In this document: one piece after another, positions 1 through 36,359 of the stretch
How the letters are laid out: the number at the start of each line of letters is the position of its first letter
Numbering within the stretch: the stretch's first letter is position 1
Source: Spirochaetota bacterium
GTDB lineage: Bacteria; Spirochaetota; Spirochaetia; Treponematales; UBA12059
Assembly: GCA_029560805.1 (NCBI GenBank)
Contig: JAKQKE010000249.1
Span: 1-36,359, forward strand
Reading direction: 5' to 3'
Length of the DNA: 36,359 nt
Program-made: the position numbers and the translations under genes
The notes under the pieces: generated by a model
Seen by the model: only the letters and a program-made list of their open reading frames with translations
Told to the model about the DNA's origin: nothing
Databases searched by the model: none

Positions 1-1122
1 GGCTGCGTCGCGCTCGGGCTCGGGCTGGCGCGGCGCATGCGGGCCTCGGGCGGCGGCACCATCCAGGAGATGATCAGCCGAGAGTACGGCGGCGTCGCGA
101 GGGTCGTCACTTCGCTCCTGACCTCTGTCGGCATCGTCATCAACATCATCGCGCAGATCCTGGCCGCCAATGCGCTCCTTTCGACACTGTTCGGGCTCGG
201 GCCGGCGGCCAGCGCCCTCGTCAGCGTCGGCCTGATGGCCTCGTACGTGCTGGCCGGCGGCATCCGAGGGGCCGGCGTCCTGGGCCTGGTCAAGATGGCG
301 CTGATCTACCTGACGGCGACGGTATGCGGCGTCCTGGCCCTCCGGTTGTCGGGCGGCCTGGGCGCGATAGCCTCGGCGCTGCCGGCGGATCGCTACTTCA
401 GCCTGATCGCCCGTGGCCTCGCAGTCGATCTGGGCGCCGGCCTATCCGTGGCGCTCGGGGTGCTATCGACCCAGACCTACGCCCAGGCCATCCTGACGGC
501 CAGGAGCGACGGGGCGGCGAAGAACGGCGCGCTGCTGTCGGCGATCATCGTGCCCCCGGTCGGGCTCCTGTGCGTTTTCGTAGGCTACCACATGCGCCTG
601 ACTCACCCGGAGATGCCGGCGGCCCAGGCCTTGCCTCGCTTCATCGTGGAGCGGCTGCCGCCGGCCCTGGCCGGCGTCAGCCTGGCCGCGCTGCTACTGG
701 CGGTCGTCGGTACCGGCTCCGGCATGGCGCTCGGCTTCGGGCGTATCGTCTCCAACGACATCTATAAGCGCTACCTCCGCCCGAGCGCGAGCGGCGAGCG
801 CCAGCTCCTGGTCTCCCGTCTGGTGATAGTCGGCTCCTTAGCGGTCTCGGCGCTCTGCGCTCTCGGCGGTCTCGGAGGGATCATCCTGACCTTCGGTTTC
901 CTGTCGATGGGCCTGCGCGCGGCTGTCCTGCTCGTGCCGATGCTGTGCGCCCTGTTCCTTCCCGGGCGCATGCGCCCGTGCTTCGCGATGGCCTCGAGCG
1001 TGGCTGGCCTGACCTGCATGATGGCGTCCTGGGCGATTGGACTGCCGTTCGACCCGCTGTTCGCCGGCATGGCGGCCTCGGTCGCGTCGGCCATCGTCGG
1101 CCTGCTCGTAGGCCCAAGATGA
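1..1122 (+). CDS. Sodium:solute symporter family protein (5'-truncated)
   Basis: The reading frame is open from base 1, so the gene begins upstream of the window and the ATG at 37 is probably internal. The visible 373 residues are almost entirely hydrophobic, with about nine or ten membrane segments separated by short Gly/Ser-rich breaks. Segments such as TIQEMISREYG and the LGVLSTQTYAQAILTARS stretch resemble the core of the sodium:solute symporter (SSS) family, which couples substrate uptake to sodium entry at the inner membrane. The substrate cannot be read from the sequence. The next genes are on the opposite strand and look unrelated. Family assignment is by eye; another LeuT-fold transporter family is the main alternative. 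Confidence 0.7.
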   Translation, partial: GCVALGLGLARRMRASGGGTIQEMISREYGGVARVVTSLLTSVGIVINIIAQILAANALLSTLFGLGPAASALVSVGLMASYVLAGGIRGAGVLGLVKMALIYLTATVCGVLALRLSGGLGAIASALPADRYFSLIARGLAVDLGAGLSVALGVLSTQTYAQAILTARSDGAAKNGALLSAIIVPPVGLLCVFVGYHMRLTHPEMPAAQALPRFIVERLPPALAGVSLAALLLAVVGTGSGMALGFGRIVSNDIYKRYLRPSASGERQLLVSRLVIVGSLAVSALCALGGLGGIILTFGFLSMGLRAAVLLVPMLCALFLPGRMRPCFAMASSVAGLTCMMASWAIGLPFDPLFAGMAASVASAIVGLLVGPR

Positions 1123-1133
1123 TGGTCGGCCGA

Positions 1134-1149
1134 GCGAGGCAGGCCTCGC
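1134..1149. terminator. Hairpin between convergent genes
   Basis: GCGAGGC and GCCTCGC form a 7-bp inverted repeat with AG between them, just after the symporter stop and before the convergent permease stop. No T-run follows on either strand, so it is at most a weak or factor-assisted terminator. Confidence 0.3.
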
Positions 1150-1175
1150 CCCCGGTAAGGCGGAGCGTCCGACGT

Positions 1176-1910
1176 TCAGACCGATCGCCTCCGCCTGGAT
1201 AGCGCGGCTCGGCCGACTATGAACAGCGCCCCGAATAGGAGCAGTATCAGCGTCGACAGGGCCCGTTCGGCGTGTGCGGCGCCGGAGCGGGCCTGGTCTA
1301 TCGCTTGCATCGCCCAGTACTGCGGGAAGGCCGCCGCCATCCGGCGAGCCGACGCGCCCATGAACTCGGCCGGGAAGAAGACGCCGCCTAAGAGGCTCGT
1401 GGCCAGGATGACGAGGTTGGCCAGCAGCATCGCCCCCGAGCTCGAGTCGGACAGCTCGCAGAGGAGAAGGGCCAGCCCGACCGAGGCCACGTTGAAGGCG
1501 AGTAGGATGGCCAAGAGCCGCTCGGCCCCGAGGCCCAGATCGACCGGAAATACGAATGCGATGAAGCCGACGAACAGGATGACCTGGGCGCCGAGCACCG
1601 TGAAGGCCGCGGCGCCATTCCCGATGGCATAGGCGAGGCCACCCGTCGGCGAGGCCGCGATGCGTAGGGCTGCGCCCTCTTCCCTGTCCCTGATGGTCAG
1701 GCTGGTTATCATCGTGGCCTGGAGCATCGAGAAATAGACGACGAGGCCGATGGCCTGGGCGGCGGCGAACGACTCGTCGCCGGTGAGGCGAAGCAGGAAG
1801 AACATCGCCACGAAGCTGGCGATCGGAGCGGCGAAGTAGACGAGGAAGGCGAGTTTGTTTCTGAATGCCCCGATCATGAAGTTTTTATAGAACAGCGCGA
1901 AGGCTCTCAT
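1176..1910 (-). CDS. ABC-2 type exporter permease (second subunit)
   Basis: A 244-residue membrane protein with about six hydrophobic segments in the ABC-2 (DrrB/YadH-like) arrangement. It forms the channel of an ABC exporter with the ATPase and the other permease just upstream. I choose the ATG at 1910 rather than the one at 1922: GGAGGA lies at the right distance before it, and this ATG overlaps the preceding stop as ATGA. The C-terminus ends in a basic ARG-rich tail. It is the last gene of a five-gene minus-strand cluster running from the sensor kinase. The exported substrate is unknown; drug, lipid or antimicrobial-peptide efflux are typical for such systems. Confidence 0.85.
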   Translation of the reverse strand: MRAFALFYKNFMIGAFRNKLAFLVYFAAPIASFVAMFFLLRLTGDESFAAAQAIGLVVYFSMLQATMITSLTIRDREEGAALRIAASPTGGLAYAIGNGAAAFTVLGAQVILFVGFIAFVFPVDLGLGAERLLAILLAFNVASVGLALLLCELSDSSSGAMLLANLVILATSLLGGVFFPAEFMGASARRMAAAFPQYWAMQAIDQARSGAAHAERALSTLILLLFGALFIVGRAALSRRRRSV

Positions 1911-2644
1911 CGTTTCCTCCATAGCCTAAGGCAGGCGAGCGTCATCAGCGCGGCGGAAGCCGCCAGGCTGAAGGTCAGGGCGGCGGCGATGTACTCGCCG
2001 GGACCCGGCATGGCTAGGTCGAGCATGGCCAGGTTGATCCAGCGTAGTGGCGAGAAGCGCGCCAGCTCGTGCAGGAAGCCGCTCTCCGGTATGATCGTAT
2101 AGCCGCCTCCGATGAAGACGAGCGCCGGCACGAGCGCGTTCATCACGCCGTTGGCCGCCCTCTCCTCGCCGAAGATGACCGCCAGCGAGACGCCGAGGCT
2201 CGCCGCCAGCAAGGCCTCGGCACAGATGAGCAGCGCCGAAAGCCAGAGCCGCTCGCCGTAGTCGATCGACAGGAGTACCGAGGCGAGCGCCATGACTGCG
2301 CAGCCGAGCGCCGCGAGCGACAGCCACGAGCCGAGGAAGGCGCCGAGCGTCGCCGACAGGCGGCCGATGGGCGCCACGCCGAGCCGAACCTCGGTGTTCG
2401 ACCGCCTTTCCTTGAAGACGGCCCACGAGGCTATGAAGGAGCCCTGGAACACGGCCATCGTGAGCAGGGTGACGCCGAAGTACTGCATGGCATCGAAGCC
2501 CTGGCCCCCGGCGGCGAAGATGGCGGTGAAGGCCTGGCCGAAGACGAAGATAACGAAGATCGGGCCGACGATGAACAGCGCCATCACTCCTGGGCTTTTA
2601 AGGAACAGCTGTACCTGGTGCCTGGCGAATACTAGGGTTACCAT
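1907..2644 (-). CDS. ABC-2 type exporter permease (first subunit)
   Basis: About 245 residues with some six membrane segments, including a Gly/Phe-rich first segment and a late IGGGYTIIPESGF loop, as in ABC-2 permeases. It is probably the partner of the following permease in a heterodimeric channel. The start is uncertain. An ATG at 2644 has AGGTGG five bases upstream, while an in-frame GTG at 2653 directly abuts the ATPase stop but has no clear ribosome-binding site; I prefer the ATG. It is tightly coupled to the ATPase before it and to the second permease after it (ATGA overlap). Confidence 0.85.
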   Translation of the reverse strand: MVTLVFARHQVQLFLKSPGVMALFIVGPIFVIFVFGQAFTAIFAAGGQGFDAMQYFGVTLLTMAVFQGSFIASWAVFKERRSNTEVRLGVAPIGRLSATLGAFLGSWLSLAALGCAVMALASVLLSIDYGERLWLSALLICAEALLAASLGVSLAVIFGEERAANGVMNALVPALVFIGGGYTIIPESGFLHELARFSPLRWINLAMLDLAMPGPGEYIAAALTFSLAASAALMTLACLRLWRKR

Positions 2645-2653
2645 GTCGTCCAC

Positions 2654-3595
<942 letters not shown>

Positions 3596-3675
3596 CTCGT
3601 CCTCCTCGCCCTATCGTGGTTCGAGCATAGCGACGGCGGAGCGCGGCGGGTAGTACGTTTGGTAACGCGCCGGAG

Positions 3676-3687
3676 TGACTAAAGTCA
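3676..3687. promoter_or_regulatory. Candidate response-regulator operator TGACTAAAGTCA
   Basis: This perfect 12-bp dyad (TGACT-AA-AGTCA) lies just beyond the response-regulator stop codon and about 80 bp before the ABC ATPase start. It matches the ACT-Nn-AGT pattern known for VraR/LiaR-type NarL-family regulators, the class of regulator encoded next door. The binding partner is inferred. Confidence 0.4.
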
Positions 3688-3690
3688 GGC

Positions 3691-4320
3691 CTAGGAGAAG
3701 TCCCTGCGGCCGGTCACGCAGTAGATGGCTATCTGGGTGCGCTGCTGGAGCCCGAGCTTGTCCAGGATGGACGAGACGTAGTTCTTGATCGTACCCTCGG
3801 ACAGGCCGAGGCTGTCGGCCGCCTGCCGGTTCGAATAGCCCTCCGCTATCAGCCTGACGAGGGAGCGCTCCCGCTCGCTCAAGGCGGATAGGTCGCCTGG
3901 CGCGTTGGCCGAGGCCCGCCTGACGGCCTCGAACACTTCGTCCTGGAAGACCGTGTGCCCCTGATGGACGAGCCTGACCGCTTCCTTGATCTCGTCGCTC
4001 GAGCAGCCTTTGAGTAGATAGCCCGACGCGCCGCTCGCCAGTGCTCCGCGCACGAGCTCGGTCTCCTTGAAGGTGGACAGGAGTAGGACCCTGCACGTGC
4101 CACCGACCGCGATCTCGGCCGCCGCTTCAATGCCGTTCTTCCCGGGCATGCGAATGTCGAGGAGGGCCACGTCGACGGACAGCGAGCGGCAGGCGCGCAC
4201 AGCCTCGAGCCCGTCGGCCACGGAGGCGACCACGGTAAAGCCTTCATCCCGCCCGAAGACTATCTCGAGCGCCTCGCGGATCAGCGGGTCGTCATCGCCT
4301 ATCAGTAGCCGTATCGCCAT
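3691..4320 (-). CDS. NarL/LuxR-family response regulator
   Basis: A 209-residue two-component regulator. The receiver domain (about 1-120) has the acidic pair DDD at 9-11, the phospho-acceptor D55 in LLDIRMPG, a Ser/Thr at 82-83 and K104 in YLLKG. The C-terminal LuxR-type helix-turn-helix (about 145-200) contains the family pattern LSERERSLVRLIAEGYSN and SEGTIKNYVSSILDKLG. Its ATG lies inside the end of the histidine kinase gene (29-bp overlap), so the two are co-translated. It probably controls the exporter genes downstream through the TGACTAAAGTCA dyad. The arrangement resembles LiaSR or YvfTU-type systems guarding an ABC-2 exporter. Confidence 0.92.
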   Translation of the reverse strand: MAIRLLIGDDDPLIREALEIVFGRDEGFTVVASVADGLEAVRACRSLSVDVALLDIRMPGKNGIEAAAEIAVGGTCRVLLLSTFKETELVRGALASGASGYLLKGCSSDEIKEAVRLVHQGHTVFQDEVFEAVRRASANAPGDLSALSERERSLVRLIAEGYSNRQAADSLGLSEGTIKNYVSSILDKLGLQQRTQIAIYCVTGRRDFS

Positions 4321-5476
4321 CGTTCGTCCCTCCTCGCGGGAAGAGCATGATAACCGAGAATCCCCTCGACGAGTCCACCAGCATCGTACCGCCGGCCTCG
4401 CGGGTTCTGGTCTCCATGCCTTCGAGCCCCATGCCCTGCCGGACTACCGCGCCGGTCGAGCCGTCGTCCTTGAACTCGACCTTGTAGAGCCGGTTGAGCG
4501 CCGTCACCGAGCAGGAGAAGAGACTGGCCCGTCCGTGCCTGAGCGTGTTGGTCATAGCCTCGGTCAGGTTGTCGGCGGCGACGCGCCATAGCTCGGCGGG
4601 CATGGCCTCGAGCGGTCCGTCGAGGGAGAGCCTGGTCTCGAGGCCGTGGCGGGAGCGGAAGTCCTCGAGCGCGGCCCGGAGCCGCTGGGCGCCGATCGCC
4701 TCGGCCTCGGGCTTCATCGCGCGCAGGCTCAGGCGTATCGACGATAGGCCGTCCTTGAGGGTGGCCGAAACCCGGTCTACGATGCGCCTGGCCCGTTCGG
4801 GCTCGTCGTCGAACAGGAGCCTGGCCGCGTCCAGTTGCATGATGCCGCCGGTGAGCGTATGACCCAGCTCGTCGTGGAGGCTGCGCGCCAGCCTCTCGCG
4901 CTCGCTGATGGCGGCGAGGCGCTCGGCCTCAGCGCCGACGCGCCTAAGGCCGTCGAGCCGCTCCTGGGAACTGGCCAGCTCGCGCTCGAGCGAGCCGACC
5001 CGGCTACGCAGGCGGCGCTCGCGTATCGAACGGACCGCCGAGTCCGCGGCCCAAGCGCAGGCGACAGCCCAGACGCCGAGGTAGACCGGCGTCAGGCCCA
5101 CCTCGATCAGCGGGGACGGCGCCGCGGCGAGCGCCGCGGCTACGACCCATGGAACGGGGCGCCAACCGTCGTCAGCCGGCGCGGCTAGCGGACCGCGAAG
5201 CGGCGCGCCCATGATGACGGCTGGCCAGGCCAGGACGCAAGCCGGCTCGGCGCGATAGGCGGTAGCGCATAGAGCCAGCTTGGCGGCCGCCAGGACGAGC
5301 CAGACGGCGGAGCGCGGGGCTGCCTGGCGCGCCGTACCGGGCCTCGGCCACGGTCCGGCGGCTACCAGCGTCTGGAACGCCAGGAAGACGGCGAGGGCGG
5401 GCCCGATCGCGTCGGGGCGGCCGATAGCGTACCGGACGAGAATGACCGCCGCGATGATAGCCTCCAGGGCCGGCAC
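4292..5476 (-). CDS. Sensor histidine kinase (HisKA_3 type)
   Basis: The 394-residue kinase is the partner of the adjacent NarL-type regulator. The first ~145 residues hold about five membrane segments and no sizeable extracytoplasmic domain, so it may sense something in or at the membrane. A coiled coil (about 155-195) leads to the HisKA_3 helix with phospho-acceptor H201 in RSLHDELGH. The ATPase domain has an N-box around N310 (ADNLTEAMTN), a G1-like DDGS at 337-340 and GMGLEGM near 348-354. Translation starts at GTG with GGAGG five bases upstream. It is the first gene of the five-gene exporter cluster. Confidence 0.9.
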   Translation of the reverse strand: MPALEAIIAAVILVRYAIGRPDAIGPALAVFLAFQTLVAAGPWPRPGTARQAAPRSAVWLVLAAAKLALCATAYRAEPACVLAWPAVIMGAPLRGPLAAPADDGWRPVPWVVAAALAAAPSPLIEVGLTPVYLGVWAVACAWAADSAVRSIRERRLRSRVGSLERELASSQERLDGLRRVGAEAERLAAISERERLARSLHDELGHTLTGGIMQLDAARLLFDDEPERARRIVDRVSATLKDGLSSIRLSLRAMKPEAEAIGAQRLRAALEDFRSRHGLETRLSLDGPLEAMPAELWRVAADNLTEAMTNTLRHGRASLFSCSVTALNRLYKVEFKDDGSTGAVVRQGMGLEGMETRTREAGGTMLVDSSRGFSVIMLFPRGGTNDGDTATDRR

Positions 5477-5536
5477 GTCAGCCTCCGTGGGCGCGGCGGA
5501 TCCTCGTCGGTAGCGGCCCTATAGTCGACCCTTCGG

Positions 5537-6160
5537 CTAAATCCATCCGAGTACGCCGGCGAATACGGCGAGCATCGCCGCGTCGACGATGAACAGCCCG
5601 CCTATCAGCCGCCGCCTGGTCGCGGGCTTCCAGTCGTAGGCGAGATTGGCAGCGAGGAAGAAGGGCACGTAGGTGGTGATGAACACCGGGAAGGCTCCCC
5701 ACCAGGGGTAGACCCAGTGAAAGGCCGGGGTGGAGGCGAGGAAGATTTCGAAGACCGAGAAGAAGGCCGCGTTCGCCACGGCGAAGAACACGCGGTTGTT
5801 GACGCCGAGCACCTTGGCCTTCGGGTCGTCGGGAAGGATCTTCGAGAAGATCAGGCCCGCGACGGCGAACATCATCGACAGCTCCCAGCCGACTCCGACG
5901 AGCAGCAGGAACGAGGTGCCAGTCGGTACCGTCCAGAGCGCGTGGCCCGAGAAGTGCTGGATGAGGGCGTTGACGATCTCGTAGAACCAATGGACCGCGT
6001 ACAGCGCTAGTCCCGAGGCCACTCCACGCCAGTTTTTCTTCTGGATCTCGTTGAAGTAGACGTACGCGACGAAGGCGAGGATGGGGATGAAATACCACTG
6101 GAAGGTTGCTGGGTTTCGCAGGATGGCCAGGGCCTGGTCCGTCAGCTCGGGATGGTTCAT
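5537..6160 (-). CDS. Multi-pass membrane protein of unknown function
   Basis: The 207-residue protein has about six hydrophobic segments and is rich in Trp, Phe and Tyr (NPATFQWYFIPI, WYPWW-like patch near 165). A cytoplasmic loop carries the conserved-looking KILPDDPKAKVLGVNNR stretch. I do not recognise a characterised family, though the architecture looks like a conserved unknown membrane family. AAGGAGG lies four bases before the ATG and an extended -10 lies upstream, so it can be transcribed alone. The neighbouring gene upstream on the same strand encodes another unknown membrane protein, which suggests the two work together. Confidence 0.8.
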   Translation of the reverse strand: MNHPELTDQALAILRNPATFQWYFIPILAFVAYVYFNEIQKKNWRGVASGLALYAVHWFYEIVNALIQHFSGHALWTVPTGTSFLLLVGVGWELSMMFAVAGLIFSKILPDDPKAKVLGVNNRVFFAVANAAFFSVFEIFLASTPAFHWVYPWWGAFPVFITTYVPFFLAANLAYDWKPATRRRLIGGLFIVDAAMLAVFAGVLGWI

Positions 6161-6184
6161 GGTGCCTCCTTATCGACGCCGCCA

Positions 6185-6193
6185 ATGATAGCA
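6185..6193 (-). promoter_or_regulatory. Extended -10 promoter of the 5537-6160 gene
   Basis: On the minus strand TGCTATCAT matches an extended -10 element about 25 bp before the start codon. No good -35 is visible, which is tolerable for an extended -10 promoter. Confidence 0.4.
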
Positions 6194-6227
6194 CGGTTCG
6201 GCCAAGCAGGCACTCCATAGCGTAACG

Positions 6228-6252
6228 GCGGCGGCCGGGCCCCGGCCGCCGC
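6228..6252. terminator. Very GC-rich hairpin between the two membrane-protein genes
   Basis: GCGGCGGCCGGG and CCCGGCCGCCGC are exact inverted repeats giving a stem of at least 10 bp with a GC-rich loop. It follows the stop of the upstream gene by about 20 bp. There is no T-run, so it would act as an mRNA 3' barrier or a factor-dependent terminator rather than a classic intrinsic one. Confidence 0.45.
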
Positions 6253-6272
6253 GAGCGATTCCTCGCCTCTCG

Positions 6273-7190
6273 TCAGGCGCGCTCGGCCGCCACGCCCTTG
6301 TAGGCCTTGAGGTCGGTGAAAAGCTCGGCCTTGAGGGGGTTGCGCCTCGTCTTCAGGATCCTGTACAGCCAGTAGGCGAAGACCGCGACGTTGGCTACGA
6401 GCGCCACGAGGCTGACCAGGAACAGCGCCTTCGGGTTCCCCGAGGCCTTGACCGCGAAGATCGAGTCGTCTATGAACCACGGCGCGCTCATCGCGAACAT
6501 GCACCAGAACGCGAGGGTCTGGGCGCGGTGCTGGAGCCAGGCGCCCTTCTTGATGAAGAAGGCCGCGAAGGTGCAGGACAGGAGCAGGGCCAGCCCGCAG
6601 TAGAACGAGTGGTCGCCGAGGCAGTTATAGGTGTAGGCGAAGTTCCACAGGTCGTAGGCGATGATCCAGAACCAGAGCATGTCCGGCCAGAGCATGTCTC
6701 GCGACTTGCCCTTGCCGGCGAAGATGCCCATCCAGCCGGTGATGGTGACGATGTTCAGGATACCGGCGATGCCGTTCATGACGTTCCAGGGGCCGCCTAT
6801 GGTCAGGATGCCGCCGACGACGCCGTTGAACGAGCGGCACTCGAAATCGCGTATGACCGCCTCGAGGATGTTGACGGCTAGTATCAGCGCCGGAAAGGCC
6901 AGGGCGTAGCGGTGCTTGGCCACCTTGGGTATGAAGCGTATGGCCATGAAGCCGATGCAGCCGGCGAGCGCCGAGTAGACCTTGGCCCAGTGGAACCAAT
7001 CGTCCATGCTCGTGCCCGGGCCGGCGGATTTCGGCCAGAGGGTAACGGTGAGCGCCAGAGGAAGGACGACGAAGAGGGCCAGGCCGGCCCACTTGCTCGA
7101 TCGGCCGAGCTCGTTGAGCAGGACGAGGCCGGCGAAGACCGCCAGCCACATGAGCAGCGAATACCATGGGATCGATTGGTATAGGAACAT
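6273..7190 (-). CDS. Multi-pass membrane protein, DUF5692-like
   Basis: I place the start at the ATG at 7190 (protein begins MFLYQSIPWYS, 305 residues). GAGGAT lies upstream of it, and the 36 residues that would precede it are unlike the rest and lie in the promoter region. The protein has about nine membrane segments. Conserved-looking loops include GTSMDDWFHWAKVYSALAG, RDFECRSF and a WNFAYTYNCLGDHSFYCG stretch with two Cys. The opening and the VYSALAG loop resemble proteins I recall as DUF5692, a family without known function; this is from memory. Trp- and Tyr-rich segments also appear in the next gene, supporting a functional pair. Confidence 0.7.
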   Translation of the reverse strand: MFLYQSIPWYSLLMWLAVFAGLVLLNELGRSSKWAGLALFVVLPLALTVTLWPKSAGPGTSMDDWFHWAKVYSALAGCIGFMAIRFIPKVAKHRYALAFPALILAVNILEAVIRDFECRSFNGVVGGILTIGGPWNVMNGIAGILNIVTITGWMGIFAGKGKSRDMLWPDMLWFWIIAYDLWNFAYTYNCLGDHSFYCGLALLLSCTFAAFFIKKGAWLQHRAQTLAFWCMFAMSAPWFIDDSIFAVKASGNPKALFLVSLVALVANVAVFAYWLYRILKTRRNPLKAELFTDLKAYKGVAAERA

Positions 7191-7257
7191 GGATACATCC
7201 TCGAACGCGCGGAGGCGCGTCGTATCGTTGAGCCGCGGCGACGCCGTGATCGCGATA

Positions 7258-7318
7258 GTTGTACAGATATTGTAATATAGTGTCAAGTTTATCGACAATA
7301 AGGTTTATATAGACAATA
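7258..7318. promoter_or_regulatory. AT-rich divergent promoter region with repeats
   Basis: On the minus strand TTGACA (7281-7286) and TACAAC (7258-7263) are 17 bp apart and would drive the DUF5692-like gene. Next to the -35, GTTTATCGACAATA (7287-7300) is followed by a near-direct copy GTTTATATAGACAATA (7303-7318). The -35 hexamer also belongs to a TGTC-N9-GACA dyad (7281-7297). On the plus strand TAGACA (7310-7315) and TATAGG (7334-7339) are 18 bp apart and could serve the ZIP transporter gene. The repeats are operator-like. Confidence 0.5.
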
Positions 7319-7436
7319 TAGTCATTATTCATGTATAGGATAATGGCGTGCAACTCTCGGACCGGAGGGATACGGGGGCGCGGCGATAGCCGTTCGGCTC
7401 GCGCCTAGGTATAGTAATAGCCAAGGAGACGATCCT

Positions 7437-8249
7437 ATGACCATGAACGAGCTGTCCGCCTTGGGCTTGACCGTCTTCGCCGGCCTGTCGACCGGCGTCG
7501 GCAGCCTGATGGCTTTGATGTCCAGAAAATTCAACCCTAAATTCCTCGCGGCGTCGCTCGGCTTCTCGGCCGGCGTCATGATCTACGTTTCGATGATAGA
7601 GATTTTCGTGAAGGCCAAGACCGCCCTGACCGGGTGGTACGGCCTGAAGCCAGGCAACGTCGTCACCGTCGCGGCGTTCTTCGGCGGCATCGCCGTGATC
7701 GCCGTCATCGATAAGCTGATACCATCGTACGAGAACCCGCACGAGATCCACAACGTGGCGGCCTGCGGCGACGAGAAGGCCTTCTGCGTCGACGAGCAGA
7801 AGCTGAGGCGCATGGGACTATTCTCGGCGCTAGCGATCGCCATACACAACTTTCCCGAGGGGCTGGCGACGTTCATGAGCGCGATCAGCGACCCAGCGCT
7901 CGGCGTCTCCATCGCCGTGGCCATAGCGATCCACAACATCCCCGAAGGCATAGCCGTCTCGGCGCCGCTGTACTACGCGACGAAGAGCCGACGCACGTCG
8001 TTCTGGCTGTCGTTCCTGTCCGGCCTGTCGGAGCCCGTGGGCGCGATTATCGGTTATTTCATCCTCAAGCCGTACTTCAACGACGGCACCTTCGGCATCA
8101 TCTTCGCGATGGTGGCCGGCATCATGGTCTACATATCGCTCGACGAACTGCTACCGACCGCCGAGGAGTACGGTGAGCATCACATAGCCATAGGCGGCCT
8201 CATCGCGGGCATGGCCGTGATGGCGGGTAGCCTGCTCCTGTTCATCTAG
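7437..8249 (+). CDS. zupT: ZIP-family metal transporter, ZupT-like
   Basis: The 270-residue protein has about eight membrane segments and the two ZIP metal-site helices, HNFPEG (137-142) and HNIPEG (166-171). These carry the His and Glu ligands that bind zinc, iron or manganese during uptake across the inner membrane. A loop before the first site contains His and Cys residues (HNVAACGDEKAFC) and could add metal binding. AAGGAGA lies eight bases before the ATG. The gene is divergent from the DUF5692-like gene and shares its repeat-bearing promoter region, so they may answer to the same signal. The metal preferred cannot be told from sequence. Confidence 0.92.
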   Translation: MTMNELSALGLTVFAGLSTGVGSLMALMSRKFNPKFLAASLGFSAGVMIYVSMIEIFVKAKTALTGWYGLKPGNVVTVAAFFGGIAVIAVIDKLIPSYENPHEIHNVAACGDEKAFCVDEQKLRRMGLFSALAIAIHNFPEGLATFMSAISDPALGVSIAVAIAIHNIPEGIAVSAPLYYATKSRRTSFWLSFLSGLSEPVGAIIGYFILKPYFNDGTFGIIFAMVAGIMVYISLDELLPTAEEYGEHHIAIGGLIAGMAVMAGSLLLFI

Positions 8250-8257
8250 GCTTCCGC

Positions 8258-10825
8258 CTACTCGTAGCTCGAACGCAGGTCCATGACCCGCAGCGAGGCG
8301 CTTAGCCGGTCAGCCGTCACGGGTTGGTCCGGGGCGACGGCGCCCGGGGCTTCGTCGCTCGTGGCTTCGGCGCCCGGCAGGAAGCGCAGGCGCCGCGTCT
8401 CTCCGGCCGCGAGATGGAAGCCGGCGTCGGAGAACCTGCCCGGGAGGCCGTCGGCCTCGAGCGCTACGTAGAAGGCCGGGGCCTCGGCGGAAATGACGAC
8501 GAAGAGGCCCTCGGCGTCGGCGTCGACATTGGTCCGGATGCCCGCGTCCCGGACGGCGCAGGCCTTGGGCTCGGTCAGGAACAGGGCCGTACGGCGGGTC
8601 TCGACCCTGCCAGCGCGCCGGGCGCTCAGCTCCACGTCGAGGAAGGCCTCGCCCGGAGAGGTGGGCAGGCCGGCGACCGGGGCGCTCCATAGCGGCGTGG
8701 CAGCCTCGGCGCCCAGGACCGCGTCGAACGTTGCCAACTCCGCGGCCGCCGAGCCGTCGAAGCGGCGCAGTGTCAGCCTCGCCTCGGCCTCGAGCGCCTC
8801 CGCGCCGTCGTTGACGGCGTACACCTGTACCGAACCGTCGCGTACGAAGGCCGCCGCGATGAGCGGGTCGAAGAAGCGCTTGGCCTCGTGGTGCAGGAGC
8901 TTCCATGAGCCGTCGTACTCGAGGCTCGACCAGCTGGCGCCCGGCCATACGTCGTTGAGCTGCCAGTATAGCGCGCCCATACAGCGCGGCCGATTACAGC
9001 GCCAGTACTCCACGGCCGTCTTGATGGCCATCGCCTGCTGCACCTGGGACAGGTACAGCGTCTCCCTGAGGCCGCGTGGCATCCTGAAGTAGCGTAGCAT
9101 CGTCTCGACGATCAGCGCGTTACCGCGAGGGTGACGTTGGTGGTGTTCCATCGTCGGCGACGAGACGTTGCGCTCGCCGTCCGGCGCGAAGGAGGCGACC
9201 GTGCGGTACGATGGAAAGGACTGAAAGCCGAACTCCGAGCAGAAACGCGGCCGCACGCTCAGGTAGTCCGAGAAGGGGCGTCCCTCGTGCCAGACGGACC
9301 AGTAGTGCATGTCGCCGCGGGAGTCGGAGTGCCAGTTGTCGGCGAAGTCGTCCGGGCCGGCCGACGGCGACGACGGCCACCAGGTCCGCCCCGGGTCGAG
9401 TTCGCGGATGACGCGGCCGACAGTGCCCTCGGTCAGGCGGTCGTAGTCGACGATATACCTGGCGGGGCTGTTCCGCGACTCGTCGTACCAGGTGATCGCG
9501 CCGAGCGCCTCGTTGTTGCCGCACCAGAGCGCCAGCGACGGGTGGCTGGCGAGGCGCCTGACCTGGTGGCGGGTCTCCGCCTCGACCGAGGACAGGAACT
9601 CCTTCGAGGACGGATAGAGCGCGCAGGAGAACATGCAGTCCTGCCAGACGAGGAGGCCGAGCTCGTCGCACAGTTCGTAGAACGCGTCCGACTCGTAGCG
9701 ACCGCCGCCCCATACCCGGACGCAGTTCATGTTGGCCTCGGCGGCCGAGCGAAGGAGCGACTCGTAGCGGGCGCGGGTCCACCGGGACGGCAGGGCGTCG
9801 GCCGGGATCCAGTTCGCGCCCTTGGCGAAGACGGGGCGGCCGTTGACGACGAAGGTCATAGGCTTGCCGTGCGCGTCCTCCGTCGTGTCGACGTGAAGCT
9901 CGCGGAAGCCGACCCGAATCGAGGCGTTGTAGCTTGCGTCAGGGTCAGTCGTGGCGGCCGGGCCGGTCGAGCCGGCCGGTCCGATCTCGGCAGCGAGCTC
10001 GTACAGGCGCTGGTCCCCGTAGCCGGCCGGCCACCAACGTTCCGGCGACTCGACCCGCAGTCGTTCCCGGAGCACGGAGCGGCCGGCGTCCACGGCGACG
10101 GTCTTCTCCAGCGAGGCGCCGGCCAGCGACAGGCTCAGGCTCGCCTCGGCGGCCTCGGGCGAGTCTATATCGATGGCCAGCTCGACGGTCCAGGCGCCGT
10201 CGCGCCCGGAGCCCGCCTCCGGGGTAGCCGCATAGCGTACGTAGTCGATCATCGGGCCGTCAGCGCCGACTAGCCGTATGCCGTCGTAGAGGCCGCCCGT
10301 CATCAGGCAGGGCCCCCAGTCCCAACCGCCCATGCACTGCGCCTTGCGTACGAGGTTGCGGTGCGGCGAGCTGACAGGGTAGACCGAGGCCGGTACGGGA
10401 TAGCGGAGGCGGCCGGCGCGATCGGCGGCTGCCCGCTCGGGCGAGCGCAGGGTCACCGATAGCTCGTTCTCGCCGGGGCGTAGCAGCTCCGTGACGTCGG
10501 CGGAGAAGCGTAGGAACATGTTGTCGCTCGCGCCGACGATACGGCCGTTCAAGCTGATTTCGGCTATCGTATCGACGCTGTCTATCTCGAGGCGGACGCG
10601 TCGTCGCTTAAGGAGCCTCTCCGTCGCGTCGAAGCTTCGGTACAGCCGCCAATCCTCGCGTCCTATCCATTGGAGGCCGAGCTCCTCGCGGTCGTAGTAC
10701 GGGTCGGGTATCTCCCCCGAGGCGACGAGGGCCGACATGATGTCGCCGGGAGCCGCCATCGGCCGTACGCTGTGATCGGACAGGCGCTCGAGCCTCCAGG
10801 TTCCGGCCAGATCGATTCGTACCAT
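8258..10825 (-). CDS. Beta-mannosidase, glycoside hydrolase family 2
   Basis: This 855-residue enzyme releases mannose from the non-reducing ends of beta-mannosides. It shows the GH2 order: N-terminal jelly-roll (about 1-180, ending in a GGWDWGPCL motif typical of beta-mannosidases), immunoglobulin-like domain, TIM barrel (about 300-620) and C-terminal beta domains. The acid/base Glu is E439 in CGNNEA and the nucleophile is E531 in CSEFGFQS. There is no signal peptide, so it acts in the cytoplasm on imported oligosaccharides. GGAGGA precedes the ATG. It is divergent from the ROK regulator and probably controlled by the palindrome between them. Confidence 0.95.
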   Translation of the reverse strand: MVRIDLAGTWRLERLSDHSVRPMAAPGDIMSALVASGEIPDPYYDREELGLQWIGREDWRLYRSFDATERLLKRRRVRLEIDSVDTIAEISLNGRIVGASDNMFLRFSADVTELLRPGENELSVTLRSPERAAADRAGRLRYPVPASVYPVSSPHRNLVRKAQCMGGWDWGPCLMTGGLYDGIRLVGADGPMIDYVRYAATPEAGSGRDGAWTVELAIDIDSPEAAEASLSLSLAGASLEKTVAVDAGRSVLRERLRVESPERWWPAGYGDQRLYELAAEIGPAGSTGPAATTDPDASYNASIRVGFRELHVDTTEDAHGKPMTFVVNGRPVFAKGANWIPADALPSRWTRARYESLLRSAAEANMNCVRVWGGGRYESDAFYELCDELGLLVWQDCMFSCALYPSSKEFLSSVEAETRHQVRRLASHPSLALWCGNNEALGAITWYDESRNSPARYIVDYDRLTEGTVGRVIRELDPGRTWWPSSPSAGPDDFADNWHSDSRGDMHYWSVWHEGRPFSDYLSVRPRFCSEFGFQSFPSYRTVASFAPDGERNVSSPTMEHHQRHPRGNALIVETMLRYFRMPRGLRETLYLSQVQQAMAIKTAVEYWRCNRPRCMGALYWQLNDVWPGASWSSLEYDGSWKLLHHEAKRFFDPLIAAAFVRDGSVQVYAVNDGAEALEAEARLTLRRFDGSAAAELATFDAVLGAEAATPLWSAPVAGLPTSPGEAFLDVELSARRAGRVETRRTALFLTEPKACAVRDAGIRTNVDADAEGLFVVISAEAPAFYVALEADGLPGRFSDAGFHLAAGETRRLRFLPGAEATSDEAPGAVAPDQPVTADRLSASLRVMDLRSSYE

Positions 10826-10870
10826 CGTCTCCTCCGTTCAGGGTTTTTAGTCGATGCAATAAAAACGATG

Positions 10871-10925
10871 TTGACGGTTATCTGAACTCATGGTATAGCA
10901 TGATTGGTTGGTTAGATCAACCAAC
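10871..10925. promoter_or_regulatory. Divergent promoters with shared ROK-type operator
   Basis: Plus strand: TTGACG (10871-10876), 17 bp, TATAGC (10894-10899), reading into the ROK gene. Minus strand: TTGATC (10913-10918), 17 bp, TATACC (10892-10897), reading into the beta-mannosidase gene. A perfect inverted repeat GTTGGTT-N5-AACCAAC (10907-10925) covers the predicted plus-strand start site and the minus-strand -35. A repressor bound there would block both directions. Confidence 0.65.
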
Positions 10926-10954
10926 TTATATTGTGAGGCGCTGGAGGAGGAGCG

Positions 10955-12088
10955 GTGGCGACTGGAACGGTTCCGAGGACGGCCGCGAGGGTTTTCAGGT
11001 CCGTATGGCGTAAGCCAGGCATCAGCCGTATCGAGCTGGCCGGCGCGCTGGGCCTCGATAAATCCACCGTCACCAACCAGGTCAACCACCTCATAGACCT
11101 CGGCCTGATCCTCGAGACCGAGGAGGGCGAGTCGTCGGTCAAGGGCGGTCGTCGGCCCATCCAGCTCGTGATCAACCGGAAGTTCGGCCGCGTGATCGGC
11201 ATAGAGGTTCAGCTCGGCATGTACGTGGCCGTCGTGGTCGACCTGTCGGGCGAGATCCTCGGGGAAAGGCGAGGCCGCCTCGACATCACGGAGGGCAATT
11301 TCGCCGAGAACGTGTTGCGCATCGTAGCCGAGACAACCGCCGAATTCGGCTGCGCGGACGACCTGCTCGGCGTCGGCGTAGGCATCGGCGGCCTGGTCGA
11401 CTCGAAGAAGGGCCGAATCCGCTATTCCGTTCCGATTGGCATCACCAGGCCCATAGATTTCGGCAAGGCGGTCGCCTCGAGGCTCACGGTGCCGTGTTCC
11501 GTCGAGAACGACGCGAACTGCTGCGCCTGGGGCGAGCTGGCGTTCAACCGCGGCGACGAGCCGCGCGATTTCCTGTTCGCGCTCGTCGAGTATCGGAGGC
11601 CTCTGGCCCTGAGCCTGCGAGGCGGCGTCGGCGTGGGCTTCGGCATCGTGCTCGGCGGCAAGGTGCACGCGGGCGTGCACGGTAACGCCGGCGAGTTCCG
11701 CAGCGTGTTCTGCGACGGTCCGGGCGAGCTGCAGTTCTCGCTCCGCGAGGACGAGCTGTCCAGGCTCGATACCGACGTCGACGCCCTCGGGAGGACCGCC
11801 GACGAGCTGGCCAGGAACATGGCGATGCTCGTCAACACGATGGACTTCGACCGCGTCTACATAGGCGGCGACATCGAGGCTCTGAACGTGGATCTGCCCG
11901 GCGCGCTCAGGCTCAGGCTCGAGGAGAACTGGATGTATCCGGCCCCGAAGGACGTGGACATCCGCTACTCGAGTCTCGGCGGTAAGGCCGTCGCGTACGG
12001 CGCGGCCGGCATGATCTTCGACCGACTGGTAACGGAGCGGCTGCTCCCGGGGCTCGGCGCCGATCCGCCGAGCGGGCATACCATGTGA
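10955..12088 (+). CDS. ROK-family transcriptional regulator (NagC/XylR type)
   Basis: A 377-residue regulator starting at GTG with GGAGGAGG four bases upstream. An N-terminal winged helix (about 1-70, with SRIELAGALGLDKSTVTNQVNHLIDLGLI) is followed by a ROK sugar-kinase-like fold (about 80-370). The latter has the GVGVGIGGLVD loop, VENDANCCAWGEL and a GNAGEF turn. The usual ROK zinc site is absent: the His after GE and the CxCGxxGC cluster are replaced by GEFRSVFCDGPGEL. It therefore probably senses sugar but has no glucokinase activity. It likely represses itself, the mannosidase and the downstream sugar operon through the 10907-10925 palindrome. Confidence 0.92.
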   Translation: MATGTVPRTAARVFRSVWRKPGISRIELAGALGLDKSTVTNQVNHLIDLGLILETEEGESSVKGGRRPIQLVINRKFGRVIGIEVQLGMYVAVVVDLSGEILGERRGRLDITEGNFAENVLRIVAETTAEFGCADDLLGVGVGIGGLVDSKKGRIRYSVPIGITRPIDFGKAVASRLTVPCSVENDANCCAWGELAFNRGDEPRDFLFALVEYRRPLALSLRGGVGVGFGIVLGGKVHAGVHGNAGEFRSVFCDGPGELQFSLREDELSRLDTDVDALGRTADELARNMAMLVNTMDFDRVYIGGDIEALNVDLPGALRLRLEENWMYPAPKDVDIRYSSLGGKAVAYGAAGMIFDRLVTERLLPGLGADPPSGHTM

Positions 12089-12158
12089 ACGTCCCCGTAG
12101 GGGTCGATATAGAACGGTTTCTGAGGCGGGCCGCGGGCCCGTTATCAAGGAGGCTAGA

Positions 12159-13460
12159 ATGAAGAGAATGATCGCGGCGATCCTATTGATCGCGGTCGCG
12201 GCCGTCGGCGGTTTCGCCCAGGAGAAGGTGACGCTGACCGTCATGAACTACCAGCAGGCCGACCAGGCCGGCTACCCGGAGGACGTCAAGATCTGGCAGG
12301 ATTTCCAGGCCGCCAATCCCGACATCACCCTCAATATCGAGGTGCTGTTCAACGACCCCTACCACCAGAAGCTCCAGGCCTACGCGGCAGCCGGCACCAT
12401 GCCCGACGTGTTCTACGTCTGGCCGGGCGCACGTTCCGCGGTGATCCACGAGAAGAAGCTGGCCAAGGACCTGAACCAGCTCCTCGGAGCCGCCTATCTC
12501 AAGGATTTCTCGGCGTCCGCCACCAATCCGGCCAACCAGCTCGGCGGCTACATGGCCATGCTGCCCCAGTCCTTCACCTACACCTCGGTGATGTACGTGA
12601 ACACGAAGCTCCTGGCCGATAACGGCTTCAAGCCGCCCAAGACCTACGCCGACCTCAAGAAGATGGTGCCCAAGCTCAAGGCCAAGGGCATCGCCGTCGC
12701 CATGCTCCCGAACAAGGACGCCTGGCCGATGCAGTCCTGCCTGTTCTCCACCGTGGTCGGACGCATGGCAGGCGACGATTTCCTCGACGCGATCCTGGCC
12801 GGTAAGGCGAAGTTCACCGATAAGCCGTTCGTCGCGGCCCTCGAGGTGATCCAGAACCTGTATAAGGACGGTATCCTCTCCCGCGAGGACGTGCAGATCG
12901 GCTACGGCGAGGCCGCCGGTATGTTCGCGTCCGGCAAGGCCGCCATCTACATCGACGGCGACTGGAGGGCCGGCGCCTACATCACCGATAAGGCTTCCGG
13001 CAAGGCCCTGATCTCCCCGGCCGCCCAGGATAAGGACTTCGCGCTGATGCCGTTCCCGGCTATCCCCGGCGAGAAGAACCGCGGCGTCGTCTCCGCGGTC
13101 GCCGGCACCGGCTGGGCCGTTTCCGCGTCGCTCCCCGCCGGCTCCGCCAAGGAGAAGGCTGCGACCAGGCTGATCCAGTACCTGTACTCGAACGACGTCC
13201 AGGCTATCCGCTTCAACACCGGCGCCTACGTCCCGACCCGCAAGGGCGTCAAGGCCGACGTCGAGCCGCTCGTCGCCAAGGTTCCGGTCTTCTACGCCGA
13301 GAACCCGGCTACCTGCTACGTGATCGACGGCGTCCTCGACCCCGCCGTGTATAACGTGATCAACGATGGCCTCATCGCCATCGGTCTCGGTACCAAGACC
13401 GCCGCCCAGGTGGCCGCCGAAACCCAGGCCGCCTTCGAGAGCTGGAAAGCCTCGAAGTAA
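12159..13460 (+). CDS. Sugar ABC transporter substrate-binding protein
   Basis: The 433-residue extracellular solute-binding protein of family 1 (maltose-binding-like) has a signal peptide of about 20 residues ending VGGFAQ. There is no lipobox Cys, so it should be a free periplasmic protein. Mature features include the opening VTLTVMNYQQ, MPDVFYVWPGA and a late AGTGWAVSAS loop, all usual for oligosaccharide-binding members. AAGGAGG lies five bases before the ATG. It captures the sugar for the two permeases that follow. Flanking GH2 and GH1 enzymes suggest a beta-linked oligosaccharide such as mannobiose or cellobiose (inference). Confidence 0.93.
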   Translation: MKRMIAAILLIAVAAVGGFAQEKVTLTVMNYQQADQAGYPEDVKIWQDFQAANPDITLNIEVLFNDPYHQKLQAYAAAGTMPDVFYVWPGARSAVIHEKKLAKDLNQLLGAAYLKDFSASATNPANQLGGYMAMLPQSFTYTSVMYVNTKLLADNGFKPPKTYADLKKMVPKLKAKGIAVAMLPNKDAWPMQSCLFSTVVGRMAGDDFLDAILAGKAKFTDKPFVAALEVIQNLYKDGILSREDVQIGYGEAAGMFASGKAAIYIDGDWRAGAYITDKASGKALISPAAQDKDFALMPFPAIPGEKNRGVVSAVAGTGWAVSASLPAGSAKEKAATRLIQYLYSNDVQAIRFNTGAYVPTRKGVKADVEPLVAKVPVFYAENPATCYVIDGVLDPAVYNVINDGLIAIGLGTKTAAQVAAETQAAFESWKASK

Positions 13461-13471
13461 CTCGCTTGAAA

Positions 13472-13501
13472 GGGCGCGACGCCGCCTCCGGCGCCGCGCC
13501 C
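13472..13501 (+). terminator. Strong hairpin between binding protein and permease genes
   Basis: GGGCGCG-a-CGCCG, loop CCTC, CGGCG-c-CGCGCCC: a 12-bp stem with one mismatch right after the binding-protein stop. No U-run follows. A second GC-rich inverted repeat (GCGGCGCC / GGCGCCGC) lies at about 13517-13545. Such structures typically stabilise the binding-protein mRNA and lower expression of the permeases. Confidence 0.5.
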
Positions 13502-13560
13502 GCCTTCGTCGACCTGGCGCGGCGCCCGAGGCGCGCGGCGCCGCCGCATGAGAGGATCCC

Positions 13561-14685
13561 ATGCCGAATAGAAACCGACTCCATGGCGAGGAAGGCCGGG
13601 CCTACTGGTCCATGGTGTTGCCGGCCTTCTCGATATACCTGCTGGTGATGGCGTTCCCCATCGTGCTGTCCATCGTGCTGTCCGTATCCAATTATTCCGG
13701 CGGGAAGATGTTCGGCGGCGAGCCCTGGGGCTTCGCCGGCCTCAAATCGTACGCGAGAGTATTCTCCGATCCGTTGTTCTGGAATGCGCTGAAGAACAAT
13801 TTCTATATCGTGCTGCTGTCGGTGTTCGGGCAGCTGCCGCTCGGCTTCATCTTCGCCTATATCATCTACCGGCGCCTGGTCAAATGGCCCGGCTTCTGGC
13901 AGGGCGTCCTGTACGTACCGAACATCATCTCGGTCATCGTGGTCGGCCTCCTCTGGCAGACCATCTTCTCGCCGAACGGCCCAATCGCCGAGGTAATGAA
14001 CGACCTGGCCAGGGCGGGCTTCCAGTCGAGGCTGGAGGCGCTGTTCGCCTCGGTCGGCGGCTTCAACGTCGACGACGGGCTGGTATCGAAGATCCTGGAC
14101 ATGGCCGGGCCGGCCGCGCTCGACTGGTTCTCGGACCCCGTACCCGAGCTGAAGGAGCTGATCTTATCATACGAGGGGGCCCCGCTATCCGAGCTCATCG
14201 GCGATCTGTGCAACCTGTTCGTGCCTCGCTGGAGCCCGGAGTTCCTGTCCAAGCCGAACATCGCCATGCTACCGGTGCTGTTCGTCATACTGTGGATGTA
14301 TACCGGCATGTACCTCATCCTCTTCCTGGCGAACATGCAGAAGATCGACTCCCAGGTGATAGAGGCTGCTCGCATCGACGGCGCCAGCGAGGGTCAAGTC
14401 ATGCGCTACGTGATTCTGCCGGCCCTGTCCGGCACCATCGTCAACTCGGCCATATTGGCGATCTCCGGATCGCTTTCGAGCTTCTCGCTCATATTCGCGA
14501 TGACCGGCGGCGGCCCGTCCAGGGTTACCGAGATCCTATCCATTTACATGTACAATAACGCGTTCCTGGGCAGGCCGAACCTGCCGCTGGCCAACGCGAT
14601 CTCGTTGGTCATGGTCGTCATCAGCTTCATCCTGATAGGGCTGACCAAGATGGCCGAGAAGCGCTACGGCGGCAAGGAGGAATGA
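13561..14685 (+). CDS. Sugar ABC transporter permease, MalF-like
   Basis: The 374-residue inner-membrane permease carries the coupling motif EAARIDGASEGQVMRYVILPAL near residues 273-294, which contacts the ATPase. It is about 75-80 residues longer than usual CUT1 permeases (about 290-300). The extra segment (about 145-225, after QTIFSPNGPIAEVMN) is largely hydrophilic and lies between two membrane helices. GAGAGGATCCC before the ATG gives a weak ribosome site. No ATPase gene accompanies the permeases, so a shared MsmK/UgpC-like ATPase encoded elsewhere must energise the system. Confidence 0.92.
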   Translation: MPNRNRLHGEEGRAYWSMVLPAFSIYLLVMAFPIVLSIVLSVSNYSGGKMFGGEPWGFAGLKSYARVFSDPLFWNALKNNFYIVLLSVFGQLPLGFIFAYIIYRRLVKWPGFWQGVLYVPNIISVIVVGLLWQTIFSPNGPIAEVMNDLARAGFQSRLEALFASVGGFNVDDGLVSKILDMAGPAALDWFSDPVPELKELILSYEGAPLSELIGDLCNLFVPRWSPEFLSKPNIAMLPVLFVILWMYTGMYLILFLANMQKIDSQVIEAARIDGASEGQVMRYVILPALSGTIVNSAILAISGSLSSFSLIFAMTGGGPSRVTEILSIYMYNNAFLGRPNLPLANAISLVMVVISFILIGLTKMAEKRYGGKEE

Positions 14686-15545
14686 TGAGCGACGAGATCA
14701 AGACCACCGCGCTCGGCCGGATAGGCGGGGCGGCCGCCAAGGCGGCGGCCTATGCGATGATGCTGCTCTTCACGGCGATGACGCTGTACCCGATCTTCTG
14801 GCTGATCATGAATTCCTTCAAGTCGACGCGGGAGTTCCAGGTGAGCCAGCTGGCTTTCCCGAAGGAACCGACGCTATCGAACTACGTCGAGGCCTGGAAG
14901 ATGGGCGACTTCGGCCTCTTGTTCCCGAACTCGCTGATCTATACGATCGGCGCGACGGTCGGCATCGTGTTCGTGTCGCTACTCGCCGGCTTCGCTTTCG
15001 CCAAGATCGCCTCGCGCGCCACGAAGCCTATCTACAACGGCTTCGTGATCGGTATTCTGATCACGGCGCAGTCGTTGATGATACCCTTGTTCCTCGAGGT
15101 AAACCTGCTGGGCATCTACAACACGCGCTTCGCGGTACTGCTCGTCTATATCGGCACCGGCCTGCCGATCGGCGTCTACCTGGCCACCGAGTACATCAAG
15201 GCCATCCCGAGCGCGCTGATCGAGTCGGCGCGCATCGACGGCGCCAGTTTCTGGCGCATCTTCGCGAAGATCATCGTGCCGATGTCGATGCCGGTGGCCG
15301 TCACGCTGTCCATCCTGAACATCTCGAACATCTGGAACGAATTCGCCCTCATCAACATCCTGGTCTCGAGGACCGAGCTGAAGTCGTTGCCGCTCGGCAT
15401 CTACAAGTTCTCGGGCTCGCTGTCGACCGACTACGGCAAACAGTTCGCCGCCCTGACCATAGGCATGGTGCCGATGTTGCTGTTCTATATCGTGTTCCGC
15501 AAACAGATTACCCGAGGCGTCGCGGCAGGCGCAGTCAAGGGCTAG
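14685..15545 (+). CDS. Sugar ABC transporter permease, MalG-like
   Basis: The 286-residue second permease has six membrane helices. The EAA-type motif ESARIDGASFWRIFAKIIVPMS (about 224-245) and an LGIYKFSG segment are typical of the CUT1 family. Two adjacent ATGs exist. The first (14682) overlaps the previous stop but sits one base from AGGAGG; the second (14685) has four-base spacing, so I use it. It forms the transport channel with the MalF-like protein. Confidence 0.92.
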   Translation: MSDEIKTTALGRIGGAAAKAAAYAMMLLFTAMTLYPIFWLIMNSFKSTREFQVSQLAFPKEPTLSNYVEAWKMGDFGLLFPNSLIYTIGATVGIVFVSLLAGFAFAKIASRATKPIYNGFVIGILITAQSLMIPLFLEVNLLGIYNTRFAVLLVYIGTGLPIGVYLATEYIKAIPSALIESARIDGASFWRIFAKIIVPMSMPVAVTLSILNISNIWNEFALINILVSRTELKSLPLGIYKFSGSLSTDYGKQFAALTIGMVPMLLFYIVFRKQITRGVAAGAVKG

Positions 15546-15563
15546 AGGATGAGGAGTACCTAC

Positions 15564-16919
15564 ATGACGAACGACCGAACGGCCCAAGGACGCGGGTTTC
15601 CCGAGGATTTCCTGTGGGGTTGCGCCACCTCGAGCTACCAGATAGAGGGCGGGGCTAAGGACGGCGGGCGAGGCCAGTCGATCTGGGACGCCTTCTGCCG
15701 CGAGCCGGGGCGCGTGGCGCTAGGGCAGTCCGGCGAGGTCGCCTGCGACTCGTACCGGCGTTGGCCCGAGGACGTGCGGCTCCTGTCCGGGCTGGGCGTC
15801 GGCGCGTATCGCTTCTCGATCGCGTGGCCACGGGTGCAACCGGACGGCTCCGGGGCGGTTAACCCGGCCGGCCTGGACTACTACTCGGCCCTCGTCGACG
15901 CGCTCCTGGCCGAGGGCATCGAGTCCTGGGTCACGTTGTACCACTGGGACCTGCCGCTGGCCTTGGGCGAGCGTGGGGGCTGGACCGATCGCGACACCGC
16001 GTACCGCTTCGCCGACTATGCTGGGCTCGTGTACGAGCGCCTCGGCGACAGGGTGCGCCACTGGACCACGCTGAACGAGCCGTGGTGTTCGGCCTTCCTC
16101 GGCTACGAGCACGGCGAGCACGCGCCCGGCCTGCGGGACAGGCGCGCGGCCCTCTCGGCTACGCATCACCTGCTCTTGGCCCACGGCCTCGCGGTCGAGG
16201 CATACCGCGCCACCGGCCGTCGGGGCGAGATAGGCCTTGTGATCAACCCGGCGACGCCGCGACCCGCGACCCGCCGCGAGGCGGACGTGCAGGCGGCCGG
16301 CCGGGCCTCGGTGGAGCGTACCGGACTTTGGCTTGACCCCGTGTTCGGAAGGGGCTACCCCGAGGAGTACCTGAAGGCCAGGGGCGCTACGATGCCGACG
16401 CGGCCCGGCGATCTCGAGCGGATAGCGGCGGCCATAGATTTCGTCGGCGTCAACTACTACAACGAGGACGCCGTCGTCGCCGCCCCGCCCACGGCCGAGC
16501 GCCCCGACGGCTACGATATGGCGCCGACGGCCCGCGAGCGGACCGAGATGGGCTGGGACGTGGCGCCCCAGGGGCTCAGGCGCGTGCTCGGCTTCATAGC
16601 CGATCGCTGGCCCGTGCGCGCCCTCTACGTGACCGAGAATGGCGCCGCCTACCCGGACGCGGCGATCCGGGACGGCCGCGCGCATGACGCCGACCGTATC
16701 GCCTATTACCGCGGCCATATCGCCGCCTGCGCCGACTCCATCGGCGACGGCGTGCCGCTCCGGGGTTACTTCGCCTGGAGCCTGCTCGATAACTTCGAGT
16801 GGTCGCACGGCTACGGTAAGCGCTTCGGTCTCGTGTCAGTGGACCCGATGACGATGGCACGGCGACCCAAGGATAGCTATTATTTCTACCGTGACGTCAT
16901 AGCCGGTTTCCTGGAGTAG
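15564..16919 (+). CDS. Beta-glucosidase, glycoside hydrolase family 1
   Basis: A 451-residue GH1 enzyme (456 if the ATG at 15549 is used; AGGAG seven bases before 15564 favours the later start). It opens with the family signature FPEDFLWGCATSSYQIEGG. The acid/base Glu lies in TLNEPW (residue 172) and the nucleophile in VTENG (residue 358). The sugar-binding WSLLDNFEWSHGY motif is near the C-terminus. It lacks a signal peptide and so hydrolyses beta-glucosides, possibly also beta-mannosides or galactosides, in the cytoplasm after uptake. It closes the ROK-regulated transport operon. Confidence 0.95.
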   Translation: MTNDRTAQGRGFPEDFLWGCATSSYQIEGGAKDGGRGQSIWDAFCREPGRVALGQSGEVACDSYRRWPEDVRLLSGLGVGAYRFSIAWPRVQPDGSGAVNPAGLDYYSALVDALLAEGIESWVTLYHWDLPLALGERGGWTDRDTAYRFADYAGLVYERLGDRVRHWTTLNEPWCSAFLGYEHGEHAPGLRDRRAALSATHHLLLAHGLAVEAYRATGRRGEIGLVINPATPRPATRREADVQAAGRASVERTGLWLDPVFGRGYPEEYLKARGATMPTRPGDLERIAAAIDFVGVNYYNEDAVVAAPPTAERPDGYDMAPTARERTEMGWDVAPQGLRRVLGFIADRWPVRALYVTENGAAYPDAAIRDGRAHDADRIAYYRGHIAACADSIGDGVPLRGYFAWSLLDNFEWSHGYGKRFGLVSVDPMTMARRPKDSYYFYRDVIAGFLE

Positions 16920-16948
16920 CGCTCTCGTTCGCATCGCCAGCCGGCGTG

Positions 16949-16957
16949 TGCTATACT
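16949..16957 (+). promoter_or_regulatory. Extended -10 promoter of the cyclase-like gene pair
   Basis: TGCTATACT is a close extended -10 match about 30 bp upstream of the GTG start at 16989. The -35 is poor (TTCGCA region). It lies 30 bp after the beta-glucosidase stop and separates the two functional units. Confidence 0.45.
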
Positions 16958-16988
16958 ATCGTCATCCGATAACGTTGGTGGCATAGCG

Positions 16989-17915
16989 GTGAGATTGAAG
17001 AGCTCTACCATTAGCCTCTGCAGGAAGATACTCTACGAATCGCTGACGACGGACGCCATGGTCCGTTTCGTCAGGCTCGTGGAGCCCGAATACGACCTGC
17101 ATGAACGCTCGGGCATTCCGGTCACAATCCCCATCACGAACCAGATGGCGGCGGAGCGGGTCGTCTCCGATATCCTCGCCGATGGCCGGTTCATCGATTT
17201 CGTCGAGGTCCTCGTCAAGATCGACGCCGAGGGCTATATGGGGCGATCGTACCCGATCAAGGGCCTGGGGCAGATCGTCAAGATCCTCGAACAGGACGGC
17301 TTCGTGCTGGACCGGTCCACGGGGCAGTTTTTCGAGAACACCAATGAGCGCGCCAGCCCCGATTGGGGCCGACTCCACGAGGGCGACGAACGGCAGACCT
17401 CGATACTCAGGCTCGACGTTGTCGACAATTCGGCCCTGGTGCAGCGCAACCGGCCGGAATGCGTCGATAGGGCCTTCGTCGCGCTACGCTCCATCGTCAG
17501 CCGCGCCGTCGTCTCGCGATTCGGGCGCGTATGGTCCTGGGAGGGAGACGGAGCGCTCGCCGCCTTCATGTTAGGCCGGAAGGAACGATCGGCCGTGCTG
17601 GCGGGCATGGAGATCCTGAACGAGCTGTTCTTCTTCAACCGCTCAGGCAATCCGCTCGACTCGCCGCTACGGGTCAGGATAGCCGCCCATTCCGGCCTCG
17701 TTCGCTACAGCGATAGTCTCATGGAACTACTCAAGAACGACGCGGTCAAGGACGCGATACAGATCGAAGCCAGCGCGACGCCGGCCGATACCTTCAGCGC
17801 CTCGTCCAACCTGTTCCTGTCCATCGATCGCACCATCCAGGATCGCTTCGGGCCCGATAGGCGATCCCCCATCGGGGACATCCGCCATTACTCCGTGAAC
17901 CTGGAGAAGGCATGA
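16989..17915 (+). CDS. Class III nucleotide-cyclase-like protein A
   Basis: A 308-residue soluble protein starting at GTG (GGTGG seven bases upstream). The C-terminal part (about 135-300) resembles a class III adenylate/guanylate cyclase domain. LRLDVVDNSAL supplies the first metal Asp (D143), WEGDGALAAF the second (D187), LRVRIAAHSG matches RIGIHTG, and NDAVKDAIQIE (250-260) aligns with the GDAVNxAxRLE helix. In that helix the catalytic Asn and Arg become K254 and Q258, and the substrate-binding Lys before GD is absent. The N-terminal ~120 residues are helical, unassigned and not membrane-bound. The stop overlaps the next gene as ATGA. Enzymatic activity is uncertain. Confidence 0.7.
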   Translation: MRLKSSTISLCRKILYESLTTDAMVRFVRLVEPEYDLHERSGIPVTIPITNQMAAERVVSDILADGRFIDFVEVLVKIDAEGYMGRSYPIKGLGQIVKILEQDGFVLDRSTGQFFENTNERASPDWGRLHEGDERQTSILRLDVVDNSALVQRNRPECVDRAFVALRSIVSRAVVSRFGRVWSWEGDGALAAFMLGRKERSAVLAGMEILNELFFFNRSGNPLDSPLRVRIAAHSGLVRYSDSLMELLKNDAVKDAIQIEASATPADTFSASSNLFLSIDRTIQDRFGPDRRSPIGDIRHYSVNLEKA

Positions 17916-18913
17916 GCGTCTACCTATTCTCGATGGACGCCTCGCCCGCCCTGAGCTTCGCGGACGATCGCTCGGCCAAGGCCGTCGCCGTCCTCGGCCT
18001 GGAAGCGCTCAAGAGCCATCGGCCCGAGCGGCGTGACCTGAGCTACATCGACCTGCGCGGGCTCGACGTAGAAGCCGGGCGTAAGGCCGTACAGACCCTC
18101 CGGCGGCGATGCTCGGGTTCCTCCTGGGGCGTCTTCGATCCTGAAGGGACCGTCGCCGATCCTGCGGCCCTGTTCTTCGCCGGAGCCTCCGACTATATAG
18201 GACCGGCCGTCATCCGGGCCGGCGTCGACGCGGCCAGGTTCAAGGCGGCGCTGGCCTCGACCCGGCGCCGCGATTCCACGGCCGAAGGCGAAGCTGAGGC
18301 CGGTTCGCTCGCCGCGGCCGGTTGCGCCGATGGCGCTCCGGAGGGCGGCTTCGGCGGATGGAAGGCCATACGGCCTGGCTCGTCGTACCCGTTCTGCTTC
18401 GTCTACGCGACCGCATCGTCGCAGGCCAACCTGAAGACCAGCCTCGGGGAAGCCGGTTACGTGGCTTTCCGAGACAGGCTCCGGCACATCATGCAGCAGG
18501 GCCTGGCCGAGGCCGACGCGCTCCTATGGATGGAAACCGACTCGAGCGTGCTCTACCTCGTGCCGCCATATGCGGCGAACGCCTCGGCGGCGATCGAGTT
18601 CTGTCTGCGGACCCTGCTCGGAGCTCCGCTGATCGGCTACGAACGACTATGCCTGCCGTTCCCGCTCGACTTTACCTTCGCTATCCATTCGGGGACTACC
18701 GAATTCGAGCCGCCCGGCAAGACCGGCACCATCGTCTCGGAGGCCGTCAATTTCAGCTACCACCTAGGCGTCAAACGGGCCGAACCCGGTCGAGTGACTA
18801 TATCGGCCGACGCTGCCGGCTTGGCCGTGCCCGGTCGATTCTCAGATCTCTTCGTGCCGGCCGGCTCCTTCGAGGGGCGATCCATCCTCCATTCCAGGCG
18901 CTTCTGGGCCTGA
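17912..18913 (+). CDS. Degenerate class III cyclase-like protein B
   Basis: A 333-residue protein translationally coupled to the preceding gene. Residues 1-115 look like a receiver-type alpha/beta fold without clear phospho-Asp chemistry (SYIDLRGLD, then GVFDPEGTVADPAALFFAGASDYI). A low-complexity Ala/Gly/Glu linker spans about 118-150. Residues 160-333 resemble a class III cyclase domain: FCFVYATAS stands where the metal Asp would be (T167 instead), METDSS replaces the GDG turn (D210), DFTFAIHSG matches RIGIHTG, and SEAVNFSYHL keeps the Asn (N280) but has His at the Arg position. By itself it should not bind two metals; it may be a partner or pseudoenzyme for protein A. Confidence 0.65.
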   Translation: MSVYLFSMDASPALSFADDRSAKAVAVLGLEALKSHRPERRDLSYIDLRGLDVEAGRKAVQTLRRRCSGSSWGVFDPEGTVADPAALFFAGASDYIGPAVIRAGVDAARFKAALASTRRRDSTAEGEAEAGSLAAAGCADGAPEGGFGGWKAIRPGSSYPFCFVYATASSQANLKTSLGEAGYVAFRDRLRHIMQQGLAEADALLWMETDSSVLYLVPPYAANASAAIEFCLRTLLGAPLIGYERLCLPFPLDFTFAIHSGTTEFEPPGKTGTIVSEAVNFSYHLGVKRAEPGRVTISADAAGLAVPGRFSDLFVPAGSFEGRSILHSRRFWA

Positions 18914-18962
18914 TCTTCGCCGCGGCCGCCTATAGCCCGATTGCGCTCCTCGTCGAATTTCT

Positions 18963-18968
18963 GATAGT
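18963..18968 (+). promoter_or_regulatory. Possible -10 element giving a leaderless proA mRNA
   Basis: GATAGT lies eight bases before the proA ATG and no ribosome-binding site is visible. If this is the -10, transcription would start at or next to the ATG. The -35 region is poor. Confidence 0.3.
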
Positions 18969-18976
18969 TTCTACGC

Positions 18977-20293
18977 ATGGTAACGATAGAGAAGGTCGAA
19001 GCCGGAGCGGCCGCGGCCAGGGCCATGCCGCGCCTGCCGCGCCGGATCAAGGACGACGCGCTGCGGCTCCTGGCGCTCAGGCTGCGGGAACGGGCTCCCG
19101 AACTGTTCGAGGCGAACGAGGCCGACGTCGCGGCGGCGAGAGCCTCGGGCGCCTCGGAGGCCATCCTTACGAGGCTCGTCTACGACGGAAAGAAACTCGA
19201 GGAGTCGATAGCGATGATCGACGCCGTCTCGCGGCTACCGGATCCGAGCGGTCGAACGCTCGAGTCGAGGCGGCTCGACGACGGCCTCGTCCTCAGACGG
19301 GTCTCCTGCCCGATCGGCCTCATCGCCCTGATCTTCGAGAGCCGCCCGGACGCCCTCGTTCAAATGGCGGCGCTGGCGGTCAAGAGCGGCGACGCGATCA
19401 TCGTCAAGGGCGGTCGCGAGGCCGAGCGCACGAACCGCGCCCTCGCGGCTATCGTCGCGGCCGCCGGCGTAGACGCGGGCCTGCCCTCGGGCTGGCTAGT
19501 CCAGCTGGAGACACGAAGCGAGGTCGCCCGGCTCCTGGCCTTGGACGGTCTCGTCGACCTGGTCATACCCCGCGGCTCCAACGAGTTCGTCAGGCATATC
19601 ATGGAGACGAGTAGGATCCCGGTGCTCGGCCACGCAGGCGGCGTCTGCCACGTCTACGTCCACGGCGACGCGGATATAGCCATGGCCGTTGCGATGGTCG
19701 TCGATAGCAAGGCCCAATACCCGGCGGCCTGTAACGCCGTCGAGGTCCTGCTCGTCGACGAGGCAGCGGCGCGGTCTGCGCTACCGGAGCTTGTCGGAGC
19801 CCTGGAAAGGGCCGACGTCGCGCTCGAGCTGTGCCCGAGGAGCATGGCCGTCGTCGGCCCGGGTCCGACCAGGGCGATCAAGGACGATGACGACTGGTCG
19901 GTCGAGTACCTGTCACTCCGTATGGCGGTGCGCGTCGTCGGCTCGCTCGATGAAGCGATAGCCCATATCAACCGCTACGGCTCGGGCCATACCGACGCCA
20001 TCGTCTGTTCGTCAGGCGAGGCGGCGGCGCGCTTCATGGCCGAGGTCGACTCGACGTCGGTCTACCGCAACGCCAGCACCCGCTTCGCCGACGGCTACCG
20101 CTACGGGCTCGGGGCCGAGGTCGGGATCTCCACCGGTAAGCTACACGCACGGGGGCCGATGGGGCTCGAGGGCCTGCAGACCTATAAGTGGCTACTCGAG
20201 GGCGAGGGGCATATAGTCTCGGAGTACTCGTCCGGCGCCAGGCGCTTTATCCACGAGGACCTGGCGGTCGGGAAAGGCGGGATCCATGGCTAA
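18977..20293 (+). CDS. proA: Gamma-glutamyl phosphate reductase
   Basis: The 438-residue ProA catalyses the NADPH-dependent reduction of glutamyl 5-phosphate to glutamate semialdehyde, the second step of proline synthesis, in the cytoplasm. The catalytic Cys is C252 in AQYPAACNAVE. Other family hallmarks are CPIGLIALIFESRPDA, IVKGGREAERTN, VIPRGSNEFVRHI and the C-terminal STGKLHARGPMGLEGL motif. The length fits the family. There is no Shine-Dalgarno sequence. It overlaps proB by 8 bp; the order proA-proB is the reverse of the E. coli proBA operon. Confidence 0.96.
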   Translation: MVTIEKVEAGAAAARAMPRLPRRIKDDALRLLALRLRERAPELFEANEADVAAARASGASEAILTRLVYDGKKLEESIAMIDAVSRLPDPSGRTLESRRLDDGLVLRRVSCPIGLIALIFESRPDALVQMAALAVKSGDAIIVKGGREAERTNRALAAIVAAAGVDAGLPSGWLVQLETRSEVARLLALDGLVDLVIPRGSNEFVRHIMETSRIPVLGHAGGVCHVYVHGDADIAMAVAMVVDSKAQYPAACNAVEVLLVDEAAARSALPELVGALERADVALELCPRSMAVVGPGPTRAIKDDDDWSVEYLSLRMAVRVVGSLDEAIAHINRYGSGHTDAIVCSSGEAAARFMAEVDSTSVYRNASTRFADGYRYGLGAEVGISTGKLHARGPMGLEGLQTYKWLLEGEGHIVSEYSSGARRFIHEDLAVGKGGIHG

Positions 20294-21470
20294 GGCTAAC
20301 TCGTTCCTCGATGCGAGGCTAGCCCACGAGGCGAGGGCGGCCCTGGCCTCGGCTAAACGCATCGTCGTCAAGATCGGCACCGCGACGATAACCAGGCAGA
20401 AGGGGCAGGCGGGCAGGATATCAGATGGCCCCGATCCGGGAGGCTCCGGTATCGACGTCGAATTCCTGCACCGCGTCGCCGCGGAGCTGGCCGACCTGGC
20501 GCGCGATGGCAGGCAGCCCGTGCTCGTGACCTCTGGCGCGGTAGGCATGGGCGCGAGGGCGCTCGGCCTCGAGAAGAAGCCTAAGGACACCGCCTCGAAG
20601 CAGGCCTGCGCGGCGATCGGGCAGCCGCTTCTGATGGAGGAGTACCGGAGGGCGTTCGACGTATTCGGCCTGACCGCGGCGCAGCTCCTGGTGACCCGCG
20701 AGGCTTGGGAGGATCGAGAAGCCTACCTGAACCTGCGCTCGACAGTCGAGGCGCTGCTCGAGCGCAGGGCGGTGCCGGTGTTCAACGAGAACGACTCGGT
20801 TTCCACCGCCGAGATCGCCTTTGGCGATAACGACCGCCTGTCCGCGTACGTCGCCAGCAAGATCGACGCCGACCTGCTCGTCATCCTGTCGGATGTGGAC
20901 GCCTTGTACGACGCCGACCCGCGAACCGACCCCGGGGCCAGGCCGATACCCTTCGTGCGCGAGATCGACCCCGCCATGATGTCAGCCGCCGGCGGCAAGG
21001 GTAGCGAGTTCTCTACCGGCGGCATGAGGACCAAGCTGATGGCCGTCGCGATAGCGCGGGACGCCGGCTGCCGCGTCGCGCTGGTCCATGGGAGGTCGCC
21101 GAGGATCATCTCGCGCGTCATCGCCGGCGAAGCCGTCGGCACGCTGTTCGACGCGGACGCGGCGTTGCGGAACCGCCAGCGCTGGATCAAGCGCGCGAGG
21201 CCCAAGGGCGAGATAGCCGTGGACGACGGCGCCCTCGCCGCGATGCGGGAGCGGCGCTCGCTACTGCCGCGCGGCGTGGTGTCGGTCAGCGGCACCTTCG
21301 AGCGGGGGGACGTGGTGCTGATCGGTGGCGCCGCGATGGCCGTGACGAGCCTGTCTTCGGTGGAGCTCGAAGCGGCGCGGGGCAAGCGTTCGTCTGAGTT
21401 GGGCGGCCGGGATGGCACCGGAGGCAGCCGCGTCGTGGCCAGGCCCGACGACGTCGTGTTCCTGGACTAG
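20286..21470 (+). CDS. proB: Glutamate 5-kinase
   Basis: The 394-residue ProB phosphorylates glutamate to gamma-glutamyl phosphate and is usually the proline-inhibited step. The amino-acid kinase domain (about 20-280) shows IVVKIGTATIT, VTSGAVGMGARALG, FNENDSVSTAEI..GDNDRLSAYVA and STGGMRTKLMAVAIA. A C-terminal PUA domain (about 295-390, with the GVVSVSGTFERGDVVLI motif) follows. The gene begins within the proA 3' end. Its TAG stop shares the CTAG tetranucleotide with the stop of the convergent larB gene. A short insertion after VVKIGTATIT (about 38-55) is unusual. Confidence 0.96.
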   Translation: MAKANSFLDARLAHEARAALASAKRIVVKIGTATITRQKGQAGRISDGPDPGGSGIDVEFLHRVAAELADLARDGRQPVLVTSGAVGMGARALGLEKKPKDTASKQACAAIGQPLLMEEYRRAFDVFGLTAAQLLVTREAWEDREAYLNLRSTVEALLERRAVPVFNENDSVSTAEIAFGDNDRLSAYVASKIDADLLVILSDVDALYDADPRTDPGARPIPFVREIDPAMMSAAGGKGSEFSTGGMRTKLMAVAIARDAGCRVALVHGRSPRIISRVIAGEAVGTLFDADAALRNRQRWIKRARPKGEIAVDDGALAAMRERRSLLPRGVVSVSGTFERGDVVLIGGAAMAVTSLSSVELEAARGKRSSELGGRDGTGGSRVVARPDDVVFLD

Positions 21471-22225
21471 CTCCCGCCTATCCGGTTGATCAGGGCTGCC
21501 TGGTAGCCGGCGCCGAAGCCATTATCGATGTTGACCACCGACACGCCCGAAGCGCAGGCGTTGAGCATGGCGAGCAGGGCCGCGAGGCCGCCGAAGCTGG
21601 CGCCGTAGCCGACGCTCGTCGGGACGGCAATCACCGGTGCCGACACCAGCCCTCCTATGACGCTGACGAGCGCGCCTTCCATGCCGGCGACCGCTACGAC
21701 GACGCGGGCGCCGCGTATAAGCTCCAGGCGCCGGACGAGCCGGTGCAGGCCGGCGACGCCGACGTCGTAGACGCGCTCCACCCGTTGGCCGAACATCGAG
21801 GCGGTGATGGCCGCCTCCTCGGCGATGGGATAGTCGGAGGTGCCCGCAGCGACGACCGCGATATACGGCGAGCCTTCCGACGCGACCGCGGGCTTGCGAG
21901 CGACGATCAGCCGCGCGTCCGGGGCGTACTCGAGCTCTCCCGATAGGTCCCTGACCGCCTCGTACTGCTCCGGGGAAGCCTTGGTGGCTAGGATGGGGCC
22001 GCCTGCCTGGAGCAGTCGCTCTAGTATGGCCCGCAGGTGCGCGTCGGCCTTGCCGGCGCAGTAGATGACCTCGGGGAAGCCGACCCGAACCGAGCGCTGG
22101 GTGTCCAGCCTCGCGAAACCGAGATCCGCCTCGGGATAATCCTTAAGTAGGGTCATCGCCCCGTCGAGGTCCAGGGCGCCCGACTTATAGTCGTCGAGTA
22201 TGCCCGACAGCCGTCGTTCCTCCAC
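21467..22225 (-). CDS. larB: Nickel-pincer cofactor biosynthesis protein LarB
   Basis: The 252-residue LarB (PurE-like, pyridinium-3,5-biscarboxylic acid mononucleotide synthase) carboxylates and hydrolyses nicotinate adenine dinucleotide, the first step of NPN cofactor synthesis. The C-terminal PurE-like half shows VVAAGTSDYPIAEEA (about 125-139), AGMEGALVSVIGGL (180-193) and the motif NACASGVSVVNIDNGFGAG. Its C224 corresponds to the Cys that forms the covalent pyridinium adduct. It starts at GTG one base after the larC stop. It is the last gene of the larE-larC-larB unit and converges on proB with overlapping stops. Confidence 0.93.
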   Translation of the reverse strand: MEERRLSGILDDYKSGALDLDGAMTLLKDYPEADLGFARLDTQRSVRVGFPEVIYCAGKADAHLRAILERLLQAGGPILATKASPEQYEAVRDLSGELEYAPDARLIVARKPAVASEGSPYIAVVAAGTSDYPIAEEAAITASMFGQRVERVYDVGVAGLHRLVRRLELIRGARVVVAVAGMEGALVSVIGGLVSAPVIAVPTSVGYGASFGGLAALLAMLNACASGVSVVNIDNGFGAGYQAALINRIGGS

Positions 22226-22226
22226 C

Positions 22227-23540
22227 TCAGTCCAGCTCCCTGAGCACTATGGCGTACGCGTCGACGAGGGACAGGTCGTTGGCCTCGGCTAGAGCCTTCA
22301 CATCGTCGAATTCGGGTTTCGAGCGCACTACCTTGCCGCCGGACAACGCCGACTTGACCCGCACGTTGCCCAGGCTCGTAGCGACCGTGGAGACGCTGCG
22401 CTCGAGCGCGGTCTTGCCGACCTCGTACGACCTGAACCCGAAGCTGGTCGTCTCGGCGAGCATCGCTACGGCGACCGACTCCCGAGCGGCCGGCTTACAG
22501 AGCGCCGATAGCGTTATGGCGGAGCGCGATTTCTTCATCACTATCGGCGTTATCCAGACGTCGTCCGCGCCGGCTGCGAACAGGGCGTCCATCACGTGGC
22601 CGTGCAACTCGGGATTCATGTCGTCGATGTTGCACTCGAGCACGACGCCCTCGGTCTCCGCGCCGGCCGCGCTCCTGACGCCGTAGCTCGACTTGGCCAT
22701 CGTTCTCGGCGGCGCCTCCCGCTCGGCCCAGAAGACGCGCAACAGGTTAGGCGTAGGCATGTCGCGGTGGCCAACGCCGTAGGCCGTCCTGACGATGGAA
22801 AAGCGCTTGTCGTCGGTGAATTCGTCGACGGCGGTCGCGAGGATCGCCGCGCCCGTCGGGGTCGTCGTCTCGAACGGTACGGATCCGCTCCTGACCGGGG
22901 CGCCGCGCAGCACCTCGACGACGGCAGGGGCCGGCACCGGAATCAGGCCGTGCTGGCAGCGCACGAAGCCGCCGCCAAGTTCGACGGACGACGCCATCAC
23001 CACGTCGGGCTTGAGGTACTCGAGGCAGATGGCCGCGCCGACGATATCGATGATCGAGTCGACCGCCCCGACCTCGTGGAAACTGACTTCCGAGGCCGGC
23101 TTGCCGTGGACCTTGCCCTCGGCGTCCGCCAGCACCCCGAAGATCGATATAGCGTTGGCCTTGACCCGCTGCCCGAGCGAGCTCGCCTCGATCAGCGCCT
23201 TTATGTCGGTCAGCGTGCGGTGGGCGTGCTCATGATCATGCTCGTGATCATGCTCGTGCTCGTGGTTGTGCTCATGGGCGTGCTCATGGCCATGCTCGTG
23301 GTTGTGCTCATGGGCGTGCTCATGGTTGTGCTCATGGCCAGCCAGCTCGACGTCGGCGCGAAGCCCGAAGATGCCGTGCTTCGAGTCGCGGGTAAGGCGT
23401 AGCGACCAACCGTCCAAACCGAGTTTCTCGAGCTCGGCCCGGAGGTGATCCTCCGGGACGCCGAGGCCGACGAGGGCCGAGAGGTTCATGTCGCCGGAGA
23501 TGCCCGAGAAACAGTCATAATATAGGATGCTTTCCTTCAT
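22227..23540 (-). CDS. larC: Nickel-pincer cofactor nickel insertase LarC
   Basis: The 437-residue LarC uses CTP to insert nickel into the bis-thiocarboxylated pyridinium ligand, the last step of NPN synthesis. N-terminal hallmarks are YYDCFSGISGDMNLSALVGLG and FHEVGAVDSIIDIVGAA. The C-terminal CTP-binding half contains LECNIDDMNPELHGHVMDALFAAGADDVW. It is one continuous frame, unlike L. plantarum, where a programmed frameshift joins LarC1 and LarC2. Residues 69-107 hold 20 alternating His residues, an unusually long His tract likely to bind or store nickel. The ATG overlaps the larE stop (ATGA). Confidence 0.95.
   Translation of the reverse strand: MKESILYYDCFSGISGDMNLSALVGLGVPEDHLRAELEKLGLDGWSLRLTRDSKHGIFGLRADVELAGHEHNHEHAHEHNHEHGHEHAHEHNHEHEHDHEHDHEHAHRTLTDIKALIEASSLGQRVKANAISIFGVLADAEGKVHGKPASEVSFHEVGAVDSIIDIVGAAICLEYLKPDVVMASSVELGGGFVRCQHGLIPVPAPAVVEVLRGAPVRSGSVPFETTTPTGAAILATAVDEFTDDKRFSIVRTAYGVGHRDMPTPNLLRVFWAEREAPPRTMAKSSYGVRSAAGAETEGVVLECNIDDMNPELHGHVMDALFAAGADDVWITPIVMKKSRSAITLSALCKPAARESVAVAMLAETTSFGFRSYEVGKTALERSVSTVATSLGNVRVKSALSGGKVVRSKPEFDDVKALAEANDLSLVDAYAIVLRELD
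23220..23336 (-). repeat. His-tract coding repeat inside larC
   Basis: About 117 bp of CAT/CAC-GAG/AAC/GCC-type hexanucleotide repeats encode alternating His with Glu, Asn, Ala, Asp and Gly (20 His in 39 residues). The tandem nature suggests length changes by replication slippage. It is coding and in frame. Confidence 0.9.
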
Positions 23541-24358
23541 AATTCCGTCCTTTCGGTATCGAGCGCCCTGTTCATGCTTCCCATACGATAGCCCTCGAGC
23601 TCGAGGCTGACGAAGTCGTAGCCGAGTCGCTTGAGCCGGCCCGATACGTCGTCCATCATCGTTTCGTCGAAGAATTTGACCCGTTCGTCCGGGGCCACCT
23701 CTATGCGGGCGGTGCCGTCATGGCTCCTGACCCTGCATTGCCTGAAGCCGAGGTCGCGCAGATAGTCCTCGGCCGCCTCGATGCGCGCCAGGAGGGGAGC
23801 GCTTAGCCTGTCACCGTAGGGCACGCGCGAGGCCAGGCATGCGAAGGCCGGCTTATCCCAGGTGGCGAGGCCGCGGCGCCGGGATAGCTCGCGTATATCG
23901 TCCTTGGTCATGCCGGCGTCGGAGAGCGGCGAGCGGATACCGAGCTCAGCGTTCGCGAGGCGCCCGGGACGGTAGTCGGAGAGATCGTCGATATTGGAAC
24001 CTTCCGCGAGGGCCGCGAGGCCCCTGTCTTCCGCGACTCTCAGCATGGCGCTCATCTTGATGCGCTTACAGAGGTAGCAGCGATCGGGAGGGTTGGCGGC
24101 GACGGTCTCGTCGATGGCGCCTTCCTCCATGATCACATGCTCGATACCGACGAAGGCGGCTACCCGGCGCGCGTCCTCCAGCTCGTGACGTGGTAGGAGC
24201 GGCGAGTCGACGGTGATGGCCAGGGCCCTGGAACCGAGCGCCTCGACCGCTATGGCGCAGAGGTAGCTGGAATCGACGCCTCCGGAGAACGCGATCGCGA
24301 GCGATCCGTACTTCTTGAGCGAGGCGACTAGGGCCTGTTCTTTCGTGATACTATCCAT
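23537..24358 (-). CDS. larE: Nickel-pincer cofactor sulfur insertase LarE
   Basis: The 273-residue ATP-dependent sulfur transferase turns the two carboxylates of the LarB product into thiocarboxylates. The PP-loop SGGVDSS lies at 25-31. The conserved C174 (FACLASRVPYG) matches the sacrificial Cys176 of L. plantarum LarE. In addition there is a CxxC pair, C94 and C97 in DRCYLCK. This three-Cys set is the pattern of LarE proteins reported to hold a [4Fe-4S] cluster and act catalytically, so this enzyme is probably not single-turnover. AAGGA lies seven bases before the ATG, with an extended -10 upstream. Confidence 0.95.
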   Translation of the reverse strand: MDSITKEQALVASLKKYGSLAIAFSGGVDSSYLCAIAVEALGSRALAITVDSPLLPRHELEDARRVAAFVGIEHVIMEEGAIDETVAANPPDRCYLCKRIKMSAMLRVAEDRGLAALAEGSNIDDLSDYRPGRLANAELGIRSPLSDAGMTKDDIRELSRRRGLATWDKPAFACLASRVPYGDRLSAPLLARIEAAEDYLRDLGFRQCRVRSHDGTARIEVAPDERVKFFDETMMDDVSGRLKRLGYDFVSLELEGYRMGSMNRALDTERTEL

Positions 24359-24391
24359 CTCGTAGTCCTTCTTGATGTGCGTGGCGGGTCG

Positions 24392-24400
24392 AGTATACCA
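24392..24400 (-). promoter_or_regulatory. Extended -10 promoter candidate for larECB
   Basis: On the minus strand TGGTATACT lies in the 51-bp gap between the cbiO stop and the larE start, about 35 bp before the larE ATG. No good -35 is evident. Read-through from cbiMQO is also possible. Confidence 0.4.
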
Positions 24401-24409
24401 CGCTGAGCG

Positions 24410-25171
24410 TTAGCGCGCCGCCCGCTTTCCGCAGACGGGGCAGGCGCGGACGGATAGCGGCGCCTCGAGCCCGCAGCGATCGAGGAGACCTTCGTCGGCT
24501 AGTAGGTCCTTTGATCTTCCGGCGGCCTCGACGGCGCCTCCGAACAGGATGGCCGTCTCATCGCATAGCTCCAGGGCCAGCTCGAGGTCGTGGGTCGCTA
24601 TGAGCATGCTCTGAGACAGGCTCGACAGGAGGCTAATGAGCCGGCGCCTGGCCTTGGGGTCGAGCGCCGCGCTCGGTTCGTCCAGAACGAGGAGGCCCGG
24701 ATCCATCGACAGCACCGTCGCTATGGCCGCCATGCGCTTCTCGCCGCCCGAGAGCCTGAACGGAGGCCGGTCGGCCAGGTCGGCTATGCCGACCGTGCTC
24801 AAGGCCGCATCAGCCCGTTCCCGGACTGCGGCCTGGTCAAGTCCCCCGTTGCGGGGGCCGAAGGCCACATCGTCGTAGACGCTACCGGTGAACAGCTGGT
24901 CGTCCGGGTCCTGAAAGACGAAGCCGATCCTCTGGCGCGCTTCCTTGAGGTTGCGCTTGCATAGCGTGAGGCCCCCAATGTCGATGCTACCCGACTGGGG
25001 CTGGAGCAGTCCCGCCACGAGGCCGAGCAGCGTCGACTTGCCCGAGCCGTTGGCGCCTACCAGCGCCAGCTTGGAGCCAGGTTTAAGGCTCAGGCTCAGG
25101 CCTCCGAGCACAGGCCTCCCGTCTGGATAGGAGAAGCGAATCGCGTTCAGATCGAGTCCGCAGGCGTTCAA
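24410..25171 (-). CDS. cbiO: ECF nickel/cobalt transporter ATPase CbiO
   Basis: This 253-residue ATPase of a group I energy-coupling-factor importer starts at TTG inside the end of cbiQ (TTGA overlap), with GGGAGG upstream. It has Walker A GANGSGKS (39-46), a Q-loop FVFQDPDDQLF, signature LSGGEKRM (140-147) and Walker B LLVLDEPSAAL. The C-terminus carries a CPVCG motif (244-248), which is unusual for CbiO and recurs at the C-terminus of the nearby E1-like protein. With CbiQ and CbiMN it imports metal, here presumably nickel for the larECB products. Confidence 0.93.
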   Translation of the reverse strand: MNACGLDLNAIRFSYPDGRPVLGGLSLSLKPGSKLALVGANGSGKSTLLGLVAGLLQPQSGSIDIGGLTLCKRNLKEARQRIGFVFQDPDDQLFTGSVYDDVAFGPRNGGLDQAAVRERADAALSTVGIADLADRPPFRLSGGEKRMAAIATVLSMDPGLLVLDEPSAALDPKARRRLISLLSSLSQSMLIATHDLELALELCDETAILFGGAVEAAGRSKDLLADEGLLDRCGLEAPLSVRACPVCGKRAAR

Positions 25172-25986
25172 AGCATCCCTCCCGCCAGGCGGTTAGCGAT
25201 CCGCCCGAGCGCCTCTGCAAGGTCGACTAGTCGCACGATGGCGAAATAGCCCAGCCAGGCCAGGCAGTAGAGGGTGTCCGGCACGCCGAAGCGCGAGGCC
25301 TGGCCGACGCGGTACTCGCCGTCGAAGCCTCGTAGGCTCATGGCGTCGTATACGCGCCCGGCGCGGTCGTATGAACGGAGGAGGAGGCCCCCGATCATCG
25401 GACCCAAGACGGAACGATCGACCCCGCGCCGTCCGCCCGAGCGTAGTTCGTGGGCCCGTGTCATAGTCGTCACCTCCGCGAGGAGGAGGGCGACGTAGCG
25501 ATAGGTCATCTGCAGGACGACCACGGCCAGCCTTGGTACGCCGGCCGCGCGCAAGCCCCTGGCAACGCCGCCCATGCCGGCGGTCGCGACGAGGAGGAAG
25601 GCCGCCGTCACGGTCAGCGTCAGCTTGACGACGAGCGAACCAAAGGACAGCCAGCCTCCGGCGATGGTCCAGGGACCTACCCTGACCGGGGCAGTCTCGA
25701 AGACGGGGCTGAGGGCGGCTATGGCCAGGATGAGAGGCGCTACGGAGGCCAGCCTGCGGAACAGCTCGGCCGGTCGGACGTCGGCCAGCGCGAGAGTCAG
25801 GCAGGGGTAGAGGAACAGGGGTAGGATAGTCGATACCTCCCGCCTCCCGAACGAGGCTATGACGACCATGAAGGCGGCCGTCGTCGCGCTGAGGGCCAGG
25901 GGATGCCTGTCGTGGACCGGGCTATGTCGCCGCGATAGCTCGTCGACGGTGTAGAACGCGGCCAGGGTCCGCGACGGGTCTCTCAT
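25168..25986 (-). CDS. cbiQ: ECF transporter transmembrane component CbiQ
   Basis: The 272-residue T component couples the ATPase to CbiMN. I start it at the ATG at 25986 (MRDPSRTLAAF), two bases after the cbiM stop. The longer open frame upstream is a shifted reading of cbiM with abnormal Arg/Gly composition. About five membrane segments are seen. The coupling region with GGLLLRSYDRAGRVYDAMSLRGFDG resembles the Ala-Arg-Gly coupling motifs of CbiQ/EcfT. The start lacks a strong ribosome site, consistent with coupling to cbiM translation. Confidence 0.9.
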   Translation of the reverse strand: MRDPSRTLAAFYTVDELSRRHSPVHDRHPLALSATTAAFMVVIASFGRREVSTILPLFLYPCLTLALADVRPAELFRRLASVAPLILAIAALSPVFETAPVRVGPWTIAGGWLSFGSLVVKLTLTVTAAFLLVATAGMGGVARGLRAAGVPRLAVVVLQMTYRYVALLLAEVTTMTRAHELRSGGRRGVDRSVLGPMIGGLLLRSYDRAGRVYDAMSLRGFDGEYRVGQASRFGVPDTLYCLAWLGYFAIVRLVDLAEALGRIANRLAGGML

Positions 25987-25988
25987 CT

Positions 25989-27026
25989 TCAAGCTTTTCC
26001 TGTTCCGGCCGGGCGTGGCTTGCGGCGCAGGCCGAACGCTGCCAGGCCGGCGAGGGCAGACAAGCCGAGCGCCAGGACGCCACCGACGACGCCGGACAGG
26101 CTCGTGCCAGCGTCGATGGCCGGCCAGGACGGCTCCGCTTCCTCGGTCTCGGCCGATTTGAAGCCGTAGTCGGGCAAGAAGGCGGTAACGGCCTGGATGC
26201 CGGCGGCCGTCTCGTGCGCTCCGCCCTCGACCTCGAGCTCGGCCATGCCTGAGACCTTCTCCATAGACCACTCGAGCCCGTCAGGATCGGTGGAGGCGAA
26301 CCAGGACAGGCCGATGCCGACGACCAGGGTCGCTAGAATGAGCCCCAGGAGCGCCTTTGGGCGGGCGGAGGATACGGCTACGGTGGCGCCCGGAGCCAGG
26401 AGTTCGGGCGAGGCCGAGCGGACGTAGGCCAGGACGGCGGCGGTCACGAAACCCTCCACGACGCCTATGGCCAGGTGTATGGGCTGCATCAGGGCGACGA
26501 AGGCCCCGAAGGGTAGCTCCGTCTTTCCGGACAGCATCGTCTCGATAACCACGCCGAAGGCGCCGGCCTGGAGGCCGACGACGGCGGCAACCATGGCCGC
26601 TATGAATGACTTGGTCTTGGAGGAACCGTCACCGGCTATGGGCTGGTAGATGAGGGGGTAGGCGAGGAAGCAGGTGAAGAAACCGAGGTTGAATACGTTG
26701 CAGCCGTAGGCCAGGAGGCCGCCGTCGGCGAAGCAGAGGGCCTGGATGGCCAGGACCGACCCCATGGCCAGGAAGCCCGCATAGGGGCCGAGTAGCGCGG
26801 CCAAGAGCAGGCCGCCGCCGAGGTGTCCGCTCGAGCCCGTGCCGGGGATGGTGAAATTGACCATCTGGGCGGCGAAGACGAAGGCGGCCATGACTCCCAT
26901 GAGGGTGATCTTTTTGTCGTCGACCCCTGCCGTAACCTTGCGGATGGAATAGGCGCCGAGGCCCAGCGTGGCGGCCCAGAGGACGCCGCCCACGTCGGGA
27001 GAGACGAGCGCGTCAGCCATGTGCAT
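25989..27026 (-). CDS. cbiM: ECF nickel/cobalt substrate-binding component, CbiM-CbiN fusion
   Basis: The 345-residue protein begins MHMADALVSP, starting at 27026 with AGGAG six bases upstream. In this family the N-terminal Met-His helps coordinate the metal, so the first 19 residues of the longer open frame are excluded. Residues 1-200 form the CbiM/NikM domain with the conserved TGSSGHLGGG His. After two further membrane helices a CbiN/NikN-like part contains PDGLEWSME, a periplasmic loop (ETAAGIQAVTAFLPDYGF) and a final helix. The M-N fusion occurs in nickel systems, and neighbouring larECB supports nickel as substrate. Confidence 0.92.
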   Translation of the reverse strand: MHMADALVSPDVGGVLWAATLGLGAYSIRKVTAGVDDKKITLMGVMAAFVFAAQMVNFTIPGTGSSGHLGGGLLLAALLGPYAGFLAMGSVLAIQALCFADGGLLAYGCNVFNLGFFTCFLAYPLIYQPIAGDGSSKTKSFIAAMVAAVVGLQAGAFGVVIETMLSGKTELPFGAFVALMQPIHLAIGVVEGFVTAAVLAYVRSASPELLAPGATVAVSSARPKALLGLILATLVVGIGLSWFASTDPDGLEWSMEKVSGMAELEVEGGAHETAAGIQAVTAFLPDYGFKSAETEEAEPSWPAIDAGTSLSGVVGGVLALGLSALAGLAAFGLRRKPRPAGTGKA

Positions 27027-27105
27027 GAGAGACTCCTGAGGATAGTGGATGGAGGAGTTCGTCTCCGGGGCGGACCGGTTCAACCGGTATGTACACGGCC
27101 TTCAT
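27013..27105 (-). CDS. Possible 30-aa leader ORF overlapping the cbiM start
   Basis: An ATG at 27105 opens a 30-codon frame in the 5' leader of cbiM. It ends at a TGA inside the cbiM coding region (14-bp overlap, different frame). The peptide starts MKAVYIPVEP and ends SGVSHAHG, with three His residues in total. There is no ribosome site, but the ATG lies within about 10 bases of the predicted transcription start. It could be a regulatory leader or chance. Confidence 0.25.
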   Translation of the reverse strand: MKAVYIPVEPVRPGDELLHPLSSGVSHAHG

Positions 27106-27117
27106 GGCCGAGCCGTG

Positions 27118-27146
27118 AGTATAGAGATGAAATCGATAACGGTCAA
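27118..27146 (-). promoter_or_regulatory. Promoter of cbiMQO
   Basis: On the minus strand TTGACC (27141-27146) and TATACT (27118-27123) are separated by exactly 17 bp. The start would fall near 27111, giving a leader of about 85 bases. Inverted repeats CACGGC/GCCGTG (27094-27117) and CGGCC/GGCCG (27096-27110) surround the start and could be an operator or an RNA hairpin. Confidence 0.65.
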
Positions 27147-27164
27147 TTCTGTGCCGGCGAATGC

Positions 27165-27908
27165 TCAGCGGCGACCGCAGACCGGGCAAGCCTCGCCCGC
27201 CTCGATGGCGATCTCCTGGAACGACGCGTCCCACAGGCTGACGGACAAGAGCGAGCGGCGCACGTCGGGGCTGCGGAGGACAATCTTCATGGCCTCGACG
27301 GCCTCCACGGAGCCGATGATAGCCGTTATTTGGTTGAGGACGCCGACGGTCTCCGGCGTGGCGAACGAGCCGGGTTCTGGCGGTTCCGGCACGAGGCAGC
27401 GCAGGCAGGGGCCGCCACGGGGTAGCACGTTCATCGTGACGCCCGCGTCGCCCAGGACTCCGCCGTATATCCACGGCACGCCGAGACGGCGGCACGCGTC
27501 ATTGATCAGGTAGCGGACCTCGAAGTTGTCGGAGCCGTCGAGCACCACGTCGACGTCGCCTACCAGGGCCTCGATGTTCGAAGCGTCCGCCCTGGCGACG
27601 ATCGGCTCGATCAACGCGGCCGAGTTGACGCGGCTCAGGCGGGCGGCGGCGGCCTCGGCCTTATATCGGCCAGCCGCCGCGTCGTCCTCGTCGAACAGCA
27701 TCTGACGCTGCAGGTTGCTCTCCTCTATCCGGTCTCCGTCCACGAGGCGTATGAAGCCGAAGCCGGCGCGGCACAGCGAGTTGGCTATCGCGGTACCCAG
27801 GGCCCCGACGCCTATGATCGTGGCGCGGGCGAGCGCCAAGCGGGCCTGTCCCGGCTCGCCTATGCCCCTGAACGCTATCTGTCGCTGGTACCGGCTTAAG
27901 AAATTCAC
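27165..27908 (-). CDS. E1-like ThiF/MoeB/HesA family protein
   Basis: The 247-residue protein is of the ubiquitin-activating-like superfamily that adenylates C-termini of sulfur-carrier proteins. It has the YQRQ motif (7-10), nucleotide-binding GVGALGTA (33-40), the DGD and SNLQRQ segment (57-69) and a structural zinc site CLRC (168-171) with CPVC (241-244). The Cys normally found just before the GVL motif is missing (TPETVGVLNQ), so it may only adenylate. No ThiS/MoaD-like carrier gene is in the window. It starts at GTG. Its position between cysK and the nickel-cofactor genes suggests a role in sulfur mobilisation. Confidence 0.85.
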   Translation of the reverse strand: MNFLSRYQRQIAFRGIGEPGQARLALARATIIGVGALGTAIANSLCRAGFGFIRLVDGDRIEESNLQRQMLFDEDDAAAGRYKAEAAAARLSRVNSAALIEPIVARADASNIEALVGDVDVVLDGSDNFEVRYLINDACRRLGVPWIYGGVLGDAGVTMNVLPRGGPCLRCLVPEPPEPGSFATPETVGVLNQITAIIGSVEAVEAMKIVLRSPDVRRSLLSVSLWDASFQEIAIEAGEACPVCGRR

Positions 27909-27954
27909 GGTCTTCCGCCCCCCGGCCGCCCTTCGGCCTATCGTCGAGTATACA

Positions 27955-28893
27955 CTATGTAACCTCGACGGGATCCTCGAAGAGCCACGTGGACAGGTAG
28001 CGCTCGCCGGAGTCGGGGAGTATCGCGACGATCAGCTTGCCCGCGCTCTCGGGCCGCCTCGCGACTCCGAGGGCGGCCCAGAGCGCAGCGCCCGACGATA
28101 TGCCTACGAGCAGGCCTTCTTCCCGCGCGAGGCGGCGCGCCGCGGCGCCGGCGTCTTGATGCGTCGCCCGTATCACCTCGTCTATCAGCGACGCGTCGTA
28201 GACGCCGGGTACGAATCCCGCGCCTATGCCCTGTATCTTGTGCGGGCCCGGAGCGCCGCCGGACAGTACCGGCGAGTCTACAGGCTCTACCGCGATAGCC
28301 TTGAACGCGGGCTTCCTGGCCTTGATGGCCTTCGCTATGCCCGTTACGGTCCCGCCCGTGCCGACGCCGGCTACGACTATATCGACCTTGCCGTCGGTAT
28401 CCTTCCAGATTTCCTCGGCGGTCGTCCGCGCGTGCATCTCGGGATTGGCCGGGTTGTCGAACTGCATGGGCATATAGGCGCCGGGCGTGCTCGCGACGAG
28501 TTCCTGGGCCTTGGCTATGGCGCCCTTCATACCCTTGGGGCCTTCGGTCAGCACGAGCTCCGCGCCGTAGGCCTGCAGCAGCTTGCGGCGCTCGATGCTC
28601 ATGGTCTCCGGCATCGTCAGGATTATGCGGTAGCCCTTGGCCGCGGCCACGGCGGCCAAGGCGACGCCGGTGTTGCCCGAGGTCGGCTCGACTATGACGG
28701 CGCCCTTCTTTAGCGCGCCCGAGCGCTCAGCGGCCTCTATCATCGCGAGACCCACCCTGTCCTTTATACTGGAGAACGGGTTGAACGACTCGAGCTTGGC
28801 CAGCACGACAGCGCCCGGGGCCGCGCCCTCGGCTTTGACCCGTACCAGGGGAGTGTTTCCTATCAAATGGGTAATCGTCTCGGCGTATTTCAT
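27955..28893 (-). CDS. cysK: Cysteine synthase (O-acetylserine sulfhydrylase)
   Basis: A 312-residue PLP enzyme that makes cysteine from O-acetylserine and sulfide in the cytoplasm. The PLP Lys is K44 in NPFSSIKDR. Other hallmarks are [17 protein letters not shown], the phosphate-binding GVGTGGT loop and the C-terminal GISSGAA and [10 protein letters not shown] motifs. The length is typical of CysK. AGGAG lies six bases before the ATG. It directly follows the Rrf2 regulator gene and is probably in its operon, hence controlled by the IscR-like site at 29341-29353. Confidence 0.95.
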
Positions 28894-28902
28894 AGTCGTC
28901 TC

Positions 28903-29325
28903 CTAGATCGTGTAGTCTATAGCCGCGCCCGCGGCGTCGGCGAGGCTTATGCCGCGTAGGTAATCCTGTATGACCTTATCGAGTCCTGACCAGATCGGTA
29001 GCGTCTTGCACTCGCCTGACCGGACGCAGGCTCCCGGTTCCCCGGTGCACTCGAGGAGGGACGAGCGTCCCTCAAGAGCCTCCACGACGTCCAGGACGGT
29101 GATATCCTCGGGGCGGCGGGCCAGGCGATAGCCGCCCTTCGCGCCGCGCTCCGACCGCAGGATGCCCGCGGCCTTGAGCGGCGTCGCGAGCTTCGACAGG
29201 TACAGTTCGGGGATATCCTGGCGCCTCGCGACGCTTCCGAGGTCTATAGCCTGTGCCATACCTCGCTCGGCTAACTCCACGAGTAGCCGTAGCCCGTATC
29301 TTGACCTAGTCGTTATCAAGCTCAT
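28903..29325 (-). CDS. Rrf2-family regulator with Fe-S-type cysteines
   Basis: A 140-residue winged-helix regulator. The N-terminal pattern MSLITTRSRYGLRLLVELAE and the helix IPELYLSKLATPLKAAGIL match Rrf2/IscR/CymR proteins. Three Cys, C93-x6-C100-x5-C106, are arranged nearly as in IscR and are absent from CymR, so it probably binds a [2Fe-2S] or [4Fe-4S] cluster. AGGA lies six bases before the ATG. It heads the operon with cysK and should regulate itself and cysK, and perhaps met genes, in response to Fe-S or cysteine status. Confidence 0.93.
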   Translation of the reverse strand: MSLITTRSRYGLRLLVELAERGMAQAIDLGSVARRQDIPELYLSKLATPLKAAGILRSERGAKGGYRLARRPEDITVLDVVEALEGRSSLLECTGEPGACVRSGECKTLPIWSGLDKVIQDYLRGISLADAAGAAIDYTI

Positions 29326-29340
29326 ATACCATCCTAAAAA

Positions 29341-29378
29341 GACCTAAATAGTCTACTTATGAAAGACGATTGTGTCAA
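29341..29378 (-). promoter_or_regulatory. Rrf2-cysK promoter with IscR-like operator
   Basis: On the minus strand TTGACA (29373-29378) and TAGACT (29350-29355) are 17 bp apart. The -10 lies within GACT-ATTTA-GGTC (29341-29353), whose 4-5-4 geometry matches the core of IscR type 1 sites (GACT-N5-AGTC). Repressor binding would occlude the promoter, suggesting autoregulation. Confidence 0.65.
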
Positions 29379-29383
29379 CCCAT

Positions 29384-29410
29384 GGGTGCCGTTCACGAAA
29401 GACGGCGCCC
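29384..29410. terminator. Hairpin downstream of metQ
   Basis: On the minus strand GGG-c-GCCGT, a nine-base loop, then ACGGC-a-CCC form a stem about 30 bp after the metQ stop. No U-run follows. It may still delimit the met operon from the Rrf2 promoter. Confidence 0.4.
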
Positions 29411-29437
29411 CGGCAGTGATGACCTTCGCTGGATCCG

Positions 29438-30226
29438 TTAGAACACGGGTACGACGCCGCCGCCGAAGGTGGCCAGGATGAATTCCTTGACCTTGGGCGA
29501 GCGGAGGGCCGCGACGAGGGCGACGATGCGCGGATCGGATGCTTCTCCCTGGCGTACCGCCACGACATTAGCGTATGGCGACTCGGCTCCCTCGAGGGCT
29601 ATGGCGTCCTTGACGGGATTGAGCCCGGCGAGTATCGCGTAGTTGCCGTTGATGACGGACGCGGCGACGTCGGCGAGGGTCCGCGGCAACTGGGCGGCCT
29701 CGAGCTCCCTGAACTTGAACTTCCTGGGGTTGGAAGCGATGTCGCGTAGCGTGGCTTTGAGCCCGGCGCCAGGCTTCAGCGTAATGAGGCCCTTGGACGC
29801 GAGGAGGAGGAGCGCGCGGCCCTCGTTCGTCGGGTCGTTGGGAATGGCTATCGTCGCGCCGCTGGGTAGCGCATCGAGCGATAGGTATTTCTTAGAATAG
29901 ACGCCCAGAGGCTCGACATGGATGGCGCCGGCTGCCTCGAGCGACAGCTTTCGCTCGGCGGAGAACGACTCCAGGTACGGCACGTGCTGGAAGAAGTTGG
30001 CGTCGAGCTGGCCCTCGGCCAGGGCGATGTTGGGCGTCACGTAGTCGGTGAACTCTACGACCTCCAGTTTGATGCCCTGGGCGGCGAGCTCCGATGCGAC
30101 GAGCCGGAGCAGTTCGGCGTGCGGAACGGGCGTCGCTCCGACCTTGAGCGCCGGCTGCGGGGCTTGAGCGAAGCTTAGCGTCGCTACGAGCGACAGTACT
30201 GATAGTGCCAGGGCCTTGCGGTTCAT
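29438..30226 (-). CDS. metQ: Methionine ABC transporter substrate-binding protein
   Basis: A 262-residue protein of the MetQ/NlpA family that delivers methionine (or other small substrates) to MetNI. The signal peptide of about 20 residues ends TLSFAQ. There is no lipobox Cys, so it is predicted to be soluble in the periplasm rather than a lipoprotein like most MetQ. The family core LKVGATPVPHAELL, VTPNIALAEGQLDANFFQHVPYL and IPNDPTNEGRALLLL is clear. AGGAGG lies five bases before the ATG. It is last in the metN-metI-metQ order, 110 bp after metI. Confidence 0.93.
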   Translation of the reverse strand: MNRKALALSVLSLVATLSFAQAPQPALKVGATPVPHAELLRLVASELAAQGIKLEVVEFTDYVTPNIALAEGQLDANFFQHVPYLESFSAERKLSLEAAGAIHVEPLGVYSKKYLSLDALPSGATIAIPNDPTNEGRALLLLASKGLITLKPGAGLKATLRDIASNPRKFKFRELEAAQLPRTLADVAASVINGNYAILAGLNPVKDAIALEGAESPYANVVAVRQGEASDPRIVALVAALRSPKVKEFILATFGGGVVPVF

Positions 30227-30335
30227 AGGAACCTCCTTGCGATGAGTCGCGGTCGCTCTACGAGCGCCGAAAAGGGACTGTGGGGAGTTAATGGAGCCGA
30301 CGGACGGGGCGGCGCTTCAGCCGACTCTCCGCCGG

Positions 30336-30989
30336 CTAGCGCATGGACTTGATCCTGCGGACGGCCGCGTTGCCCGCGGCCTGGGCGCCTTCGACGAGGA
30401 CGAGAATGACGAGCACGGCGGCCGTCATCACGTCCAGTCGGAAGCGATGGTAGCCGAACCGTACGGCGAGGTCGCCGAGTCCGCCGCCGCCTATGGCCCC
30501 GGCCATGGCCGAGTAGCCGATCAGATTGATCACGGTCAGCGACAGGCCCGATACCAGTGATGGCAGGGCCTCGGGCAGGAGTATGGCCAAGGCGATGCGC
30601 GCCTTGGTCGCGCCCGAGGCGACGGCCGCGTCGACGACGCCCCGGTCTAGCTCGGACAGCGCCGATTCGACGAGCCGAGCGACGAAGGGCGCGGCGGCTA
30701 TGGCCAACGGCACGATCGCGGCGGCCGTGCCTATGCTGGTGCCGATCAGGATCCTGGAAAGAGGGAACAGCATGATCATGAGTATGATGAACGGGAACGA
30801 GCGCAGCGCGTTGATGGCCCGGTCCAGTACGCGGCGAAGCGCGGGCCGCTCCGACAGGCCGCCCGGAGCTATCAGGTACAGGAAGAGTCCGACGGGAGCC
30901 CCTAGGAGGACGGCGGCCAGCGTCGACGCGGCGACCATCGCTACGGTCTCCAGCGTCGGTCGTATGAGTAGGTCGAGCAGTTCAAGCAT
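30336..30989 (-). CDS. metI: Methionine ABC transporter permease
   Basis: The 217-residue permease has five membrane helices. The coupling segment ASGATKARIALAILLPEALPSLVSGL (about 138-163) is typical of MetI. The SFPFIILMIMLFPLSRILIGTSIGT stretch is the usual MetI core. Its ATG lies inside the end of metN (8-bp overlap), so the two are co-translated. Methionine uptake fits the neighbouring cysteine and sulfur genes. Confidence 0.94.
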   Translation of the reverse strand: MLELLDLLIRPTLETVAMVAASTLAAVLLGAPVGLFLYLIAPGGLSERPALRRVLDRAINALRSFPFIILMIMLFPLSRILIGTSIGTAAAIVPLAIAAAPFVARLVESALSELDRGVVDAAVASGATKARIALAILLPEALPSLVSGLSLTVINLIGYSAMAGAIGGGGLGDLAVRFGYHRFRLDVMTAAVLVILVLVEGAQAAGNAAVRRIKSMR

Positions 30990-32079
30990 GGTCGGTCTCC
31001 CCGACGACCGTCGATTCGACGACTATGCCTTGAGCCGTTAACCAGCTCTTGGCGGCCTTGATCGCAGGGTCGTCGCCCTGGAACGTGACGACGAGCTCGC
31101 CCGAGCGCGATCCGCCTACCTTGTGTATGGTGCCGCGGAGGATATTGACCTCGACGGGGAACTCGCGTGACAGACGGGACAGCACGGGCTGGGATGCCGA
31201 CGCGCCCGAGAAACGCAACCTGCATACGGCGCCATCTTCCAGTTCTTCCGCCTCCAGGGGCAGGAGACCGGCGACCAGGCGCTTGGCCGACCTGGTCCGG
31301 GGCGAGGAGAAGAGGCTCTCCACCGTACCTGTCTCTACGATACGGCCCGCTTCCATCACCGCCACATCGTCGCAGGCGCGCCTTACCACCTCCATCTGGT
31401 GGGTAACCATCAGTACGGTCAAGCCGAGCCTGTCGCGCAGGGACAGTATCAGGTCGAGCACCGAGCGCGTCGTCTCCGGGTCGAGGGCGCTGGTCGCCTC
31501 GTCGCAGAACAGTATCTCCGGCCGGTTGACCAGGGCCCTGGCTATGGCGACGCGCTGCTTCTCGCCGCCGGAGAAGCGCCCGACGGGCCTGTCAGCCTTG
31601 TCGGCCAGCCCGACCAGGTCGAGCAGCATGGCGACGCGCTCTCGTACGGCGGCCTTGGGCACGCCCGCCGACTCGAGCGGGAAGGCGACATTGCCCGCGG
31701 CCGTCCTCGAAGCGAACAGGTTGAACGACTGGAACACGACGCCGGCCCGCCTGCGCGCGAGTAGCCGATCGCGGCCGGCGAGCCCCGATACGGGCGTGCC
31801 GCCGTAGAGGGCGACGCCCGAGTCCGGCGTCTCGAGCAGGGCGGCCATGCGCAAGAGCGTCGACTTGCCGGCGCCGGATCGGCCGATGATGCCGTGAATC
31901 GATCCGGGCCGCACCGAGAGGCTCGCGTCCTCGACGACCGGCTTGCCTCCGAACGATTTGAAGAGCGAGCGTAGCTCGAGCCGCGGTTCGTCGTGAGATG
32001 GAACGGAAGCGTTTGGTACGGGATAGAAGGGGGAACGAGCGCTGGAAGCGGCCTCTAACGGCCGCCCCGCATGAAACAT
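30982..32079 (-). CDS. metN: Methionine ABC transporter ATP-binding protein
   Basis: A 365-residue ATPase with Walker A GRSGAGKST (66-74), signature FSGGEKQRVAIARAL, Walker B ILFCDEATSALD and a C-terminal regulatory NIL/ACT-like domain (about 285-355) that senses methionine in MetN proteins. The start is unusual: about 32 residues (MFHAGRPLEA onward) precede the normal beginning (RLELRSLFKSFGG). There is no ribosome site at the ATG and no better start downstream. The ATG lies inside a short ORF that does have a ribosome site, which suggests coupled initiation. Confidence 0.92.
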   Translation of the reverse strand: MFHAGRPLEAASSARSPFYPVPNASVPSHDEPRLELRSLFKSFGGKPVVEDASLSVRPGSIHGIIGRSGAGKSTLLRMAALLETPDSGVALYGGTPVSGLAGRDRLLARRRAGVVFQSFNLFASRTAAGNVAFPLESAGVPKAAVRERVAMLLDLVGLADKADRPVGRFSGGEKQRVAIARALVNRPEILFCDEATSALDPETTRSVLDLILSLRDRLGLTVLMVTHQMEVVRRACDDVAVMEAGRIVETGTVESLFSSPRTRSAKRLVAGLLPLEAEELEDGAVCRLRFSGASASQPVLSRLSREFPVEVNILRGTIHKVGGSRSGELVVTFQGDDPAIKAAKSWLTAQGIVVESTVVGETDHA

Positions 32080-32102
32080 AGTGGGGTCTCGAAGTCTCTC
32101 AT
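32055..32102 (-). CDS. Candidate 15-aa leader peptide upstream of metN
   Basis: AGAGGA, five bases, then ATG opens a frame encoding MRDFETPLCFMRGGR and a TAG stop. It overlaps the metN start in another frame. The predicted transcription start lies at about 32113, so the ribosome site is at the very 5' end. The peptide carries Cys and an internal Met, suited to sensing sulfur amino acids by translation. Too short for composition tests; conservation would decide. Confidence 0.4.
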   Translation of the reverse strand: MRDFETPLCFMRGGR

Positions 32103-32119
32103 TGGTATCCTCTGGGCGG

Positions 32120-32149
32120 ACTATGTCCCGGATCGGGCGGTTGCGTCAA
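32120..32149 (-). promoter_or_regulatory. Promoter of the metNIQ operon
   Basis: On the minus strand TTGACG (32144-32149) and CATAGT (32120-32125) are 18 bp apart, giving a start near 32113. The leader is only about 35 bases before metN, too short for a SAM riboswitch. Confidence 0.5.
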
Positions 32150-32174
32150 GTATCTCCGCGTAGTAATCGCTCCG

Positions 32175-32492
32175 TCACGTCAGTATCCGTGTCAATGCGA
32201 TGAACGTGGCCGTGCCGCAGGCGATGGACAGGAGCACGTTCCGTTTGGACAGATGGACCAGGGCCGTGGTCGCCGCGCCAGCGATCTCCGGAACGCCGTG
32301 GGGGAGTTCGGCCCAAGCCACGTCCTTGAACGCCGCTAGTACGAGTATGGTCATCAACGCTGGCGGCAAGTATCCTTGAAGGTACTCTATGGTCGCGGGC
32401 GGCTTACGTCTCGAGAAGAACAAGAACGGCGCCGCCCTGGTCAGTACGGTGACGAACGCCATGGCGGCGACGGTCAGGAGGATGCGCGTCAT
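32175..32492 (-). CDS. azlD: AzlD-family branched-chain amino acid exporter subunit
   Basis: A 105-residue protein with about four membrane segments (MTRILLTVAAMAFVTVLTRA, then LPPALMTILVLAAFKDV). It is the small partner of AzlC in exporting branched-chain amino acids or analogues. The ATG overlaps the azlC stop as ATGA. A longer open frame upstream in the same phase is only the shifted reading of azlC. Membership of the AzlD family (PF05437 type) is by its length, TRAxPF opening and pairing. Confidence 0.9.
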   Translation of the reverse strand: MTRILLTVAAMAFVTVLTRAAPFLFFSRRKPPATIEYLQGYLPPALMTILVLAAFKDVAWAELPHGVPEIAGAATTALVHLSKRNVLLSIACGTATFIALTRILT

Positions 32493-33199
32493 CGTCTGGC
32501 CTCCAGTCGGCCGCGGATGACGAGGAGGAAGCCGCAGGTCAGGGCCGTGGCGACGAGTATGAAGTGAGCGGGGCCGACCAGCGCGTACGCCGCCGCCGCC
32601 GCGGAAATCGCCGCTACGTACGGCTCCGGCCGCCGTATCGTCCTGGCCTGTTCTACGAGCAGTACGACGAACAGAGCCGTCATCGTGAAGTCCAGCCCCG
32701 TCGTATCGAAGGGCAGGACCGTGCCGAACAAGGCTCCCACGGAGCAACCGAACACCCACCAGCATTGGTTCATAGCCGTCAACGCGACATAGAAATCCGT
32801 GGCCTCGACGCCGAGCGGCGGTTTCAGCGTCGTGACGAGGCCGTAGGTCTCGTCGGTAAGGCCGAACACGAGGTACGGTTTGCGGCGGCCCGCCCCCGCG
32901 TACCGTTCCAGCATGGAAAGCCCGTATACGGCGTGGCGAGCGTTTAAGAGCAGGGTCAGTATCGCTATCTCTACGACTCCCGAACCTGCGGCCAGGAGAC
33001 CCGCGCCCATGAACTGCGCAGCTCCGGCGTATACTACCGTTGCCATCAGCGGCGAGAGCCACCAGGGCAAGCCGAGACCTACCAGGACGAGGCCGAACGC
33101 GAAGCCGATGCTGGTGTATCCGAGGAGTACCGGGACGCTGGCCTTGAACGCGGCCGATACGACCGCTCGTCGTGGGCCTCGTTCCGCATGTTCTTTCAT
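32489..33199 (-). CDS. azlC: AzlC-family branched-chain amino acid exporter subunit
   Basis: The 236-residue large subunit of an AzlCD exporter has about seven membrane segments. Family landmarks are PVLLGYTSIGFAFGLVLVGLGL, YAGAAQFMGAGLLAAG and the LLLNARHAVYGLSML motif, followed by GLTDETYGL. No ribosome site precedes the ATG, but a -10 lies six bases before it, pointing to a leaderless mRNA. A separate promoter-terminator unit lies just upstream and might instead be a leader controlling this operon. Confidence 0.93.
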   Translation of the reverse strand: MKEHAERGPRRAVVSAAFKASVPVLLGYTSIGFAFGLVLVGLGLPWWLSPLMATVVYAGAAQFMGAGLLAAGSGVVEIAILTLLLNARHAVYGLSMLERYAGAGRRKPYLVFGLTDETYGLVTTLKPPLGVEATDFYVALTAMNQCWWVFGCSVGALFGTVLPFDTTGLDFTMTALFVVLLVEQARTIRRPEPYVAAISAAAAAYALVGPAHFILVATALTCGFLLVIRGRLEARR

Positions 33200-33205
33200 G
33201 GAGAT

Positions 33206-33234
33206 ACTATATCGATTGCGATGAGGGCAGGCAA
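33206..33234 (-). promoter_or_regulatory. Promoter of azlCD giving a leaderless mRNA
   Basis: On the minus strand TTGCCT (33229-33234) and TATAGT (33206-33211) are 17 bp apart. Only six bases separate the -10 from the azlC ATG, so transcription should begin at the start codon. Confidence 0.5.
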
Positions 33235-33235
33235 G

Positions 33236-33278
33236 AAAAAAATGAGCTCCCGGGCAAGGAGGTAAACCCCGGAAGCTC
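33236..33278 (-). terminator. Intrinsic terminator of the candidate small RNA
   Basis: On the minus strand GAGCT-t-CCGGG, a 13-base loop, CCCGG-g-AGCTC, then A and seven T. Stem arms are at 33244-33254 and 33268-33278. This is a clear rho-independent terminator. Confidence 0.8.
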
Positions 33279-33351
33279 TATCGCACTAACTGGGTATATG
33301 CTCTAGCAACTACGCTGCATAAAGCCGAAAACCACCCTGTTCGATTGACTT
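33236..33351 (-). ncRNA. Candidate small RNA or azlCD leader (unknown family)
   Basis: A strong promoter (TTGACA, 18 bp, TATTAT) starts a transcript of about 115 bases that ends in a canonical intrinsic terminator. No good ORF lies in it: MQRSC and a frame beginning inside the -10 are the only options. An internal hairpin GCAGC-gta-GUUGC (about 33308-33320) and a possible GGGU/ACCC long-range pairing are seen. I recognise no known RNA class. It lies 36 bp before azlC on the same strand, so it is either an independent sRNA or an attenuated leader. Confidence 0.5.
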
Positions 33352-33357
33352 GTTCGC

Positions 33358-33387
33358 ATAATATCCAAATTCTCTATATTGTGTCAA
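33358..33387 (-). promoter_or_regulatory. Promoter of the candidate small RNA
   Basis: On the minus strand a perfect TTGACA (33382-33387) and TATTAT (33358-33363, five of six) are 18 bp apart. It is among the best sigma-70 matches in the window and has no protein gene directly after it. Confidence 0.65.
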
Positions 33388-33455
33388 CACGGTAATGCAG
33401 CTATGTTCCTTGCCAACGTGGCCGGTGGAATGCAATAATCGCCCAGAGGCTCCGC

Positions 33456-34358
33456 TTGAAGATCGCAGTGATGGCTTCGCCAGAGACCATAGACCGCGCC
33501 CGTACGGTTATGACCGCACTGAAGGCCGAAGGCCTGCCTCTTGTCGGCCTCAGGTATAACGACGGATGGCGCAACGAGACGCGTTCCCGGATAGACGACT
33601 TCCTGAGCGCCGTTACCCATATCCTATGCGTCGTCGATACGGCCGATACGAGCGGATCCTGGCTTGCCTATATCGTCGGCCTTGCCCGCGGCAGGGGGAC
33701 GCCACTAGCCTTATATAACGCCGGGCCGTCGCGCAAAACCGAGGCCTGGCTCGCCGACGCGCCGCTGTTCGACGATCCGGACCGGACGGTAGCGTATTTT
33801 AGAGGCGAGGCGGTGGCATGGGCCGTCAAGGAAGGGCGCCGGATGGCTAAGGCCGCCCTGCTCGAGCTGGGCATATCCTGGCACGCCGAGTCCTTGGCGC
33901 AGTGCGTCCGCGATGGCGACACGAAGGCCGTCGAGCTATTCATCGCCTCGGGCTTCCCGCCCGACGTGCGCGACAAGGCCGGCGTCCCGATGCTCTGCCT
34001 GGCGGCCAGATCGAGGCATGTCGGTATCGTCGAGCTGCTCCTCGACAAAGGCGCGAACATAGACGCCCAGAGCGACGACCGGGGCTACTCCGCGCTGATG
34101 GACGCGGCGCAGCAGGGCGACGATAGACTGCTCGAGATCCTGCTCGCTAGGCACGCCGACCCCGACCTCCGTAGCAAGGACGGTCAGACCGCGCTCGTGC
34201 TCGCCGTGGGGCGTAGCGACGCGACCGCGGTGGAGCGGCTCCTGCGCGGCGGAGCCGATCCCGACATCGCCGATAAGCTAGGCCTCAGCGCCAGGAAGTA
34301 CGCGAAGCTGTTCCATGATCCGCGCATCGACGAGGCGTTTTCGGCCATCGCCGGATAA
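33456..34358 (+). CDS. Ankyrin-repeat protein with TIR-like N-terminal domain
   Basis: A 300-residue protein starting at TTG (AGAGG six bases upstream). Residues 1-110 look like an alpha/beta TIR/nucleotide-hydrolase-like fold: MKIAVMASPE, RIDDFLSAVTHILCVVD and SGSWLAYIVGLARGRGTPLALY. The Glu expected four residues after the Trp (W69) is Ile73, so NADase activity is doubtful. Residues 144-290 contain about four ankyrin repeats, with the clearest units LAARSRHVGIVELLLDKGAN and GQTALVLAVGRSDATAVERL. No signal peptide is present, so it is cytoplasmic and probably binds proteins. I associate similar proteins with treponemes, from memory. Confidence 0.8.
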   Translation: MKIAVMASPETIDRARTVMTALKAEGLPLVGLRYNDGWRNETRSRIDDFLSAVTHILCVVDTADTSGSWLAYIVGLARGRGTPLALYNAGPSRKTEAWLADAPLFDDPDRTVAYFRGEAVAWAVKEGRRMAKAALLELGISWHAESLAQCVRDGDTKAVELFIASGFPPDVRDKAGVPMLCLAARSRHVGIVELLLDKGANIDAQSDDRGYSALMDAAQQGDDRLLEILLARHADPDLRSKDGQTALVLAVGRSDATAVERLLRGGADPDIADKLGLSARKYAKLFHDPRIDEAFSAIAG

Positions 34359-34367
34359 GCGATACTC

Positions 34368-34397
34368 TTGACTATCTGAATCGATTTCAGCTATATT
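34368..34397 (+). promoter_or_regulatory. Promoter of the tRNA pair
   Basis: TTGACT (34368-34373), 18 bp, TATATT (34392-34397), with transcription expected just before tRNA-Gln. The spacer contains a dyad CTGAA-TCGAT-TTCAG (34376-34390). Confidence 0.6.
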
Positions 34398-34414
34398 CCA
34401 CCTGCCCAATGCAT

Positions 34415-34485
34415 TCCCCGGTTGTGTAATGGTAGCACGGCAGACTCTGGATCTGCTTGTGGGGGTTCAAATCCTCCCTGGGGAA
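34415..34485 (+). tRNA. tRNA-Gln (anticodon CUG)
   Basis: A full cloverleaf: acceptor TCCCCGG with CTGGGGA, D-arm GTGT/GCAC around AATGGTA, anticodon stem GCAGA/TCTGC with loop CTCTGGA (anticodon CTG), and T-arm with TTCAAAT loop. Discriminator A at 34485. CCA is not encoded. Confidence 0.93.
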
Positions 34486-34524
34486 CTACCTGTAATCGGG
34501 ATCACCGATCGCAGCGACCGATAC

Positions 34525-34596
34525 GGCCCCTTCGTCTATCGGTTAGGACAAAAGATTCTCAATCTTTAAAGAGGGGTTCGACTCCCCTAGGGGCTA
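34525..34596 (+). tRNA. tRNA-Glu (anticodon CUC)
   Basis: A full cloverleaf: acceptor GGCCCCT with AGGGGCT (first pair G-U), anticodon stem AAAGA/TCTTT with loop TTCTCAA (anticodon CTC), T-arm GGGG-TTCGACT-CCCC, discriminator A. CCA is not encoded. It lies 39 bp after tRNA-Gln and ends directly at the terminator; its 3' half is echoed in the element at 34638-34795. Confidence 0.93.
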
Positions 34597-34632
34597 AAAA
34601 GACGACCCAGGCAAAGCCTGGGTCGTCTTTTT
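34596..34632. terminator. Bidirectional intrinsic terminator of the tRNA operon
   Basis: AAAAAGACGACCCAGGC-aaa-GCCTGGGTCGTCTTTTT is a perfect 17-bp stem with a three-base loop and a T-run on both strands. It starts at the discriminator base of tRNA-Glu. Confidence 0.92.
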
Positions 34633-34637
34633 AATTA

Positions 34638-34795
34638 AGCCCCAGGGGAGTCGAACCGGAGGGGCCGGTCCGAGCGAACGCGAGGACGAGGCGCATGGAT
34701 GCGCCGAGAGGACCCGGAGGCGGCCCGGAGCGAGGAGCCAGGACGGCTCCGAAGCGTAGGGCGGCTCCCCTAGGGGCTGCACTAGGGGAGTCGAA
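34638..34795. repeat. Palindromic element built from tRNA-Glu 3'-end sequence
   Basis: AGCCCC-AGGGGAGTCGAACC (34638-34657) is the reverse complement of the tRNA-Glu 3' end with one base missing. CTCCCCTAGGGGCT (34765-34778) is an exact direct copy of tRNA bases 34582-34595. CTAGGGGAGTCGAA (34782-34795) is an exact inverted copy of 34577-34590. The first two are inverted relative to each other and enclose about 114 bp with internal hairpins (GGCGCAT/ATGCGCC at 34690-34705; GGAGCC/GGCTCC at 34734-34750). It carries no supported ORF. It resembles a non-autonomous inverted-repeat element or att-site scar. Confidence 0.6.
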
Positions 34796-34853
34796 GGGGT
34801 TATCGCTCTCCGGGTCTCCCCACGTTCCGCCGATACGAGTTACTATCCTTCGC

Positions 34854-35822
34854 ATGAACGAAGTACCGATGGCGTCACCCGTTATTTCCCTCGCCCCGCT
34901 CCAGGGCGTGACGACGCGCGTGTTCAGGAACGCCTACGCGAAGCGGTTCGGCGGCGTCGACTACGCGATAGCGCCGTATCTCATATCGGTGCCGACGCCC
35001 GATCCGCGCGGCGACCACTTCAAGGAGCTATTCCCGGAGTACAACGCGCGCATGCCGGTCGTGCCGCAGATCCTGAGCAACGATGCGGCGGGCTTCGTCG
35101 CGACGGCCTCGGCGCTCGAGGCGTTAGGCTACGTCGAGGTGAACTGGAACCTAGGCTGCCCGTACCCGATGGTCACGCGTAAGCGGCGCGGGGCGGGGCT
35201 ATTGCCGCATCCCGACGTAGTCAGGGCCTTCCTCGAGGAGGCTTGCGGTCGTATACGGCTCGAGCTGTCGATCAAGCTACGGCTCGGCCTCGCGGACTCG
35301 GCGGAGATTCTCGGGCTCATGCCGATCCTGAACGATTATCCGCTACGCTCGGTCATACTGCACCCACGGGTCGGCGCGCAGCTGTACGAAGGCTCGGTAG
35401 ACCTGGACGCCTTCGCCGCGGCCGCGAGCCTGTCGACGCGCGAGCTCGCGTATAACGGGGATATCGTCGACGAGGCCTCGTACGCGACGATACGCGCCCG
35501 CTTCCCTTCCGTGAGCGAGTTCATGCTGGGGCGGGGCGTCGTATCCGATCCCTTCCTGCCGGCCAGGATCAAGGGCCTAGGCCTGCCCGACGATCCCAAG
35601 GCGACGATCAAGGCGTTCCATGACGATGTGTATTTCAGCTACAGGGAAACGCTGTCGGGACGGACGCACGCGCTCGACAAGATGAAGGAGCTATGGTCGT
35701 ACCTGGGCGCCTCGTTCGCGCGCTCGGAGGACGGGCTTAAGGAGATCCGTAAGGCGGCGAGTTTCGAAGCCTACGAGAAGGCGGTTCGGATGGCGTTTTC
35801 CGACGACACGGCGCAGCAATAA
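34854..35822 (+). CDS. tRNA-dihydrouridine synthase
   Basis: A 322-residue flavoenzyme that reduces uridines in the tRNA D-loop. It opens with the FMN-barrel motif SLAPLQGVTTRVFR. The catalytic Cys is C102 in NWNLGCPYPMVTRKRRGAGLL, and LSIKLRLGL and YNGDIVD follow as in Dus proteins. I start it at 34854; the open frame runs further upstream but through the tRNA-derived element. A TACTAT -10-like element lies seven bases before the ATG with no ribosome site, so the mRNA may be leaderless. Which Dus subfamily it belongs to is not clear from sequence. The location beside tRNA genes is fitting. Confidence 0.92.
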   Translation: MNEVPMASPVISLAPLQGVTTRVFRNAYAKRFGGVDYAIAPYLISVPTPDPRGDHFKELFPEYNARMPVVPQILSNDAAGFVATASALEALGYVEVNWNLGCPYPMVTRKRRGAGLLPHPDVVRAFLEEACGRIRLELSIKLRLGLADSAEILGLMPILNDYPLRSVILHPRVGAQLYEGSVDLDAFAAAASLSTRELAYNGDIVDEASYATIRARFPSVSEFMLGRGVVSDPFLPARIKGLGLPDDPKATIKAFHDDVYFSYRETLSGRTHALDKMKELWSYLGASFARSEDGLKEIRKAASFEAYEKAVRMAFSDDTAQQ

Positions 35823-35825
35823 AAA

Positions 35826-35845
35826 AACCGGCCTCGCGGCCGGTT
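35826..35845. terminator. Intrinsic terminator between dus and the RRM gene
   Basis: AACCGGCC-tcgc-GGCCGGTT forms an 8-bp stem. On the minus strand a run of T (complement of 35821-35827) follows, so it terminates the RRM gene well. On the plus strand only TTCCTT follows, a weaker terminator for dus. Confidence 0.85.
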
Positions 35846-35864
35846 CCTTATCCACGGTTACTGA

Positions 35865-36137
35865 TTAATAGCGGTTGTTGTCGCGGCGCGGCTTATCCAT
35901 CGCCTCGTTCACCTTGAGCTGCCTGCCGTCGACCTCGCGGCCGTTGATGCCCTGGATGGCGGCCTGCGCCTCGGCATCCGAGCCCATCTCGACGAAGCAG
36001 AAGCCCTTGGACTGGCCGGAGTCGCGATCGGTGATGATCTTTACCGAGTCGACCTGGCCGTAGGCGGCGAAGAGGTCGCGGAGAGCGTTCTCGTAGGTGT
36101 TGTAGCTCAGGTTGCCAACGTAGATTTTCCTGCCCAT
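35865..36137 (-). CDS. Small RRM RNA-binding protein
   Basis: A 90-residue protein made of a single RNA-recognition motif. RNP2 is KIYVGNLSYN (4-13), RNP1 is SKGFCFVEM (43-51), and the DGRQLKVNEA strand closes the fold. A short basic tail (KPRRDNNRY) follows. Such proteins occur in cyanobacteria, spirochaetes and other bacteria and act as RNA chaperones, often cold-induced. AAGGA lies seven bases before the ATG. A strong hairpin sits in its leader immediately before the ribosome site and could regulate translation with temperature. Its own intrinsic terminator follows. Confidence 0.95.
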   Translation of the reverse strand: MGRKIYVGNLSYNTYENALRDLFAAYGQVDSVKIITDRDSGQSKGFCFVEMGSDAEAQAAIQGINGREVDGRQLKVNEAMDKPRRDNNRY

Positions 36138-36359
36138 GGTTCGTTCCTTTTCGGAGGCCTAGCCTCCGAGCGTTTGATAGTACGCCTATACAGATACAGG
36201 CGATTGCGGGAGTTCAGGACCACCGGGCGTAAATCTTTGCGTCGGCCGAGGATCGCGATCGCTCGCGAACCCCGGGAAAGGGCGTTACATCGATGTCTAG
36301 ATAGACTCTCTCGGAACCTAGTATATACGAAGAATCCGAACGTACCTAGTACCGTCAAG
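36138..36359 (-). promoter_or_regulatory. Leader and upstream region of the RRM gene
   Basis: TCGGAGGC-cta-GCCTCCGA (36151-36169) is an 8-bp perfect hairpin ending close to the AAGGA ribosome site. Further upstream CGCCT-N10-AGGCG (36183-36202) is part of a near-perfect 20-bp dyad. A TACTAT-type -10 on the minus strand lies between the two. From about 36203 to the window end I see no supported gene. Confidence 0.4.

Follow-up and report, generated by a model that had tools for sequence, protein, structure and literature searches.

In the class III cyclase family, one subunit supplies the metal-binding Asp residues and the other the helix that carries the transition-state Asn and Arg, and heterodimeric members are known in eukaryotes. 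Mammalian membrane and soluble adenylyl cyclases divide these residues between two homologous domains (C1 and C2), one with the metal Asp and one with the Asn and a basic residue. Soluble guanylyl cyclase (alpha/beta) and the rhodopsin cyclases of chytrids are heterodimers of separately encoded class III domains, the latter including the RGC/NeoR pairing (PMC8815786, PMC12264004). In bacterial class III cyclases, the active site lies at a homodimer interface (PMC9552081), and a review describes the fused dimeric form as unknown in bacteria and asks what benefit a linked, asymmetric dimer would bring (PMC9552081). No report of a two-gene bacterial class III heterodimer was found in the literature searched, which covered few subscription journals and is weak evidence on this point.

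Here, we describe two coupled genes, A and B, from the genome of a Spirochaetota bacterium, and refer to the whole analyzed stretch of DNA (36,359 nucleotides) as the window. We propose, with a probability of roughly 0.7, that their products form an obligate heterodimer with a composite site that cyclizes a nucleotide; that the two chains share a composite site as such, whether it cyclizes its ligand or binds it only, appears highly probable from the residue patterns described below. As in mammalian C1/C2, one active and one degenerate site would be expected for A:B, whereas unlike C1/C2 the two domains are encoded by two coupled genes rather than one fused chain, lack membrane domains, have His in place of the Arg and no substrate Lys, and include a receiver-like domain on one subunit. 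The guanylyl and rhodopsin cyclase heterodimers resemble A-B in being separately encoded, but they are eukaryotic and differ in sensor domains and residue make-up. Bacterial Ma1120 and CyaC share the fold of the A domain (Z about 22) and the order of its motifs; in contrast to these homodimers, which carry a full residue set per chain, A-B has the set divided, with Arg and Lys replaced. The genes, domains, and signals of the locus are as follows.

16928–16957 (+): sigma-70-like promoter match (TTCGCA, 18 nt, TATACT, with TG preceding); consensus scan only, 9/12 matches
16989–17915 (+): gene A, putative metal-Asp subunit; ORF of 308 aa with a GTG start
16989–17375 (+): A N-terminal domain, about residues 1–129, mostly helical; no family match, common to single-gene homologs
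17379–17912 (+): A class III cyclase-like domain, residues 131–308; sequence matches and the fold of an ortholog model (residues 131–305, Z 20–22)
17912–17915 (+): ATGA stop/start overlap common to A and B
17912–18913 (+): gene B, putative Asn/His subunit; ORF of 333 aa
17912–18226 (+): B N-terminal receiver-derived (pseudo-receiver) domain, about residues 1–105; PF00072 in deep-branch B and alignment
18359–18910 (+): B class III cyclase-like domain, residues 150–333; A-family profile match to B orthologs and joint alignment

Both ORFs and the ATGA overlap given in the preliminary description of this DNA were recovered, and the GTG start of A is backed by an alignment of 29 orthologs. The promoter match lies just 5′ of A, inside the 70-bp gap that follows a GH1 gene, and gives the pair a promoter-like site of its own by consensus scan. 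In the window, A and B are flanked on one side by genes for sugar ABC transport and the GH1 glycosidase and on the other by two genes with aldehyde dehydrogenase and amino-acid kinase/PUA domains, their order and sequence suggesting proA and proB. Comparison of neighborhoods across loci revealed no conserved neighbor that would explain the pair, so that A-B seems to stand as a unit by itself. A HisKA_3 histidine kinase gene is also present in the window (4292–5476, − strand).

Pfam and NCBIfam searches returned no usable match for either window protein, so A-B pairs are likely annotated as hypothetical; matches to HicA, polyphosphate kinase, and APH were sub-threshold noise. Against solved class III cyclases (3mr7, Ma1120), A matched from residue 133 on, with an E-value of 3e-4 alone and 9e-6 as a family profile, and B matched weakly (E 0.016). 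Because B orthologs match the A-family profile over their C-terminal half (E down to 3e-30), the C-terminal domains of A and B are homologous by profile evidence. PF00211 gave no match for window A or window B, whereas single-gene homologs of the same family do match (cut-off 21.9 bits; 36 in L113, 22.3 in L114, and 24.1 in L128, with L143 just below it at 20.1). In a model of the orthologous locus L050, the A domain has the class III fold, with Z about 20–22 to 4wp8, 5oyh, and 1wc1 and with Ma1120, RhoGC, and CyaC among the matches, and the class III fold of B is indicated by profile homology to A and by a joint two-domain alignment with AC9. The claim that A and B each end in a class III cyclase-like domain was thus borne out by profile homology and joint alignment, and a non-cyclase fold, which the preliminary description had named as a refutation, does not apply to A, whose domain reaches Z 22 against class III cyclases. 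In the A N-terminal domain, the helix-helix-strand-helix-strand-strand order over residues 51–117 of model me20d4db357d6 is winged-helix-like.

Catalytic positions were read from a joint alignment of 182 domains (78 from A, 78 from B, and 26 from single-gene homologs, hereafter solos), in which D143, D187, K254, and Q258 of window A align with T167, S211, N280, and H284 of window B.

17415–17417 (+): D143, first metal Asp of A; D in 78/78 A and 26/26 solos, 0/78 B
17547–17549 (+): D187, second metal Asp of A (WEGDG); D in 78/78 A and 26/26 solos
17748–17750 (+): K254, lost-Asn position in A; N in only 4/78 A
17760–17762 (+): Q258, lost Arg/His position in A; joint alignment
18410–18412 (+): T167, lost first metal Asp in B; E, S, Q, A, and others across B, never D
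18542–18544 (+): S211, lost second metal Asp in B; still D in 20/78 B, 18 of them deep-branch
18749–18751 (+): N280, transition-state Asn of B; N in 78/78 B and 26/26 solos
18761–18763 (+): H284 of B, canonical Arg position; H in 78/78 B and 24/26 solos

The alignment agrees with the earlier reading that A keeps both metal Asp and has lost the Asn and Arg (K254, Q258) and that B has lost the first metal Asp (T167) and keeps N280; the loss of the second metal Asp in B (S211) was missing from that reading. Four residues after the Asn position, A proteins usually carry Glu, Gln, Asp, or Lys, with a single case of His, and Asn and His never occur together in A (0/78). The strict complementary pattern holds in 74 of 78 pairs, which are related rather than independent events, and the other four have an A with Asn at the Asn position but without the following His. 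The complementary losses described earlier are conserved in adjacent homologous pairs, with both Asp in every A and Asn/His in every B. The register of the Asn helix was checked against the ordinary cyclases of the window genome, which read GTVVSDAVNVASRL or GTVISDAVNLSSRL at B’s GTIVSEAVNFSYHL, their motif GT(V)(V/I)SDAVN..SRL aligning with it. Solos share GRxWxW.GDG with A and TGxIVSDxVNxxxH with B.

Two canonical residues of the site are missing across the family. The transition-state Arg, expected four residues after the Asn, is absent, with His in its place in B and in nearly all solos as listed above. At the position of the purine-selecting Lys, window A has S183 and window B has M207 (Met, Ile, or Leu in B across the family), and Lys is not a common residue there in A, B, or solos, as the preliminary description had noted for this pair along with the His of B (H284). 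A WxW motif occupies the substrate-Lys position (W182/W184 in window A, W206 in B), and its first Trp is retained in every A, solo, and B of the final alignment; this Trp may shape the base pocket. Most B rows also have Tyr or Phe at the site that precedes the first-Asp position by two residues.

Among 39 related genomes, gene A was found in 24 and gene B in 21; a broad sampling of 393 Spirochaetota genomes gave matches in 96 with the A profile and in 93 with the B profile. Classification by profiles yielded 82 distinct A-B pairs and 26 solos in Spirochaetota. Paired genes are adjacent and always on the same strand, and the B start lies −10 to +9 nt from the A stop in 72 of 82 pairs (−4 in 35 pairs and −1 in five more). 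One further A-B pair has its genes about 1.3 kb apart (L133:3360–6659, + strand). Paired-type A adjoins B at every locus except contig ends and the split pair L133, and no A without B was found among the loci. A single stop separates A and B within a shared frame in 22 pairs, often with an ATG directly after it (including L048, L050, L066, L069, L156–L158, and L160); stop-codon read-through there would yield a fused, C1-C2-like chain.

Residue content and pairing are tightly linked. All 26 solos lack a partner and carry Asp, Asp, and Asn in full, and each paired protein has one half of the set. This distinction divides all loci (Fisher p 3e-25, a value that assumes independent rows although the rows are related), and given that kinship the independent events behind the link may number only one or two. 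Distances between loci correlate for A and B (r 0.92, 78 pairs), as expected of inherited partners, although shared ancestry alone also gives high values. The preliminary description had counted lone homologs of A with a complete catalytic set against a heterodimer. Such homologs do exist, but since they form a separate branch without the losses, they provide the contrast that the heterodimer reading needs rather than a refutation of it.

The N-terminal domain of B points to a response regulator. Among deep-branch B proteins, four of five tested exceed the PF00072 cut-off (E 3e-10 to 6e-16), and the remaining one narrowly misses it (29.7 bits); window B itself has no PF00072 match in the Pfam search, and the B family profile gives weak matches to solved receivers. 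The receiver looks intact, with an acidic pocket, in L138 (second pair), L139, and L140, and most deep-branch B have Glu at the phospho-acceptor position. In the branch that includes the window, the receiver outline alone remains (e.g., GAxDYxGP). Because deep-branch B proteins carry receivers and the window’s branch keeps the outline, B is best read, at the sequence level, as a response regulator-like subunit with a decayed receiver. Deep-branch B thus resembles response regulators with a cyclase output in having a receiver before the cyclase-like domain, but differs from them in that the output domain lacks the metal Asp, and the receiver of the window’s branch is degenerate. Receiver decay is graded across B N-termini (including L138, L139, L140, and L156–L164).

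We infer from these patterns that A and B form a heterodimeric class III nucleotidyl cyclase of Spirochaetota. The cyclase domain of A would give the two metal-binding Asp, and that of B the Asn and His at the transition-state Asn/Arg positions. An A:A dimer would have the metals without Asn/His and a B:B dimer the reverse, so only A:B would give one complete interface site, its second site being dead. Translational coupling would ensure that both chains are made together, and activity may be controlled by the A N-terminal domain and the receiver-like domain of B. The product would most likely be a cyclic nucleotide, even though activity cannot be assumed because His replaces Arg and no purine-selecting Lys is present; the substrate may differ from ATP, or the pair may be non-catalytic, as the preliminary description allowed. 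The 3.3-Mb window genome contains ten other class III cyclase (PF00211) loci and approximately a dozen matches to the cyclic-nucleotide-binding domain PF00027, showing that cyclic-nucleotide signaling exists in this organism.

Structure models were made of natural in-frame A-B loci (L050, L157) as tandems, with the intervening stop read as Gly. The AlphaFold model of L050 has pLDDT 94 and pTM 0.90, and single-domain superposition on sAC, AC9, and AC5 gives an rmsd of about 2. These three structures also align to both domains of the tandem, with an rmsd of about 21–24, so the two domains are not placed as C1/C2, and the co-fold of A with B proposed earlier lacked the expected geometry in this tandem. 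The construct is an unfair test of the interface, in that a single residue joins the A C-terminus to the B receiver; this link may prevent the C1/C2 arrangement, and equally the predicted arrangement may be right. The L157 tandem, with a longer link, has pLDDT 90.6 and pTM 0.72. Modeling confirms the class III fold of the A domain, and the L050 tandem lends no support to an A:B interface. The suggestion of an obligate heterodimer is accordingly supported by the evolutionary pattern, in which the losses are complementary, conserved, and tied to a partner, though not by the geometry of the L050 tandem.

Alternative readings have to be weighed against these data. The geometry of the tandem model would fit a reading in which A and B acted in separate homodimers or with other partners, for which the ten other class III cyclases of the genome provide candidates, and in which their losses reflected relaxed constraint in co-transcribed pseudo-enzymes. 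Relaxed constraint, however, would not retain both Asp in every A and Asn/His in every B, A does not occur without B among the loci, and the two change at matched rates, so that we consider separate partners improbable. Somewhat less improbable, though still unlikely in our view, is a composite A:B site that binds nucleotide and metal without cyclizing, acting as a sensor or switch in which the receiver-like domain would serve as output or input. The His in all B and nearly all solos fits such a role, as do the Met, Ile, or Leu at the Lys position of B and the lack of a conserved purine-selecting pair. Against it, strict retention of Asp/Asp/Asn/His across 78 pairs and 26 solos suggests chemistry beyond binding, and solos still score as PF00211 cyclases.

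The absent purine Lys also raises the question of a cyclic pyrimidine product, like that of Pycsar PycC, possibly in a defense system. PADLOC PycC models match A (E 4e-6) and solos (2e-10) weakly, and the Tyr/Phe of B two residues before the first-Asp position sits at the place of F100 in EaPycC, a base-reading residue two before the metal Asp D102 (PMC11224242). These profile matches may mean no more than common class III ancestry, and window B has no match to the PycC models. Unlike PycC, which has homodimer structures and an adjoining effector gene, the pair has neither an effector gene nor a conserved neighbor beside it, and its inheritance looks vertical, unlike that of a defense island. 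A PycC-like role is therefore very improbable, and we retain the composite-site heterodimeric cyclase as the preferred reading.

In a tree with four canonical cyclases of the window’s genome, the whole A/B/solo family forms one clade (support 99). A larger unrooted tree has B on one side of a branch and A in two groups. Its deep supports are below 80, and how A, B, and solos branch relative to one another changed with sampling. Because canonical cyclases and solos carry Asp, Asp, and Asn in one chain, parsimony indicates that the undivided state is probably the older one. The heterodimer would then probably descend from a single-gene homodimer with a complete set, via duplication and reciprocal loss, and the B copy would have gained a receiver domain of the response-regulator type, whose decay in the window’s branch came later. 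The divided site would have originated in spirochaetes independently of the animal enzymes. The full combination of a two-gene bacterial C1/C2-like cyclase of animal-independent origin, with His for Arg, a product other than cAMP, gating through the receiver-derived domain of the subunit that lacks metal ligands, and undivided single-gene relatives, is put forward more tentatively, as less likely than not.

If the heterodimeric reading is correct, the asymmetric state exists in bacteria as two genes and has been retained across a phylum in which undivided relatives are still present, sometimes in the same genome as the pairs. The step from a homodimer to a one-site heterodimer would thus be directly testable in the A-B family and its solos, and the family-wide His would test how replaceable the catalytic Arg is. 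Among the solos, a 560-aa ORF (L143:3466–5145, − strand) joins a partial SBP_bac_1 ABC solute-binding protein (residues 91–253) to the cyclase, which may be a fusion or an assembly artefact. Five solos (L112 and four others) have a cluster directly upstream on the same strand that is MATE-type efflux-like by eye.
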